Source: a bacterium (GTDB taxonomy: Bacteria > Auribacterota > UBA3054). Taken from it: 64,000 nucleotides of DNA. Position numbers and translations under genes: made by a program. The first letter of the stretch is position 1. Each line of letters opens with the position of its first letter. The stretch lies in assembly GCA_017616555.1 (NCBI GenBank), contig JAFZXZ010000016.1:88642-152641 (forward strand), in the 5' to 3' direction. Positions 1 to 64,000 of the stretch are shown here, piece after piece. The notes under the pieces were generated by a model. That model had not been told where the DNA came from, did not search any database, and saw only the letters and a program-made list of their open reading frames with translations.

Positions 1-93
1 CTCGACATCCTTGGCAATCGTGGCGGTGACAGCGGCGAAACGCTCGCTGGCAGCGTCCGGATTGATGATGAACAAACATTCGTACTTATTCAC
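1..93 (-). CDS. rpsF: 30S ribosomal protein S6 (N-terminal part)
   Basis: The N-terminal 31 residues of ribosomal protein bS6 are visible and the rest lies beyond the window edge. The translated start reads VNKYECLFIINPD, a typical S6 beginning (M-x-x-YE-x-x-FI-x-x-P). S6 is a small-subunit platform protein that pairs with S18. The start is a GTG at 91-93, chosen because a perfect AGGAGGT Shine-Dalgarno sits 6-8 bases upstream (about 100-106). The TAG stop of pth falls inside this Shine-Dalgarno, so the two genes are probably translationally coupled. It follows rplY and pth on the same strand. Confidence 0.9.
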   Translation of the reverse strand, partial: MNKYECLFIINPDAASERFAAVTATIAKDVE

Positions 94-104
94 TGGATTA
101 CCTC

Positions 105-686
105 CTAGTTAGACGCGTCTTCCGTTATTGGAGCGCGCCAGTTATTTATTTCATTTATTGTTTTTTCTTCGTTAAGGGAGAGTCGCTTGGGAAGATCGCT
201 AAGGTAATCGGTCATCGCCGCGACCATTGGCAGATCTTCAGATGGGAAATCCTCCAGGACGCGGTCCGCCATACGGCAGGAGCCGATCCCGGTCCCCATT
301 CTCAAGCGAGGCACCTCCTCGGTTCCGAAGGCCTCGAGAACCGATCCCAAACCGTTGTGTCCTCCGGAACTTCCCTCCTTGCGGTATCTGAGTTTCCCCA
401 AAGGGAGAAAGCAGTCGTCAAGGATTATTAGAACTTCGCTCGGTTTGAGACCGCGGTTTTTGGCCATTCTATAGGCCGCTTCACCGCTAAGGTTCATGTA
501 AGTTTTAGAAAGAACTAACAGTGGCTCGTCCGCGCTTTGGCACCAGAGGTAATTTTTCCAGAAGTAGCTTTTCCAATTAAGGCCGCACTTCTCTCTCATC
601 GCCTCCATGGCCATTCTGCCCAGGTTATGCCTTGTATTGGCGTATCTCGCCAAAGGGTTCCCAAGGCCCATGATCGCGCGGATCAT
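105..686 (-). CDS. pth: Peptidyl-tRNA hydrolase
   Basis: This 193-aa protein is a Pth-family hydrolase, which recycles peptidyl-tRNA dropped from stalled ribosomes in the cytoplasm. Visible motifs are GLGNPLARYANTRHNLG near the N-terminus, containing the catalytic His, then TYMNLSGEA, ILDDCFLPLGKLR and GGHNGL, all at the usual Pth spacing. Length matches the family. The ATG at 684-686 was chosen because the upstream in-frame extension is Arg/Lys/Pro-rich, overlaps rplY and has no family counterpart. It starts 4 bases after the rplY stop, and its own TAG stop overlaps the rpsF Shine-Dalgarno. rplY-pth is a common bacterial pairing. Confidence 0.95.
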   Translation of the reverse strand: MIRAIMGLGNPLARYANTRHNLGRMAMEAMREKCGLNWKSYFWKNYLWCQSADEPLLVLSKTYMNLSGEAAYRMAKNRGLKPSEVLIILDDCFLPLGKLRYRKEGSSGGHNGLGSVLEAFGTEEVPRLRMGTGIGSCRMADRVLEDFPSEDLPMVAAMTDYLSDLPKRLSLNEEKTINEINNWRAPITEDASN

Positions 687-690
687 GAGA

Positions 691-1362
691 TCACTTCTTG
701 CCTTTCGGCGCTTCGGGCTCAGCTTCCTCTTCTTTCTTCTTGGCCGTAATGACTTCGGGTTCCTCGGGGCCTTCGCCTTCGGTGGCAGAAGCAGCGGAAT
801 CTTCAGCGGCGGAAGAAGCGATGACGACGACCGGGGTTTCCGGATCGGCAAGGATCTTCACGCCTTCGGGAACCTCTAAGTTGGCGACACGCAGAACTTC
901 GTGAAGCTTAAGGGGGGTGACGTCCACAGTGATGTCGTCAGGAATGCTGCCGGCTTTGCACTGTATTTCGACTTCGCGGAGGGTGACCTCCATGATGCCG
1001 CCGTAATTCTTAACGCCGTCCGCATCGCCGATGGTGATGATCGGAACGGAGACGGTGACGATCTCGTCGAGGTCGACGACCACGAAATCAACGTGCTGGA
1101 TGTTGTGGGTCGCGCGGTGACGCTGGATCTCTTTGATAAGCACGTTCACGACTTCGCCTTCGGCGTCCAGAGTCAAAACAGCGTGCTCACTGTGCATCTG
1201 CTTCATCAGCTGGGTGAAATCGTGCAAATTAAGGGTGATGTTGATGTTTTTGCCGTGTCCGTACACAACAGCGGGGACGTCGCCCTGGCCGCGCATTCTG
1301 CGGGCCACGGAGCTTCCGCCGGCTGTTCTGCGGGCGCAGGACATCTTCAGTTCATTAGCCAT
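691..1362 (-). CDS. rplY: 50S ribosomal protein bL25, CTC/TL5 long form
   Basis: A 223-aa long-form L25 (CTC/TL5 family), a 5S-rRNA-binding protein. The N-terminal L25 domain holds the usual GDVPAVVYGHG stretch at about residues 27-37. It is followed by the TL5-type beta domain (about 100-185) and a low-complexity Ala/Glu/Lys tail of about 40 residues (about 183-223). The ATG at 1360-1362 has an AAGGAAG Shine-Dalgarno 4-5 bases upstream. It is the first gene of rplY-pth-rpsF. About 190 bases of structured leader, including a terminator-like hairpin, separate it from its probable promoter, so attenuation is possible. The charged tail is normal for this family though variable. Confidence 0.93.
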   Translation of the reverse strand: MANELKMSCARRTAGGSSVARRMRGQGDVPAVVYGHGKNINITLNLHDFTQLMKQMHSEHAVLTLDAEGEVVNVLIKEIQRHRATHNIQHVDFVVVDLDEIVTVSVPIITIGDADGVKNYGGIMEVTLREVEIQCKAGSIPDDITVDVTPLKLHEVLRVANLEVPEGVKILADPETPVVVIASSAAEDSAASATEGEGPEEPEVITAKKKEEEAEPEAPKGKK

Positions 1363-1407
1363 GATTCTTCCTTAATATAGTTAAAATGTAATTGATTGAT
1401 TGTTGCC

Positions 1408-1440
1408 TAAAAAAAGAAGGCGCGCCCATTTAGGCGTGCC
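1408..1440 (-). terminator. Terminator-like hairpin in the rplY leader
   Basis: On the minus strand GGCACGCC, a TAAATG loop and GGCGCGCC form a stem with 7 of 8 pairs, followed by TTCTTTTTTT. This has the form of an intrinsic terminator but lies only about 46 bases upstream of the rplY start and downstream of its probable promoter. It would act as an attenuator for rplY-pth-rpsF or as the end of a short untranslated RNA. Confidence 0.6.
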
Positions 1441-1530
1441 ATTCCGTAAGCTTAAGGGGACATTTGTCCCCTTTGAAAGCGACGCTATGGTTGGTTCGCA
1501 AAAGCGAACCAGGCTGAGATGTCAGCCAAC
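1441..1530 (-). ncRNA. Structured leader or small RNA upstream of rplY
   Basis: Three perfect hairpins follow each other on the minus strand before the terminator-like stem: GGCTGA-CATC-TCAGCC, TGGTTCGC-TTTT-GCGAACCA and AAGGGGACA-AA-TGTCCCCTT. No open reading frame explains them. I do not recognise the RNA. It could be a cis-acting ribosomal-protein leader or a separate small RNA of about 130 nucleotides. Confidence 0.5.
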
Positions 1531-1551
1531 GCGCAAAATGAGAGTGTGAGT

Positions 1552-1581
1552 ATTATATGAAAACCGCTTTTAAAATACAAG
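1552..1581 (-). promoter_or_regulatory. Probable sigma-70 promoter for rplY leader
   Basis: Minus strand TTGTAT (1576-1581) and TATAAT (1552-1557) are separated by 18 bases. The -10 is perfect and the -35 weak. It precedes the structured rplY leader. Confidence 0.45.
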
Positions 1582-1592
1582 TGGCGGTCTTT

Positions 1593-2351
1593 TTACTTCT
1601 TAGAGTACTTTTCCGGAAAGTCCGTGACGATAGCGTCGCCTTCCAGATCTTTGGCCAGAACAAAGTCCCTGTCCGCCCTTATCGTCCACAAAGCCAGCTT
1701 GAAACCTTCCTTGTGAGCCTTGTCCGCGAAGGACCTGGTAGTCGTCAAAAGTTCTGCGGATATCCAGGAGCAGCCGTTTTCCTTGGCAGTCTGGATATTT
1801 TTCTCATCGCTTCCGCCGCACAAGAGTCCCGTCTTAATGCTGTCTTCGGCTTCTCTGGTCAACCTCAGGGCGTCCGGGCAGAAGGAGATGACGAGAAGAT
1901 CATCCCCGGTGAACTCCGCTTCCTTGAGCTCCTTCACCATGACCTCGACCAGCTTTTTCAGCCTTCCCAGAGTTGGGGGCGCCTTGACTTCCAACTGCAT
2001 GGCGATACCTTTGTCCTTCAGAAAAGCCAAAAGCTCCTTGAGAGTCGGCAGAGGATTGCCCTCTTTGGTCTTGTATTTCCTTATCTCCTCAAGCGTCATC
2101 TCCTCAACATTCACATCCGCGCCGCACCGCCTTTGCAAATTTCCGTCATGGGTGACGATCAGCTGGTCGTCCTTGGTAATGTGAATGTCAGTCTCGAAAA
2201 ATTTGAGGCCCAAGGAAGCGCATTCCTTCAGAGCCTCCAGAGTGTTTTCATCGCGTTCGCCGGCGCCCATGCGATGGGCCACGATAACAGGATCGGCAGC
2301 CAGAACATTCATGCTTGCCAAAAAGAAAGCCATCAGCAAAAAATGTTTCAT
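1593..2351 (-). CDS. glpQ: Exported glycerophosphodiester phosphodiesterase
   Basis: A 252-aa GDPD-family enzyme, predicted to hydrolyse glycerophosphodiesters to glycerol 3-phosphate and an alcohol. After a signal peptide (MKHFLLMAFFLASMNVLA) the mature part opens with VIVAHRMGAGERDENT, the conserved HR(x)n-E-NT signature. It continues with FETDIHITKDDQLIVTHD, which holds the metal-binding E-x-D and catalytic H-D. A C-terminal LALWTIRADRD replaces the usual VNVWTVN. The ATG at 2349-2351 was chosen for the signal peptide. It starts 4 bases after the preceding gene's stop, so the pair is probably co-transcribed. It probably acts outside the cytoplasmic membrane. Substrate detail is not readable. 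Confidence 0.88.
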   Translation of the reverse strand: MKHFLLMAFFLASMNVLAADPVIVAHRMGAGERDENTLEALKECASLGLKFFETDIHITKDDQLIVTHDGNLQRRCGADVNVEEMTLEEIRKYKTKEGNPLPTLKELLAFLKDKGIAMQLEVKAPPTLGRLKKLVEVMVKELKEAEFTGDDLLVISFCPDALRLTREAEDSIKTGLLCGGSDEKNIQTAKENGCSWISAELLTTTRSFADKAHKEGFKLALWTIRADRDFVLAKDLEGDAIVTDFPEKYSKK

Positions 2352-2355
2352 AACG

Positions 2356-3009
2356 TCAGGGATGTGCGATCTCAGGAGGCAGCATGGCAAGCCCCTGGCG
2401 GTTCACCAAAGCGATAAACTCCTTTTCGAGATAATAGATGGCCCTGACGGTGTACTCGCTGGGAGTGGCCCAGCCGTAGATATTCATCTGCGACTTGCTC
2501 TCAATAAACTCCACCACCACGGAGATGCCGTCCGCGACTTTGAACCAGCTGTGGTCCTTGGCTTGGATAGGGATCATGGTGTATTTTCTGGAGTACATGT
2601 TCATGATGTAATTTTTCTGATCGACCGTGCAGCCGTTGAAGATGTGCTCCATAGCCAAAAGCTGATCCTTATCGTCAAAGAACAGCCGGCGTGCCGCCAA
2701 AACCATCTTGTTTGTGCTGCCGCTCAGGTTGTCGCAGGCCGCCACCATATAAGCTTTCGCCTTGAAGGGGTATTCCGGAGCCTGAAATTCCAAAGCTTTC
2801 GACATAATGTTCGTAGCGTCAGCGTAAGGCATAGTCAGATAAAGCTTGTCCCAGACCAGAGATTTAATGTTGGCCAGGCGTTCCGCTTCCTTCACCTGCT
2901 CTTCGGTCATTTCAGGAACGAGGACTTCGGTTCCCACATTTATCTTCATTTCCTCGGCACAAACAGAAAAAGCCAAGAGAACGATAAGACAGCCCAAAAG
3001 TTTTCTCAT
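2356..3009 (-). CDS. Exported protein of unknown function
   Basis: I do not recognise this 217-aa protein. It has a clear signal peptide (MRKLLGCLIVLLAFSVCA), then a charged helical stretch (TEEQVKEAERLANIKS) and a mixed domain without known motifs. The ATG at 3007-3009 was chosen because it places the signal peptide at the N-terminus. It lies between a large PEP-CTERM protein gene and the glycerophosphodiesterase gene on the same strand, 4 bases ahead of the latter, suggesting a shared envelope role. No cysteine lipobox and no membrane segment beyond the signal peptide are seen. Confidence 0.7.
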   Translation of the reverse strand: MRKLLGCLIVLLAFSVCAEEMKINVGTEVLVPEMTEEQVKEAERLANIKSLVWDKLYLTMPYADATNIMSKALEFQAPEYPFKAKAYMVAACDNLSGSTNKMVLAARRLFFDDKDQLLAMEHIFNGCTVDQKNYIMNMYSRKYTMIPIQAKDHSWFKVADGISVVVEFIESKSQMNIYGWATPSEYTVRAIYYLEKEFIALVNRQGLAMLPPEIAHP

Positions 3010-3035
3010 AAATATATCCTCATTTTTCTTCAATA

Positions 3036-5708
3036 TTACCACTTTCTGAGAAGAAGCGCAACGCCAATGAGGAGCAAAGCCAGCAGCGCAGGCTCCGGAA
3101 CAGTGGCGTCATAGACCGCAATGTCATCCACGAAGATGTCGGCATAAACTTCCTCTTCAAGATCGCCGCTGGAGCAGATGGAGAGAGCCGTTACAGCCTC
3201 GCCTTCCCTGCTGTTCTCAAAGTATATGTTAAGATCCGTTACGTTCGTCACGCAGTCCCCGAAGGTGATGTCCGTAGTCTGCCACTTGTCATAGCCCATG
3301 TCCAGCGTATAAGAGAAATCGAACCATTCGTCCAGGGGCGCCGGCGGCAGCTCCAATTCCTCATAACCCTTCACATAGAGCCAGGCGCAGTTAGACTCCT
3401 TATCGCGCCATATCCAGAATTCCTGCAGCGGCTTGTGGCCGAACTGCTTGACGTAAAGGATGGCTTCGTGAGGTCCCTCGCCGGTGACATAGAGCCTGCA
3501 GGAGAAAGTAAACTTCTGCTCCGCCGGAACGAAGACCGGCAAAAGCGTGCCGCTGTACCCGCCGCAGTCGTAATAGCGCAGGGCATACTGGCCGTCTATC
3601 TCCTCCACGAAGGCCCAGAGATTGGAGACATTCTGCTCCGGATCAAGAGACCAGCCGTCCTGGCCGTTGATGTTGCCAACATGGAAATATGGCTCTTCGA
3701 AATCAGCGGTGTAGTAGATGCCGCCCCTGGCGCAGGTCACCATGGTGGTGACGCATCCTCCGGCCTCGCTCACGAACCTGACATAATAGCGGTAGAAGCC
3801 CGGCTCGGGTTCCGTCGTTATAGCCACGTTGACGGTGAAAGACTCGGACAGCGTTCCCATGGATGGCGATACAACGAGCGGAGCGTCATTCAAGACTTCC
3901 GCCTCGAACTGGCAGGATTCCGCACCGGAATTTTTCAAAACAACATCGCAGGAATCATCCGTCTTCATGGCGACGTAAGAGGGGCCTGTCATATTAGGCT
4001 TAGCGTCGCGTTTCTCCTCGCAGATAATGAGATTGTCGATGCAGACGCCGGAGACGTAATCGATCTGATCCGCGTTCTTCTGCACTCCGTCGGAACCGAA
4101 GTTCAAGGTGTGCAAAGTTCGGAAAACCTTTCCACCGTAAGTCTGCAGCGGCATAGAATCGCCGAATTCGTAGCGCTCCCCGTCCATTTCAATGTAATTT
4201 ACCACCTGCTGGCGGAAGTCCATGGAGTACCTTAAGTGGTGCCAGACGTCGCACTCGTACTGATTCGAGCCCAAACCGCCCGCGAGATCCACTCCCTGCG
4301 CTTTGGTAGCCTTGAAGAGGGTGTCGCCCTCGCTCTTCCTGAAATTCAGGCTGAAGGGAATGTGCTTCCACAATTCGCCGGTAACGTCAAAGTTCGCCGC
4401 CTGGCTGTCGCTGGGCCAGTAGAAATCGAACTCCACCGCCACGATCAGGTTGGAAGGCGTATCGACAGTGTATTCATAGCCGTAGTAGCCGCCGGAGCAG
4501 ATGATCCTGGCCAATTCCCCGTCTATGGCGAAGGGCATATTGGTGACCACCATGCTGTTGTAAGCCATGCCGTTTCCTATGCTGCCGTCAATAGTTCCGC
4601 TTCTGTCCGTGTACCAGCGGTCCTGGCCGCTTATTTCGCCTATTGTCATATACGGCCCGGAAAAATCCTCCTGATAGAAGACCAGCCCGGACTGCACGGA
4701 CAGCGGGACCTCAATAACCCCGCCCATGCCGCCGTCAACCTTGATAGTAGTGCGGTAATAGAAGTCCACCATGTCGTCCCTGAGCAGCCTGAACTGAAGC
4801 TCCTTCTCGCCTTCTCCGTCGATGGAGCCTTCCCCGTTTACAGCCTCCACCCAGCCCGGGTCGCCCTCCATGCTGACCACATAGCTGACCTTGTTGGTGC
4901 CGGTGTTGCGCACAGTGAAATAAAACTCCTTGGCGTCGCGGTCTATTTGCAGCGTCTTGGTGTAGGTCTCCAGCTTCGCCCCCGGCGGCGCCGGCTTCGA
5001 GACCGCCGTAAGCTTGATGTCGTCGATGTTGCCGTAAAGCTCAAAAGACATCCAGTTGGGGATCTTTTTCTGCTGGCTTGAAAAAGCCATCGTCACGTTC
5101 GTAACAAGGCTGCCAACCTGCCAGGAAATGATCTGGTACTTGGCCATATCGATAGTCACCGCGATCTCGTTGTACTCATACGGCGTATCATAAGGCAGAA
5201 TATACCACTTGTTTTGACCCGCCACGAGGTCGTACCCGTAAACGCGGAAGCTCTCGCCGTTCCAGTTCTTTGTCTCGAAGATCGACGGCGGTCCGTAGCT
5301 GTGGACCGTTCCGTCGTCGACACCGAGCTTGAAGTAGCTGTCTATGCCGCCCGCCCCGGCCGTGTCCTCAAAAGGCTGCAGTTTGAAGGACCAGACCAGA
5401 TATTCCGTATCTTTATCGAAATCCATTTCGCTCAGATCGAAGTTCAACCCGACAAAGTTCGAGCCGCCTTCCAGATGCAAGCCCCTAGAACCATTCCAGC
5501 CTATGCCGTCCGTGACCTCGTTCTTGCTGGTATCCGCGTTGTACCTGGGATCCTTGTGCGTCCAGCCGTTCTGGTCGATGACTGAGCCTAATTCATAACC
5601 CTCGCCGGATTCGAACCCAATCGACAAAAGTTCCTTTTCATAAGCCGAAGCGCAAAGCGCGGCAAGCGCAACGAAAAGCGCCAGCACCATGGAAAAATGA
5701 TTTTTCAT
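3036..5708 (-). CDS. Large PEP-CTERM surface protein with three repeated beta modules
   Basis: An 890-aa exported protein with a signal peptide and a C-terminal VPEPALLALLLIGVALLLRKW. This is a PEP-CTERM signal: PEP box, hydrophobic span and basic end, cleaved by an exosortase in families where that is known. Three internal modules start alike (F-E-SGEGYELG..DQNGW, DFSGPYMTIG..GQDRW and DFEEPYFHVG..GQDGW). They resemble LamG/concanavalin-like beta-sandwich units, separated by BACON-like linkers (KTLQIDRDAKEFYFTVRNTG). The ATG at 5706-5708 was chosen for the signal peptide. Function is unknown; a surface or extracellular-matrix component is the inference. The next gene downstream is another exported protein. 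Confidence 0.85.
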   Translation of the reverse strand: MKNHFSMVLALFVALAALCASAYEKELLSIGFESGEGYELGSVIDQNGWTHKDPRYNADTSKNEVTDGIGWNGSRGLHLEGGSNFVGLNFDLSEMDFDKDTEYLVWSFKLQPFEDTAGAGGIDSYFKLGVDDGTVHSYGPPSIFETKNWNGESFRVYGYDLVAGQNKWYILPYDTPYEYNEIAVTIDMAKYQIISWQVGSLVTNVTMAFSSQQKKIPNWMSFELYGNIDDIKLTAVSKPAPPGAKLETYTKTLQIDRDAKEFYFTVRNTGTNKVSYVVSMEGDPGWVEAVNGEGSIDGEGEKELQFRLLRDDMVDFYYRTTIKVDGGMGGVIEVPLSVQSGLVFYQEDFSGPYMTIGEISGQDRWYTDRSGTIDGSIGNGMAYNSMVVTNMPFAIDGELARIICSGGYYGYEYTVDTPSNLIVAVEFDFYWPSDSQAANFDVTGELWKHIPFSLNFRKSEGDTLFKATKAQGVDLAGGLGSNQYECDVWHHLRYSMDFRQQVVNYIEMDGERYEFGDSMPLQTYGGKVFRTLHTLNFGSDGVQKNADQIDYVSGVCIDNLIICEEKRDAKPNMTGPSYVAMKTDDSCDVVLKNSGAESCQFEAEVLNDAPLVVSPSMGTLSESFTVNVAITTEPEPGFYRYYVRFVSEAGGCVTTMVTCARGGIYYTADFEEPYFHVGNINGQDGWSLDPEQNVSNLWAFVEEIDGQYALRYYDCGGYSGTLLPVFVPAEQKFTFSCRLYVTGEGPHEAILYVKQFGHKPLQEFWIWRDKESNCAWLYVKGYEELELPPAPLDEWFDFSYTLDMGYDKWQTTDITFGDCVTNVTDLNIYFENSREGEAVTALSICSSGDLEEEVYADIFVDDIAVYDATVPEPALLALLLIGVALLLRKW

Positions 5709-5744
5709 AAGAGACCTCTTTTGAGAGATTAAAAACATTAGTTA

Positions 5745-5756
5745 ATTTTAGCAAAA
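5745..5756 (-). promoter_or_regulatory. Extended -10 promoter for the 890-aa PEP-CTERM gene
   Basis: Minus strand TTTTGCTAAAAT lies 36 bases before the ATG. The TTTGCTA(T/A)AAT form recurs upstream of several genes in this window. Confidence 0.45.
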
Positions 5757-5759
5757 TAA

Positions 5760-6899
5760 CTAATTTTTTTCTTCTAAGATTTTCTGGAAGAGCGCTTCGA
5801 AATTTTTGGCGCAAAGGTCTGTGGTGAGATTTTTGGCGGTGTTGGGGGAATTTTTGGAGAAATCTCTGAGCTTTTCCCCGTCAAGGAGGAAATCGAGGGC
5901 TTCCGCCATTTCTTTCGTTTTAGAACTGTTTTCGACCACAAAGCCGTTGACGCCTGGCGTTACCATCTCGGCGCCGCCGGCGTCCTTGGTTGTGATCAAG
6001 GGAAGGCCGCAGAGCATAGCCTCGGCTGTCACGTTCGCAAAAGAGTCGTAATGCGTCGGGAAAAGCATAAGATCCGCTCCGCGGTAATATTCCGCAGGGT
6101 CGTCAACGCGGGAAAGCCAGACAGTTTGGAAGCTGTCCCCTATTTTTCTTTTGAGCGCGCTCCTCAGGCCTTTGTCAGGTTTGCCGATGACTACGAGCGC
6201 AAAGCGGGAGGGGTCTTTAGTTTTAAGGAGCGCTTCGACCGCCTCGGGCAGGCCTTTCCTTTTATAATTGTTGGCGGAGAAAAGCACGATGCGCTTTTGT
6301 GGATCTATCGCGTTAGCTTGCGTTAATTTTTGCCTGGCTTCTTCCCTGCCTTTATTGTGAAATTCCGTCTGATCGATGCCGTTGTAGATCGTAATTATGC
6401 GTTCTTCCGGGAAAGCGTAGTATTTTTTCAGGAGCGCTTTGTCCATTTCGGAAATTGCCACGGCGTATTTGAGATTTTGGGGGTCGTAGATCTTCTTTTC
6501 AAATTCAAGGATGCGGCGGTTCCTAGGCATGAACTTCTGGAAGAACCAGGTCCTGGGGTATTTCTTGGGCAGCCAGTAGGCGTAGATGCCGCCCGCGAAG
6601 CGGTGGACATCCTGAGGGTACATCTGGGTTAGGCCGCAGATAATATCCGGTTTGACTTCAAGCTTCTCTATTTCTTCTTTTAAACTCTTGGAATACTCTT
6701 CCCAGGGATCCTTGAAGAAACCCGGACTGGGAATCCTGATGAATTTTATTCCCAACTCTTCATATTGCTTATCCCAGGAGTAGCAGGCGATCGTAACGTC
6801 ATGCCCTCTTTTGAGCATGCTTTTAACAAGATTCGTGGTGAAGCGCTCGGCTCCGCCCAATCGTTTATCCAGTTTCTGTATGGCAAAAAGGAGTCGCAT
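5760..6899 (-). CDS. Family 4 glycosyltransferase (GT-B fold)
   Basis: A 379-aa GT4-type transferase that probably adds sugar to a lipid or polysaccharide acceptor at the cytoplasmic face of the membrane. The N-terminal Rossmann domain opens with LLFAIQKLDKRLGGAERF. The C-terminal donor domain contains LFSANNYKRKGLPEAVEAL, the GKPDKG loop, and PTHYDSFANVTAEAMLCGLP with the family E-x7-E region. This resembles lipopolysaccharide core WaaG/RfaG, but the acceptor cannot be read from sequence. Its ATG directly abuts the TAA of dprA (TAAATG), so it is the last gene of the DUF3108-dprA block. Confidence 0.88.
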   Translation of the reverse strand: MRLLFAIQKLDKRLGGAERFTTNLVKSMLKRGHDVTIACYSWDKQYEELGIKFIRIPSPGFFKDPWEEYSKSLKEEIEKLEVKPDIICGLTQMYPQDVHRFAGGIYAYWLPKKYPRTWFFQKFMPRNRRILEFEKKIYDPQNLKYAVAISEMDKALLKKYYAFPEERIITIYNGIDQTEFHNKGREEARQKLTQANAIDPQKRIVLFSANNYKRKGLPEAVEALLKTKDPSRFALVVIGKPDKGLRSALKRKIGDSFQTVWLSRVDDPAEYYRGADLMLFPTHYDSFANVTAEAMLCGLPLITTKDAGGAEMVTPGVNGFVVENSSKTKEMAEALDFLLDGEKLRDFSKNSPNTAKNLTTDLCAKNFEALFQKILEEKN

Positions 6900-8009
6900 T
6901 TAAGTCTCCGAGCGAACGTATTTCCGGCCTGGCAGAGCCAGAACGTAGCCCTTTATTTCCAATGATACCAAAGAAGCGGAAACTTTATCTATGGATTCGT
7001 CCAGCAAGGTCGAGATATGGTCCGGCGTCATTGGTTCCAGCAACGCGGAAAAAATTGCTTTTTCCAAACCTTCCAGCTTTTCCTCCGTGTCCTTCTGGCG
7101 CGCTTCCAGGGAAAGGTCCTGAGGCGGCGTCTGGAACATCAGCTCGAACTCATCTACCATCTGCTCAGGGCTAGTGACAAGCGTCGCGCCTTCCCTTATG
7201 AGATTGTTCGTGCCAGCCGAAAGCGGAGCTGTCACAGGTCCTGGCACAGCGTAAACAGTACGGTTATATTCCGCGGCGTAATGGGCGGTGATAAGGGACC
7301 CGCCCTTCTCCCTGGACTCGACGACGAGCGTCGCCCTCGCCATGCCGGCGATAAGGCGGTTGCGCAGAGGAAAAGAGCCCTTGCCAATGGCCCGATGCCA
7401 GGCGTACTCAGTTATTACTGCGCCTTTTTCCGCAATCTCGTCGAAGAGCCTTTCGTTGCCCTTGGGATAAACGTAGCCGAAGCCGTAGCCCAGGAGCGCA
7501 ATGGTGCGTCCGCCTACCGACAGTGCGCCCTCATGAGCCGCGGTGTCTATTCCCAGCGCCATGCCGGAAACGATCGGAATGCCGGCCTCGGCAAGCCTGG
7601 CCGCCCAGCGGTAAGCTATGTGGCGCCCGTACTCCGTGGCGTCCCTCGAGCCGACTATCGCCAATGCTTCATTGTCATTAGCCGAGAGCTTTCCCTTCAT
7701 ATAGAAAAGCAAGGGATGATCGAAGATCTGCTTCAAAAGTTCCGGGTAATCGGGATCATAGAAAGTGACCAGCCTGATCTTCTCTTTTTTTATGATCTCC
7801 CAGGCTTTGGCAAGATCCACTTCTTTCTGCCAATTCGTGAGCCTTGTGGAATAATCGCCGGAAAGAAAATCTATTTCCGGCGCTTTCTTCTCTTTCGGGA
7901 GGGAACGGAAGATCTCGGAGGGCGAGCCGAAATATTCCAAAAGCCTTCTGGCCGAGATCGGTCCGACGCGCAGATGGTTCAATATCAGAAGGGCGTCGAT
8001 GTCTGTCAC
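6900..8009 (-). CDS. dprA: DNA processing protein DprA/Smf
   Basis: A 369-aa DprA, the cytoplasmic single-stranded-DNA-binding protein that loads RecA during natural transformation. A helix-hairpin-helix-like N-terminus (LRVGPISARRLLEYFGSP) precedes the extended Rossmann fold. That fold shows VGSRDATEYG, SGMALGIDTAAHEGAL, FPLRNRLIAGMA and KGGSLITAHYAAEYNR, and a winged-helix tail follows (about 300-369). The GTG start at 8007-8009 overlaps the TGA of the small upstream gene (GTGA), giving translational coupling. No other competence genes are visible apart from prepilin-like genes elsewhere in the window. Confidence 0.94.
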   Translation of the reverse strand: MTDIDALLILNHLRVGPISARRLLEYFGSPSEIFRSLPKEKKAPEIDFLSGDYSTRLTNWQKEVDLAKAWEIIKKEKIRLVTFYDPDYPELLKQIFDHPLLFYMKGKLSANDNEALAIVGSRDATEYGRHIAYRWAARLAEAGIPIVSGMALGIDTAAHEGALSVGGRTIALLGYGFGYVYPKGNERLFDEIAEKGAVITEYAWHRAIGKGSFPLRNRLIAGMARATLVVESREKGGSLITAHYAAEYNRTVYAVPGPVTAPLSAGTNNLIREGATLVTSPEQMVDEFELMFQTPPQDLSLEARQKDTEEKLEGLEKAIFSALLEPMTPDHISTLLDESIDKVSASLVSLEIKGYVLALPGRKYVRSET

Positions 8010-8167
8010 GGCTCTTCTTCCTCAAGAGAAATCGTTTCGCAGCTCTCCAAACGCAAAGTTATTGTCTTTTCGTTTTCCCGTTCGTTGGAAACAAGCCTTA
8101 CGAAACCAAAGGCTATCGTCAGCGCGACGACGAGCCAGGCTGCCAGGTACTCGCCGCGTGTGAGCAT
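8006..8167 (-). CDS. Small single-pass membrane protein (53 aa)
   Basis: A short gene squeezed between the DUF3108 gene and dprA. The protein begins MLTRGEYLAAWLVVALTIAF, giving one membrane helix at about residues 8-25, then a charged tail ending in LEEEEP. Its ATG follows the upstream TAA with no gap (TAAATG), and its TGA overlaps the dprA GTG by the GTGA pattern. This arrangement strongly suggests a translated gene. I do not recognise the family. The topology and acidic tail suggest a small membrane accessory protein, but no function can be assigned. Confidence 0.7.
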   Translation of the reverse strand: MLTRGEYLAAWLVVALTIAFGFVRLVSNERENEKTITLRLESCETISLEEEEP

Positions 8168-9028
8168 TTATTTTTTCTCCGAAAACTCTTTAATTTCTTC
8201 TTCCGTGACCGGCATAGGCTCAAAGCCGGGAACTGTCTCCCACTTTTGCAGCAGGACGGTTATCCTTGGCCTCACGAAGCCGAAAGGCACCGTAGAGGAT
8301 ATAAGCAGAGGCGTTTTGGTCTTTTCTTCCAAATATATGGTCACGTCCCTGTCAAGTTCGAGAAGGCCTTTGAAAACCTCCTCTTTCTTGAGGTTCAGGG
8401 GCTTTATGACCACTTTCATCGCATGGAAATAGCCGACATCTTTTATAGGGAGGATCGTCTTCTCGACCACTTCCACTCGGAGATGGAATATCTTGTCAGT
8501 CTCGACAAGCTTCACTTCCGTATAGTCGCCGACGTTGGAGCCGAGCCTGGCCCTGACTTTGAAGGCGCCGCCGAAAATATCGTCTACATCGTGACCGGCG
8601 TCAATAACGCGGCGCACCTTGTAAGTGACCTTGTCCTTTTCAAGGCGCGTATAAGTCATCTTGTTGGTCACGCGGTCGAAAAGCAGCTTGCGTCCGCGGC
8701 GTTCCGTGCCGTACTGCTCAAGATCGTGAAAAAGCGATTCGCCGCTGTAGCGGGCGACCTGGGCCGCCAAACGCACGTCAGCCAGATAAACGAGATAATC
8801 TCCGTAGCAGCGCCCGGTGAAGCAGTAGGTCGTGCGGCCTTCAAAATTGCTGGTGAAAGTTTCCTGCGTCACCGTGCCGATCGGCAGAAAACCGACGGCG
8901 TAGGCTTTGTAGGTCAGTTTTTCGCCAACCGGGTGAACGTCGCTTGCGCTAGCGTAAAGGCTAGCGATAAAAAAGCAAAGACTCACCGCGCACGCGCAGT
9001 GAGTCTTAAATATGAATTTTAGATCCAT
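8168..9028 (-). CDS. Exported DUF3108-family protein
   Basis: A 286-aa protein with an N-terminal signal (hydrophobic CAVSLCFFIASLYASASA-type stretch). A beta-rich domain follows, beginning VGEKLTYKAYAVGFLPIGT, which matches the opening of DUF3108 proteins. These are exported proteins of unknown role, widespread in Gram-negative bacteria. A further block, FKVRARLGSN..YTEVKLVETDK, continues the beta repeats. It heads a chain in which every gene touches the next (TAAATG, GTGA, TAAATG) through the 53-aa protein, dprA and the glycosyltransferase. The start at 9028 lies 7 bases after the stop of the lipoprotein gene. Confidence 0.78.
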   Translation of the reverse strand: MDLKFIFKTHCACAVSLCFFIASLYASASDVHPVGEKLTYKAYAVGFLPIGTVTQETFTSNFEGRTTYCFTGRCYGDYLVYLADVRLAAQVARYSGESLFHDLEQYGTERRGRKLLFDRVTNKMTYTRLEKDKVTYKVRRVIDAGHDVDDIFGGAFKVRARLGSNVGDYTEVKLVETDKIFHLRVEVVEKTILPIKDVGYFHAMKVVIKPLNLKKEEVFKGLLELDRDVTIYLEEKTKTPLLISSTVPFGFVRPRITVLLQKWETVPGFEPMPVTEEEIKEFSEKK

Positions 9029-9035
9029 CTTCGGC

Positions 9036-9230
9036 TTAGTAGCCCCAGCCGGCGTACTCGTCCGTGGTGAACAGCCATTCGGCGTTCTCTACGGTCTTGT
9101 AGGTCTCGTGAACGATCTCATCATCCGGGTAGATGTAAGAGAGATCCTGAATAGCCGTCTGCGTATCCTTAGCGGTCGTAGAGCAGCCGACTAAAGCGAG
9201 AGCCATGGCCAAAAGAACCAAGATGCGCAT
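9036..9230 (-). CDS. Small lipoprotein (64 aa)
   Basis: The protein MRILVLLAMALALVGCSTT has a textbook lipoprotein signal with lipobox LVGC, so the mature protein is lipid-anchored and only about 48 residues long. It ends TTDEYAGWGY and has no recognised domain. The ATG at 9228-9230 was chosen because a strong GGAGGAAAT ribosome-binding site precedes it. A TTTTGCTAGAAT promoter-like motif lies about 57 bases upstream. It is probably the first gene of the transcription unit that continues into the DUF3108 gene. Confidence 0.75.
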   Translation of the reverse strand: MRILVLLAMALALVGCSTTAKDTQTAIQDLSYIYPDDEIVHETYKTVENAEWLFTTDEYAGWGY

Positions 9231-9286
9231 ATTTCCTCCGTATCTATGGTAGATTAACTTATTCATTCGATTAATAAACTGCTGGT

Positions 9287-9298
9287 ATTCTAGCAAAA
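9287..9298 (-). promoter_or_regulatory. Extended -10 promoter for the small lipoprotein gene
   Basis: Minus strand TTTTGCTAGAAT (-10 TAGAAT at 9287-9292 with the TGC extension) precedes the 64-aa lipoprotein by about 57 bases. No clear -35 is seen. Confidence 0.45.
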
Positions 9299-9316
9299 GA
9301 GCCTTTTGGTGTCAAC

Positions 9317-9727
9317 TCACCACTCGATCTCCTTGCGTTCCTCCTCGGTCGGCAGCCAGGGGGTGTCCCAAGGCCAAGTGGGTATTTCGAAGATAGTGTA
9401 CAGCGTATGGTTGCGAGCGTTGGTCCCCAGGACCAGAAGGTCGAAGACGCCGCCGACCACTCTGATCACAGAGAAGTTGGCTCCGTCTATGATACCCATG
9501 GGCATACCGTAGGGAATATAGTTCCAGCTGTATAGACAGGAATAATAGCAGGTGCGGGCCGGCAGCTCGATGAGGGAACAGCCGATGTTGGCGAGACCTC
9601 TTAAAAGCCCTTTGCCCATAGTGTGGTCGGGATCCGGGGCCATTGAGTCGAAATCCCTATCAGCAGCGACGAGGGAAAGCGAAGCAAAAAGAGCCAGTAA
9701 AACTGCCAGAAACGTGATCTTCTTCAT
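9317..9727 (-). CDS. Exported TIGR04073-like exosortase-associated protein
   Basis: A 136-aa protein with a signal peptide (MKKITFLAVLLALFASLSLVAA). A short domain follows with MGKGLLRGLANIGCSLIELP, then several Gly/Asp-rich hydrophobic turns and a Trp-rich end. The KLGRGLAN..EIP-like opening resembles TIGR04073, a family named for co-occurrence with the exosortase/PEP-CTERM system. This fits the PEP-CTERM proteins nearby, but the match is from memory of the family, not a search. Molecular function is unknown. A bidirectional-looking terminator separates it from pyrG upstream. Confidence 0.6.
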   Translation of the reverse strand: MKKITFLAVLLALFASLSLVAADRDFDSMAPDPDHTMGKGLLRGLANIGCSLIELPARTCYYSCLYSWNYIPYGMPMGIIDGANFSVIRVVGGVFDLLVLGTNARNHTLYTIFEIPTWPWDTPWLPTEEERKEIEW

Positions 9728-9783
9728 ATAAATTTCCAGTTGTTAGTGTTATTTATGTTATCAAAAATCACGAATCAAAGTCA

Positions 9784-9821
9784 ACAAAAAAAGCCCCCGC
9801 TCGAGGCGGGGGCTTCTTTTT
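9784..9821 (-). terminator. Intrinsic terminator after the thi-pyrG operon
   Basis: A 10-bp GC-rich stem (AAGCCCCCGC / GCGGGGGCTT, loop about TCGAG) is followed by a T-run on the minus strand. It ends the thiC-to-pyrG transcription unit. A T-run on the other side makes it potentially bidirectional. Confidence 0.85.
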
Positions 9822-9826
9822 AAACC

Positions 9827-11422
9827 CTATTTTTTCTTCTTGTCAAGCGTCGTCTTGATGAAAGCCTTGAAAAGAGGATGGGGAGTTGTGGGCCGGGATT
9901 TGAATTCCGGATGATACTGGCAGGCCATGAAGAAAGGATGATTCGGCATTTCCAAAAGTTCTACGAACTTGCCGTCAGCCGAAAGCACCGAGACTTTCAT
10001 GCCGGCCTTTTCGAATTTTTCCGCCAGAGCTTTGTCATAGAGCATGGCGTAGCGCTGACGATGGCGTTCCGAGATCTTCCTGGCTTTGTAGAGCTGGTAG
10101 GCCTTCGTCCCCTTCTCGACCACAAGGTCGGTAGCGCCGAGTTTGGTGACACCGCTCTTCTGCTCGTCGATTATGCCGATGGCGGACCTTTCCTCGCCCT
10201 TGTCGGAAAGCGCGGCGTTCTTGATCTTCAGGACATTTTCCGCGAAATCAATGGCGGCGCATTCCATGCCGGCGCAGATGCCGAAATAAGGAACTTTGTT
10301 TTCCCTGGCGTATTTGGCGGCCAGGCTCTTGCCTTTCTCGCCGTAGTTTGTCATGCTGCCCATGACCAGGATGCCGTCCGCTCCGGAGAGAGCTTTCTTG
10401 GCGTTTCTCACGAGTTCTTCGGGCTCCACGACCTTGGTCACGACTTTGGCGTCGCACTGCATGCCGGCGTGCTGCAGCGATTCATAGACGCTCTTGTAGG
10501 CGTCTTTTATGATGGCGTAGCGGCTGACCAGCGCCACTGTGCAGCTCTTTTTCGGCTGAGTAGCTTTCCTGACCAGCGTGTCCCAATTGGTGTGCTTTAT
10601 AGGCTTCAGGGGCAGATTGAGCTGCTTCAAGACTTCCTCGTCGAGATGCTGCCTGGATAGTTCCCTGGGAATGGCGTAAACGCTCGTCGTAATGTCCCTT
10701 TCCTCGATGACTCGCTCGGGGCGGACGTTGCAGAAGAGCGCCAGTTTGTCCCTGTGCTCCTGCGGTAGCTCCACTTCCGTCCTGCAGACCAGAACGTCCG
10801 GGATAATGCCGATAGAACGCAAAACCGCCACCGACTGCTGGCTAGGCTTGGTCTTCAGTTCCTGCGCGGCCCTGAGGAAGGGAACGAGCGTCAAGTGAAC
10901 GAAGCAGGTGTTATTCGGGCCTTCCTCGAAGCGGAATTGCCTGGCGGCTTCCAAAAACGGCTGGGATTCAATGTCACCGGCGATGCCGCCGATCTCGCAA
11001 AGGACGATGTCAATGTCCGGTCCCGCAGCGCTTCTGATGGACGCTTTGATCTCGTTGGTGATATGCGGAATGACCTGCACGGTTCCGCCGAGATATCCGC
11101 CTTCCCTTTCTCTCTGGAGAACGGCGGAATAGATCTTTCCGCTGGTGTAGCTCGAGCACTTGGTGCAGGTGACGCCCGCGAAGCGCTCATAGTGGCCGAG
11201 GTCGAGGTCGGCTTCCGTGCCGTCGTCGGTCAAAAAGACCTCGCCGTGCTGGAAAGGACTCATGATGCCCGGATAGACGTTCAGATACGGATCGAGCTTC
11301 TGCATGAAGACACGGTATCCGCGGCTTTTAAGTAAACAGGCCAGACTGGCCGACGTGATTCCCTTTCCCAGACTGGAAACTACACCGCCGGTCACAAAGA
11401 CAAATTTGGTTTTGGTTTTCAT
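9827..11422 (-). CDS. CTP synthase paralogue with altered glutaminase site
   Basis: A 531-aa CTP synthase-like protein lying directly downstream of a canonical pyrG. The synthetase half is close to its neighbour (about 89% identical by eye over residues 11-170) and keeps [18 protein letters not shown] and [10 protein letters not shown]. The glutaminase half is much more diverged. The nucleophile Cys383 (GICAGMEC), His504 and Glu506 (CQYHPEF) remain. The oxyanion-hole loop PGGFG is replaced by MGSMTN (354-359), and GGTMRLG becomes SGVTKLG. In the synthetase domain NIDPGTM is changed to NVYPGIM. It may be ammonia-dependent, have altered regulation, or form mixed filaments with PyrG. An extended -10 and an AAGGAGGT Shine-Dalgarno lie in the 60-base gap. 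Confidence 0.85.
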   Translation of the reverse strand: MKTKTKFVFVTGGVVSSLGKGITSASLACLLKSRGYRVFMQKLDPYLNVYPGIMSPFQHGEVFLTDDGTEADLDLGHYERFAGVTCTKCSSYTSGKIYSAVLQREREGGYLGGTVQVIPHITNEIKASIRSAAGPDIDIVLCEIGGIAGDIESQPFLEAARQFRFEEGPNNTCFVHLTLVPFLRAAQELKTKPSQQSVAVLRSIGIIPDVLVCRTEVELPQEHRDKLALFCNVRPERVIEERDITTSVYAIPRELSRQHLDEEVLKQLNLPLKPIKHTNWDTLVRKATQPKKSCTVALVSRYAIIKDAYKSVYESLQHAGMQCDAKVVTKVVEPEELVRNAKKALSGADGILVMGSMTNYGEKGKSLAAKYARENKVPYFGICAGMECAAIDFAENVLKIKNAALSDKGEERSAIGIIDEQKSGVTKLGATDLVVEKGTKAYQLYKARKISERHRQRYAMLYDKALAEKFEKAGMKVSVLSADGKFVELLEMPNHPFFMACQYHPEFKSRPTTPHPLFKAFIKTTLDKKKK

Positions 11423-11450
11423 TTTAGGTTAGTACCTCCTTGATGGGTAC

Positions 11451-11460
11451 ATTTTAACAA
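11451..11460 (-). promoter_or_regulatory. Possible internal promoter for the pyrG paralogue
   Basis: Minus strand TTGTTAAAAT (extended -10 TGT-TAAAAT) lies 28 bases upstream of the paralogue's ATG, between the two CTP synthase genes. No convincing -35 is present. Confidence 0.35.
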
Positions 11461-11482
11461 AATTCAACCTAAAATGAAACGC

Positions 11483-13114
11483 CTATTTTTTCTTGTTTTC
11501 CTTCGCCTTTTTGTAAAGAAGAGCTTCTTTCACCAGGTTGAAAAACAGAGGATGCGGCTTGGTCGGCCTGGACTTGAACTCCGGATGGAACTGGCAGGCC
11601 ACGAAGTAAGGATGATTCGGCAGCTCCACCATTTCCACCAGCTTTCTGTCTGGTGAAAGACCGACGACTTTGAGACCGGCTTTCTCCAGCGCTTTGCGGC
11701 TCTCGCTGTCGTAGCTGAGCTCGTAGCGGTGTCTGTGACGCTCGGAAATTTCCGTGGTGCCGTAAGCCTTCGCGGCAACAGATCCTTTTGTCAGCTTGCA
11801 GGGGTAAGCTCCGAGCCTCATGGTTCCGCCCTTGTCGGTGATCTTTTTCTGTTCTTCCATCAGATCGATGACAGGATGCTTGGTCTTGGGGTCGAATTCC
11901 GTAGAATTGGCGTCCTTCCATTTCAGGACGTTCCTGGCAAATTCGATGACCGTGCACTGCATGCCGAGACAGATGCCGAGGAAGGGGATCTTGTGCTCCC
12001 TGGCATAACGGATGGCGATGCATTTTCCGGGGACGCCGCGACTGCCGAATCCGCCCGGCACCAGTATGCCGTCCACGCCTTGCAGAGGACGCGTGCTTTT
12101 TTCCAGATCCTCCGCTTCGATGAATTTGACCTTCACCTTGGCGTAATGGCCCATGCCGGCGTGCTGGAAAGCTTCGTGCACGCTCTTGTAAGCGTCCTTT
12201 ATGGCTACATATTTGCCAACCAGCGCGATCGTGCACTCCTTTCTCGGCTTTGTCGCCCTTTTCACCAGTTCGTCCCAGGCCGTGTGCTTTATAGGCTTCA
12301 TCTTAAGGTCGAGCTGCTTTAAGACTTCCTCGTCCAGATGCTGTTCGCTCAAAGCTTTCGGGATGGCGTAAACGCTGGTTGTGATGTCCAGCTCCTCGAT
12401 GACGCGCTCTTTTTTGACGTTGCAGAAGAGCGCCAGCTTATCTCTGTGTTCCTGCGGAATCGGCATTTCCGTGCGGCAGACCAGAATGTCCGGGATGATA
12501 CCGATGGAACGCAATACCGCCACGGACTGCTGGCTGGGCTTAGTCTTCAATTCCCCTGCCGCCCGCAGATACGGAACGAGCGTCAAATGCACGAAGCATG
12601 TGTTGCTCGGGCCTTCCTCGAAACGGAACTGCCTGGCTGCTTCCAGGAAAGGCAACGACTCGATGTCGCCGGAAACACCGCCGATCTCGCAAAGAACGAT
12701 GTCCACGTCGGGGCCGGCCGCGCTTCGGATGGCGGATTTGATCTCGTTGGTGATATGCGGAATGACCTGCACCGTACCGCCAAGATATCCGCCCTGGCGC
12801 TCTCTTTGCAGAACAGCGGAATAGATCTTGCCGCTGGTGTAATTGGAGGCTTTGCTGCAAGTGACGCCTGCGAAACGCTCATAGTGCCCGAGGTCTAAGT
12901 CCGCTTCCGTCCCGTCGTCCGTCACGAAAACTTCGCCGTGCTGGTAAGGGCTCATGGTTCCTGGATCGATGTTCAGATAAGGATCCAGTTTCTGCATGAA
13001 AACGTTGTAGCCCCGGCTTTTCAGAAGAAGGGCAAGGCTCGCCGACGTTATGCCTTTCCCTAAGCTCGACACCACGCCGCCCGTGATGAAGACGTACTTT
13101 GTTCTTTTTTCCAT
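11483..13114 (-). CDS. pyrG: CTP synthase
   Basis: A 543-aa canonical CTP synthase, which converts UTP to CTP with glutamine or ammonia and ATP. The synthetase domain shows [12 protein letters not shown] (P-loop Lys20), [26 protein letters not shown] and [11 protein letters not shown]. The glutaminase domain shows [10 protein letters not shown], the nucleophile Cys382 in [23 protein letters not shown] and His510/Glu512 in CQFHPEF. Length is normal. The ATG at 13112-13114 lies 4 bases after the thiE stop, so pyrG appears to be transcribed with the thiamine genes. A diverged second copy follows 60 bases downstream. Confidence 0.96.
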
Positions 13115-13118
13115 CGTT

Positions 13119-13748
13119 TTAATTTGTTTGGGTTGCCCAGATCTCCATAAGCCTCCTTATGGCCGATTCCGGATCATTATTTTGACAAACGGCCCGCACC
13201 ACGGAATAGTTCCGGGCGCCGGCGCATTTTATTAAAGGTAAGTTTTCGCAGTTGATGCCGCCTATCGCCACCGCCGGGAAGGGAGCGGCTTTTATCATTT
13301 CCGCCATGCCCTCCAAGCCCAGAGTCGGATCGGGTATCACTTTGGTCGGGGTGGCGTACACAGGACCCACGCCGATGTAGTCGGGGCAAAGCCTGACCGC
13401 CTCCCTGACCTGGCTGAGATTGTGCGTGGAAAGTCCGAATACCGCTAGCTCCGGGTAGAGCTTGCGCGCTATGGCTATCGGCATATCGCCCTGTCCTAAA
13501 TGCACTCCGTCCGCCTCCGCAAGAGCAGCGAGCTTCGGGTCATCGTTCACAATAAAAAGCGTCTTCGTTCCTCTGGTGGCCGCGCGCATATTCTTTGCTT
13601 CTCTTAGGATCTCCGCTTCCGGAGCATTCTTCATCCTTAGCTGCACGAAGCGAAGGCCGCATTTTACCGCGGCCTCCGCGCACTTGGCGTACCCCGCCAC
13701 AGGGTTCGTCACCACCAGGTAAAGTCCGAATCCGTCTTCGATTTTCAT
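13119..13748 (-). CDS. thiE: Thiamine phosphate synthase
   Basis: A 209-aa TIM-barrel enzyme that joins HMP pyrophosphate with the thiazole phosphate to give thiamine phosphate. Motifs in order are [28 protein letters not shown] then [27 protein letters not shown] and [10 protein letters not shown], the standard ThiE pyrophosphate- and substrate-binding loops. Its ATG overlaps the thi4 stop by 4 bases (13745-13748), and pyrG starts 4 bases after its stop. It belongs to the TPP-riboswitch operon with thiC and thi4. Confidence 0.94.
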
Positions 13749-14530
13749 TTTTTCAGATCCGCTTCCACCAGATCGGCGACTTTCTTGCCGCTTTTAAGCA
13801 TGCCGCCGAAAATGGGGCCCATGCGGAAACCGCCCTGGACGTTGTTGGCCGCCATGCCGGAGGCGTAGAGGCCGGGATAGAGTTTCTTGGTGTTGATGAG
13901 AGTCGTTCTTTCGCCGTCTTCCATCCACATAGGCTTCTCGCCCATCACGCCGCCCGTGGGCGAATCGATCTTCACGCCGGCCTTGCTGACGACTTTCCTC
14001 ACGATCTCGTTGGGGTGTCCGGTGCCGTCTATAAGCGCCCTGGTGGTTATGACCAGAGGATCGACGTGCATTTCCAGCCTCACCACGGGATTCCAGTTGA
14101 TGACCACGCCGGAGACCACGTCGTTGTGCATGACCACGTCCTCTATTGTCACCGTATTGAAGATGACCGCGCCGGCGTGGCGTGCGCCGAAAATAAGCCC
14201 GGAAGCCATTTCCACGGAATCCACGGTATGGTAGCCTTTCTTTATAGGCACGGTGGTGATGCCGAATTCATGCAATATCTCGGCAGCGTCGTCCTGGACC
14301 ACCACTTCGTTCATGAGCATGCCGCCGCCCCAGATGCCGCCGCCGGGCGCCAGCTTCGATTCGAAGATAGCGACCTTCAGTCCTTTTTTGGCCAGATAAT
14401 AAGCCGCCACCAGGCCGGAGGGCCCGGCGCCAGCGATAGCCACGTCCAGGGCCATGTTGTCCTGCAGTTTCTTAAAAAAGCTCTTTACTATAGCGCCGGA
14501 GATAGTCTCTTCCATTACTTCTTTCTTCAT
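13745..14530 (-). CDS. thi4: Thi4-type sulfide-dependent adenosine diphosphate thiazole synthase
   Basis: A 261-aa Thi4-family flavoprotein-fold enzyme that builds the thiamine thiazole from NAD and glycine. The Rossmann motif [20 protein letters not shown] is followed by [20 protein letters not shown] and, near the end, [20 protein letters not shown], all hallmark Thi4 blocks. Yeast Thi4 has a suicide sulfur-donor Cys; this protein has His155 in EMHVDPL, as in the archaeal catalytic enzymes that use free sulfide (established for Methanocaldococcus). A re-usable sulfide-dependent enzyme is therefore inferred. The gene stands in place of thiG/thiS/thiH between thiC and thiE. The reading frame starts with ATG at 14528-14530. 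Confidence 0.9.
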
Positions 14531-14540
14531 TGTATTTTCC

Positions 14541-15833
14541 TCAATCTTTTTTGGCTAAAAGTTCTTTGATTCTTTTCGTGGTCCTGACAGCGCAGAACTC
14601 CTTTCCGCACATGGTGCAGTGATCCTCGTCGTGGGATTCGGGCTCGCCCTTCATCCACCTTGCTTTGGCGGTCTCGGGATCCAGGGCGCACTCGAACTGC
14701 TTGTCCCAGTCGAAATTTTTCCTGGCCTCCGACATCTTAAGGTCGATGTCTGTTGCGCCAGGCAATCCCCTTGCAATGTCGCCAGCGTGCGCCGCGATCT
14801 TATAGGCTACGCAGCCTTCCCTCACGTCGTCTTCCGTCGGAAGGCCGAGGTGTTCCGCGGGCGTCACGTAGCACAGAAGCGAGGCGCCGTAGGTCGCCGC
14901 GGCGGTGGCGCCTATGGCGGACACGATATGATCGTAGCCCGGCGCGATGTCGGTGACGACAGGACCGAGAACATAGAAGGGCGCTCCGAAACAGACTTCC
15001 TGCTCCCTTTCCATATTCATCTTGATCTGATCGAAGGGCACGTGCCCGGGACCTTCCACCATGACTTGCACGCCTCTTTCCCGGCAAGCCAAAACCAGCT
15101 CGCCCAAAACGGAAAGCTCAGCGAACTGGGCCTCGTCGGAAGCATCCGCTATACAGCCGGGCCTAAGCCCGTCCCCCAAAGATACCGTCACGTCGTGCTT
15201 CACGAGAATGTCCAGCACCTTGTCCCAGTTCTCATAGAGAGGATTCTCCGCGTCATGCTCCAGCATCCACTCCGCCATCAATGATCCGCCCCGGGAAACT
15301 ATTCCCATAGTCCTCTTGACAGCCAGGGGAATGTGCCTCCTAAGAAGCCCGGCATGCAGCGTCATAAAATCCACGCCCTGCTCGGCCTGCTCAGTAATGA
15401 CGTCCAATAAAAGCGCCATATCCATCTTGGGAACGCTCCCCTCGAGACGCGAGACTGTCTCATAAACAGGCACCGTTCCCAAAGGCACAGGCGAATTTTT
15501 GATCATCTCTTTCCTGATGAAAGAAACGTCTTTCCCCACGGTCAGGTCCATGACGAAATCCGCGCCGTACTTCAAGGAAACGGAAAGTTTTTTCAGTTCC
15601 TCATCAAGGGACGAGCGGTCCTTGCTGCAGCCCAAGTTGGCGTTGATCTTGGTAGAGAAAACCCTCCCTACGCCAACTGGCCGGCAGTTTTTGTGGGAGG
15701 GGTTTAAAGGAATGACGGCTCTTCCCGCCGCCACTTCAGCGAGGACTGTTTCCGGCGGCACATGCTCTTTTGCCGCCACTGTCCTCATGGCATCAGTTAT
15801 GACGCCCTCAATTGCTTTTTGAAGTTGGGTCAT
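14541..15833 (-). CDS. thiC: Phosphomethylpyrimidine synthase (HMP-P synthase)
   Basis: A 430-aa ThiC, the radical-SAM enzyme that rearranges aminoimidazole ribotide into HMP phosphate. Visible blocks are [63 protein letters not shown] and [21 protein letters not shown]. The C-terminal CTMCGKEFC is the CX2CX4C motif that holds the 4Fe-4S cluster. This is the shorter bacterial/archaeal form without the long N-terminal domain. It is the first gene after the TPP riboswitch, whose 3' side lies within about 10 bases of its ATG. Confidence 0.97.
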
Positions 15834-15837
15834 ATCC

Positions 15838-15929
15838 TTTTTCCTTACGCCGGTATTATCCGGATCAAGTTAATATGGGTATCATCTCAGCCTCGCCCCA
15901 CTTTGGGGGAAGCACCCCGTATCTGGACC
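15838..15929 (-). promoter_or_regulatory. TPP (THI-box) riboswitch controlling thiC-thi4-thiE
   Basis: The minus strand reads GGGGTGCTTCCCCC, then GGCTGAGATGATACCC, then CTTGATCCGGATAATACCGG and GCGTAAGGA. These are the conserved P2/P3 and P4/P5 elements of the THI-box, including the CTGAGA pyrimidine-sensor loop. The aptamer starts at about the predicted +1 and ends about 8 bases before the thiC ATG, so translation control is likely. GGTC at the 5' end (15926-15929) can pair with GACC covering the last base of the start codon and codon 2 (15828-15831). Confidence 0.95.
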
Positions 15930-15932
15930 TTA

Positions 15933-15961
15933 AGCATAGCAAATATTTATTGCTATTTCAA
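15933..15961 (-). promoter_or_regulatory. Sigma-70 promoter of the thiC operon
   Basis: Minus strand TTGAAA (15956-15961), a 17-base spacer ending TTTGC, and TATGCT (15933-15938). Transcription would start at about 15927, immediately at the riboswitch. Confidence 0.7.
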
Positions 15962-15983
15962 GAACATATTTTATTCGCCGATT

Positions 15984-17003
15984 TTACAGGCGAATATCGA
16001 TCATGGTGATCTCTGTTGGATTACAAAAACGCAGGTAAGGCTTTCCCAATCCCCTGCTTATGAGCATAACGCTGCCGTATTTGGATAAGACTCGCTCCGC
16101 CATCATGGCGCCGTATTTGGAAGGCAGGATCATCGGCCCGAAAAGCCCGAAACGAATTTGCCCGCCGTGGGTGTGCCCGGATAGGACAAGATGTGCCCCT
16201 ATTTTCCGCCAATTCTCCCATTCGTCCGGATCGTGGCCCAGGGCGATCTTAAGTTTTTCTTTATCAAGGGAAGCAAAAGCAGACATCTCCTGCCCCCAGG
16301 GCGCTTCCGTCCCCAGGAAGATCATCTCCCCCGCCGTGCAACTCTCGTTCCTCAAATGCACGAAACCAAGGGAATCAAGGGCTTCCGTCAGGGGTTTCTC
16401 CGCCCCGATCCAAAAATCATGGTTGCCCAGGACGTAAAAAACTTTTTCCTTAGCCTTGAGTTTGCCAAGAAGTTCGATTAACTCCGGGATATCTTTTATC
16501 TTCTGGATGAAATCGCCGGTGATCGCGACGTAATCAGGCTCAAGCTTGTTGACCTCGGAGATCACTTCCTTGAGAAAAAGCTTGGAAAGATCGTTGTAAT
16601 GCAGGTCGCTTAGCTGCACCAAGCGCTGGCTCTCTTTGCCGATTCCTATCTCGTAATGCTGGCAAATTACCGGGCCGAGTTTCCTGGGCTCCAGCGTCCT
16701 CAAAAATTTCGCAGCTTCGATCTTGTTCTGAAGGATCTTGCTGTGCCTAATACAGGGCTCCAGGAGCGTCAGGAAGGCGATTCCGATGAGCGTCCAAAGG
16801 AAGATCTGGTTGGAGAAAAGATCGGCCCTGCAAAAGAGAATGTAAAAATAAAGACATACCGCCAGGAGGCACAATATTCCCGACGGTATGTCCAAAGAAA
16901 GATAGCGGTCGCTGATCCTCTCAGTCAGCCTGGAGGAAACGCGCCCGATAAAAAGGAGCAGGCCGAAAAGGGCCAGAGCCAATATGAGCGCGGCGCTAAG
17001 CAT
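15984..17003 (-). CDS. Membrane-associated metallophosphoesterase (YkuE-like)
   Basis: A 339-aa protein with two or three N-terminal membrane helices (about 1-20, 42-60, 65-85) and a calcineurin-like phosphoesterase domain. Metal and catalytic motifs in order are QLSDLHYND, ITGDFI, LGNHDFW, LGHDPDEW and SGHTHGGQIRFGLFG, the complete D-H, GD, GNHD, H and GHTH series. YkuE-type enzymes remain poorly defined; some related members act on UDP-sugar lipids, so the substrate here is open. It starts 3 bases after folD and lies on the same transcript. Confidence 0.85.
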   Translation of the reverse strand: MLSAALILALALFGLLLFIGRVSSRLTERISDRYLSLDIPSGILCLLAVCLYFYILFCRADLFSNQIFLWTLIGIAFLTLLEPCIRHSKILQNKIEAAKFLRTLEPRKLGPVICQHYEIGIGKESQRLVQLSDLHYNDLSKLFLKEVISEVNKLEPDYVAITGDFIQKIKDIPELIELLGKLKAKEKVFYVLGNHDFWIGAEKPLTEALDSLGFVHLRNESCTAGEMIFLGTEAPWGQEMSAFASLDKEKLKIALGHDPDEWENWRKIGAHLVLSGHTHGGQIRFGLFGPMILPSKYGAMMAERVLSKYGSVMLISRGLGKPYLRFCNPTEITMIDIRL

Positions 17004-17006
17004 CTT

Positions 17007-17894
17007 TTATTTAGGGAGTCTTCTCTTGGCAGCCTTGAGGCCGTTCCCCAGGAGCATGGCGATGGTCATGGGGCCTACGCCGCCCGGCACCGGAGTGATG
17101 GCGGAGCACTTGGGCGCCACGTTCTCGTAATCCACGTCGCCCACCAGACGGTAACCGCGCTTAGCCGTAGGATCCTCGACTCTGTTGACGCCTACGTCCA
17201 CGACCACCGCGCCTTCTTTCACCATGTCGGCGGTGATGGTGTTGGGACGGCCGATGGCAGCCACCACGATGTCGCCCTGCCTGGTGATGGATGGGATGTC
17301 CTTCGTGCCTGTGTGGCAGATGGTGACGGTGGCGTTGGCGCCGTCGCGTTTCTGGACGAGCAGATTGGCCAAGGGTTTTCCCACGATGTTAGAGCGGCCG
17401 ACGATGACCACGTGTTTGCCTTTCACTTCAATGCCGGCTCTCTGCAGCAGGACCACTACGCCGTAGGGCGTGCAGGGATAGAAGCCGTCGGTGTCGCCGA
17501 TACAGAGTTTGCCCACGTTCACGGGATGGAAGCAGTCCACGTCCTTCTTGGGATCGGTGGCGGCGATGACCGCCTCTTCGGAAATGTGCTTCGGCAGCGG
17601 CAGCTGCACAATGAAGCCGTCGATCTTGGGATCGTGGTTCAGTTCGTCCACCAGTTTCAAAAGCTCTTCCTGGGTGGTTTCCTTCGGGAGCTCGTAGTCG
17701 TAACCGGTGATGCCCACTTCCGCGCAGGCTTTCTTTTTCATCCTGACGTAAGCCTGGGAAGCGGGATTGTCGCCCACAAGAACGAAGCCAAGCCCGGGCT
17801 CCACGCCCTTAGCTTTCATTTCTTCCACTTCTTTGGCCATCTCGGCGCGAATGGCGGCCGCCGTTTCATTTCCGTTGATAATAAGAGGTTCCAT
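17007..17894 (-). CDS. folD: Methylenetetrahydrofolate dehydrogenase/cyclohydrolase
   Basis: A 295-aa bifunctional FolD that interconverts 5,10-methylene-, methenyl- and 10-formyl-tetrahydrofolate in the cytoplasm. The N-terminal domain shows [20 protein letters not shown], including the catalytic YxxxK. The Rossmann domain shows [29 protein letters not shown] and [17 protein letters not shown], the standard folate- and NADP-binding blocks. Length is typical. It precedes the metallophosphoesterase gene by 3 bases. No nearby folate genes are present, so the pairing is not obviously functional. Confidence 0.96.
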
Positions 17895-17938
17895 ATTTAT
17901 TCTCCAATTTTATATTTGACTATCCTTGTAGTGAAAAA

Positions 17939-18448
17939 CTATTCTGTTCCCGTATTCCCGGTGCTTACGTTGGTGTTTGTCGTGCTTGTGGTCGTTGGCG
18001 TTGCAGGAGCGACAGTAACGCCCTTTACGGGCGAAGTGAACTGGTTTTCGTCCGTGCAAATAAAGAACTGATCGGGTAATTTATACATTGCACCAGAAGC
18101 ACCGTCAATTATGATTCCTAAAAAACCACCAAAAATGAAACTGCCAATAATCCACGGATCCATTGTCGCATTGTATAAGGCTATTTCTTTCTGACCGGTG
18201 CCAGGATGAACATATTCAAGAATATAGCTTTCGCCCGAGAAGAAATCTCTGCTGGCTTTCAAGCGCATGTTATAAGGCGTAGCTTGAGTGGCAATGGTCA
18301 TATATCCCTGCTTCAAAGCTACAACGTCGCCGTTTCTAGAGGAGCAGATCTGAACTTCATATTCAGAATCAGAAAAAACCGTAGCGCAACCGGTCAGGAA
18401 TGTGGTGGCGAAAACAAAAACGCCAAGAAAAATAAGTGCTCTTTTCAT
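17939..18448 (-). CDS. Lipoprotein with glycine-rich hydrophobic segment
   Basis: A 169-aa lipoprotein with signal MKRALIFLGVFVFATTFLTGC (lipobox LTGC). The mature part has a short beta region and then a Gly-rich hydrophobic segment (WIIGSFIFGGFLGIIIDGAS) that could be a membrane or glycine-zipper-like element. A Thr/Asn/Pro-rich tail (TPTTTSTTNTN) ends the protein. The ATG at 18446-18448 was chosen for the signal peptide. I do not recognise the family. A strong GNRA-capped hairpin lies in the leader just upstream. Confidence 0.7.
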   Translation of the reverse strand: MKRALIFLGVFVFATTFLTGCATVFSDSEYEVQICSSRNGDVVALKQGYMTIATQATPYNMRLKASRDFFSGESYILEYVHPGTGQKEIALYNATMDPWIIGSFIFGGFLGIIIDGASGAMYKLPDQFFICTDENQFTSPVKGVTVAPATPTTTSTTNTNVSTGNTGTE

Positions 18449-18481
18449 TTTGTTGGTAAAAAAGGTTGTTGTTATATATTG

Positions 18482-18507
18482 TGGTCTACCGCTCGCGCGG
18501 CTGACCA
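18482..18507 (-). other. GNRA-capped hairpin in the lipoprotein 5' leader
   Basis: On the minus strand TGGTC-AG-CCGC, a GCGA tetraloop and GCGG-TA-GACCA form two stacked helices with an AG/TA internal loop. The loop fits GNRA. It sits 33 bases before the lipoprotein start codon and is followed by neither a T-run nor a coding region. Confidence 0.45.
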
Positions 18508-18587
18508 AGTTAAGGTCTTTCTAAAATTTTATCAAAAATCAACTCGCACTTTGATAAGCCGGTAGCAGCCTTTGAAAGGCTTGATGT

Positions 18588-20759
18588 TTAGTCGCTGTTA
18601 GCTTTTTTGGAAACGATTGGGAATGTTGCTGAGATCTCGCCTTTGTATTCTCCAATGCCTGTGACGGTCACGGTGCCAGTACCGGGCTTTTTGTTGTCGG
18701 AATAGCTAACTTTGTAGTCCCTGCCCTTCCTGAGGCCCTTTTCGCCGGCAAAGACCGAGATCTTAGGCTTGACGGGATTTCCTCTGAAAACATATGCGTC
18801 TTTTCCGAAAAATATCTTGCCGCTTTCATTAAGGTCACGGGTGGAGAGGTCTTCCGCGGCGTTGACGGAGACGTAGGCTCTTCTGCCCTTTATCTCCCCT
18901 CCCGCGGTCCGGACGTCCTGATAGACCGCCGTCCTGACATGCGAGATCTTTCCCTTTGCCTTGGCTTCCACCTTTTCCTTTCCGCTTCTTATAGTAACCG
19001 GACCGTTGGCTTTGGCGCTGATGGAGGCCAGGCCGCTTTCCTCCTTATCAAGCATCTCCTCTACGGAAGAGTAGACTTTGAAAGTATAGGCGCTTCCGCA
19101 GATCTTCGTGTCGCCGGAGAGATTCAGAGAAATGGATCTGATATTTTTGCCTTTTATGCCCTTGTAATTGTCGTCGTCATAAACTTGGATGTCGATGTTT
19201 TTCCCCAAGGGGGCAATCTTGAAAGAGTCGCAGCCTTTGGTCTTGATTTTGATCTTATTTTCCTTATAGCTGACAGCGTCGATGGGAAGATCTCCGCTGA
19301 ATGCGGATCTCCTATAAGTGAGAGTTTTGCCCTTTGAGCTTGTTAGGATGAACTGGCTGTCTGCGCTGAAGATCAGCGTGACACTCTTCGAGGCGCGGCC
19401 TTTTCCCAAAGAGGAACAGTATTTGATCTCATCAAGCGGCGTCGGCTCCAGATAACTTAAGGAAATGTAATTGTCCTCGTCTATTATTTCGTCGTTGCCG
19501 GTGAACAAGGTGAAAGACAATAGATCCTTGGCGATGTTCATGTAAGTGTAATAGCCGCTATTCCCATACTCGTTCACAGAATTCATATCGTAGATTTTCA
19601 GCCGATAGCCGTCTTCGCTGACGGAGTAGCCCGTGACCAATACCAAATGCCCGAAACCGTAGCAGGTGAAGTCTAAAAGCAGCACGCTGCCTTTTTCGCA
19701 AGCCTCTTTGGCGTCCTTTACCAGATTACTAAGGAAGCCCGACAGGCTGACGTTGGAATGTTTCGCACTGCCATCGTAGATCCAGCCGCTCCACAAGGAG
19801 GGGTTGTAGTTTTTGCGATTACCCGCAGTCTCGCCGTAGTTCTCAAGAAACTGGGAGAGTTGATAATAGTTTATGATGTCCCTGAGCTTCTTATCTTCCT
19901 TGGGCTGAGGCATGCAGAAATATTCGTTAGAGACCAGCGTCTCTCCGGAAATCTCTTCGGCGTTCAGGAGGTTTTTGAAGTTAAGCCCCATAGTGATGGA
20001 AATACCGTAGCAGGAGCCGTACCACTCTTCGTACATTTCTTTCTTTAGGAGATTGACTTCCGATTCGCTTGAAGTGAATTCTTTCAGCCTATTGAAAAGC
20101 TCCGTGCTTATGACGTAATTTGTCGTCCCGGTGAACCCTCCCTCGCTTTCGTTACTGTGCACGAAATTGTTATTGTCCTTCGCCAACTGGAAACCAGAAT
20201 CGATGTCGTCCTCGTCGTAGCTTTTGGGGAACATTTTCCAGTTTCCCAAAATCGTGGATCCTGTGATCTTGTCCGAGCTCATCGTCCCGGTGAAGATAAA
20301 AAAGTCCCAGTCCGGCGCTTCCCCGCCGTCTCTGTTCACGGGATAGCTTACCCACTCGTTGCCCTGAATAACAATTTCCCCAGTCGTCCTGTTAAAGGTG
20401 CCGCTGAACTTGTACGAGCCCTCGTAAACGGAGTTGAAGTCTCCTACGTAGGGACTGATGTTTATGGTCCCCGTGACGACCGTTTCGCCTTCCCCCCCGC
20501 TTATAGGGTCAAGGTGCATCTCCATGTTCCGGTAAATAGCGAGATCTTTGCTGCCGCCAACGTAGGTCCCCTCCCAGTCAAAGGGAACGGAACTTTCAGG
20601 ATCTCCCTCCGGAAATGCTGTTGCGGTTTGACAGACAGTTTCCGGAAAGGTCAAGACCTGCTGACTATCTCCAGCGCAGTCGCAGAATACATTCTCAGCT
20701 CCAAAAAGAACATTCGCGCCGATGAAAAAAAGGAGCGCAGCCAGTTTAATATTCTTCAT
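18588..20759 (-). CDS. Secreted papain-like cysteine protease with Ig-like C-terminal domain
   Basis: A 723-aa exported protein (signal peptide about 1-20). A beta-rich N-terminal region (about 60-200) is followed by a cysteine peptidase-like domain. The latter holds Cys250 in WYGSCYGISITMGL, His371 in CYGFGHLVLVTGYS and Asp391/Asn393 in IYDMNS, a plausible Cys-His-Asn/Asp triad of the papain/C39-like fold. The C-terminus (about 660-715, KGRDYKVSYSDNKKPGTGTV) matches an Ig-like repeat common in surface proteins of gut Firmicutes. There is no PEP-CTERM or lipobox. Cleavage target and true activity are unknown. The lplA-like gene lies just upstream on the same strand. Confidence 0.75.
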   Translation of the reverse strand: MKNIKLAALLFFIGANVLFGAENVFCDCAGDSQQVLTFPETVCQTATAFPEGDPESSVPFDWEGTYVGGSKDLAIYRNMEMHLDPISGGEGETVVTGTINISPYVGDFNSVYEGSYKFSGTFNRTTGEIVIQGNEWVSYPVNRDGGEAPDWDFFIFTGTMSSDKITGSTILGNWKMFPKSYDEDDIDSGFQLAKDNNNFVHSNESEGGFTGTTNYVISTELFNRLKEFTSSESEVNLLKKEMYEEWYGSCYGISITMGLNFKNLLNAEEISGETLVSNEYFCMPQPKEDKKLRDIINYYQLSQFLENYGETAGNRKNYNPSLWSGWIYDGSAKHSNVSLSGFLSNLVKDAKEACEKGSVLLLDFTCYGFGHLVLVTGYSVSEDGYRLKIYDMNSVNEYGNSGYYTYMNIAKDLLSFTLFTGNDEIIDEDNYISLSYLEPTPLDEIKYCSSLGKGRASKSVTLIFSADSQFILTSSKGKTLTYRRSAFSGDLPIDAVSYKENKIKIKTKGCDSFKIAPLGKNIDIQVYDDDNYKGIKGKNIRSISLNLSGDTKICGSAYTFKVYSSVEEMLDKEESGLASISAKANGPVTIRSGKEKVEAKAKGKISHVRTAVYQDVRTAGGEIKGRRAYVSVNAAEDLSTRDLNESGKIFFGKDAYVFRGNPVKPKISVFAGEKGLRKGRDYKVSYSDNKKPGTGTVTVTGIGEYKGEISATFPIVSKKANSD

Positions 20760-20823
20760 ACAAACGTTCCCCGCAATTATTATGACGACAGTCTATTCTA
20801 TCATTATTCAAGCATTTGCACTA

Positions 20824-21474
20824 TCAGCACCAAACGCTGACGAGCAAGCCCTTGAGTTTTTGTTCATCAAAGCCGACTTCCGAAAGCGGCAAAAGAAAAT
20901 CTTCGTGGGAACGCGCGGCGCGGTAATCGGGACGAACGTCAGGCTCCTTAAGATAGCGTTTTATTCTTTGGATGTCGGGATCGATCAGGAAACTGCCGTG
21001 CATAAGCAGCGCTCCCTGGCGCTGGCTCTGGGCGTTGCCGGCGACCTTTCTTCCGGCGATGGCCAGATCGCAGGGCTCGTGGAACTCCAAGTTGAGGCCT
21101 TGGTTTTGGAAGGCTTTGATGAGGGGCGCAAAGGCTGTCCGGTAAGCGCCCATGACGTCGAAACGCCTGAAGGGCGGGGCAAGATTCGTAACTATCGTGT
21201 AAACAAGGCAGCCCTTGTGGATGAAGACCGCCCCCCCGCCTGAGAAACGTCTTAAGACGGGAACTCCATCCTTTTCGGCCGCGGCTTTGTCAACGTACTT
21301 TTCCTCATCCTGGCTTAAACCCAGAACGATCGCCTCGTCAGTGAAGTTATAAAACCTGAGCAGCGGCGGCCTTGCTTTCTTCCCGACTTCCGACATAAGC
21401 TCTCTGTCCAGAGCGATCTGCTCCGCAACGGATAGCTTGGGAGTTTCCAGGTAGTTTAGCCTAAAAGAAGTCAT
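20824..21474 (-). CDS. Lipoate-protein ligase A/LipM-like protein
   Basis: A 216-aa BPL/LplA catalytic-domain protein predicted to attach lipoate or octanoate to carrier domains. Motifs are RRFSGGGAVFIHKGCLVYT (substrate loop) and DLAIAGRKVAGNAQSQRQG with the conserved Lys in GRKVAG, then LLMHGSFL. The protein is shorter than full LplA (about 330 aa) and lacks the C-terminal accessory domain, so a LipM/LipL-like transferase is an alternative. The ATG at 21472-21474 was preferred to a TTG at 21480. An extended -10 lies 6 bases before the ATG, so the mRNA may be leaderless. Confidence 0.82.
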   Translation of the reverse strand: MTSFRLNYLETPKLSVAEQIALDRELMSEVGKKARPPLLRFYNFTDEAIVLGLSQDEEKYVDKAAAEKDGVPVLRRFSGGGAVFIHKGCLVYTIVTNLAPPFRRFDVMGAYRTAFAPLIKAFQNQGLNLEFHEPCDLAIAGRKVAGNAQSQRQGALLMHGSFLIDPDIQRIKRYLKEPDVRPDYRAARSHEDFLLPLSEVGFDEQKLKGLLVSVWC

Positions 21475-21480
21475 GTTCAA

Positions 21481-21491
21481 ATTTTAGCAAA
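21481..21491 (-). promoter_or_regulatory. Extended -10 directly before the lipoate ligase-like gene
   Basis: Minus strand TTTGCTAAAAT with only six bases (TTGAAC) before the ATG at 21474. A normal start 6-8 bases downstream would begin the mRNA at about the start codon. Confidence 0.5.
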
Positions 21492-21510
21492 TTTCCGCCG
21501 GGGTTTGGCT

Positions 21511-21539
21511 TTGACAATGAGGGGCGGTTATGGTACAAT
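21511..21539 (+). promoter_or_regulatory. Strong sigma-70 promoter for rpmF-plsX-fabD
   Basis: A perfect TTGACA (21511-21516), a 17-base spacer ending TGG and TACAAT (21534-21539), with TG extension. It faces the lipid synthesis genes. Confidence 0.85.
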
Positions 21540-21587
21540 TTCTATTCACAATTAAAAATGAAATAAACAACAAAAGGTGAGATTTTT

Positions 21588-21776
21588 ATGGCAAATCCAA
21601 AACGCAGACATTCTCAGACCCGCCGCGACAAACGCCGCACGCACGACTCCTTAACGAAGCCCCAGACTCTGGCCTGCTCCAATTGCGGCTATGAGAAGCA
21701 GCCCCATGTGGTCTGCCCGAAGTGCGGTTTCTACAAAGGCCGCCGCGTGATCGCTCTGGCTACCGTCGCCGAATAA
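21588..21776 (+). CDS. rpmF: 50S ribosomal protein bL32
   Basis: A 62-aa L32 beginning MANPKRRHSQTRRDKRRTHD, the invariant N-terminus of this family. It retains the zinc ribbon (CSNCGY and CPKCGF), so this is the zinc-binding C+ form. It heads the fatty-acid/phospholipid cluster, the classic rpmF-plsX arrangement. The ATG is preceded by AAAAGGTGAG and by a strong promoter about 50 bases upstream. Confidence 0.96.
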   Translation: MANPKRRHSQTRRDKRRTHDSLTKPQTLACSNCGYEKQPHVVCPKCGFYKGRRVIALATVAE

Positions 21777-21797
21777 TTCCCTTCTTCGCGTTACGCA

Positions 21798-22817
21798 ATG
21801 CGTATTGCCGTTGACGCTATGGGGGGCGATTACGCCCCCAACGAGATCGTCGCTGGCGCCCTGAAATACCTTGCCAGCGGCGACTCCGAAGCTAACATCA
21901 TTCTGGTGGGAGACGCTGAGCGCATCGAAGCTTGTCTTTCCGATCTAAACGCCAGCAACGCTCCTGTAAGAGTCATCCACGCCTCCCAGAACGTGGAAAT
22001 GAACGAGTCCCCCGCCGTCACCTTGAGAAAAAAGCGCGATTCCTCCATTGCCGTCGCCACGCGCATGGCTGCCAAAGGGGAAGTTGACGCCATCGTCTCG
22101 GCCGGCAACACCGGAGCTTTGGCCGCGGCAGCCCTTATGGAATGGGAGCTTCTGCCAGGCGTTGACCGCCCGGCCATTGCCACTCTGATCCCGGGGCCTT
22201 TCGGCGCGACCGTGCTCTTAGACGCCGGCGCGACCGTGAACTGCAAGGCCGTCAACTTAGTCCAGTTCGCGAAAATGGGCGCCTGCTACGCCAGGCACGT
22301 CCTTAAAAAGACCCATCCTGTGGTGGGCCTTTTGTCTGTGGGCGAAGAAGATGAGAAAGGCAACAAAGAGACTAGGGAGGCGCACGCGCTTCTGAAGAAT
22401 TCTCCATTGCACTTTTACGGCAACGTGGAAGGCCAGGACATCTTCCTCGGAAAGGTTGACGTCATCGTCTGCGACGGTTTCGTCGGCAACGTTGCCCTAA
22501 AGGTCATGGAAGGCATGGCGAGCGGCATCCAGACGATGGTCTCGCATCCGCAAAGCAACAAGTACGGCTTCTCAAGATTTTTCGCAAGCTTTTTCTCCCA
22601 GTCCCCCGCCCAGCAGATCAGGCGTCATTTCGACGTCAGAAAGTTCGGAGGCGCTCCTTTGCTCGGCGTGAACGGGACCTGCATCATAGCCCACGGCAAT
22701 TCCCATGCGGACGCCTTGTGCGCCGCCATCTTCCGCGCCCAGGAGATCGTAACGCACGACCTCAACCATTACATCGCGGAAGCGCTAATTCAACCCCAAG
22801 AGATTGAAAGATCATGA
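21798..22817 (+). CDS. plsX: Phosphate acyltransferase PlsX
   Basis: A 339-aa PlsX, which makes acyl phosphate from acyl-ACP as the first step of phospholipid synthesis by the PlsX/PlsY route. It opens MRIAVDAMGGDYAPNEIVAGA and shows VIHASQNVEMNESPAVTLRKK, DAIVSAGNTGALAAAAL and VIVCDGFVGNVALKVMEGMA. These are the conserved PlsX blocks. Its TGA overlaps the fabD ATG (ATGA). A short gap of about 20 bases follows rpmF. No plsY is visible in the window. Confidence 0.96.
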   Translation: MRIAVDAMGGDYAPNEIVAGALKYLASGDSEANIILVGDAERIEACLSDLNASNAPVRVIHASQNVEMNESPAVTLRKKRDSSIAVATRMAAKGEVDAIVSAGNTGALAAAALMEWELLPGVDRPAIATLIPGPFGATVLLDAGATVNCKAVNLVQFAKMGACYARHVLKKTHPVVGLLSVGEEDEKGNKETREAHALLKNSPLHFYGNVEGQDIFLGKVDVIVCDGFVGNVALKVMEGMASGIQTMVSHPQSNKYGFSRFFASFFSQSPAQQIRRHFDVRKFGGAPLLGVNGTCIIAHGNSHADALCAAIFRAQEIVTHDLNHYIAEALIQPQEIERS

Positions 22818-23728
22818 CAAAAATCGCTTTGCTTTTCCCTGGCCAGGGCGCTCAGTACGTCGGCATGGGCAAGGATCTCTACGAGAATTCCCCGGCCGCG
22901 AAAAATATTTTTGATCTAGCTTCCGCCCTTATGGGCGAAGGTTTCATGAAAACCGTTTTCGAAGGTCCGGAAGAGGACCTGAAGAGGACCGACATCACCC
23001 AGGTCGCCATCTACACCGTTTCTCTGGCTGCTTTCGCCGCGCTTAAGGAAAAAAAACCCAACCTCGAGATCGTGGCCGCCGGCGGTTTGAGCCTGGGCGA
23101 GTATTCGGCGCTTACGGCCGCCGGAGTGCTCTCCTTCGAGGAAGGCCTTGAGCTCGTTCGCTCCAGGTCGCTCTTCATGCAGGAAGCGGCGGAAAAAGCC
23201 CCCGGCTCCATGGCCGCGGTCCTTCAGCTGGACGGCGAAGTCGTCAAAAATATCTGCGCAAAATATCCTTCCCTTTACGTCGCCAATTTCAACTGCCCAG
23301 GGCAGATCGTCATTTCCGGCGCCAAGGAAAGCATCGAGAAAGCGCAGGAAGAACTGCTTGCTGCGGGCGCCAGGCGCGTCATCCCCCTGGCGGTCGGCGG
23401 CGCTTTCCACTCCCCCTTCATGGATCCGGCCAGGGAAAAACTCCTGCCTATGCTGAAAGAAACCAAATGGCAGAAGGCCAACTTCCCCGTAGCCTCCAAC
23501 GTGCTTGGCAGCCTCTATCCCGAGGACGCCGACTTCGCTGCCTTGCTGGGCAGACAGATAGTTGAGAGCGTGCGCTGGGAAGACGACTTCCGCGCCATCA
23601 CCGCTTTGGGAGCGGAACTTAGTTTGGAATGCGGACCGGGCAACGTTTTGTGCGGGCTCGCCAAAAAAATAATGAGAGAAGCCAGAACACAAACTTGCGG
23701 CAAGCTCGAGGAGCTTGCTAGCATCTGA
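22814..23728 (+). CDS. fabD: Malonyl-CoA-ACP transacylase
   Basis: A 304-aa FabD, which loads malonyl groups onto ACP. It shows FPGQGAQYVGMGKDLY and the nucleophile Ser93 in GLSLGEYSALTAAG (GLSLGE instead of the more familiar GHSLGE, a common variant). His199 is in AVGGAFHSPFM. It is overlapped with plsX by ATGA. The intervening fabH found in many such clusters is absent. A TATAAT-like promoter lies between fabD and fabG. Confidence 0.95.
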   Translation: MTKIALLFPGQGAQYVGMGKDLYENSPAAKNIFDLASALMGEGFMKTVFEGPEEDLKRTDITQVAIYTVSLAAFAALKEKKPNLEIVAAGGLSLGEYSALTAAGVLSFEEGLELVRSRSLFMQEAAEKAPGSMAAVLQLDGEVVKNICAKYPSLYVANFNCPGQIVISGAKESIEKAQEELLAAGARRVIPLAVGGAFHSPFMDPAREKLLPMLKETKWQKANFPVASNVLGSLYPEDADFAALLGRQIVESVRWEDDFRAITALGAELSLECGPGNVLCGLAKKIMREARTQTCGKLEELASI

Positions 23729-23738
23729 GGGAGCGTTT

Positions 23739-23747
23739 TGGTATAAT
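23739..23747 (+). promoter_or_regulatory. Extended -10 promoter upstream of fabG
   Basis: TTGGTATAAT (extended TGG-TATAAT) begins just 11 bases after the fabD stop and 27 bases before the fabG ATG. No good -35 is present. It suggests separate transcription of fabG-acpP. Confidence 0.45.
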
Positions 23748-23771
23748 ATTTTTAAATAACACTTGAAAATT

Positions 23772-24524
23772 ATGGCATACGAAATCAATTTAAGTTCCAA
23801 GACGGCCGTTATAACAGGCGCGGGCCGCGGCATAGGGGCTGCTATCGCCCTTAAGCTGGCTTCTGCCGGCGCCAACATCGCCGTTGTGGAATTGAAAGAA
23901 GAATTTACGACTGAGACCGTTGCGGCCGTAAGGGCTCTAGGCGTGAAAGCCGAAGGCTACGCCGGCGACGTCTCAAATTTGGCTGAGATGCAGTCCCTTA
24001 TGGAGAAGATCCAGGCCGACTTCGGCTCTTTGGACATTCTCGTCAACAACGCCGGCATCACTAAAGACACCCTCCTCATAAGGATGGGCGAAGACGAATG
24101 GGACGCCGTTTTGAGAGTCAATCTGAAAGGCGCCTTCAACTGCACGAAAGCCGTCGCCCGCATCATGATGAAGCAGAGAAGCGGTCGTATCGTCAATATG
24201 GCCTCTATCGTCGGACTTATCGGCAACGCCGGCCAGGCGAACTACTCCGCCAGCAAAGGCGGACTTATCGCCCTGACGAAGACTACGGCCAAGGAGCTGG
24301 CCAGCCGCGGCATCACCGCCAACGCCATCGCGCCCGGCTTCATCAAGACCAAAATGACGGAAGTCTTATCCGACGAAGTCAAAGCCAAAATGCTCGAACT
24401 GGTCGCTCTGAAACAGTTCGGCGAACCCAACGACATAGCAAATACCGCACTCTTCCTCTGTTCCGATCTCGCCTCTTACATCACCGGGCAGGTCATCGTT
24501 GTGGACGGCGGAATGGTAATGTAA
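23772..24524 (+). CDS. fabG: 3-oxoacyl-ACP reductase
   Basis: A 250-aa short-chain dehydrogenase that reduces 3-oxoacyl-ACP with NADPH. Motifs are [16 protein letters not shown] (cofactor loop), VNNAGITKD, Ser145 in VNMASIVG and Tyr158/Lys162 in ANYSASKGG, with [12 protein letters not shown] at the C-terminal side. The ATG at 23772-23774 was preferred to an upstream TTG because it gives the normal length and [16 protein letters not shown] start. It belongs to the fab cluster with acpP 46 bases downstream. Confidence 0.93.
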
Positions 24525-24570
24525 TTTTTTAAAATCAATATATTTTTTCATACCTACAAAGGAGAAAAAC

Positions 24571-24822
24571 ATGGCTACAACGTTTGAAAAAGTCAAGGAC
24601 ATCATCGTGAAACAGCTCGGCGTCAAGCCGGAGGAAGTCACGGAAGACGCCAACTTCACAGACGATCTGGGCGCTGACAGCCTGGACCTCGTGGAAGTCG
24701 TCATGGCTCTCGAAGAAGAATTCGAAGCTCCTGTCCCCGACGAAGAGGCCGAAAAGATCAAAACCGTCGGTGACGCCGTTCGTTTCATCGACGCCAAACT
24801 GGCCGAAAAACAGCAGCAGTAA
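24571..24822 (+). CDS. acpP: Acyl carrier protein
   Basis: An 83-aa ACP, the carrier of growing acyl chains. Ser37 in GADSLDLVE is the 4'-phosphopantetheine site, modified by AcpS (encoded at 50349). The rest is the usual acidic four-helix protein. The Shine-Dalgarno AAAGGAGAAA precedes the ATG. A strong intrinsic terminator follows within 20 bases, so much of the acpP transcript may end before fabF, giving higher ACP output. Confidence 0.97.
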
Positions 24823-24837
24823 ACGCTATTTTTCCAA

Positions 24838-24867
24838 GGGGAGTTCGCTTTGAACTCCCCTTTTTTT
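24838..24867 (+). terminator. Intrinsic terminator between acpP and fabF
   Basis: GGGGAGTTC, loop GCTTT, GAACTCCCC is a perfect 9-bp stem followed by TTTTTTT. It lies only 23 bases before the fabF ATG, so fabF expression needs read-through or a promoter of its own. Confidence 0.85.
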
Positions 24868-24889
24868 GTCTTTTAATAATGGAGAGAGT

Positions 24890-26140
24890 ATGGATACCAC
24901 GCGCCGCGTAGTTGTAACTGGCATGGGTGTTGTTTCCCCCCTGGGAAACAAAGTTTCTGATTTCTGGGCGAATTTGGCCGCTGGCAAAAGCGGTATCACT
25001 AAGCTTTCCATTATCGATCCTGAACCTTATCCCTCGAAGATCGCCGGCCAGGTGCTGGATTTCGATCCGACCGAGTATATCGACGCCAAAGAAGCGAGAC
25101 GCATGGACCGCGTCGCGCAGTTCGCCGTCTCCGCGGCCAGCCAGGCCGTAGCCGACAGCGCCATCGTTCCCGAGAACGAAGATCCTTCCAAGTTCGGCGT
25201 CATCATCGGTTCCGGCATCGGCGGCATGAAAACTTTCGAAGACCAGTACCGCACGCTTCTTGATAAGGGCGCCAGGTACGTCTCCCCTTTCTTCATTCCC
25301 ATGCTGATCAGCGATATCGCTTCCGGTATCGTTTCCATACGCTACAATGCCCAAGGGCCTAACTACAGCGTTTCCTCCGCCTGCGCCACAGCCAGCCACG
25401 CCATCGGGAACGCTTTCAGGGCGATCATGTTCGGCGACGCCGACGTTATGGTAACCGGCGGCGCGGAAGCCGGCATCGTCTCCATGGGACTAGCGGGCTT
25501 CTGCTCCATGAAAGCCCTCTGCACCGGCTTCAACGACGAGCCTGAAAAAGGCAGCCGTCCCTTTGACAAAAAGCGCTGCGGCTTCGTTATCGCGGAAGGC
25601 TCCGGCGTGGTCGTCCTGGAGGAACTGCAGCACGCCATGAAGCGCGGCGCCAAGATCTACGGCGAAATAAAAGCTGTCGGCATGTCCGCGGACGCTTATC
25701 ATATGGTCGCTCCTCATCCGGAAGGCCGAGGCGCCGAAATAGCCATGAGAAAGGCCCTCGAACAGGGCGGCGTCAAGGCTAGCGAGATCGATTACATCAA
25801 CGCCCACGGCACTTCCACTCACTTAGGCGACATTTCCGAAGTCATGGCGGTCAAACGCCTCTTCGGCGAAGACACGAAAATCATGCTCTGCTCCACGAAG
25901 TCCATGACCGGCCATACCTTGGGTGCGGCTGGCGCCATCGAACTCATCGCGACGCTTCTGGCTATGAATAACAGCCTTGTTCCTCCGACCATCAACCAGG
26001 AGGAGCCCGATCCTGAATGCCTCGTGGACTGCGTGCCGAACGTCGCCAGAAAAGCCGAAATAAAATACGCTCTCAGCAATTCCTTCGGATTCGGCGGCCA
26101 CAACGCTTCCGTTTTGGCGGCCCGTTATTCCCTGGACTGA
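24890..26140 (+). CDS. fabF: 3-oxoacyl-ACP synthase II
   Basis: A 416-aa beta-ketoacyl-ACP synthase II (KAS II) that elongates acyl-ACP. The catalytic triad is visible: Cys165 in VSSACATASHA, His306 in NAHGTSTHLGD and His342 in KSMTGHTLGAAG, with Lys337 nearby. The C-terminus NSFGFGGHNAS is typical. The ATG at 24890 with GGAGAG upstream gives MDTTRRVVVTGMGVVSPLG, the normal family start. The acpP terminator sits immediately ahead. No fabH or fabB is visible in the window. Confidence 0.95.
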   Translation: MDTTRRVVVTGMGVVSPLGNKVSDFWANLAAGKSGITKLSIIDPEPYPSKIAGQVLDFDPTEYIDAKEARRMDRVAQFAVSAASQAVADSAIVPENEDPSKFGVIIGSGIGGMKTFEDQYRTLLDKGARYVSPFFIPMLISDIASGIVSIRYNAQGPNYSVSSACATASHAIGNAFRAIMFGDADVMVTGGAEAGIVSMGLAGFCSMKALCTGFNDEPEKGSRPFDKKRCGFVIAEGSGVVVLEELQHAMKRGAKIYGEIKAVGMSADAYHMVAPHPEGRGAEIAMRKALEQGGVKASEIDYINAHGTSTHLGDISEVMAVKRLFGEDTKIMLCSTKSMTGHTLGAAGAIELIATLLAMNNSLVPPTINQEEPDPECLVDCVPNVARKAEIKYALSNSFGFGGHNASVLAARYSLD

Positions 26141-26182
26141 TATAGTTCCCAATTTATCCAAAAGCCCGCCTTATTCGGCCTT

Positions 26183-27226
26183 ATGCGCGTTTTAAAAGCC
26201 ATTCTGGTCCTCATTCCCCTTTTGCTTCTTGGCCTCATAATAGCCGTCGGCCTCCTGGACAATCTGGCCGTCAAGGAAAAGCTGACTTCCTACTCCGTAA
26301 AGAAAGGCATGCCGCTGGAAGTTGGCAAGCTTGATCTTTCCCTGCCGAAAGCCGAGGCGGTCTTCGAGAAAGTCAGAGCCGTCGATCCTGTCATGGGCTT
26401 CACCGCCTCAGTGGAAAGAGTGGTGCTGACTTTGGACGAAAGCGAATTGGCAAAGGGAAAGCGCAGCGTTTTTATTTCCGCTACGAATGCGACGATCATG
26501 GCGCCCTGCGATTTTATCGGCGCGATCTCCGGCAAATCTGCGGTCATGCCCTTAGGAAAAGGCGGCTCGCTTCTCAATTATTCCGCCGAGAAAGTGGAAT
26601 TGGGAAAACTCCCCTACCTTCTTTCGCAAAAAGAGAAAAGCAAGGATCCCCTTTACATAAAAAGAGCCCGCATAGAAGGCGGCAGCGTCTTTTTCCAAGG
26701 ACGCACAAAGCCTTTTGTCTGGGACATCGTCGAATTGGACGGTCAGGACCTGGCCGTGCCGCCTGAAAAAGCCGAAAATCCGCAATCCTTTTGGCTCATA
26801 AAACTCAGGGAGAATCCCGCGACTGTTTTCCAGGGTTTTCTTACAACCGAAGGGAACGTCAAGACTTTGAAATTTTCCCTGAACGACCTGCCGGCGGAAA
26901 TATTGGGCGACCTTGTGCCCGAGGACTACGGCAACTGGGTCTGCGAAAAAGGCCTTCTCTCAGCGGAGGGGGAACTGCATTTTCAGGGCAAAGAACTTCT
27001 GCCCGGAACGATCAAACTGAAAATGCGCGGACTGGACCTGAGATCATCCGAATTAAAGAACAAGAAGGTCTCCATCCCCGCAGTCTCTTTGGAAAACGCC
27101 AACCTTGACCTGGAAGTAACGGTTGACAATGATCCCCCTTATTTCCATCTCACGGAGGCCTGGGAGAACCAGAAAACAAAAGTTGAGAGCGGCCGCTTCC
27201 AGATGACCCTGGATCTAAAATTCTAG
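26183..27226 (+). CDS. AsmA-like single-pass membrane protein
   Basis: A 347-aa protein with one N-terminal membrane helix (about residues 5-25, LKAILVLIPLLLLGLIIAVG) and a long periplasmic region rich in beta strands. KKGMPLEVGKLDLSLPKAEA resembles the start of AsmA/DUF748-type proteins, which connect membranes or influence lipid transport in Gram-negative bacteria. The match is only at the architecture level. It follows fabF by 42 bases on the same strand. It converges with, and overlaps by 4 bases, the end of the PEP-CTERM-like gene on the other strand. Confidence 0.6.
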   Translation: MRVLKAILVLIPLLLLGLIIAVGLLDNLAVKEKLTSYSVKKGMPLEVGKLDLSLPKAEAVFEKVRAVDPVMGFTASVERVVLTLDESELAKGKRSVFISATNATIMAPCDFIGAISGKSAVMPLGKGGSLLNYSAEKVELGKLPYLLSQKEKSKDPLYIKRARIEGGSVFFQGRTKPFVWDIVELDGQDLAVPPEKAENPQSFWLIKLRENPATVFQGFLTTEGNVKTLKFSLNDLPAEILGDLVPEDYGNWVCEKGLLSAEGELHFQGKELLPGTIKLKMRGLDLRSSELKNKKVSIPAVSLENANLDLEVTVDNDPPYFHLTEAWENQKTKVESGRFQMTLDLKF

Positions 27227-28062
27227 GCCCTTTTTCTCAACAAATAAACAAGGGATAAAATAAGCGGGAGAGCTCCCGCTTCCGGAACGGAAAGATCATC
27301 GAGGTCTATCGTGATCGTGCAAACGGGATAAGTAAAATCCTTGTAGTCTTCCCAAGAAAGTTTTTTTGCAAATCCGTTTTCGTCCAGAACGAATCCCGGC
27401 TTCAGCTGGGCTCCCTCCACCTTTTCTATAGCCACGCCGTCCGGCGTATAGACGGGACTGCCGTCAGGCATGATCTCCTGATAGTAAATGTCCGGGTCGC
27501 TGTTGCGATAATCTTCCCATACAGCCGCTATTCCTCCGTCAGTCAACCTGGCCAGACTGACGTTGAGCTGATTTTTCGGAGCGCAGGACAAAACGCCGGG
27601 AAGCGGCCAGAGAAACGAACCGTCTTTGTCTATCCGCATACACCATAAGTTGACGTTGTTCGTACCGGCGCTGGAGCTCTCCCAAGCCGCAAGAAGCGTT
27701 CCGTCGGAAAAATCAAGCAGTTTGGGCCGACGCTGCATGCCCTTGAAATCGTTCAGCGTGATTTTCCAAAGCTCGTTGGAATTCGCGTCGCTTTTCAATA
27801 ACTTCACCAACCCGTCCGTTTCGTCAAGATGTACTTCATCCCAGATCTGGTAGAAGCCGTTGCTGCCGTCTATCGGCAATATCTGGTAGGTGTCAACGAT
27901 ATAGCCGTCCTCGGGGAAAGACTGGACCGGGAGTTCCGAGAATTTGTCGTCCTCTATGCCTAAGCCTTTAAGAGCGCGCCGGGACAGGCGCGCGTCTTTT
28001 TGTCCTGCGGAAAACGCAGACAAGGAAAAGAGCAAAATTAGCAGACTGACGATAAATCTCAT
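27223..28062 (-). CDS. Exported PEP-CTERM-like protein
   Basis: A 279-aa exported protein (signal MRFIVSLLILLFSLSAFSA). It ends VPEAGALPLILSLVYLLRKRA, a PEP-CTERM-type sorting tail with VPEA replacing the usual VPEP. The central region, with WDEVHLDETDGLVK, LAAWESSSAGTN and AAVWEDYRNSDPDIYYQ, suggests WD/beta-propeller-like blades but not a recognised enzyme. The gene converges with and overlaps the AsmA-like gene by 4 bases. A TTTGCTAAAAT extended -10 lies 6 bases before the ATG, so the mRNA may be leaderless. The paired hairpin element begins just upstream. Confidence 0.7.
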   Translation of the reverse strand: MRFIVSLLILLFSLSAFSAGQKDARLSRRALKGLGIEDDKFSELPVQSFPEDGYIVDTYQILPIDGSNGFYQIWDEVHLDETDGLVKLLKSDANSNELWKITLNDFKGMQRRPKLLDFSDGTLLAAWESSSAGTNNVNLWCMRIDKDGSFLWPLPGVLSCAPKNQLNVSLARLTDGGIAAVWEDYRNSDPDIYYQEIMPDGSPVYTPDGVAIEKVEGAQLKPGFVLDENGFAKKLSWEDYKDFTYPVCTITIDLDDLSVPEAGALPLILSLVYLLRKRA

Positions 28063-28068
28063 GCTTAT

Positions 28069-28079
28069 ATTTTAGCAAA
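28069..28079 (-). promoter_or_regulatory. Extended -10 directly before the PEP-CTERM-like gene
   Basis: Minus strand TTTGCTAAAAT ends 6 bases before the ATG at 28062, so a normal transcription start would lie at the start codon. The usual -35 position is occupied by the start of the first repeat hairpin. Confidence 0.5.
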
Positions 28080-28095
28080 TAAAGAGAGCGGATTG

Positions 28096-28192
28096 AGCGA
28101 AAAAGCACATACCCCTCGCTCACGGACTACGCGCGCCTTGCAAACATTAGCGTCCTCCGTGAGTTCGCTTAGGGGTATGTGCTTCTTTCGCT
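28096..28192. repeat. Palindromic repeat unit A, site 1
   Basis: A hairpin of about 97 bases. AGCGAAAAAGCACATACCCC pairs with GGGGTATGTGCTTCTTTCGC-T with one bulge, then CTCACGGA pairs with TCCGTGAG. The apical part reads, in the opposite strand, AGCGAACTCACGGAGGA and GCGCGTAGTCCGTGAGC. It is the reverse-oriented relative of unit B 15 bases downstream and of the two units at 44782-45006. Confidence 0.75.
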
Positions 28193-28206
28193 CTCCGCTC
28201 CTTTGC

Positions 28207-28314
28207 GGCGGAGCAAAGTGTGTCGTGTGCCCCAAGGCGAACTCATGGAGGATGCAAATCAAGGCCATGCGCGCGTAATTGTGAGCCGGGGGCATACGAC
28301 AACTTTGCTCCGCC
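28207..28314. repeat. Palindromic repeat unit B, site 1
   Basis: A hairpin of about 108 bases with a nearly perfect 27-bp basal stem: GGCGGAGCAAAGT (28207-28219) matches ACTTTGCTCCGCC (28302-28314), then TGTCGTGTGCCCC with GGGGGCATACGACA. The core GGCGAACTCATGGAGGA..GCGCGTAATTGTGAGCC differs from unit B at 44913-45006 at about one position, but the outer stem sequence is different. Confidence 0.8.
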
Positions 28315-28324
28315 ACTGGCTAAA

Positions 28325-28807
28325 TCAATCGCCGAGTTTTTCCCAATCGCAGATAGCAGAAGGAAGCAGGCCGTTTTTCGGCTCGGCTTTCAATATTTCG
28401 CCGTTAGCGCGAAGAAGATATACAGGTTTCTTCGCTTTTCCTTTGTTCACGCCTTTTTCAGAAAGCAAAGGATCTTCGCTGTCAGGCAGCGCGTTGGCAT
28501 TGTATGACCAAAGGTTGGTATTTATCTCATCTTCCCCGGCGTAACCCATAGTGGTAAGCAAAAGAAGATCGGAAGCGGAACTTGTTTTTGAATAACGTTC
28601 ATTTCCCATTGTGCTCGGGTACGAACCGTATTCGTTGCAGTAAGTTTTCAAATGGACGTAAAGATTCCTAAGCCTTATGGTCTTTTCAGCGGAAGCGCTT
28701 CTTTCCGCCACCAAGCTTTTCAGCTGCCAGCCGAAATAAAACAACACGATCCCAATCAAAATCGCGATGACGTGTTCGTACGGAAATTTTTTCTTAGCGT
28801 TCGGCAT
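28325..28807 (-). CDS. Degenerate pseudopilin-like protein
   Basis: A 160-aa protein with one N-terminal membrane helix (HVIAILIGIVLFYFGWQLKSL) and a C-terminal pseudopilin-like domain. The blocks RLRNLYVHLKTYCNEYGSYPS and YLLRANGEILKAEPKNG align with the PulG-like protein encoded immediately upstream (MLRDLYVYLQTYQQDFGSFPS, VLLANGRIEKISAHK). The GFTLIELL prepilin peptidase site of that neighbour is replaced by KFPYEHVIAI, so processing by prepilin peptidase is not expected. It starts directly after an intrinsic terminator with no visible Shine-Dalgarno. It probably arose from a pulG duplication and may be a non-processed inner-membrane relative. Confidence 0.7.
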   Translation of the reverse strand: MPNAKKKFPYEHVIAILIGIVLFYFGWQLKSLVAERSASAEKTIRLRNLYVHLKTYCNEYGSYPSTMGNERYSKTSSASDLLLLTTMGYAGEDEINTNLWSYNANALPDSEDPLLSEKGVNKGKAKKPVYLLRANGEILKAEPKNGLLPSAICDWEKLGD

Positions 28808-28817
28808 AAAATTAGAT

Positions 28818-28852
28818 AAAAAAAGACCGGAAGAAATTTTCTTCCGGTCTTC
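28818..28852 (-). terminator. Intrinsic terminator after pulG-like gene
   Basis: Minus strand AAGACCGGAAGAAA(A)TTTCTTCCGGTCTT is followed by a seven-T run. It stands between the PulG-like gene and the degenerate paralogue, whose ATG is only 11 bases from the T-run. Confidence 0.85.
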
Positions 28853-28867
28853 ATGGGGAAAAAAGAC

Positions 28868-29485
28868 TTAGTCTTTCAAAACGCCCCAGTCTTTCACGAC
28901 GTCGCCGCCGAGAAGCTTGCCGGACGTCTTGTGCGCCGAGATCTTCTCAATACGGCCGTTCGCCAGAAGGACCATCACGCCTTTGTTGGAAAGAGGCTTG
29001 ATGCCGCGGTCCTGGGTCTGAAGACGAAGCTGTCCGCTGCTCACGCCCTGGTCGGCCAGCAAGGGATCCGTGCTGTCGATACGAGCGGTGGAGTTGTAGG
29101 ACCAGCCGATGTGGTTCTTGTCGAATTCTTCGGGACGCGGTTCCTTACTGAACTTGTCGAACTGACCTCCCGGTGGATGGAGAAGCTCGTTGAGTTCTTT
29201 CTCGTCCATACGGCCGGTGTAGGCCAGAGGATACAGGTCGCGCACGCCGCCGCCCTGCTCATAGCGGGTGGCAGTGGGCTGAACGCTCGGGAAAGAACCG
29301 AAGTCCTGCTGATACGTCTGAAGATAGACGTACAGGTCGCGCAGCATAGCGCTACGCTGCAACTGACCGACCTTCTCTTTGATAGGACCCTGGGCGCCGA
29401 CACCAAGACTGGCAAGAATGCCGATAACGGAGATCACGACCAGCAATTCGATCAAGGTAAAGCCTTTCGTGTTTACACGTTTCAT
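28868..29485 (-). CDS. PulG-like type II/IV pseudopilin
   Basis: A 205-aa prepilin-like protein. MKRVNTKGFTLIELLVVISVIGILAS is a canonical type IV prepilin leader, with Gly at the cleavage site, Phe+1 and Glu+5, processed and N-methylated by prepilin peptidase. The C-terminal domain carries conserved WSYNST and ASNKGVMVLLANGRIEKI-type blocks of PulG/GspG-like minor pilins. Such genes are numerous in Lentisphaerae and Kiritimatiellae genomes, so a general secretion or surface role is inferred. A TTGCTT-N17-TATAAT promoter and a following terminator make it a single-gene unit. Confidence 0.85.
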   Translation of the reverse strand: MKRVNTKGFTLIELLVVISVIGILASLGVGAQGPIKEKVGQLQRSAMLRDLYVYLQTYQQDFGSFPSVQPTATRYEQGGGVRDLYPLAYTGRMDEKELNELLHPPGGQFDKFSKEPRPEEFDKNHIGWSYNSTARIDSTDPLLADQGVSSGQLRLQTQDRGIKPLSNKGVMVLLANGRIEKISAHKTSGKLLGGDVVKDWGVLKD

Positions 29486-29544
29486 GGTTTCTCCTTTATT
29501 TATGAATTGTTCTTTTTTAAAGCAAACTAGACTACTTTAGGGAT

Positions 29545-29573
29545 ATTATAATCAAATAGCCCTGAAAAAGCAA
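29545..29573 (-). promoter_or_regulatory. Sigma-70 promoter for the PulG-like gene
   Basis: Minus strand TTGCTT (29568-29573), 17-base spacer and TATAAT (29545-29550), about 60 bases before the ATG. Confidence 0.65.
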
Positions 29574-29581
29574 ACCGCGCC

Positions 29582-31651
29582 TTATTTGCCGGCCAGCAGT
29601 TTCTCTTGAATTGCCTTGGGAACTTGCTCAAAGTGGTCGGGTTCCATGCTATAGCTGGCGCGGCCGCTGGTCAGCGTGCGGACAGCCGTGGCATATCCGA
29701 ACATTTCGGCCAGTGGCACCTGGGCTTTGACGACCTGCAGATGCTGCTTGGGCACTATTTCCCTAACTTTGGCGCGGCGGCTGTTAAGGTCGCCAATTAC
29801 GTCGCCAAGGTTGGTGTCGGGAGTCGTCACTTCCACGTGCATCACAGGTTCCATGAGGACCGGTTTGCATTTGGGAATGCCGTCTCTGAAGGCGAAGATG
29901 GCCGCCATCTTGAAGGCCATTTCCGAAGAGTCAACTTCATGGAAAGAACCGTCGAAGAGCGTGGCTTTGAAATCCGTGCAGGGGTATCCCAGAAGGACGC
30001 CGCTGGTCATCGCTTCCCTAAGACCTTTTTCGACCGCGGGAATGAATTCGCCGGGAATCACGCCGCCTTTGATCTCGTCAACGAACTGAAAACCAGCGCC
30101 CGCTTCCAAGGGCTCAAACCTGATGTGCACGTCGCCGTACTGGCCTTTGCCGCCACTTTGCCTCACAAAGCGGGAATGGATCTCCGTAGAAGCGGTGATG
30201 GCTTCCCTGTAGGCTACCTGCGGGCGGCCGACCGTAGCGTCAACTTTGAATTCCCTGATGAGGCGGTCCTTGATGATGTCAAGATGCAGTTCGCCCATGC
30301 CGGAAATGATGGTCTGGCCGGTGTCCTGGTTGGTGGAAACGGTGAAAGTCGGATCTTCTTCGGAAAGTCTGGCCAAGGATTCGGAAAGCTTATCGCGGTC
30401 CGCCTTGGATTTCGGCTCGATGGCCAAAGAAATGACTGGATCTGGAATGTTCAGTGATTCCATGATTATGGGGTGCCCTTCGTCGCAGATGGTCTCGCCG
30501 GTCTTGACATTCTTTAGGCCCACCGCCGCGGCTATTTCGCCGGCGTGGACTTCGTCAAGCTCTTTTCTGTTATTGGCGTGCATCTGCAATAGACGCCCGA
30601 TCCTCTCTCTTTTCTTGGTGTTGGCGTTGAAGACCGTCTGTCCTTTTTTGAGGGAGCCGGAATAAACACGGAAGAAGGTAAGTTTGCCGACATAGGGATC
30701 GGCCATGATCTTGAATGCCAAAGCGGAGAAAGGCGCGCCGTCGGTGGGCTTCCTTTCCTCTTCCTCGCCTTTCTTGTTGATGCCGACGATCGGCTTAGCG
30801 TCCAGAGGAGAAGGAAGATAAGCGACGATGGCGTCCAATAGAAGGCGGATGCCTTTGTTTTTGAAGGAAGAGCCGCACATTACAGGAACAATTCTGTTAT
30901 CAACAACGCCTTTTCTCAAGGCCGCCATGATCTCTTCGTCTTTAAGCTCTTCGCCGTTCAGATATTTTTCCAAAAGCGCGTCGTCGCATTCCGCCACGGC
31001 TTCCAATAAAATCTGGCGTTTTTCCTTGCAAGCATCGATAAGCTCGGGAGGAATCTCCTCCTCGGTGTACATGTTGTCCTTCAGTTCATCGTGCCAGATG
31101 TAAGCTTTCATCTTGATGAGGTCCACAGCGCCGTGGAAGTTGTCCTCTTTGCCAATGGGGTACTGGATGGCCACCGCATTGGTGTTCAGTTGATTCTTCA
31201 TCTGCTCGATGGTGCCGAAGAAGTCGGCGCCCACGCGGTCCATTTTGTTGACGAAGGCGATGATAGGAACGCTGTATTTCTGAGCCTGGCGCCAAACGGT
31301 CTCGCTTTGCGGCTGCACGCCGCCTACGGAGCAAAAGACAGCAACCGCTCCATCCAGAACACGCAAAGAGCGCTCCACCTCGATGGTGAAGTCCACGTGC
31401 CCCGGAGTATCAATGATGTTGATACGATGTTCTTTCCAATAGCAGGTGGTGGCGGCGGAAGTAATGGTGATCCCGCGCTCCTGTTCCTGCAGCATCCAGT
31501 CCATCACGGCGGTGCCTTCGTGCACTTCGCCGAGCTTGTAGGTGACGCCGGAGAAATACAGGATGCGTTCCGTAGTGGTGGTCTTACCGGCGTCGATGTG
31601 GGCCATGATGCCGATATTCCTAACCTTCTCTAATGCTATGTCTCTTGCCAT
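29582..31651 (-). CDS. fusA: Elongation factor G
   Basis: A 689-aa EF-G, the translocase GTPase of the ribosome. G-domain motifs are [15 protein letters not shown] (P-loop), DTPGHVDF and [10 protein letters not shown]. Domain II-V blocks include [24 protein letters not shown] and [14 protein letters not shown]. It is the last gene of the secE-to-fusA operon. tuf, which normally follows, is not here. A compact hairpin lies in the gap from rpsG. Confidence 0.97.
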
Positions 31652-31677
31652 AGTAGTATCTTTCGTTTTATTAAATA

Positions 31678-31712
31678 TAATGGCCCGCCGCGATACCGCG
31701 GCAGGCCATCAT
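31678..31712 (-). other. rpsG-fusA intercistronic hairpin
   Basis: GGCCTGCCGCG, a short GTAT loop and CGCGGCGGGCC (minus strand) form a GC-rich stem without a T-run. It is not a terminator. It could be an RNase processing or stability site between rpsG and fusA. Confidence 0.5.
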
Positions 31713-31729
31713 TATGAGCGTCTGTGCAC

Positions 31730-32203
31730 TTACCAGCGGTAGTGAGCGAACGCGCGGTTGGCCTCTGCCATGCGGTGCACTTCGTCGCGCTTACGAACTG
31801 CACCGCCTTCGCCTTTATAGGCGTCGGCCAGTTCGTAGGCCAGCGCTTGCGCCATTTCGGTGCCTTTGCGGCCCCTGGCGCCGCCGATGATCCAGCGGAT
31901 GGCCAGAGCGTCCTGACGATACTGGGGGATCTCCACCGGGACCTGATAGGTCGCGCCGCCGACTCTGCGGGAGCGGACTTCCACGGTGGGGCGGACGTTT
32001 TCCAGAGCCTTGTTGAAGACTTCGATCTCCTCGGCTACGGAAACGATCTGGCTGGCCTTGGTCAGGGCTTCGTAGAAGATGCGCTGGGCCAAAGTCTTTT
32101 TGCCGTCCATCATGAGGTTGTTGATGAACTTCGCGACGATTCTGTCTTGAAATTTCGGATCGGGAGTGATTACCCGACGCGTTGCGTTATGTCTGCGTGC
32201 CAT
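31730..32203 (-). CDS. rpsG: 30S ribosomal protein uS7
   Basis: A 157-aa S7, a primary 16S rRNA head-domain binder. It begins MARRHNATRR and contains SRRVGGATYQVPVEIPQYRQDALAIRW, the typical S7 loop, and ends HRMAEANRAFAHYRW. It sits in the usual rpsL-rpsG-fusA order. In E. coli S7 represses this operon by binding the S12-S7 intercistronic region; here the rpsL-rpsG gap is 48 bases. Confidence 0.97.
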   Translation of the reverse strand: MARRHNATRRVITPDPKFQDRIVAKFINNLMMDGKKTLAQRIFYEALTKASQIVSVAEEIEVFNKALENVRPTVEVRSRRVGGATYQVPVEIPQYRQDALAIRWIIGGARGRKGTEMAQALAYELADAYKGEGGAVRKRDEVHRMAEANRAFAHYRW

Positions 32204-32251
32204 AAATTATGTTTGTCCAAAAATAGAGTTGTTAAGCAAATTCGTTGTCGA

Positions 32252-32626
32252 TCAAGATTTGGGACGCTTGGCGCCGTACATGGAACGACTCTGTTTGCGT
32301 TTAGTCACACCGGCGGTATCCAGGACGCCACGAATAAGGTGGTATCTGACGCCCGGAAGGTCTCTGACACGGCCGCCTCTTACCAGAACAATGGAGTGTT
32401 CCTGCAAGTTGTGACCTTCACCGGGGATATAGGCGGTTACTTCCGTTCCGTTGGACAAACGGACACGGGCAACTTTACGTAAGGCGGAGTTCGGCTTCTT
32501 CGGCGTGCGGGTGGTAACTACCAGACAAACGCCGCGGCGGGCAGGACAGCTCTGCAAGGCGGGAGCCTTGGTGTGCTGCTGCTTGGGCTGACGACTCTTC
32601 CGTACTAATTGGTTAATAGTAGGCAT
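32252..32626 (-). CDS. rpsL: 30S ribosomal protein uS12 with Arg88
   Basis: A 124-aa S12, which guards decoding accuracy. The [12 protein letters not shown] block is normal. Residue 88, Lys in E. coli (RVKDLPGVRY), is Arg here ([13 protein letters not shown] codon read at 32363-32365). Lys88Arg is a classic streptomycin-resistance substitution, so natural resistance to this aminoglycoside is a reasonable inference. Length and other blocks (ACPARRGVC-like [21 protein letters not shown]) are standard. It follows rpoC in the conserved gene order. Confidence 0.97.
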
Positions 32627-32665
32627 GATTTTCCTCTTTTTTTGTTTATGAATTGAATTTGGTTT

Positions 32666-37063
<4,398 letters not shown>

Positions 37064-37089
37064 ATTTTTGCTATCCTGCGATAGTTGGT

Positions 37090-40000
37090 TTACTTCTTCT
37101 CAGTTCTGACGTCAAGGCAGGCGGCCCTGAGTTCCTTTACCAGCACGTTGAAAGATTCCGGCGTGGAAGCTTCCAGGGCGCAGTTGCCCTTCGTGATGGA
37201 TTCGTAGGTCTTCTTGCGGCCTTCCGTATCGTCGGATTTGACCGTCAGCATTTCCTGCAAAGTATAGGCGGCACCGTAAGCTTCCAAGGCCCAAACTTCC
37301 ATTTCGCCGAAACGCTGTCCGCCGCTTTGGGCTTTGCCGCCCAAAGGCTGCTGCGTGACCAGCGAGTAAGGTCCGGTAGCGCGGGCGTGGATCTTGTTGG
37401 CGACCAAGTGACCCAGTTTCATGAAGTAGGTGTAGCCCACCGTCACTTTCTGGTACATGGCTTCGCCGGTCCTTCCGTCGTAAAGCGTCACCTTACCGAG
37501 TTCAGGAACAAGACTGGTGGCGCAAAGGTGCGCGTCTTTCTTTTTGTCGTTCTTCTTGGCCTGCTCTCTGGCTTCTTTGAGGAGCGTTTCGATGTCTTCT
37601 TCCGTAGCGCCGTCGAAGACCGGAGTCGTAGCGACAAGGCCCAGCATACGGCAGGCCCAGCCCAAGTGAGCTTCCATGATCTGACCGACGTTCATACGGC
37701 TAGGAACGCCCAGGGGGTTGAGGACGATATCAACCGGGGTACCGTCTTCCATGAAGGGCATATCTTCCTCGGCCAGGATCTTGGCCACAATGCCTTTGTT
37801 GCCGTGACGGCCGGCCATCTTGTCGCCAACCTGCAGTTTCTGCTTGATGGCGATGTAAACTCTGACCATCTTCAGCATATGGCTGTCCATATCGTCGCCG
37901 CGCTTGATGGTGTCGATCTCGCGGGCATACTGGGCGGCCAATTCTTCTTTCTTGTAGTCAAGCTGATAGTGCAGACGGTTGACTCGGCTGGCGAATTCCT
38001 TGTCCTCCACGTCGAAACCGACCAGAGACTTCTTGGTCCTTATGATACTCTTGACATCGGGAGGCACGGACTGGCCTTTGTCAGCCAGAATGTCGCCGGT
38101 CTGTTCGTCGATGATGGCGCCTTTAAGCTTTTCAGAGCAGATCTTATCGAGCTCGGTCCTGTACCATTCCTGGATCTCTTCTTCCTGCTTGGCGCGTCTG
38201 TCGGTCGCTTCCTTCTGCAGTTTCTTTTCCTGAGCCTTGTCGCGCTGGGCGTCTTTAGATTTTTGACGGAAAACGTCAACATGCATAACAACGCCGTAAG
38301 TGCCGGCCGGAACTTTCAGGGAGGCGTCGCGAACGTCAGCGGCCTTGTCGCCGAAGATGGCCTTGAGCAAGCGCTCTTCGGGGCTCAGTTCGGTCTCGCT
38401 CTTCGGAGTGATCTTGCCGACCAGGATGTCGCCGGGCTTGACTTCGGTGCCGGGGATGACGATACCTTCGGAATCCAAACGGGCCAGAGCTTCCGCACCC
38501 ACGTTCGGGATGTCGCGCGTAGTTTCTTCAGCGCCCAGCTTGGTCTGCGCAACTATGCAGTCGAAGCTTTCGATGTGCACGGAAGTGTAGAAGTCCTCTT
38601 TCAGCGCTCTTTCGGAAATGACGATAGCGTCTTCGAAGTTGTAGCCTTCCCAAGGCATGTAAGCGCAGAGGATGTTGCGTCCCAAGCTCAGGACGCCGTC
38701 CGCGGTCGCCGGGCCGTTGGCGATAACATCGCCGGCTTTGACCTTGGCGCCGGACTTGACGTAAGGATGATAGTTTATAGTAGTGCCGGCATTGGAACGT
38801 TTGAACTTCAGAAGTTCTTCAACCTGTTCCTGACCGTTCTTGCCTTCGATCACGATATGAGTGGCGTCGCTTTCCTTGACCACGCCGTCGATCTTGGCGG
38901 TCAACACGGCGCCTGACTCTCTCGCCACCACGCCTTCCAGACCGGTCCTGACCATCGGAGCTTCCGTGGTCAACAAGGGCACGGCTTGGCGCTGCATGTT
39001 GGAACCCATCAGGGCTCGGTTGGCGTCGTCGTGTTCCAGGAAGGGAATAAGCCCAGCGGCGATGGAGACGATCTGCTTCGGCGAAACGTCGATATATTCG
39101 ATCTCAGTGGCTTTGACTTCCTTGAAGTCGCCGTTCCTTCTGGCCTTGATGCCTTCTTTCAGAACGAACTTGCCGTCTTTGTCCCTAAGAGCGTTTGCCT
39201 GGGCGATAGTGTATTTTTCTTCTTCGTGAGCAGGCAGGTAAACGACCTTGTCCGTCACTTTGCAGTTTTCAACTTTAAGATAAGGCGTTTCCATGAAGCC
39301 GTACTTGTTAGTCTTCATGTACGTGCTCATGGAAGCGATAAGACCGATGTTGGCGCCTTCAGGAGTCTCAATAGGACAGATGCGGCCGTAGTGGCTGTTG
39401 TGCACGTCGCGGACTTTGAAGCCGGCGCGGTCTCTGTTCAAGCCGCCGGGGCCCAGTGCGGACAAGCGGCGCTTGTGAGTCAGTTCGGCCAAGGGGTTCA
39501 GCTGGTCCATGAACTGGGAGAGCTGGGAGCGGCCGAAGAAATCGCGCATAAGGTTGGAGAGGATCCTCGGGTTGATGAGTTTCTCAGGCTGCGGGATCTC
39601 CTGCTGCTGACTGGCCGTCTGGTTCGTCATGCGGTCTTTTATATAGCGGTCCATTCTGGCCAGCGCGATGCGGCACTGGTTGGCCACCAGTTCGCCGACC
39701 GGACGGATGCGGCGGTTGCCAAGGTGGTCGATGTCGTCCATCTTGACGGGCTCGCCGTGCTTACTAGATTTTTCTTTGCCTGCCGCCAGGTCCAAAAGAT
39801 AAGCCAGCGCTTCGACGATATCGTTTTCATTCAGAGTCGTGCGCTTCTCCTCTTCCTCGTTCATGGGAAGGCCCAATTTGCCGTTCAGTTTGTAACGGCC
39901 GACGTCTGAGAGATCGTAGGAAGCGGGCTCAAAGAACAAGCGCTTCAAGGCTCTTTCGGCCTGTTCCTGGCTGAAGGGTTCGCCGGGCTGGAAGCGGTGG

Positions 40001-40962
40001 TAGATCTCGCGCAGAGCTTCTTTGCGGCGGTTGCCGGGGACATCGTTCTTGGCGGAGAATCTCTGCCTGTACTCTTCGTTCTCATCCTCGATCATGCGGA
40101 GGACGGGAGAACCGGCCGGAGCATCGTAAACTTTGACACTGGAAACGCCGGCCTTGAGGAGTTCCTCAAGGATCTCTTCGGTCAGTTCCGTGGCTTTTTC
40201 GAGGGTAACGTTGCCGACGGTCAGTTTCTGGCCGAGGAAAAGGCCCTCAAGGTTCTTGTTGTTGGTTTCGGAGATCTTGCGGTCGCCGACCTTGTAGAAA
40301 AGGTCTAAGAGATCCTCATCTCTCTCGAAGCCCAAAGCTCTTAAAAGCGTCGTCGCCCTGACTCTGCGTCTGGTGTGGCGGCGGTCAACGCTGATGTAAA
40401 TGTTATTCTTGAGGTCAAAAGTGGCCTCCAGCCAGGTGCCGCGGCTCGGGATCAGCGTGAAGCCGAAAAGAGGCACGCCGGTCGGGTGGATGTTTTCCAG
40501 GTAGTAGATGCCCGGAGAGCGCTGCAGCTGGCTGACTATAACGCGTTCCACGCCGTTTATTATGAAGGTGCCGTTGTCGGTCATCATCGGGATCATGCCG
40601 AGATTGACATTCTGCTCCTTGACGACTTCTTCGGAACCAAGTTTCCCTTTGACACGAAGCATAGCCTTGATCGGCGCTTCATACGTTTTGCCGCGACGTT
40701 TGCATTCGTCAATGGTATATTTGGGAGCGCCGAAAGAATAATGCACGAAATGCATCTCCAGCTTCTTATTGTTGCTGACGATGGGGAAAGCCTTCGTGAA
40801 CAGAAGCTGCAAACCTTCCATTTCGCGTTCTTCGGGCATTTTATCGCGCTGCAGGAATTTGGCGTAAGAATCACGCTGGACCGCCGTCAGGGGCGGCAGG
40901 GGGAATTCGCCGAATTTGCCGCAGTAAACTTCCTCTATATTGCCTTTTTTCGTACGTTTCAT
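37090..40962 (-). CDS. rpoB: RNA polymerase beta subunit
   Basis: A beta subunit of about 1290 aa. The rifampicin region reads GRSQLSQFMDQLNPLAELTH, followed by KRRLSALGPGGL. Catalytic blocks MPWEGYNFEDAIVISERAL and KMAGRHGNKGIVAKI are present. Position 518 (E. coli numbering) is Leu instead of Asn, within normal variation. The start is uncertain: a TTG at 40992 opens the same frame 10 codons earlier, but neither start has a Shine-Dalgarno, and the ATG at 40960-40962 is preferred because the TTG is 7 bases from a large hairpin. It is followed by rpoC after 26 bases. Confidence 0.93.
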   Translation of the reverse strand: MKRTKKGNIEEVYCGKFGEFPLPPLTAVQRDSYAKFLQRDKMPEEREMEGLQLLFTKAFPIVSNNKKLEMHFVHYSFGAPKYTIDECKRRGKTYEAPIKAMLRVKGKLGSEEVVKEQNVNLGMIPMMTDNGTFIINGVERVIVSQLQRSPGIYYLENIHPTGVPLFGFTLIPSRGTWLEATFDLKNNIYISVDRRHTRRRVRATTLLRALGFERDEDLLDLFYKVGDRKISETNNKNLEGLFLGQKLTVGNVTLEKATELTEEILEELLKAGVSSVKVYDAPAGSPVLRMIEDENEEYRQRFSAKNDVPGNRRKEALREIYHRFQPGEPFSQEQAERALKRLFFEPASYDLSDVGRYKLNGKLGLPMNEEEEKRTTLNENDIVEALAYLLDLAAGKEKSSKHGEPVKMDDIDHLGNRRIRPVGELVANQCRIALARMDRYIKDRMTNQTASQQQEIPQPEKLINPRILSNLMRDFFGRSQLSQFMDQLNPLAELTHKRRLSALGPGGLNRDRAGFKVRDVHNSHYGRICPIETPEGANIGLIASMSTYMKTNKYGFMETPYLKVENCKVTDKVVYLPAHEEEKYTIAQANALRDKDGKFVLKEGIKARRNGDFKEVKATEIEYIDVSPKQIVSIAAGLIPFLEHDDANRALMGSNMQRQAVPLLTTEAPMVRTGLEGVVARESGAVLTAKIDGVVKESDATHIVIEGKNGQEQVEELLKFKRSNAGTTINYHPYVKSGAKVKAGDVIANGPATADGVLSLGRNILCAYMPWEGYNFEDAIVISERALKEDFYTSVHIESFDCIVAQTKLGAEETTRDIPNVGAEALARLDSEGIVIPGTEVKPGDILVGKITPKSETELSPEERLLKAIFGDKAADVRDASLKVPAGTYGVVMHVDVFRQKSKDAQRDKAQEKKLQKEATDRRAKQEEEIQEWYRTELDKICSEKLKGAIIDEQTGDILADKGQSVPPDVKSIIRTKKSLVGFDVEDKEFASRVNRLHYQLDYKKEELAAQYAREIDTIKRGDDMDSHMLKMVRVYIAIKQKLQVGDKMAGRHGNKGIVAKILAEEDMPFMEDGTPVDIVLNPLGVPSRMNVGQIMEAHLGWACRMLGLVATTPVFDGATEEDIETLLKEAREQAKKNDKKKDAHLCATSLVPELGKVTLYDGRTGEAMYQKVTVGYTYFMKLGHLVANKIHARATGPYSLVTQQPLGGKAQSGGQRFGEMEVWALEAYGAAYTLQEMLTVKSDDTEGRKKTYESITKGNCALEASTPESFNVLVKELRAACLDVRTEKK

Positions 40963-40998
40963 GTAGTGGGGAAACTTTAAGGTTTTAGACAAAACACA

Positions 40999-41032
40999 AC
41001 GTGGAGGGGGGATATTTATCCCCCGCCACGTT
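40999..41032 (-). other. rplL-rpoB intercistronic hairpin
   Basis: Minus strand AACGTGGCGGGGGATA..TATCCCCCCTCCACGTT forms a very strong stem a few bases ahead of rpoB; a smaller CTCCCGC/GCGGGA stem lies before it. It has no T-run. E. coli has a partial terminator and RNase III site in the same place, so an attenuator or processing role is plausible. Confidence 0.65.
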
Positions 41033-41075
41033 ATGCATCAATTTCCCGCCAAAGCGGGAGAGCGCCAGAAATAGA

Positions 41076-41459
41076 TTACTTGAGCTCGACGGTGCCGCCG
41101 GCAGCTTCGATCTGTTTCTTGATGGCCTGAGCGTCGTCCTTGGAAGCGGCTTCTTTGAGGGGCTTCGGCGGATTGTCGACCAGGTCTTTGGCTTCTTTGA
41201 GGCCCAAACCGGTGATGGCACGCACTTCTTTGATGACGGCGATCTTGTTGGAGCCGGCGCCGGTCAGAATGACGTCGAATTCGGTCTTTTCTTCTTCAGC
41301 GGGAGCAGCGGCAGCAGCCGGGCCAGCGGCGACCATGGCGACGGGGGCGGCGGCGGTGACGTCGTACTTTTCTTCTAAGGCTTTAACCAGTTCGTTGAGT
41401 TCCAGAACGGTGAGCGTGTCGATGGTGGAAATGAGGGCTTCGATTTTTTCAGAGGCCAT
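41076..41459 (-). CDS. rplL: 50S ribosomal protein bL12 (L7/L12)
   Basis: A 127-aa stalk protein that recruits translational GTPases. It has the N-terminal dimerisation segment ([30 protein letters not shown]), an Ala/Pro hinge, and the C-terminal domain with [30 protein letters not shown] followed by [16 protein letters not shown]. It sits after rplJ with an 119-base gap that holds no gene, and before rpoB, with hairpins between. Confidence 0.97.
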
Positions 41460-41578
41460 AGTGATTCTCCTTTACCCGATCTAATTAACGGGCAATTTGT
41501 AGTTATGTTGTCAGTAACTTGTTTGAGGCTTAAAAGTTAACTGAGTGCGTAAGCGATATAAAAGAACTAATGCCAAGT

Positions 41579-42121
41579 TTACTCGGCAGCGGGCGCGGGA
41601 GCGCCTTCGCCTTTCTTCTGGGCGACTTGGTCCAGAACTCGGACCGTGTTGGTGATAAGAACGTTGCCGAAGCAGGCCAGCTTTCTGATCGGGCCCTGCA
41701 GGGCGGAGACCAGCATGCTGTAAAGAGCCTTCTTGGAGGGCAGAGCCGCCAGAGCCTTCACTTCGTCAGCCGTCAGATAACGGGAGAGTTCCAGAAGACC
41801 GCAGCGGATCTCGAAGTTCTTATTGTCATCAGCAAATTTTTTGATGACCTTGGCCAGTTCGACCAGGTCGCCGTCAGTGGCGGCCAGGGCGTTGGCGCCG
41901 GTCAGACTGTCTTTGAATTTCTCCTCGGCCGTTTCGGGCAGGGCGATCTTCAGAAGACGGTTCGGGACAACGTGGAACGTGCCTTTGGCTTCAGCAACGC
42001 TGGAGCGGAGGGCGCCGTTCTGCTGCGCTTTCATGCCGTGGTAGGAAGTGACCACCAAGAGCGTGCTCTTGGAGTACTTCTCCTGCATGTCGCGCACTAT
42101 ATATGTTTTTTCAATACGCAT
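41579..42121 (-). CDS. rplJ: 50S ribosomal protein uL10
   Basis: A 180-aa L10, the base of the ribosomal stalk that anchors L7/L12 dimers. It begins MRIEKTYIVRDMQEKYSKS and shows the usual L10 fold and a C-terminal helix ending GEGAPAPAAE. Only 23 bases separate it from rplA. The long RNA leader by which L10-L12 controls its own translation in E. coli and many Firmicutes is therefore not present at this position. Confidence 0.96.
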   Translation of the reverse strand: MRIEKTYIVRDMQEKYSKSTLLVVTSYHGMKAQQNGALRSSVAEAKGTFHVVPNRLLKIALPETAEEKFKDSLTGANALAATDGDLVELAKVIKKFADDNKNFEIRCGLLELSRYLTADEVKALAALPSKKALYSMLVSALQGPIRKLACFGNVLITNTVRVLDQVAQKKGEGAPAPAAE

Positions 42122-42144
42122 TTGATTTCGTCCTTATTTTTGGT

Positions 42145-42849
42145 TTAGAGCATCGCCTCGCGTTCAGCGTCGGCCACGTCGATCCGGTAACCCGGGCCCA
42201 TGGTCGAACTAAGGGCGAGCTTTAAGATATAGGCTCCTTTCAGAGTCTGGGGACGAGCTTTCAATACGGCGTTGAGATAAGTCCTGATGTTCTCAAGGAG
42301 CTTCTCTTTGCCGAAACTGACTTTACCGACAGCGCAATGCAGTCCGGCCTGCTTGTCGAGACGGAATTCCACCTTACCGGCTTTGAATTCGTTGACAGCG
42401 GTCGTCACATCGGCGGTCACGGTGCCGGCCTTGGGAGTAGGCATGAGTCCGCGGGGACCCAGGACTTTACCAAGCTTACCGACTTCGCGCATGGTGGCAG
42501 GAGTGGCGATGGCGACGTCAAAGTCGGTCCATCCTTCCTGGATCTTGGCCACCAGCTCTTCCAACCCGGCGTATTCGGCGCCAGCCGCTTTGGCAGCATC
42601 AACGTCCGCGCCCGTGGCAAACACCAAAACGCGCACAGTTTTGCCTGTGCCGTTCGGCAGCACTACGGTAGCGCGCACGGCCTGTTCGGCCTTTTTGGGA
42701 TCAACGCCCAAAAGCATCTGCACGTCCAGCGACTCGTCGAACTTCGTGCCGGATTGGGCAAGGACCTCGGTCAGGGCGTCCTGGAGCTTATAAAGCCCAG
42801 TACGGTTGACTTTGGCCTTGTTGGCACTGTGTCTCTTGCTAGTTGACAT
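42145..42849 (-). CDS. rplA: 50S ribosomal protein uL1
   Basis: A 234-aa L1 forming the ribosomal L1 stalk. [21 protein letters not shown] and [15 protein letters not shown] with [20 protein letters not shown] are standard L1 blocks. It follows rplK, and L1 often represses this pair by binding mRNA upstream of rplK. Length is typical. Confidence 0.97.
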
Positions 42850-42916
42850 ATCGCGTTTTCCTTGTACGCTCCCCCGGCCTTGCGGCGCGGGGTAAATTAT
42901 GAGGATCTAATCAGTA

Positions 42917-43351
42917 TTAGTCCCCGATGACATCTACGCCCATACTGCGGGCGGTTCCTTCGACCATCAGCATCCCGGCTTCAACAGTGCGGGCGTTGAG
43001 GTCTTTCATTTTCTGTTCGGCTATCTTGCGCACCTGGCTTTTGGTGATGCGCCCGGCCTTTTCGCGGTTCGGGACGCCGGAAGCGGTCTCGATACCGGCG
43101 GCTTTCTTAATGAGGACGGCCACAGGGGGCTCCTTCATAATGAAGGTGAAGGACTTGTCCTGATAGACGGTGATGACAACGGGGGTCACCAAACCGGGCT
43201 CTTTGTCCTTGGTCTGGGCGTTGAACTCTTTGCAGAAAGCCATAATGTTGACGCCATGCTGGCCCAGAGCGGGGCCGATAGGCGGCGCCGGATTAGCCTG
43301 TCCGGCCTTAATTTGTAAACGGATCAAACCGGTCACTTTTTTTGGAGGCAT
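42917..43351 (-). CDS. rplK: 50S ribosomal protein uL11
   Basis: A 144-aa L11 from the GTPase-associated centre, beginning [20 protein letters not shown] with [17 protein letters not shown]. The PPxGPALGQxG block and the C-terminal rRNA-binding domain ([19 protein letters not shown]) are intact. It follows nusG and precedes rplA. Confidence 0.97.
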
Positions 43352-43397
43352 ATTTAATCTCCCTAATTAAGGATTGCTTTGTTCTTTATATTCCCGG

Positions 43398-43952
43398 TCA
43401 GGCTTCGCTTTTCTCTACCTGCCAGCTTTCCAGCTCCACCTTGGTGCTGCGGTTGAAGACCATAACGGAAACGGAGAGTTTGCCCCGCTCCTCGTCGATC
43501 TCTTCCACAAGGCCGTCGCAGCCGTCGAAGGGGCCGTTCGTGACCTTCACGCGGTCACCGACCACAAAAGAGATCCTCGGCGCGATACGTTCCTTAGAGG
43601 CCTCGAGCTGAGCGAACATCTCCTCCGCTTCACTGTCGGTGAGAGCTTTGGGTTTGTCGCCGCCGAGAAAGCCGATCACGCCGTTGGTCTTCTTCACCAA
43701 CTGCCAGGCTTCGCTGGTCATTTCCATATAAATAAGAATATATCCGGGATAGAATTTGCGCGTATAGACGCGTTTCTTGCCGTTCCGGATATCCTGAACT
43801 TTTTCAGTGGGCACGACGACTTTCGCGATATAGTCGCCCATGCCGTACTGCAGTATCCTTTCGTTGAGCTGCTGCTCAGCCTGGAATTCCTGGCCGGAAA
43901 GGGTATTCAGCACATACCACTTGTATTCGTGTTTTTCTTCCTGAGGAGCCAT
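43398..43952 (-). CDS. nusG: Transcription termination/antitermination protein NusG
   Basis: A 184-aa NusG, which binds RNA polymerase and couples it to ribosomes or Rho. The NGN domain shows KWYVLNTLSGQEFQAEQQL and RKFYPGYILIYMEM. The linker and KOW domain have VGDRVKVTNGPFDGCDGLVEEID. It starts 6 bases after the secE stop, the standard secE-nusG pair. Length is normal. Confidence 0.97.
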   Translation of the reverse strand: MAPQEEKHEYKWYVLNTLSGQEFQAEQQLNERILQYGMGDYIAKVVVPTEKVQDIRNGKKRVYTRKFYPGYILIYMEMTSEAWQLVKKTNGVIGFLGGDKPKALTDSEAEEMFAQLEASKERIAPRISFVVGDRVKVTNGPFDGCDGLVEEIDEERGKLSVSVMVFNRSTKVELESWQVEKSEA

Positions 43953-43958
43953 AAAATA

Positions 43959-44180
43959 TTACTTGGCAAATTTCAGAAGCCAGGAGAAAAGAGCGTCGAG
44001 GGCGAAAAGATACGCCGACATGACGAGCGAGCTGACGATGACGATCTTGGTGGCGGACCAGAGCTGTTCCCTGCTGGTCCAATCGACTTTCTTCAGTTCC
44101 TCAACGACTTCGCGCCAGAAGTTCACGAACTTCTGCCAGGCGGAAAGTTTAACTTCTTCTTTCATATTTTTTGCGTTCAT
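43959..44180 (-). CDS. secE: Preprotein translocase subunit SecE
   Basis: A 73-aa single-helix SecE. VKLSAWQKFVNFWREVVEEL and KKVDWTSREQLWSATKIV give the conserved amphipathic and WPSREE-like motif, followed by one membrane helix. It stabilises SecY in the Sec translocon. tRNA-Trp lies just upstream (10 bases away) and nusG follows. The start could be the ATG at 44178-44180 or an internal ATG five codons later. Confidence 0.95.
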   Translation of the reverse strand: MNAKNMKEEVKLSAWQKFVNFWREVVEELKKVDWTSREQLWSATKIVIVSSLVMSAYLFALDALFSWLLKFAK

Positions 44181-44190
44181 TTATTCTTGG

Positions 44191-44267
44191 TGGCGAGGCA
44201 GGAGAGACTCGAACTCCCAACCGACGGTTTTGGAAACCGTAACTCTAGCCAATTGAGCTACTGCCCC
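44191..44267 (-). tRNA. tRNA-Trp (CCA)
   Basis: A complete cloverleaf on the minus strand. The acceptor stem is GGGGCAG/CTGCCTC, the anticodon loop TTCCAAA gives anticodon CCA, and the TTCGAGTC T-loop is present. The 3' CCA is encoded. It lies between rpmG and secE. Confidence 0.95.
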
Positions 44268-44286
44268 GCGGTCCAAGGAAAATTAT

Positions 44287-44442
44287 TTAACTACGCGTTT
44301 CGCGATGAAGGGTGTGCTTGCGATCGAAGGGGCAGTATTTGCTGCGTTCCAGACGGCCCGTAGTTTTCTTGCGATCTTTTTTGGTCGTGTAGTTGCGGCG
44401 TCCGCATTCGGTGCACGCCAAAGTGATGATTTCTCTTGCCAT
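44287..44442 (-). CDS. rpmG: 50S ribosomal protein bL33 with three of four zinc cysteines
   Basis: A 51-aa L33 ([26 protein letters not shown]) too short to be seen in a length-limited search. The first CxxC (CTEC) is present. The second zinc pair is CPFD instead of CxxC, so only three cysteines remain. It has a TAAGGAGATATT ribosome-binding site and is flanked by tRNA-Thr and tRNA-Trp, the position where tuf (followed by tRNA-Trp) stands in many bacteria. Confidence 0.92.
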
Positions 44443-44550
44443 GGTCAATATCTCCTTAAAGATTCTTTTTTTCCAATGAACGCGGCCTTGCCATGACAGA
44501 TCTGGGGAAAGGTTTTTCCTTTACTCCGGCGCATGGAGGCAATCCCAAGA

Positions 44551-44626
<76 letters not shown>

Positions 44627-44691
44627 TTCCTAAATTGGGTTGCGCCTGTTACCGTACATCGCTTTTAGAGGGCGCAATTCAAGGAAACACT

Positions 44692-44720
44692 ATTGTATGA
44701 AATGTGTGTTTTAAAATCAA
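44692..44720 (-). promoter_or_regulatory. Strong sigma-70 promoter of the ribosomal/RNA polymerase operon
   Basis: Minus strand TTGATT (44715-44720), a 17-base spacer and TACAAT (44692-44697), 66 bases before tRNA-Thr. It is the only good promoter found upstream of tRNA-Thr. Confidence 0.75.
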
Positions 44721-44781
44721 GCACCCCCTTCGCGCACCACTTAACATCTTCCTTTATCGCTAGTTAATCATTTGCCGCTCG

Positions 44782-44883
44782 CTGCCAAAAAGCCACATAT
44801 CCCCCGCTCACGGACTACGCGCTCAGTTTCTCAACCCCGCCATCCTCCGTGAGTTCGCTTGGGGATATGTGACTTTTTGACAG
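44782..44883. repeat. Palindromic repeat unit A, site 2
   Basis: CTGCCAAAAAGCCACATATCCCC (44782-44804) and GGGGATATGTGACTTTTTGACAG (44861-44883) pair at 21 of 23 positions. The inner CTCACGGA/TCCGTGAG stem is the same as in unit A at site 1, with a different loop. The element lies in a 484-base gene-free stretch from the tRNA-Thr gene to the exported-protein gene at 45112. Confidence 0.75.
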
Positions 44884-44912
44884 CTCGCAGGCCAAGAGTA
44901 ACTGCGCAAAGT

Positions 44913-45006
44913 CCAAAAGAAGTGTATGCCCCAAGGCGAACTCATGGAGGACGCAAATCAAGGCCATGCGCGCGTAATTGTGAGCCGGGGGCATACACTT
45001 TTTTGG
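44913..45006. repeat. Palindromic repeat unit B, site 2
   Basis: CCAAAAGAAGTGTATGCCCC (44913-44932) pairs with GGGGGCATACACTTTTTTGG (44987-45006), allowing one bulge. The core AAGGCGAACTCATGGAGGA..GCGCGTAATTGTGAGCC is nearly identical to unit B of site 1 (one changed base, T to C). The orientation is inverse to unit A. Confidence 0.8.
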
Positions 45007-45038
45007 GCGAAGCGGTATTCGCGCGTAAGCGCATCGTT

Positions 45039-45067
45039 GCGCGCAGGCGCGCTCTTTGATAGAATAA
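45039..45067 (+). promoter_or_regulatory. Possible promoter for the exported protein at 45112
   Basis: TTGCGC (45039-45044), a 17-base spacer and TAGAAT (45062-45067). Both boxes are imperfect. Confidence 0.35.
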
Positions 45068-45111
45068 AGCCCCAAGTTTAAAATCAACCACTAAACGTTT
45101 ACGGAGATCAA

Positions 45112-45798
45112 ATGAAAAACACTATGATTACTTTGGCTGCTCTCTTGCTCTTCGCGGCTGCGACGGCTCAGGCCACTTTGACCGTTTATCCCATTGCGGA
45201 AAAAGGCAACACTTCCTACTCTTTCAGCCTGAAGGGTGAAGACCGCGGCTACGCCATTGAAAACATCGACGCCAGGGAAGGCGAATTCTACATTCGCCTC
45301 TGCTACGACTACACGGTCGTCACAAAGGGCTACATAATGAAAGCCGACAAGAAAGGCAAAAACTTCACCGGCGGCAACAGTTCCGAATCCTTCTCCTTCT
45401 CCGCGAAGAAAGGCTCCTGGAAATACAGCGCCAGCAACGTGAACTCTTCTTTCACGCTCGGTTACTTCGGCAGCAACGGCAATCCATCCTACGACAATCT
45501 GTTCGACACCAAGGGCAAAGCCAGCGCCAAGGGCGTCGTTGACGAGGACGTCATTCCTACGTTTGAAGAAGGCAAGAAATTCTTCGGCCTCTTCTGCGAC
45601 ACCACTGAGCCCGCCATGCTGATCCACGGCAAAGCCACCGGCAAAGCCGGCAAGAGCTGGAAGTATTCCGAAACCTTGGAGGACGGCTCCAAAGTGAAGT
45701 TCTCCATGAAGATCAGCAAGAAAGGCGACACCGCCGCCGTCTCCATGTCTTTCAAGACTTCCAAGTACGTGCATCCCGCCTTCATTACCGAGCCGTAA
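45112..45798 (+). CDS. Exported protein of unknown function
   Basis: A 228-aa protein with a signal peptide (MKNTMITLAALLLFAAATAQA) and a Lys/Ser/Gly-rich beta-type mature domain. Segments such as KTSKYVHPAFITEP at the end match no family I know. The sequence lacks a PEP-CTERM tail and a lipobox, so secretion to the periplasm or beyond is inferred. It is transcribed away from the ribosomal operon and ends at a bidirectional terminator shared with the ATP-grasp gene. Confidence 0.7.
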   Translation: MKNTMITLAALLLFAAATAQATLTVYPIAEKGNTSYSFSLKGEDRGYAIENIDAREGEFYIRLCYDYTVVTKGYIMKADKKGKNFTGGNSSESFSFSAKKGSWKYSASNVNSSFTLGYFGSNGNPSYDNLFDTKGKASAKGVVDEDVIPTFEEGKKFFGLFCDTTEPAMLIHGKATGKAGKSWKYSETLEDGSKVKFSMKISKKGDTAAVSMSFKTSKYVHPAFITEP

Positions 45799-45818
45799 TA
45801 GCGCGCTCAGGATGAAAC

Positions 45819-45852
45819 AAAAAAAGGCCGCGGAAAACCGCGGCCTTTTTTT
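45819..45852. terminator. Bidirectional intrinsic terminator
   Basis: AAAAAAAGGCCGCGG-AAAA-CCGCGGCCTTTTTTT, an 8-bp GC stem flanked by A- and T-runs. It serves the plus-strand exported protein gene and the minus-strand ATP-grasp gene. Confidence 0.88.
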
Positions 45853-45874
45853 ATTTGGCTTTTTGCTTTTTCGC

Positions 45875-47023
45875 TTATTTCTTCACGAACCTGGTGAAGT
45901 CCATGGTGAGAACTTCCTCCAGTTCCTTCTGATCGTCCTCTTTGGTGGCGGTCAAAATGATCGCGAAATCATCCGGCACCGGCTGGTTGATCTTTCTCAC
46001 TGAATAAACTTTCTGGAAATACCTGACCAGGGCGTCGTAGTCGAACTGCTCGCTGGGAATATGCGTTCCGCACTTGTCGATGATGATAAAGCTGTAAACG
46101 TAGCCCGCGGCTTTCTTCATGATCTCCGTGAAATCAGGCTTAATCTGCTGCAAATAAACGTCGGGGGGCCAGAAACCGTAAGCATAGACTGCCACTTCGT
46201 TGGTGGAGATGCCGGCGAAACGCAATGGGTTGAATTCTATGGGAATAACGGTGTCCTTGTAGGTCCGCAATTCCGCATGCAAGGGGAAATCTTTAATGTC
46301 AAGTTTCTTTCCGACTTCCGCGAAATAAGCCGTAAGTTTGTCGTACCACTTCTTCATAATATAAGGGCCGCAGCAGTAGAGACGGTCCGAAACGTCGCGG
46401 GCGGAAGCGAAGCGGTGCTCGTAAATGTTCAGTATAACGGGAGCGCCGACGGTATCGAAATAAACGTCCACCGCCAATTCAGTGCCTTCTACTAGCTCTT
46501 CAAGCAAAAAGCTGGAACCAACCACGCCTTCCGTATAGGAAGTTCGCCATTCCTCGTAATGGGCCTCGATGTCGGCTTTGGCTTCGACGAGGTCTTGGGG
46601 TCCGAAGAGCGTATAGACGCCCAGGCTGCCGAAGCCGATGTTCAGTTTCAGGATAAGAGGATATTTGAGGTCTTCGGATCTAAGTTCGAAAAGCTCTTCC
46701 TTTTTTAGAACTTTGTAATAAAAATCAGGATAGAGGTAAGCGAGCTTGTCCCTCAGGGCAGCCTTGTCTTTCATAAGGTCAGCCTTCTCAACCAGAGGAG
46801 AGCCTTTCAGGTTCTCATAGACCCAGGTGAGGGCGTCTTCATTTGTAGTGTAGAGTCTCTCCCCTGCCAGGATCCTCTCCCTGGCTTCGTCCGAGGGTAC
46901 AAGATTTAGGTCAAAACCTGCTCCGCGCTCCCTTGCGTAATCATTGTCGAGAACGGGCTGCTTCGTCTCCTCGAGGTGGCGGAGCAGGTCGTCGGAAATA
47001 ATTTTACCAGCTAAAATAATCAT
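45875..47023 (-). CDS. ATP-grasp domain protein of unknown substrate
   Basis: A 382-aa protein with ATP-grasp features: PLILKLNIGFGSLGVYTLFG (Lys and Gly-rich ATP-binding loop), LLEELVEGTELAVDVYFD, and IPIEFNPLRFAG (E-x-N metal site). ATP-grasp enzymes join a carboxylate to an amine or thiol through an acyl phosphate, but the partners here cannot be read. It has a good AGGAGGT ribosome-binding site (47030-47036). This site begins just after the T-run of the terminator of the upstream GH127 gene, so expression may depend on read-through. Neither neighbour is clearly related. Confidence 0.72.
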   Translation of the reverse strand: MIILAGKIISDDLLRHLEETKQPVLDNDYARERGAGFDLNLVPSDEARERILAGERLYTTNEDALTWVYENLKGSPLVEKADLMKDKAALRDKLAYLYPDFYYKVLKKEELFELRSEDLKYPLILKLNIGFGSLGVYTLFGPQDLVEAKADIEAHYEEWRTSYTEGVVGSSFLLEELVEGTELAVDVYFDTVGAPVILNIYEHRFASARDVSDRLYCCGPYIMKKWYDKLTAYFAEVGKKLDIKDFPLHAELRTYKDTVIPIEFNPLRFAGISTNEVAVYAYGFWPPDVYLQQIKPDFTEIMKKAAGYVYSFIIIDKCGTHIPSEQFDYDALVRYFQKVYSVRKINQPVPDDFAIILTATKEDDQKELEEVLTMDFTRFVKK

Positions 47024-47036
47024 ATTTTACCTCCTA

Positions 47037-47068
47037 TAAAAAAAGGGAAGGAAGTCGCCTTCCTTCCC
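47037..47068 (-). terminator. Intrinsic terminator of the GH127 gene
   Basis: Minus strand GGGAAGGAAG-GCGA-CTTCCTTCCC followed by TTTTTTTT. The T-run ends directly at the Shine-Dalgarno of the ATP-grasp gene. Confidence 0.88.
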
Positions 47069-47092
47069 ATGTGTTAAACATGTTTTCAGGCT

Positions 47093-49036
47093 CTATTTCT
47101 CCCTGATCCAAACTATAACGCTGCCGGGCGCTCGGTTGTCCCAAGCGTAATACGGCACGGCTTTGAACTGCGTTATGCTGACGTCAGGGGGCGTCTGCTG
47201 ATAGAGGCCCTCCTCCTCGTTGCCGTCGTTGTTGACTTCCACTTTGCCAATGATCGTCATAACGCCGCCCAAGAGATTCTTGTCCCAGAACGTCCTTAAA
47301 TTGTACTTTCTGGGCAGAGCGCATCTTTCCAGATTGTTGGTGCAGTTGTCGACCGTTTCCAGGCAATAGACCACAGGTCCTCTCTGGATGGCGACGCGGC
47401 CTTCCAGTTCCCTGACCTTGGTGGTAGCGTAAACTCTCTGCACCGGCATATCCATCGTATAGATGATATGGTCGCCTTTGCGCCACTTTCTCGTGACGGT
47501 AAGATAGCCGTCTTCGTCATCGACGGGCGTTTCCTCGTCGTACCTGCTCTTGACTTTCAGGCTGCTGGACTGACACCAGGCTGGCATGCGCAGCTTGACG
47601 GTGAAGGTGCATTCCTTTTCCGGCTTGAACGTGATGGTCGTCTTGCCGTTCCAGGGATACTTGGTCTTCTGCTCGACTTTGACTTTCACTCCATCGATCT
47701 CGATCTCAGTTTCGCTGCCCACGAAGAGGTTCACCCACAGCGTTTTTTCGCTCGTGCCGTAGATGTAGCCAGGCAGACTTGCGATGAAGCGGGCGATGTT
47801 GGGCGGGCAGCAGGAGCAGCCGTACCAGCCTTGGCGGTGCAGTGCGGCGCCGTCCCACTGGTAGTGCTTGGACTCGGGCTTCTTCTCGCCCTTCTTGTCA
47901 GCTTCCGGATCGTAAGTGTAAAGCTGGTTGCTGTAGAAGAATTTTTCGCCGTCCAAAGAAACGCCGGAAAGTCCGCTGTTGTACATGATCCTTTCCATGG
48001 CGTCGGCATACTTTGATTCTCCCGTCAGGTAGAGCATGCGCTGGCAGAAGAAAATCGCGGCGATGGAGGCGCAGGATTCGGAGGAGATGTTCTCGACCGG
48101 CAGCATGTAATCTCTCACAAAGCCTTCGTTGCTAAGGGAGGGGCCGATGCCGCCAGTAATGTACATCTGACGTTCGCAGACGCTTTCCCAAAGGCGCTTG
48201 CAGGCCGCTTCCAATTCCTTGTCGCCGGTCTCCTTGGCGCAGTCCGCCATGCCTGAGTACATATAGAGGGCCCTGACGGAGTGGCCGACAGCATCCTTCT
48301 GTTCCCTGACAGGCAAATGCGCCTGGCAGTATTCGTAGGTCTTGGCCCACCATTTCTTGGGATCGTCGCCTCTCTCGATCGCTTCCTTGTCGTAGTAATG
48401 CGGCTGCTGTCCTCTCTGATCAATGAAGAAGCAGGCCATCTTCAGATAGCGTTCTTCATTTGTGGCGTGGTAAAGTTTGACCAGCGCCAGTTCGATCTCC
48501 TGGTGGCCGGGGTAGCCCGGGATCTGGCCTTTTTCCGGACCGAAAGTCTTGCAGATCAGATCGGCGTAGCGGCACATGGCATCCAGGAAATTACGGCGCC
48601 CGGTGGCGTAGAAATGCGCCACCGCGGCTTCGATGAGGTGCCCTGCGCAGTAGAGCTCATGGCAGTCTCTCAGGTTTTTCCAGCGCATTTCCGGCTTGAC
48701 GTAGATGAAGTAGTTGTTCATGTAGCCGTCAGGCTGCTGCATGGCGATGATGTCGGAGATAACGTCTTCCAGCGTCTGTTCCAATTTCTTGTCATATTTG
48801 ACAGCCAGGGAATAGCAGCCGGCCTCGATCCACTTGGCAACATCGGAATCCCAGAAGTAATGGCGTTCGCCTTTGTAGCTAGGCTTGAAACAGTCAAGAC
48901 GTCCCGTTTCCCTGCACTGTTTTTCGTTGGCAGGGATGGTTTTCAAACGGTTGGTCTCCATTTTCGGAGCCCAGAATTTGTCCGTCACTTTTACTTTGGT
49001 AAAAGGAATTCCTGTCTGCTTTGTAGAAATACCCAT
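47093..49036 (-). CDS. GH127 (DUF1680) beta-L-arabinofuranosidase-like glycosidase
   Basis: A 647-aa protein of the GH127/DUF1680 family, whose founding bifidobacterial member releases L-arabinose from hydroxyproline-linked glycans. The zinc and nucleophile residues are present: Glu320 and Cys322 in ENISSESCASIA, and Cys409 and Cys410 in YGCSCCPPNIARF, equivalent to Glu338, Cys340, Cys417 (nucleophile) and Cys418 of that enzyme. There is no signal peptide, so it is probably cytoplasmic and acts on imported sugars. No transporter or other carbohydrate gene lies next to it. It ends at a strong terminator. Confidence 0.88.
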   Translation of the reverse strand: MGISTKQTGIPFTKVKVTDKFWAPKMETNRLKTIPANEKQCRETGRLDCFKPSYKGERHYFWDSDVAKWIEAGCYSLAVKYDKKLEQTLEDVISDIIAMQQPDGYMNNYFIYVKPEMRWKNLRDCHELYCAGHLIEAAVAHFYATGRRNFLDAMCRYADLICKTFGPEKGQIPGYPGHQEIELALVKLYHATNEERYLKMACFFIDQRGQQPHYYDKEAIERGDDPKKWWAKTYEYCQAHLPVREQKDAVGHSVRALYMYSGMADCAKETGDKELEAACKRLWESVCERQMYITGGIGPSLSNEGFVRDYMLPVENISSESCASIAAIFFCQRMLYLTGESKYADAMERIMYNSGLSGVSLDGEKFFYSNQLYTYDPEADKKGEKKPESKHYQWDGAALHRQGWYGCSCCPPNIARFIASLPGYIYGTSEKTLWVNLFVGSETEIEIDGVKVKVEQKTKYPWNGKTTITFKPEKECTFTVKLRMPAWCQSSSLKVKSRYDEETPVDDEDGYLTVTRKWRKGDHIIYTMDMPVQRVYATTKVRELEGRVAIQRGPVVYCLETVDNCTNNLERCALPRKYNLRTFWDKNLLGGVMTIIGKVEVNNDGNEEEGLYQQTPPDVSITQFKAVPYYAWDNRAPGSVIVWIREK

Positions 49037-49066
49037 GTGTATATCCTTAATGCCTAAAAATTATAA

Positions 49067-50266
49067 TCAGATCAAACCTACTTCTTTGCCGACTTCCTTG
49101 AACTGCTCAACGGCCCAGTCGAGGTCTTTGAGTTCCAGTGCGTCGGAGACCTGGCAGCGGATACGGGCCGTACCGCGCGGAACGACCGGGAAGCCGAAGC
49201 CTGTCACAAAGAGGCCCTTCTTCAGAAGCTTGTTGCTGATAGAAATAGCGAAGGCATCGTCGCCGACGATAATGGGAACGATGGCGCCGTCGCCGTCAAG
49301 CGGCTTGAAGCCGGCTTCTTTCAGTTTGTTCCTGAGGTAGGAGGCCTTGTCTCTCAAGCGCTGGGCTCTTTCCGGCTCGCGTTCCAAAACGCGCAGCGCG
49401 GCCAGGGCGGAGCAGGCGACCGTCGGAGGCAAGGCGTTGCTGAAGAGCTGCGGGCGGGACTTCTGAATGAGCGCTTCCACAAAGCACTTCTTGCCGGCCA
49501 CGAAGCCGCCGGCCGCGCCGCCCAAGGCTTTGCCGAGGGTGCCGGAGATGATGTCGATCTGGCCTTCCAGGCCGTAATATTCCGCGGTGCCGCGTCCGGT
49601 CTTTCCGATGACGCCGGTGGCGTGGGATTCGTCAACCATGACCAGCGCTTCGTACTTCTTCGCCAAAGCGACGATCTCGGGCAGCTTGGCCACGTCGCCT
49701 TCCATGGAGAAGACGCCGTCGGTCACGATCAGACGAACGGGAGCGTTGGGATACTGCTGAAGCTGGGCTTCCAGGTCAGCCATGTCGGAGTGTTTGTAGC
49801 GGGCTTTCTGAACGCCCTTGGCGATCAAACGGCAGCCGTCGATGATAGAAGCGTGGTTCAGTTCATCGGAGATGACGACGCCCTCGGCGCCGCAGGCGAC
49901 CGGGATCGCGCTCTCGTTGGCGCTCCAGCAGGAAACGTAAGTAAGACAGGCTTCCGTCTTCAAAAAGGAAGCGATCTCCTGCTCCAATTCTCTGTGAATG
50001 TCAAAAGTGCCGCAGATGAAGCGGACGGAAGCGGTGCCGGCGCCGTACTTGTCGATGCCAGCCTTGCCGGCTTCCTTGACCTCGGGAAGATTGGAAAGAC
50101 CGAGGTAGTTGTTGGAGGACATGATCATGGTGCGGCCGTAGCCTTCCATTTCCGTATAGGCGTCCATGGGCGTCTGCAGGTACCTGAGTTCCTTGTAAGT
50201 TCCGGCGTCGCGCAGAGACTGCATCTCGTCGGCCAGCTTCTTGTAGTATTCGGCGACTGTTGACAT
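49067..50266 (-). CDS. kbl: Alpha-oxoamine synthase, glycine C-acetyltransferase (Kbl-like)
   Basis: A 399-aa PLP-dependent enzyme of the alpha-oxoamine synthase family. His138 in LNHASIIDG stacks on the PLP, VDESHATG includes the PLP-binding Asp212, and Lys246 lies in SGTLGKALGGAAGG. The N-terminus (ADEMQSLRDAGTYKELRYLQ, then TPMDA) is closest to Kbl, which cleaves 2-amino-3-oxobutyrate to glycine and acetyl-CoA. The usual partner threonine dehydrogenase is not adjacent, so a serine-palmitoyltransferase-like or other oxoamine role remains possible. A promoter motif (TTTGCTATAAT) lies about 52 bases upstream. Confidence 0.85.
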   Translation of the reverse strand: MSTVAEYYKKLADEMQSLRDAGTYKELRYLQTPMDAYTEMEGYGRTMIMSSNNYLGLSNLPEVKEAGKAGIDKYGAGTASVRFICGTFDIHRELEQEIASFLKTEACLTYVSCWSANESAIPVACGAEGVVISDELNHASIIDGCRLIAKGVQKARYKHSDMADLEAQLQQYPNAPVRLIVTDGVFSMEGDVAKLPEIVALAKKYEALVMVDESHATGVIGKTGRGTAEYYGLEGQIDIISGTLGKALGGAAGGFVAGKKCFVEALIQKSRPQLFSNALPPTVACSALAALRVLEREPERAQRLRDKASYLRNKLKEAGFKPLDGDGAIVPIIVGDDAFAISISNKLLKKGLFVTGFGFPVVPRGTARIRCQVSDALELKDLDWAVEQFKEVGKEVGLI

Positions 50267-50318
50267 AAAATTTCTCCTGATTTATTTGTTAAATTTTTTA
50301 AAATTTTTTCAAAAAAGA

Positions 50319-50329
50319 ATTATAGCAAA
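50319..50329 (-). promoter_or_regulatory. Extended -10 promoter for kbl
   Basis: Minus strand TTTGCTATAAT (TATAAT at 50319-50324, TGC extension) in the short gap after acpS. No strong -35. Confidence 0.5.
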
Positions 50330-50348
50330 TTCCCGGCACGAAAAACTG

Positions 50349-50726
50349 TCATTCGTTTTCCAGTACCACGAAAGCCATAGCCGTTTCAGAAGTGTGCGCA
50401 AGGGAAAGATTTATTTTCCCTAACCCCAGGCTGGTAAAATATTCTTTCGTAGCGCCATGCAAAACTATAGCGGGCTTTCCGGAGGGTTCTTTCACTACCT
50501 CCACGTCCTTCATGGCCATCTTTCCCGAGACGCCCGTGCCAAGCGCCTTGAAAAAAGCTTCCTTGGCGCAGAAGCGGGCGCAGAGGCGCTGTTCGGGGAA
50601 ACGGTAGCCAAGCGAATATTTCAGCTCCTCTTCCGTAAAGACTTTTTTAGCCAGCGCCATCTTCGCTTCTGTTACTTTGAAGCGCTCCACTTTCTCGATG
50701 TCGCAGCCTATTCCGAATATCGCCAT
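50349..50726 (-). CDS. acpS: Holo-ACP synthase
   Basis: A 125-aa AcpS-type phosphopantetheinyl transferase that moves the phosphopantetheine arm from CoA to Ser37 of the AcpP encoded at 24571. Asp9 in FGIGCDIEKVERF and Glu56 in RFCAKEAFFKAL are the magnesium-binding residues. LSLAHTSETAMAFV ends the protein. The ATG comes 1 base after the LolC/E stop, so the two are one transcription unit. Length is normal. Confidence 0.95.
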   Translation of the reverse strand: MAIFGIGCDIEKVERFKVTEAKMALAKKVFTEEELKYSLGYRFPEQRLCARFCAKEAFFKALGTGVSGKMAMKDVEVVKEPSGKPAIVLHGATKEYFTSLGLGKINLSLAHTSETAMAFVVLENE

Positions 50727-50727
50727 A

Positions 50728-51963
50728 CTATTCGTAACGAAGGGCGGCTACAGGCTTCATTCTTGAAGCCAGCAACGCGGGGAAAATGGAAGCTAAAAGG
50801 CACAAAACGAATGCGCAGCCGGCGATCATGGCCACATCGACCGGCACGACCTGGCTCGGTATGCCGTCCAGGTAATACACGTTGGCCGGGAAAAGATCTA
50901 TGCCGAAATGCAAACGCAAAAAGTGCAGAATAGGATTGACGTTGTAAGCGATGACTGTTCCGCCCACCACGCCCAAAAAGAGGCCTATCATGGCGATGAA
51001 GAGTCCCTGAATGGTGAAGATCAAGCCAACCGACCTGCTGGTGGCGCCCAGCGCCCTCAGAATGCCGATGTCCTTGGTCTTCCCGAGGACCACCATCACC
51101 AGCGTAGAAACGATGTTCAGCGCCGCTACCAAGCTTATCAAAAGCAGGATCAAAAACATCACGCGCTTTTCCAGCTGCACCGCCGCGAAAAGGTGCGCGT
51201 TCTGCTCCATCCAGGTCTGCACGGAACAGCGTCCCCTAAGCTCCTCGCTCAGCTCTTTCGCCACGAGGCCTGCATTGTCCACGTCATCCAAACTAACTTT
51301 CAGCGCATGGACCGCGCCGTGCATCTGGAAAAGGTGGTTGGCCACCGCCAAGGTCGTAAGCCCGAACTGCGAATCGTATTCGAAATTTCCGGAGTGGAAG
51401 ATCCCCGCCACTTCCAGCGTTTTCTGCACTGGCACTCTTCCGCCCGGCGTCTGCACGAAAGCCGGGGAAGTCAAAACGACGTGATCCCCTTTCGACACTC
51501 CCAGGTTCCTGGCGTAGGTGTCGCCCAAGATCACCTGATTGTCCGTCAAAGATCCGCCGGCGTCCTTGATGTAATTGTGCAGTTCCGAAGCGGAATCCTC
51601 CAAATTGGGATCCATGCCCAAGACCACCAGCGGATGCCCTTTGTCGCGCGTGGACAAAAGCACCGGCCCTCTGATATAGGGCGCCACGCCTTTGACATGA
51701 GGATTCTTTTTGGCTATCTCCATCGGCTCTTCCCAGTAAGGCAATATCACCCGGACAGGCCCCGTAATAGTCACATGCGCGAAAACGCTGATGACTTTCG
51801 TCTTCATCTCCTTCTCAAAGCCCGTCATCACCGACAAAACGATAATCAAAGCAGCTACGCCGATGATAACGCAGACAACCGAGATCAAAGAGAAGAAGGA
51901 AACGAACCCTCTGTGACTCTTGGAGCGCAAAAGATAGCGCAAAGCTAAAAACACTTCATACAT
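50728..51963 (-). CDS. Lipoprotein-releasing ABC permease LolC/LolE family
   Basis: A 411-aa permease with one N-terminal helix, a large periplasmic domain (about 50-260) and three C-terminal helices (LILLLISLVAALNIVSTLVM, and later spans around residues 320-345 and 375-400). This is the LolC/LolE/MacB-like topology with GFVSFFSLISVVCVIIGVAA. It probably helps extract lipoproteins from the inner membrane. The ATP-binding partner LolD is not adjacent. The ATG at 51961-51963 is preceded by TGGTATAAT only 8 bases upstream, so the mRNA may be leaderless. Confidence 0.85.
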   Translation of the reverse strand: MYEVFLALRYLLRSKSHRGFVSFFSLISVVCVIIGVAALIIVLSVMTGFEKEMKTKVISVFAHVTITGPVRVILPYWEEPMEIAKKNPHVKGVAPYIRGPVLLSTRDKGHPLVVLGMDPNLEDSASELHNYIKDAGGSLTDNQVILGDTYARNLGVSKGDHVVLTSPAFVQTPGGRVPVQKTLEVAGIFHSGNFEYDSQFGLTTLAVANHLFQMHGAVHALKVSLDDVDNAGLVAKELSEELRGRCSVQTWMEQNAHLFAAVQLEKRVMFLILLLISLVAALNIVSTLVMVVLGKTKDIGILRALGATSRSVGLIFTIQGLFIAMIGLFLGVVGGTVIAYNVNPILHFLRLHFGIDLFPANVYYLDGIPSQVVPVDVAMIAGCAFVLCLLASIFPALLASRMKPVAALRYE

Positions 51964-51971
51964 AATGGTCA

Positions 51972-51980
51972 ATTATACCA
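51972..51980 (-). promoter_or_regulatory. Extended -10 directly before the LolC/E gene
   Basis: Minus strand TGGTATAAT ends 8 bases before the ATG at 51963. Transcription would start at about the start codon. No clear -35. Confidence 0.5.
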
Positions 51981-52076
51981 TTTTTAAACGGTTCCGAACG
52001 CCGCCAATTTTTCGTCCATTATGTAGTGCCACTACAAATCAGCCGAAAAATTCCCGAAAGTCAAGCCTCGATTCCC

Positions 52077-52484
52077 TTATTGCCAAGCGTCTTCAACTTT
52101 TGGCTCCGACTTAGACTCCTTCTTGTTCTTCCAATATTTACCAAGGCCCGGTGTACAATTCATAATGTAGTCTTCTCCAGTACGATTGTTATATAACAAA
52201 CCAAAAGTTGCCGTGTGAATAACACCATCAACCATCATCATTGGCGCAACAAGAGGAAAAAACCAAAAAGCATCACAACCAACAAACGTCGCTCCACAAC
52301 ACCAGACCAACGGATTTATACAAAATAATCCTAAGAATGTCATACCCGGCCCATAAAGCAAATTTTCAGACGTCCAGTACGGTTTTTGATCTTTTTTTGT
52401 TTCAGCTCCCGCCTCCCCTTCCGCCGCGACAAGCGAAAGACAAAGACAAAAAGCAGTCGCTATTATTAAAAGTTTTTTCATCAT
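52077..52484 (-). CDS. Exported Cys/Trp-rich protein of unknown function
   Basis: A 135-aa protein with a signal peptide (MMKKLLIIATAFCLCLSLVAA) and a hydrophobic central part (WCCGATFVGCDAFWFFPLVA) containing several cysteines. It has a Lys/Glu-rich C-terminus. The arrangement recalls the TIGR04073-like protein at 9317-9727 only loosely, so I leave it unnamed. The ATG at 52482-52484 has no clear Shine-Dalgarno. It is 17 bases after the stop of the Sel1-repeat gene on the same strand. Confidence 0.6.
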   Translation of the reverse strand: MMKKLLIIATAFCLCLSLVAAEGEAGAETKKDQKPYWTSENLLYGPGMTFLGLFCINPLVWCCGATFVGCDAFWFFPLVAPMMMVDGVIHTATFGLLYNNRTGEDYIMNCTPGLGKYWKNKKESKSEPKVEDAWQ

Positions 52485-52501
52485 AAAAAGTGGCTTTTGT
52501 A

Positions 52502-53902
52502 TCAATGTTTCTTTATATATTCCAATTGCTTCTTGGCTTCCTTGTGACCTTTCGCCGCCGCTTTTCTATACCATTCGGAAGCAAGTTCCCTGTATTTCTT
52601 GGAATTCTCTTTGGCTTTTTTGGGATCTTTTTCATGTTGATCGGCGAATATATCCTTGGTGTAATAAACTTCTCCTAATTGAAACATAGACGCCACATGA
52701 CCCTGTTCGGCAGCTTTTTCAAAAAGAGGTATCGCCTTGTTATTAAAAACATCGTCATTAGACGCACGCTCTTCCTCCTTATATTCGTCCTGCATTTTAA
52801 GTTTGCGGTGCAGCATGCCCAATTGATATAAGGAAACTATATCGCCTTTCTCAATGTTTTTTTCATACCATCTGGCTAATGTTTTAATAAAAATACCTCT
52901 TTCCATAACGCAGCCTGTTTCGCCGTCTTCATAGATGGCGCACAATTCGTCATAATTTTCCGTATAATAGCCTCCTTCCCTCAACAAGGGAACTCCTTCT
53001 AACCACATTTTATATTCATGAAAATAAATTAAATCGCTATAATCAGGGAATTTTGAAGTTCCGTTCTGATTTTTTTCAGTCTTTTGCTTCATTTTTTCAT
53101 ACAAAGCCAAAGTTGCCGAATCGTCACATTTTTCGTCTCTGCACAGCTCCATGATCTTTCTAAATCCGCGTCTGTCGAGGTGTTCGGCAGCCCTTAAATA
53201 TGATTCGAAAGCTTTTTTTAAGTTATTCTTCTGTCCTAATGAACCGCCTTTGTGTTTGTTTCCTAAGATAATCATTGCGGAAGTGCTCCCCGCATCGGCT
53301 GCCTTTTCCAGCCAGGAAATTCCTTTTTTAAAGTCAAAAGCTTCGTTCTTGGTGATACAGAGTATACGGCCAAGATTAAACATTCCGGCAGCATTCCCCT
53401 TTTCTGCTGATTGTTGGTACCAAGACATTGCGTCCTTATAATTTTCCTCAAAGCCAATGCCATTTTCATTAAGAATGCCCATATTGCACATGGCGTCGGA
53501 ATTTCCCAGTTGAGCGCTTTTCTTGTAAAACTCTAAGGCTTTGTCGATGTCGGCTTCCACTCCGTGACCGGTCATGTACATTCCGGCAAGATGATTTATG
53601 GCTGCGGCGTTGTTTTTGGCGGCGGCTTTTTCGTAGCACGTAAGAGCCTTTTTTATGTCTGCCTTAAGCGAGCCCTGACCGGCTTCGAACATCCGCCCTA
53701 TCTTGTAGATTGCCTCAGCATTGCCCTTTTTTGCTTCGGCTTGGTACTTCTTCAGATCCTGGTCATATTCCTCGGCGGTTTTCCTTTCCACTTTCAGTTC
53801 TACGCCGAGTTCGTCGTATATTTTCGCGATCGTATCCATGTCCAGTTCGCAATAAGCCACTGTCGCAATAAAAAACGACAAAGCAATCAAAATAATGCGC
53901 AT
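52502..53902 (-). CDS. Exported Sel1-repeat protein 1
   Basis: A 466-aa protein with a signal peptide (MRIILIALSFFIATVAYC) and Sel1-like (TPR-type) repeats. Units such as AIYKIGRMFEAGQGSLKADI, AAINHLAGMYMTGHGVEADI and DAMCNMGILNENGIGFEENY run from about residue 55 to 260, with more at the C-terminus. Between them is a non-repeat block, VPLLREGGYY..AIYEDGETG then ARWYEKNIEKGD, shared with the two related genes downstream in this window. Sel1 proteins scaffold protein complexes; no catalytic residues are evident. The ATG at 53900-53902 was chosen for the signal peptide. Confidence 0.8.
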   Translation of the reverse strand: MRIILIALSFFIATVAYCELDMDTIAKIYDELGVELKVERKTAEEYDQDLKKYQAEAKKGNAEAIYKIGRMFEAGQGSLKADIKKALTCYEKAAAKNNAAAINHLAGMYMTGHGVEADIDKALEFYKKSAQLGNSDAMCNMGILNENGIGFEENYKDAMSWYQQSAEKGNAAGMFNLGRILCITKNEAFDFKKGISWLEKAADAGSTSAMIILGNKHKGGSLGQKNNLKKAFESYLRAAEHLDRRGFRKIMELCRDEKCDDSATLALYEKMKQKTEKNQNGTSKFPDYSDLIYFHEYKMWLEGVPLLREGGYYTENYDELCAIYEDGETGCVMERGIFIKTLARWYEKNIEKGDIVSLYQLGMLHRKLKMQDEYKEEERASNDDVFNNKAIPLFEKAAEQGHVASMFQLGEVYYTKDIFADQHEKDPKKAKENSKKYRELASEWYRKAAAKGHKEAKKQLEYIKKH

Positions 53903-53919
53903 GTGATGTCCTTTGTAAT

Positions 53920-55386
53920 TTAGTTCCTTTGCTCCCAAGGCTCCGGATCTGCTTTAACAGAGTCGTATTTCTCTTTGGCTCTTTTGTTCCCAGCTTTCGC
54001 CGCTTTTTCGTACCAACCTAACATTGATGATTTTATTTCCAAGTATTCTTTCTTTAATTTGTCGTATTCGGCTTCACCGTCTTTAGGCTTTCCCCTCAGC
54101 CAATTGTAATCCCTGGCATAAACGCTGTAATCGGCTTCACCTAATGCAAACATGGCGTAGGGATCTCCGTTTTCAGCACATTTTTTCAGCATGGAAACAC
54201 CCTTTTCAAACTCTTCCCTTTCTTTTTGGCTGCCGGAAAACCTGTCCCGGCCGCTGTAAATTTTACCCAACTGGTACATGGCTGTGAAATCACCTTTTTC
54301 AGCCTGCTTTTCATACCATTGGAATACCCTTTCTCTGTTTAACGCCCTAGCCTTTATATAGTCCGTTTCGCCGTCTTCATACAGAAGGCAAAAAATCCCC
54401 GGCTCGTCGTCGCGGTATGCGCCCTCCCTGATCAGGGGAAGATCTTCCTTTTTCAGATCGAATTCTTCGCTGTTGATAAACAGCCTGTCAACATGTTCAT
54501 CTTGCACGGCGATGTCTTCGTCATCTTCGTCAAGTTGGGAGCCGATAACGCTTATATAAGTTCTCTTACCGACCTTTCTTCCAATTTCCTTTATCTTAGA
54601 ATCCGAGATCCCCATTTGTTCGTAGGCCATTGCAAAGCCCATGATATCTCCAAAAGCGGAGTTGTTGCCTTTCTCCAACGATTTCATGCAAAGGCTGGCG
54701 ATTTTTCTGTGATTGCTCATCCCGTTTGCACCATAAAAAGACGCAAGCTCATGCATAGCTACGGAACTGCCTTTTTCCGCTGACTTCTCCAGCCAATGCA
54801 CGGCTTTTTTCTTGTCGTAGAGATCCGAACTGCTTCTAGAGAATATCTTGCCGAGTTTAAGCATCGCGACAGCGTTGCCCTTGTCCGCGGCCTTTTGGTA
54901 CCAGTTGGTGGCCGCTTTCTCGTTTGCCTTTATGCCTACTCCTTTTTCGCTCAAAACGCCCAGATTGCTCATAGCGTCGGAATTGCCCAAAGCCGCGCTT
55001 TGCTTGTATAGTTCCAGCCCTTTGTCGATATCCAGCTGCACTCCCTGGCCGGTCATATACATCCCAGCCAAGTGGTTTATAGCGGCAGGATTTTTCTTGG
55101 ACGCCGCTTTCTCGTACCATTTCAGCGCCGCGGGAATATTGGACGTTATGGAGCCCTCGCCGGCTTCTATCATCCTTCCGAGCTTGTACATTTCTTCCGC
55201 GTTTCCGGATTTAGCTCCGGCAAGGTGTTTCTTCAGGTCCTTGTCGTATTCCTTGTCTGTTTTCCGCTCGATCTTAAGCTCGGCGCCCAATTTGGAATAC
55301 GCCTCGGCGATCACGGAAATATCAACTCCCGAAACTGCCTTCAGGGCAAAGATAAAAACAAAGAGAACTAGGGATGTTTTTTTCAT
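53920..55386 (-). CDS. Exported Sel1-repeat protein 2
   Basis: A 488-aa paralogue of its neighbours. It has signal peptide MKKTSLVLFVFIFALKAVSG, Sel1 repeats (EMYKLGRMIEAGEGSITSNI, AAINHLAGMYMTGQGVQLDI, DAMSNLGVLSEKGVGIKANE) and the same internal block LPLIREGAYRDDEPG..LLYEDGETDY then FQWYEKQAEKGD. An acidic stretch (DEDDEDIAVQDEHVD) precedes this block. It is separated by only 17 bases from Sel1 protein 1 and by 12 bases from the nitroreductase, so the genes are probably co-transcribed. Confidence 0.8.
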   Translation of the reverse strand: MKKTSLVLFVFIFALKAVSGVDISVIAEAYSKLGAELKIERKTDKEYDKDLKKHLAGAKSGNAEEMYKLGRMIEAGEGSITSNIPAALKWYEKAASKKNPAAINHLAGMYMTGQGVQLDIDKGLELYKQSAALGNSDAMSNLGVLSEKGVGIKANEKAATNWYQKAADKGNAVAMLKLGKIFSRSSSDLYDKKKAVHWLEKSAEKGSSVAMHELASFYGANGMSNHRKIASLCMKSLEKGNNSAFGDIMGFAMAYEQMGISDSKIKEIGRKVGKRTYISVIGSQLDEDDEDIAVQDEHVDRLFINSEEFDLKKEDLPLIREGAYRDDEPGIFCLLYEDGETDYIKARALNRERVFQWYEKQAEKGDFTAMYQLGKIYSGRDRFSGSQKEREEFEKGVSMLKKCAENGDPYAMFALGEADYSVYARDYNWLRGKPKDGEAEYDKLKKEYLEIKSSMLGWYEKAAKAGNKRAKEKYDSVKADPEPWEQRN

Positions 55387-55398
55387 AAGAAGCGCTCG

Positions 55399-55929
55399 CT
55401 ATTTGATGATCCTGTAGTAGTTTTCTTTCCTGGGTTTGGGAGGCGCCGCCTCCTTGTCTATGTAACCCAAGGATATGCTGCCTATGCCTATCAATCCTTC
55501 CGGGAGCCCCAGCTTCGCCATAAGCTCCTTGCCTTCCTCGGTCGCGAACATTTCCCTTTCCCTGTTGATCCAGCAGGAGCCCAAGCCTATGGCGTGGGCG
55601 GCGTTCATCATATTGCCGAGGACAAGGGAGCCGTCGCAAACGGAATTGCCCCATTTTTCCAGAGGTGATCCGAAGACGAGCACGATTGTCGGAGCGTCGT
55701 AATACGGATTATTTTTGCTGTTCATTACAGCCGCGTTCATTTTAACAAGCTGCGCGATGATCTTAGGGTCCTGCACGGCCACGATCCAGGGGTCCTGGTA
55801 GCCCATGCCGGTCGGCGCGTATGTTCCGGCCTCAAGCACGGCCTTCAATTCTTCGTCTGTGATCTGTTCCTTTTTAAAACTGCGGATGCTGCGGCGTTCG
55901 CGCAAGGCTTTCAAGATCTCATTGTCCAT
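55399..55929 (-). CDS. Nitroreductase-family flavoprotein
   Basis: A 176-aa FMN-dependent nitroreductase-like protein. ALRERRSIRSFKKEQITDEELKA is the FMN-phosphate-binding start; GTYAPTGMGYQDP and GSCWINREREMF follow, and GIGSISLGYIDKEAAPPKPRK is the C-terminal FMN region. Such enzymes reduce nitro groups, quinones or other electron acceptors with NAD(P)H, and the natural substrate is usually unknown. It has no signal peptide although both neighbours are exported Sel1 proteins. The insertion of a cytoplasmic enzyme in that paralogue cluster is unusual. Confidence 0.88.
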   Translation of the reverse strand: MDNEILKALRERRSIRSFKKEQITDEELKAVLEAGTYAPTGMGYQDPWIVAVQDPKIIAQLVKMNAAVMNSKNNPYYDAPTIVLVFGSPLEKWGNSVCDGSLVLGNMMNAAHAIGLGSCWINREREMFATEEGKELMAKLGLPEGLIGIGSISLGYIDKEAAPPKPRKENYYRIIK

Positions 55930-55957
55930 AGTTGCTCCTCAACGGAAAAACGTTGTT

Positions 55958-57460
55958 TCATTTTTTATCGTTTTCTTCCCAGAAAAACTTCCTGTTTTTC
56001 AACTCTTTCGCTTCTTCTTTTCCCCTCTTGCTGCCATTTTCTCCGGCTTTCTCATACCACTCGATGGCCTTTGCCTTGTTATCGTAAGCTTTCCTTTTCT
56101 CACCCTCGAGATCTTTGCTGCCTACGATATTGTACTCGGACCTTTGCCTGTAAATATCGCCAATTCTGCGCATGGCGTCCGCATGTCCTTTTTCGGAAGC
56201 TTTTTTGAAAAGCTCGATGGCCTTGTCCTCATAATAACGATTATTGTCTTTAGTAAGCTCGTAAGGAATCTCTACGCGATTTTCGCTGTAAAGTTTTCCC
56301 AGTTCGTACATGGCTTCCACATTGCCTTTTTGTATTTCCTTTTCATACCACTTGGCCACGGTCTCGACGGTAAGGCATCTTTCCTTGATGAATTTCGTTC
56401 CGCCGTCCTCGTAAAGAAGCGTGAAGGTCCAATGTCCGTCGCGACCTTCCATCCCTTCGTCCAGCAACGGCAGACGGTTGTCATAAAAACTGCAGAGTCT
56501 GTCATCGTCGTCATTCTCGTCCAGATCCAGTTCGCCTATCTCTTCGAAATCTTCATCATCGCCCGGCATGTCGTTCAAACCAAAATTTGCGGCAGCCCAT
56601 AGTTTGGCCATTTTTTCCGCCAACCTTTTCAACTCGGGATCATCCGGCGCAGATTTTTCTTCCATCATGACGATCTGCATTATCCTTCCCGCCGCCTCGC
56701 CGCTGCCCCTGCTCAAAGCCTTCTTGTACAAGTCGAGCGCCTTCTTTGGATCGGGTTTGACCCACTTTATGTGGTACGGGCCGCCAGTAAGGTAAATGTC
56801 CGCCAATTTGACCATGGCTTCGGTGCTGCCGATGGCGGCCGCTTTTTCATAGCTAGGCACAATCTTTTTCCAATTGCGAAATTCTTCATGATCTCCGTAT
56901 TCGTCGGTGTAAACCTCAGCAAGCAATTTCAGGGCGGCGGCGTTCCCGCCTTCCGCGGCTTTTTCATAAAGCTTCACGGCTTCCTTGTAATCCTTCTTAA
57001 AGACCAGCCCGTTTTCATTAAGCACGCCGAGGTTCAGCATTGCGTCAGTGTTGCCTAGCTTGGCGGCTTCGGTGTAAAGTTTTACCGCTTTTTCAAAATC
57101 CATCTCCACGCCTTGTCTGGTCATAAAAAGCGTGGCCAGATGGTTCATGGCCGCGGGATGCTTCTTTTCCAGGGCCTTTTTGTACCAGCCTACGGCCGTC
57201 TTGTAGTCGGAGGTCAGTGAGCCGCGGCCTTCCTCATACATTCTCCCCAGCCTGTACATGGCTTCAGCGCTTCCTTTTTCGGCTTCCGCTTGATATTTCT
57301 TAAGATCCTTGGCGTATTCCTCGGTGCTCTTGGTGTCCAATTCCGTTTTCACGCCGAGCCAATCGTAAGCTTTTTTGAGTTTGGCGTAATGTTCATCGAG
57401 TTCGCCCGCAAAAATAGAAACCGCCATGGCAGCAAATAAAACAAACAAAGCATTGCGCAT
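55958..57460 (-). CDS. Exported Sel1-repeat protein 3
   Basis: A 500-aa paralogue with signal peptide MRNALFVLFAAMAVSIFA. It has Sel1 units (AEAMYRLGRMYEEGRGSLTS, AAMNHLATLFMTRQGVEMDF, DAMLNLGVLNENGLVFKKDY) and the shared block LPLLDEGMEGRDGHWT..LLYEDGGTKF then AKWYEKEIQKGN. An acidic segment (DDEDFEEIGELDLDENDDDD) precedes this block. It heads the cluster and has an extended -10 (TTTGCTATAAT) and a GGAGGT ribosome-binding site upstream. Function is unknown; a scaffold for envelope complexes is plausible. Confidence 0.8.
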   Translation of the reverse strand: MRNALFVLFAAMAVSIFAGELDEHYAKLKKAYDWLGVKTELDTKSTEEYAKDLKKYQAEAEKGSAEAMYRLGRMYEEGRGSLTSDYKTAVGWYKKALEKKHPAAMNHLATLFMTRQGVEMDFEKAVKLYTEAAKLGNTDAMLNLGVLNENGLVFKKDYKEAVKLYEKAAEGGNAAALKLLAEVYTDEYGDHEEFRNWKKIVPSYEKAAAIGSTEAMVKLADIYLTGGPYHIKWVKPDPKKALDLYKKALSRGSGEAAGRIMQIVMMEEKSAPDDPELKRLAEKMAKLWAAANFGLNDMPGDDEDFEEIGELDLDENDDDDRLCSFYDNRLPLLDEGMEGRDGHWTFTLLYEDGGTKFIKERCLTVETVAKWYEKEIQKGNVEAMYELGKLYSENRVEIPYELTKDNNRYYEDKAIELFKKASEKGHADAMRRIGDIYRQRSEYNIVGSKDLEGEKRKAYDNKAKAIEWYEKAGENGSKRGKEEAKELKNRKFFWEENDKK

Positions 57461-57483
57461 AATAATTTACCTCCTTTTCTCCA

Positions 57484-57494
57484 ATTATAGCAAA
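57484..57494 (-). promoter_or_regulatory. Extended -10 promoter of the Sel1 cluster
   Basis: Minus strand TTTGCTATAAT, 23 bases before the ATG at 57460, with AAGGAGG between. Consistent with one transcript covering the Sel1 cluster. Confidence 0.55.
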
Positions 57495-57536
57495 GATTTA
57501 GAAACTTATCCCGCCCCAGGAGGAGAGTTTGCCTGA

Positions 57537-60221
57537 TCAAAAAGGTTTGCAATAGGAGCTTTTGGCGGCGAAGAAGCTGCGGGGGCGGATTCCGCCGCGC
57601 TGCCACTGGCGCTGGATAAGAAATGATCCTTTCCTTGTTGTCGGTTCTTTGTCTTTTTCTCTTTTGTCCAAAGCTTGGATCTCGTAATAGACGGTGAAGC
57701 TGTCGCAGCGCTCTTCTTTTTCTTTCCTCAGCATGTTGTCCGAGATGAGGAAAGGCTGCCTCAGCCAGTAACCGTTTGGCCCGGCGCCTTTGCCTACGAT
57801 CTTGATCTTGATTTCGCCCTTGGACAAGCGGTGGTCTTTGGTTATCCTGCCTAGATGGATAACGTCGCCTTCGGGGAAAACAGCGTTTTCCGCCCTTATT
57901 TCCCATTTGTCGGAAAGACTGTTGTAAACGCTAATCGTGTATTCCGGACTGGGGAGATTGGGAAGCGGACTGTGACCGGGAAGATAAAGATCTCCCGGCA
58001 GCAGTGCGTCTTTTGTCAGTTTAAGAGTCCAGACTCTTTCCGGCAGGATCGGCCCGGCCAAAAAACTGTCCAACCCGTCGGGAGTGATAAGTATCGTCGT
58101 TTCCTTTTTCAATTTGTGGTTGCGGTCAAGCGTTACGGTCGCGCCTTTGGAGCCTGTGATCCTGAAAACTTCCCCGTCCGGGGTAACGAGATCGCAGTCT
58201 TTCCAGAAGTTTTCCTTAAAAGCCGGTTTCTCGTGAAGGAGCAGTTTGTTGCCGCCGCTCGGAATAGCGAGGCACTTCGTTTCGGTCAAATGGCTGATCT
58301 TGCCAGAAAAAGGCAGAACAGCCTTGCGGTTGGAAAAGCGCTTAAGGCACCTTTCCAGATCTTCCCTGTTCGTCTCCCTGTTTTTTATCTTGTGATATCC
58401 GATCAGCCAGGGGACGTTGTCCGGGACGGAGAGAAGTGTTGTCTTTTGGCCCCACTGGTCGCAAACGTAGCTTTTGTTGCGGAGCATCTCTATTTGGAAA
58501 TCGCCAAAATAAACGCTGTCTCCCAGCATCCTGTACCAATGCCTGGCGTATTCTTTAGGGCCTAGGAAAACCGTTAGGCTGCTGCCGTTTTGATTGGAAA
58601 TGGGAAACGGCATCATGTTTTTTCTTTTTCTGTTCCCGATGTAAACGAAACCGTGCCTGATGTGATGATTCTGTCGCTCATAATTAGGATTCGTTTCCAA
58701 AATGATGGAAGCGTAGTAGCCGAGTTCGGAGGAAAGGAGCTTGTGGGATTTTATCTTGGCAGGAATTGCCCAGTCGGCCTGGGGCGCGAAGCCATTGACG
58801 GTCGTTTTTCCTTTCTCTCCCCTCTCCCAGCTCAAAAGATCAAGCTTGTCGCCCGGCTTGAGAACGGGATGCTTGACCCATTGCGGCTTTATCTTGCTTG
58901 AAAGGCCCTCGGGCGTTTCGCAATAAAGCTCCCAGTCGCGCAGATTGAGGGAAGAAGAAGACGTGTTCTCAAAATGGTAATATTCCGGGCTGCGCATCTC
59001 GACTCCCATAAAGAGCGCATCCCTGCTTGTTTTGGTGAAGGAAAAGACCAGCTCCCCTTTTTTTCCTGTCTGGACCCTGTAAAAATCTCCCGTCTGCAAA
59101 ATACCGTCTGGGACAAAAACAGGCCTTGCCTTGTGACCATCCACCTGCCTCAGCTTACAGCTGTAATAAAAATTTGTCTGAAGTCCCGTGATGACCCAGA
59201 GGTCGCTCAATTTCGCCTCCAGTTTAAAGCTGCCTGGCTCGTCTCTTCTGTTGCACCAATCCCTTATGATCGTCGATCCGAAGGACACTTCCGGAGTACC
59301 GTCCAAAAGAAAACCGTTGTCCCTAGCCTCCAATATCTTCGCTTTGATATATTTTCCTCCGCAAGGAGAAAGGAAGCTGACATCCTTTCCTTCCCAATTC
59401 CAATCCTTCCAAAGATTGCCAATTCTCCCTCCGGCAAAATAGGTGAAACGATCCCATTCCGCCTTCTCTTTATCCCCGTAGGGACGATCCATCAGAGAAA
59501 CGTAAAGATTGGTGACGCCGTTTTGGGCCTCGAAATTGACGCCATTGACGATGAAGTATTTGCAAGGGTCCAGCGTTTTTCTGTTCAGGTCGAAAAAGGA
59601 GCTAAGCGTCGTAATGTCTATCGGCGTAAAGATCCTGTTGTCGCCTTTCGTTATGCCTGTGATGACCAAGCTCTCACCGTTGCGGTCATTCTCCCTTGAA
59701 TTCCTGTTGACGTCGAACTGGTCCAGCATGCGGTCAACTATTTCGTCAACCTGCTCAGCTACCCTTTCCTCCTCCTGCAAGACTTTGATGCAGCTTTCTC
59801 TCAGGAAGGCGTTGTTGGGATCCTCTGAATCCATAGTGGAGAGATTGACTTTTTCCAGACCGGTCTTTTCCCGCATGGCGGTAAGACTGGAGGCGGAGGA
59901 AAAAGTTTTGTCGCTCCACTGGTCCTTGATGCAGAAACGGTAGCTCAATTCGCTTTCCCCTCCCGTTTTCCAGCCGGAGGAAAACACTCTGTCAAAAAGC
60001 CTGGAATTGGAAACATCATGGTCGCAAAGAGCCAGCGCATGAGCCAATACGGCCTGTTCGCCGCTTTCAACGAGGCTGTCCTGCAGATAATTCCTGCTCT
60101 GCCCCAAATGCAAACTGAGCATGGTGCTGAAAGCTAGCGCCATGAGTGAAAAAAAGCCCAGGAGCAGCACCGTAAAGATCAGCGCCGCTCCCTTGACTTT
60201 TATTTTCAGGTTAAGGATCAT
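57537..60221 (-). CDS. GspK/PilX-like protein with large extracellular part
   Basis: An 894-aa protein. KGAALIFTVLLLGFFSLMALAF near the N-terminus (about residues 10-30) resembles the hydrophobic N-terminus of PilX/GspK proteins, which lack the usual Glu+5. SRNYLQDSLVESGEQAVLAHALALCDHD follows, as expected of the N-terminal helix. The region around residues 400-480 (EYYHFENTSSSSLNLRDWEL) resembles a lamin-tail domain. A very long mature part is atypical; I infer a minor pseudopilin or surface-associated protein. Its ATG overlaps the TGA of the beta-helix PEP-CTERM gene (ATGA). Confidence 0.65.
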   Translation of the reverse strand: MILNLKIKVKGAALIFTVLLLGFFSLMALAFSTMLSLHLGQSRNYLQDSLVESGEQAVLAHALALCDHDVSNSRLFDRVFSSGWKTGGESELSYRFCIKDQWSDKTFSSASSLTAMREKTGLEKVNLSTMDSEDPNNAFLRESCIKVLQEEERVAEQVDEIVDRMLDQFDVNRNSRENDRNGESLVITGITKGDNRIFTPIDITTLSSFFDLNRKTLDPCKYFIVNGVNFEAQNGVTNLYVSLMDRPYGDKEKAEWDRFTYFAGGRIGNLWKDWNWEGKDVSFLSPCGGKYIKAKILEARDNGFLLDGTPEVSFGSTIIRDWCNRRDEPGSFKLEAKLSDLWVITGLQTNFYYSCKLRQVDGHKARPVFVPDGILQTGDFYRVQTGKKGELVFSFTKTSRDALFMGVEMRSPEYYHFENTSSSSLNLRDWELYCETPEGLSSKIKPQWVKHPVLKPGDKLDLLSWERGEKGKTTVNGFAPQADWAIPAKIKSHKLLSSELGYYASIILETNPNYERQNHHIRHGFVYIGNRKRKNMMPFPISNQNGSSLTVFLGPKEYARHWYRMLGDSVYFGDFQIEMLRNKSYVCDQWGQKTTLLSVPDNVPWLIGYHKIKNRETNREDLERCLKRFSNRKAVLPFSGKISHLTETKCLAIPSGGNKLLLHEKPAFKENFWKDCDLVTPDGEVFRITGSKGATVTLDRNHKLKKETTILITPDGLDSFLAGPILPERVWTLKLTKDALLPGDLYLPGHSPLPNLPSPEYTISVYNSLSDKWEIRAENAVFPEGDVIHLGRITKDHRLSKGEIKIKIVGKGAGPNGYWLRQPFLISDNMLRKEKEERCDSFTVYYEIQALDKREKDKEPTTRKGSFLIQRQWQRGGIRPRSFFAAKSSYCKPF

Positions 60222-61456
60222 CTTCTCCTAATGAGCGCCGCCAAAACGAGGGCGAACGCGAAAAGGCAGACCGGTTCCGGAACAGGAGCCAGCGCGCCCA
60301 AATAATAGTCGCCCCTGTCCGCGTCGGAATCAAAGTTAGGGCGGAGAAAATCCGGATCAACAGGATCGACGGAAACAAATTTCGCTTCACCCTCGACAGG
60401 GTAATCGCCGTAGGAGGCGACCTCTTCAAAAAGGTTGTCCCTGAAGCGGACTTTTTGGCTCCAATCTTCTTCCGCGAACTGCACAGGGCTTTCGCCTTTC
60501 TGGAAAATGTTGTCTTCGACGTAAGTCGTGGAGCGCGGGTCGAGCCCGGTGTCGGTCAAGGAGATGTGCGTGCCGGAATTCAGAACGCAGGTGTTGTGGC
60601 TGAATTCCAGGTCGTCGCAGACTCCGGAATAAAGAATTGCGTCCTTTTGGCCGAAGAAAAGATTCTGTTTGATCTTGATGTTTTCCGTCAAGCGGGAATA
60701 GACCGCGTTGGTCCAGCCTTCAAAGACCATGGCTCTTCCGCCGCCCAAGAAGGTGTTGCTGACGACCAAAGCCTTTTCCTGGGAGGAAAGGTGCATAAGA
60801 TCGCCTTCGCCTTGGAACTTGCAATTCCAGACCATGCTCCAGTGGTCGGCTTCCAAGAGAGATTGATTGTGGCGCTGGTCAAGGTCCCTAAGCCTGAAGC
60901 AGACGCAGCCGTTTGAGGCGTAGAATTCGCAATTTCTGACGCCGAAACGCATTCTCTCAGGTTTCTCCCTGACGGACTCTTCCCAGGAGACCCAGGTCTG
61001 TATGTCGGCGCAGTAAAAGATGCCGGCTGGGCTGGGAATGTCATTTTTAACAATCAGATTCTCAAGGCCGACCTGGGCCGGCGGCATGCAGGCGTAGAAA
61101 GGATTGGCGTAATTGTCGCCGCTCTTTATGACGGTCTGCGCCACTTCGCCGGTGACGGTGATCTCCGGCTTAATTTCGCCGTAGCCCGCCAAACGCATGG
61201 CGTTTTTGTTGGGGATCTCGACGGGGCCGATGTAAGGCTTGCCGGTGCCCTTGATCCAGATAGTGTCCGCTGAGAAAGTCGCATTGCTGGCAACGGAGGC
61301 CGCCACCGCTTCCTGGATGGTCTTGAAAGGCGCTGCTTCAGTGCCTGTGGAGTCGCCTTCGAAAGTGTTGTCAACGTACCAGTCGATCCAGCCGGCGCCC
61401 TGTAAAGTCAAGGCTAAAGAAAAGACAAAAAGAGTTGCTAAGAGTGTGTTGCGCAT
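60218..61456 (-). CDS. PEP-CTERM parallel beta-helix protein
   Basis: A 412-aa exported protein with signal peptide MRNTLLATLFVFSLALTLQG. A central region has stacked right-handed beta-helix repeats (NLIVKNDI, VRNCEFYASNG, WNCKFQGEG, IKIKQNLFFG, EFSHNTCVLNS). The C-terminus VPEPVCLFAFALVLAALIRRR is a canonical PEP-CTERM signal. It begins WIDWYVDNTFEGDSTGTEAAPF, then KTIQEAVAA, a DUF1565/pectate-lyase-like opening. No catalytic residues can be named. It overlaps the GspK/PilX-like gene by ATGA, so the pair is co-translated. Confidence 0.82.
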   Translation of the reverse strand: MRNTLLATLFVFSLALTLQGAGWIDWYVDNTFEGDSTGTEAAPFKTIQEAVAASVASNATFSADTIWIKGTGKPYIGPVEIPNKNAMRLAGYGEIKPEITVTGEVAQTVIKSGDNYANPFYACMPPAQVGLENLIVKNDIPSPAGIFYCADIQTWVSWEESVREKPERMRFGVRNCEFYASNGCVCFRLRDLDQRHNQSLLEADHWSMVWNCKFQGEGDLMHLSSQEKALVVSNTFLGGGRAMVFEGWTNAVYSRLTENIKIKQNLFFGQKDAILYSGVCDDLEFSHNTCVLNSGTHISLTDTGLDPRSTTYVEDNIFQKGESPVQFAEEDWSQKVRFRDNLFEEVASYGDYPVEGEAKFVSVDPVDPDFLRPNFDSDADRGDYYLGALAPVPEPVCLFAFALVLAALIRRR

Positions 61457-61570
61457 AGTTTTTTAGATTGTTGGTTATATCGTGTTACATTTTATCTAAA
61501 TCGTGTTACTCAATCAAGAACGCAATTTTTTCGTTTTCGCGACCGCTTACTTATATAAGGAGGACACAAT

Positions 61571-63325
61571 ATGAAAAAACAACTATTTTTCGTAGCCGCC
61601 ATCAGCGCGCTTTTAAATTCTGTTTCCCTTTTAGCGGAAAACGTAACCGTCGCCCAGTCTTCGTTCGGGGACACTTCCGTTTGGGAGTATGTTTCCAATC
61701 CGGGCCAATACCAAGAGGAAAAATCCCATTGGGGCGTCCTGCAGGAATTGAACGAACACACGGCGGAAAGCAACGCCTTCTTCTGGGGAATTGGAGGCCT
61801 TGCCAAGAACAGCGAGGGCAAAAGCTATTATCACACTCTAAGCTTTTTGCCGCAGCAGCTCGTCGGCGTGACCAACGTCTTACTAGAGTTTTCCTATTTC
61901 GCCGAAGGGCTCGATTCCGGCGAAAACATCCAGTGGTGTCTTTTCTGCGACACCACCAATCTATTCGGAAGTCTCACCCGCTCCCGACTTGATACGAGCA
62001 ACGAGTGGGAAACCGTTTCCATCGCCGTTCCTGGCGAAGCCGATTCCGCTGGGATAATCTTTAGGATCAAACAGCAGGGCGCCTCAGACTACGCCGGGAT
62101 CGGAAACGTTACTCTGAAGGGAGAAGCTTGCCCAGAGCGCGGAGCGTTCCCTTCACTGGCCATAACCACCGCCAACTGGGAAAGAGTGGAGATTCGTTTG
62201 GATCTCAGTGAGGACATGAACCTGCTCTGCCGCTCGGAAAACAAAAACTATTTCGTCACCAACCGTCCGCAAAACGAAAGCTCTTATGAAATTGGCGACA
62301 GCCTTGGCAGAACCGTAGTGGTTTCGGTCAACGAAAAAGAATTTAGCGACGATAGCGTTGCTCCCGGAAACACCTATTATTACAAAGCCTGGGGCCTCTC
62401 ACCTGAAGGAGCGTATTCCTGCGGCAGCCCAATTAAGGAAGTGACGGTGCCTGAGCTTCCGGTTGTGGATGTGGCGGTGCCGAGCGTGGAAGAAGGAACG
62501 CTGAGCGACGAAATCGCTGTTGTGAGGAGGCCGGAAGTTGATGAAAAGCTAACGGTCTTGGTCGATCTCGCCACCAGCAGGGATTTCCTGCCGAACCCGG
62601 GACTCTTTTTCTCCGAGTACGGCAAAGGTTCCGGGAACAACCGCTACCTTGAGATCTACAATCCCTCCTTGGAAGCCGCCGAGCTTGACGGAATAAATGT
62701 CTGTATTTTCAAGAACGGGTCGGAGGTCGCCGGGCAAACGCTTGCGCTCTTCGGCTCGCTTCCCTCTTATGAAACGCTTCTGATCTGCAACAACAAGGCT
62801 GACGCAGAGCTTACGAACGCAGCCGACCTTGTCAGCGCCAAGATAGACTTCACCGGCAACGACGCGGTCGCTTTGATCAAAGGCGACGAGATACTTGACA
62901 TCATCGGCGTCATCGGCGAAGATCCCGGCACCGCCTGGCCGATCGGCGAATATGCGACCGGCACCGCCAACCACACCATCATAAGGTACCCCTATATAAA
63001 CCGCGGCTCTGCAACTTGGAAGAGCTCGCAGTGGGAAGTCTTGGAAAAAGACTTTTTCAACGATCTCAAGAACCACGAGTGCTCGGAGACAAGACCGGGC
63101 AGCATAGTCTTCGAGGGGCTTGCGGTCCCTGAGGACGGGCTTACGCTTTCGAATCTTTCAGTCGGCACTTTGTATTACCTCAGGGCCAAAACCGCCTATA
63201 AGGGCGCCACAGGCGCTTACGGAGGCGTCTGCGGTCCCTTCCAGCTTATTCCCGAACCGGGCGCGCTGCTTTTCCTTGCTCTGCTTCTAATTGGGGCTTC
63301 TTCCTTGCGTTCCTTTCCCCTTTAA
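61571..63325 (+). CDS. PEP-CTERM protein with lamin-tail domain
   Basis: A 584-aa exported protein (signal MKKQLFFVAAISALLNSVSLLA). An N-terminal beta domain is followed by a fibronectin-like part and a lamin-tail-type domain at about residues 340-440 (LFFSEYGKGSGNNRYLEIYN, AELDGINVCIFKNGSEV, FTGNDAVALIKGDEILDIIG). The C-terminus IPEPGALLFLALLLIGASSLRSF is a PEP-CTERM signal. Such proteins are usually extracellular; no enzyme activity is predicted. The Shine-Dalgarno AAGGAGGA precedes the ATG. panD follows 33 bases downstream. Confidence 0.82.
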   Translation: MKKQLFFVAAISALLNSVSLLAENVTVAQSSFGDTSVWEYVSNPGQYQEEKSHWGVLQELNEHTAESNAFFWGIGGLAKNSEGKSYYHTLSFLPQQLVGVTNVLLEFSYFAEGLDSGENIQWCLFCDTTNLFGSLTRSRLDTSNEWETVSIAVPGEADSAGIIFRIKQQGASDYAGIGNVTLKGEACPERGAFPSLAITTANWERVEIRLDLSEDMNLLCRSENKNYFVTNRPQNESSYEIGDSLGRTVVVSVNEKEFSDDSVAPGNTYYYKAWGLSPEGAYSCGSPIKEVTVPELPVVDVAVPSVEEGTLSDEIAVVRRPEVDEKLTVLVDLATSRDFLPNPGLFFSEYGKGSGNNRYLEIYNPSLEAAELDGINVCIFKNGSEVAGQTLALFGSLPSYETLLICNNKADAELTNAADLVSAKIDFTGNDAVALIKGDEILDIIGVIGEDPGTAWPIGEYATGTANHTIIRYPYINRGSATWKSSQWEVLEKDFFNDLKNHECSETRPGSIVFEGLAVPEDGLTLSNLSVGTLYYLRAKTAYKGATGAYGGVCGPFQLIPEPGALLFLALLLIGASSLRSFPL

Positions 63326-63358
63326 GGTAGAATTATAACTACCAAATTGAGGAAAACC

Positions 63359-63709
63359 ATGCAGCTGACATTACTGAAAGGAAAAATACACCGCGCCAGA
63401 GTGACGGAATGCAATCTCCATTACGCCGGCTCTATCGGAATAGATGAAGATCTCATGGCCGCCGCCAACATACTCCCCTATGAGAGAGTCTCCGTGGCGA
63501 ACGTCACCAACGGATCCCGCTTCGACACTTACGTCCTGCCCGCCCCAAAGGGCAGCGGAACCATCGCCATCTACGGCGCGGCCGCTCACCTGGCGAAGCT
63601 CGGGGACATCATCATTATCTTCGCCTGGGCCAACATGGACGAAAAGGAAGCCAAAACCTTCAAGCCTTCGATCTGCCTGGTGGACGAAAACAACAAGGTC
63701 AAGTTCTAA
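63359..63709 (+). CDS. panD: Aspartate 1-decarboxylase
   Basis: A 116-aa PanD pro-enzyme that makes beta-alanine for pantothenate and CoA. It self-cleaves between Gly24 and Ser25 (HYAGSIG) to form the pyruvoyl group. The start MQLTLLKGKIHRARVTECNL and the later NVTNGSRFDTY, TYVLPAPKGSGTIAIYGAAA and LGDIIIIFAW are family blocks. The ATG at 63359-63361 is preferred to an upstream TTG because it gives the normal N-terminus. A strong terminator follows. Confidence 0.96.
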   Translation: MQLTLLKGKIHRARVTECNLHYAGSIGIDEDLMAAANILPYERVSVANVTNGSRFDTYVLPAPKGSGTIAIYGAAAHLAKLGDIIIIFAWANMDEKEAKTFKPSICLVDENNKVKF

Positions 63710-63726
63710 TAAAGAGCTCTTGCAAT

Positions 63727-63758
63727 AAAAAAGGGCGGGCTAAATGCCCGCCCTTTTT
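63727..63758. terminator. Bidirectional intrinsic terminator after panD
   Basis: GGGCGGGC-TAAAT-GCCCGCCC with A-run before and T-run after. It also serves the oppositely oriented PEP-CTERM gene. Confidence 0.88.
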
Positions 63759-63779
63759 GTTTTGGCTTCCGCTATATCG

Positions 63780-64000
63780 TCAGCGTTTGCGCATGACGAG
63801 AGCCAATACGATGGCCAGCAGTCCGACCGCTATGGGTTCGGGGACGCTGACGTCGTGGGCGGAAAGTTTAGAGAACCAGACGCCGGTGGCGTACAGTTCG
63901 TCCGGACCGTCGTTCTGGGCCTTGATGCCAAGGCTTAGAAGCGGCTGATCATCGAAGCCGCCGTTCAAGGGCACGTCGCCTTCCCCAAAGTTGGTCACAA
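63780..64000 (-). CDS. PEP-CTERM protein, C-terminal part (cut by window edge)
   Basis: The last 73 residues of an exported protein. The visible end SVPEPIAVGLLAIVLALVMRKR is a canonical PEP-CTERM signal (PEP box, hydrophobic span, basic end). The N-terminal part lies beyond the window. The segment LLSLGIKAQNDGPDELYATGVWF before it is beta-rich but unassigned. The gene ends at 63780, next to the terminator shared with panD. Confidence 0.82.
   Translation of the reverse strand, partial: VTNFGEGDVPLNGGFDDQPLLSLGIKAQNDGPDELYATGVWFSKLSAHDVSVPEPIAVGLLAIVLALVMRKR

Follow-up and report, generated by a model that had tools for sequence, protein, structure and literature searches.

The window, the whole 64,000-nt stretch of DNA that was analysed, belongs to a draft genome (G000; 1.66 Mb in 32 contigs, 84% complete) and contains two sites with the same arrangement, a palindromic unit A on the forward strand followed by a unit B on the reverse strand, although the stem sequences differ between the sites (Table 1). 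The original prediction drew attention to these differing yet base-paired stems, and they were located where it had placed them. At site 2 the arms of unit A, GCTGCCAAAAAGCCACATATCCCC and GGGGATATGTGACTTTTTGACAGC, pair at 22 of 24 positions, and the arms of unit B form an inverted repeat with 90% complementarity. The single-base difference reported for the core of unit B was also recovered: a 73-nt stretch of B is 97% identical between sites 1 and 2, with two differences, one of them inside the core.

Other parts of that description required revision. Units A and B had been treated as two different units; they are inverted copies of one family, with B a diverged subfamily. The stems had been quoted too short, their actual length being 18-24 bp and reaching the conserved CCCC/GGGG. 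Finally, the element is not limited to two sites, and collection with a regular expression and a covariance model yielded ∼36 copies in the window's genome.

Table 1. Palindromic units and their parts in the window
Feature	Position	Strand	Description
Site 2, unit A	44781..44884	+	full palindromic copy, in family orientation; G000:C30:133416-133533, 92.4 bits, model R1
Site 2, unit A, left arm	44781-44804		
Site 2, unit A, conserved asymmetric core	44807-44858	+	TCACGGA/TCCGTGA helix; extrahelical GTTC on 3' side; apical loop
Site 2, unit A, right arm	44861-44884		
Site 2, unit B	44913..45007	-	inverted copy, diverged subfamily of unit A's family; core CTCACAATTACG...TCCATGAG; G000:C30:133543-133657, 77.3 bits
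Site 2, unit B, arms	44913-44932 and 44988-45007		
Site 1, unit A	28095..28193	+	full copy, other outer stem AGCGAAAAAGCACATACCCC / GGGGTATGTGCTTCTTTCGCT; G000:C30:116728-116844, 106.4 bits
Site 1, unit B	28206..28314	-	inverted B-subfamily copy, outer stem GGCGGAGCAAAGT / ACTTTGCTCCGCC; G000:C30:116844-116957, 64.2 bits

At the locus of site 2 the outer stem of unit A is CCAAAAAG/CTTTTTGA in the window's genome and TCGGGAAGG/TCTTCCCGA in a related species (G006), a block-wise difference with pairing retained; unit B at the same locus has AAAAG/CTTTT in the former and AAAGG/CCTTT in the latter. The B subfamily, whose core carries CTCACAATTACG and TCCATGAG, comprises both B units of the window together with copies L016 and L032 in G000 and L112 and L127 in G002, and its core helix is partly broken.

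A palindrome family confined to a single ruminant-gut genus

Each unit consists of a ∼20-bp arm, an asymmetric core of ∼50 nt and a complementary ∼20-bp arm, ∼100 nt in total. The core (CTCACGGACTACGCGYGC...GCGTCCTCCGTGAGTTCGC) is near-invariant and bounded by CCCC/GGGG, beyond which lie arms of 18-24 bp that are almost perfectly paired, yet differ in sequence from copy to copy with a gradient of similarity across copies (near-core CATATCCCC). Among 128 copies stem lengths peak at 18-23 bp and rarely exceed 25 bp. When the left arm of each was matched to the right arms of other copies the median stem was 5, which excludes chance pairing. Stems of 12 bp or less, or poorly paired arms, occur in ∼13% of these copies. 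Within an alignment of 28 copies (A1) the core helix TCACGGA/TCCGTGA is invariant, and covariation is seen in the Y-R pair next to the extrahelical GTTC bulge (23 C-G, 5 T-A). A subfamily (L071 in G004, L077 in G005, L142 and L158) has GGAATGC instead of GTTCGC at the bulge, adjoining the same helix. A second hairpin family was seen in the flanks of copies of the first, with the core CCC-GTAAGCAAACTYAGCGAAGCYTGTTTGCCAA-GGG and paired arms of 12-18 bp of several types; 23 copies were found in the examined loci (including L004, L005, L009, L010, L015 and L021), and the motif GAGTTYGCTTAsGGG is common to both families.

The family is present at ∼35-45 copies per genome, scattered at gene ends, in a single genus of ruminant-gut bacteria. 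Covariance model R1 (E <= 1e-4, both strands, some copies counted twice) matched 54 times in G000, 44 in G001, 43 in G002, 44 in G006 and 47 in G007, the five element-rich genomes (drafts 83-93% complete) of the eight available for the genus. The remaining three (G003, G004 and G005) gave one to three matches each, and seven other genomes of the order gave none. The copies in G003 and some of those in G005 probably represent contamination from G000- or G002-like contigs; the flanks on G003:C100 (L134, L072) and on G005:C76 and C17 (L070, L077) are 96-99% identical to G000 or G002. A scan of 84,980 species genomes for the core pattern returned 90 stretches, all from RGIG isolates of the ruminant gut. 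The pattern had no match in viral contigs, and a phage or virus origin was set aside. Searching the window with Rfam 15 identified only two tRNAs at the family gathering score (best E value at site 2, 0.52), so the element does not correspond to a known structured RNA of that collection.

Covariation of the arms and the level at which pairing is kept

It had been proposed to collect all copies into a structural alignment and to test the outer stem for covariation. Pairing with changing sequence was strongly borne out, orthologous copies included, and the phenomenon is larger than first noted. Changes on both sides were found at 21 of the 23 outer-stem pairs of alignment A1, with a covariation score of 0.398 against 0.158 (sd 0.010) for shuffled alignments; none of 500 shuffles reached the observed value and slid partners gave at most 0.134. 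Because these controls ignore kinship among copies, orthologous loci, defined by flank matches among the 128 copies, were compared as well. Identity there is 85.6% for arms, 85.0% for adjacent flanks and 94.7% for cores, indicating that the sequence of the arms is no more conserved than its surroundings. Over 18 positions of orthologous arms we counted 110 double changes (90 paired on both sides) versus 85 single ones, where independence at the observed arm divergence of ∼14% would by arithmetic give ∼21 double and ∼256 single; in the closest arm pairs (two differences or fewer) the positions were 39 double and 21 single, all these counts being drawn from non-independent copy pairs with a gapless arm mapping that under-counts single changes. 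The covariation is thus genuine. Constraint or homogenisation acts on the sequence of the core; arm sequences are free to vary but do so in concert.

Transitions (105) and transversions (45) among the double changes follow an ordinary spectrum, and the changes show no clustering (72 adjacent versus 68 expected). Block conversion of arms was rejected on this lack of clustering, which leaves long conversion tracts without a direct footprint.

Whether pairing is kept in DNA or in RNA had been left undecided; our results make DNA the better answer. Across 108 distinct copies, 1974 of 2057 stem pairs (96%) are Watson-Crick, with 14 G-T, 38 A-C and 31 other. The excess of A-C over G-T in core orientation would be wobble tolerance on the other strand, but it disappears when the stems at tandem sites are oriented by transcription (11 G-T, 12 A-C), which shows that the transcribed strand does not favour wobble and removes the RNA wobble signature. 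Core orientation relative to transcription is random (28:26). Three loci whose flanks match on both sides (c014, c023 and c026) have cores that point in opposite directions in different species, with the arms in place, and inspection of a fourth (c032) likewise found opposite core orientations between arms in place.

Template switching within a hairpin is a known source of perfect stems, of compensatory changes and of inverted loops, as described for RNA genes (PMC8794818), and it would therefore be a sufficient alternative to structural selection. Both concerted arm changes and loop inversion are present here, as expected of a hairpin evolving in this way, though the double changes do not come in blocks. 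Isolated double changes are also expected from stepwise compensation, and the survival of the asymmetric core bulges means that template switching cannot act freely in the core. Overall, hairpin copying at the DNA level fits the pattern no less well than selection on RNA does. Selection for hairpin structure, as first proposed, is thus only one of two good explanations for the covariation, and the step from pairing to selection is not secured, given the double changes in close pairs, the few wobbles, the core inversions and the short stems.

One rival explanation is selection for an RNA hairpin: copies would act as 3'-end stabilisers or as intrinsic terminators, many of them bidirectional, and compensatory mutations would preserve their pairing. 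Using gene-end positions from simple ORF calling, we found that, of the 148 gene 3' ends next to a copy, 73 are no more than 30 nt away from it, versus 7 of 64 gene 5' ends, and that sites are convergent in 51 cases, tandem in 46 and divergent in 9; a neutral repeat avoiding promoters would yield a similar 3'-end bias. The arms carry an A-run and a T-run, as in bidirectional terminators, in 41 of 108 copies, leaving ∼60% without such runs. At five loci (c006, c008, c021, c022 and c024) element-free relatives have an unrelated ordinary terminator at the same place, whereas at c004 and c018 an ordinary terminator adjoins the copy itself. Some copies may therefore serve as terminators and be under selection as such. 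As an account of the whole family, this explanation is possible but doubtful in view of the missing wobble tolerance on the transcribed strand, the random orientation of the core, the existence of copies with unpaired arms and a 50-nt invariant core that terminators do not need.

Nesting, exchange and candidate mobilisers

The apical loop of the core, as seen in unit A of site 2, is a target for nesting in other copies. Nine copies are nested in this loop of a second copy, always at ACGCGTG|, and in 9/9 the inner unit starts within a few bases past the outer CTCACGGACTACGCGTG; some have inner arms in common and are possibly related. One outer copy (c015, holding L161 in G002) is unoccupied in G000, G001 and G007. 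No target-site duplication, as would mark a MITE, was seen at the empty sites inspected, though divergence of the intergenic sequence there precludes a systematic comparison. At c022 in G006 a copy is half-replaced, combining its old left arm with the right arm of another subtype. The outer arms of L013 (G000:C11:37008-37123) and L014 (G000:C31:53002-53117) are unpaired and resemble a reciprocal swap of two arm types. Such half-replacement and swapping point to recombination between dispersed copies. Comparison of genomes thus shows, through filled and empty orthologous sites, nesting, and exchange of apices and arms, a family that is both dispersed and dynamic.

The nesting, together with the terminators that relatives have where copies stand, could also be read as a short mobile core entering the loops of pre-existing terminator hairpins, the outer stems being the target's own. 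We regard this as improbable and already weakened: nested inner units carry their own 20-22-bp arms, stems seldom exceed 25 bp, arms share a similarity gradient, and at orthologous sites of G003 and G004 that are empty, the arm sequences are missing. The last observation led us to reject outer stems as former terminator stems.

An equally slim chance attaches to the core hairpin being a single-stranded-DNA recombination site, similar to attC or REP, at which a recombinase such as Xer would cause the inversions, swaps and nesting. The invariant core with its conserved asymmetric bulge, the core inversions, the reciprocal arm swap of L013 and L014 and the exact nesting point would all suit such a site, and G000 encodes two Xer-type tyrosine recombinases. 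However, element-poor G004 also has two, these Xer-like genes are likely housekeeping, and ordinary repeat recombination plus template switching can make swaps and inversions. No integron integrase was found in G000 beyond the two Xer-like genes, and no attC-type R boxes were seen. Integron attC sites are imperfect palindromes with extrahelical bases, variable in sequence with structure kept, in which conservation lies in the outer boxes and the tip is variable. The family has the imperfect palindrome, the extrahelical bases and the kept structure in common with attC and reverses the pattern of conservation, its tip being conserved and its outer part variable; unlike attC, no cassette array was seen with it.

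Searches for other mobilisers, run with positive controls for PF01797 (Y1_Tnp/RAYT), found neither this domain nor PF00078 (RVT_1, reverse transcriptase) in the five element-rich genomes, although a gene could be missed in drafts that are 83-93% complete; within the genus both matched only in element-poor G005. PF02371 (IS110, Transposase_20) had no match across the genus genomes. On this basis RAYT, reverse transcriptase and IS110 were set aside as mobilisers. The units are intergenic palindromes, many of them standing in inverted pairs, but the idea that they are REP/REPIN elements moved by a RAYT transposase can be dismissed almost entirely, with the Y1_Tnp gene in 0/5 element-rich drafts (83-93% complete), no terminal GTAG tag, and a ∼100-nt unit with variable stems as opposed to 20-40 bp (PMC3733652).

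Relation to known hairpin elements and proposed origin

REP, BIME and REPIN elements (PMC3733652, PMC2817692, PMC3116915) are likewise small, palindromic, mostly intergenic and found in inverted pairs, and complementary changes in the stem have been described among their subfamilies too. The present family differs in its ∼50-nt core, ∼20-bp arms and nesting in its own loops, and lacks both the terminal GTAG/CGTC tag and RAYT. GTAG stems of REP elements are said to contain G-T pairs commonly (PMC3733652, PMC2817692, PMC3116915); here such pairs are rare. The units are not 20-40-bp palindromes with an unpaired GTAG at one end, and no conserved tag lies outside the arms; nor do they have the conserved terminal inverted repeats of MITEs, since the arms vary between copies. 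The RHE and DHE hairpins of sponge and fungal mitochondria (PMC2800124) are also dispersed, thought to be mobile and to act as recombination sites, and have no identified enzyme. They are mitochondrial, whereas this family resides on a bacterial chromosome, and sponge RHE has conserved stems and varying loops, the reverse of the conserved core and varying outer stems seen here. The family therefore resembles REP and mitochondrial hairpin elements in kind, and departs from REP in the defining features tested. It also has features known from template-switch mutations in genes for hairpin RNAs (PMC8794818), namely perfect stems, concerted double substitutions and in-place loop inversion; there, in rRNA and microRNA genes, a double change with loop inversion is extremely rare, while here the setting is a dispersed repeat with the core inverted at ∼4 compared loci.

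We propose that these elements are small interspersed DNA palindromes restricted to one genus, whose arms are kept complementary largely at the DNA level and which are mobilised via their core, a reading to which we assign a probability of roughly 0.5. In a strand folded into the hairpin, one arm would be copied from its partner by template switching or quasi-palindrome correction, and such copying would maintain complementarity largely at the DNA level and could account for the in-place inversion of cores. The core would be the recognition part and the apical loops of existing hairpins the preferred landing site, with a mobilising activity that, as far as the drafts show, would be other than RAYT/Y1, reverse transcriptase or IS110; we infer mobilisation from comparison only. 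Less firmly, copies that settled at gene 3' ends may in some cases have become bidirectional terminators, adding selection on pairing. A more specific version is unlikely to hold in full: a mobile DNA hairpin without a dedicated transposase, landing in apical loops including its own, with arms copied from each other at replication such that stem sequence is free and pairing is not.

Looking forward, covariation is routinely taken to prove that RNA structure is under selection, and this family provides a natural case of strong covariation alongside signs of a DNA-level cause, namely no wobble preference on the transcribed strand, random orientation and in-place inversion. Having tens of copies in each genome, and orthologous copies in five species, it can be used to tell selection and hairpin-templated copying apart. 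Copies also nest in one another at one loop position with no known hairpin transposase, and how palindromes of this sort spread is a question that this raises.
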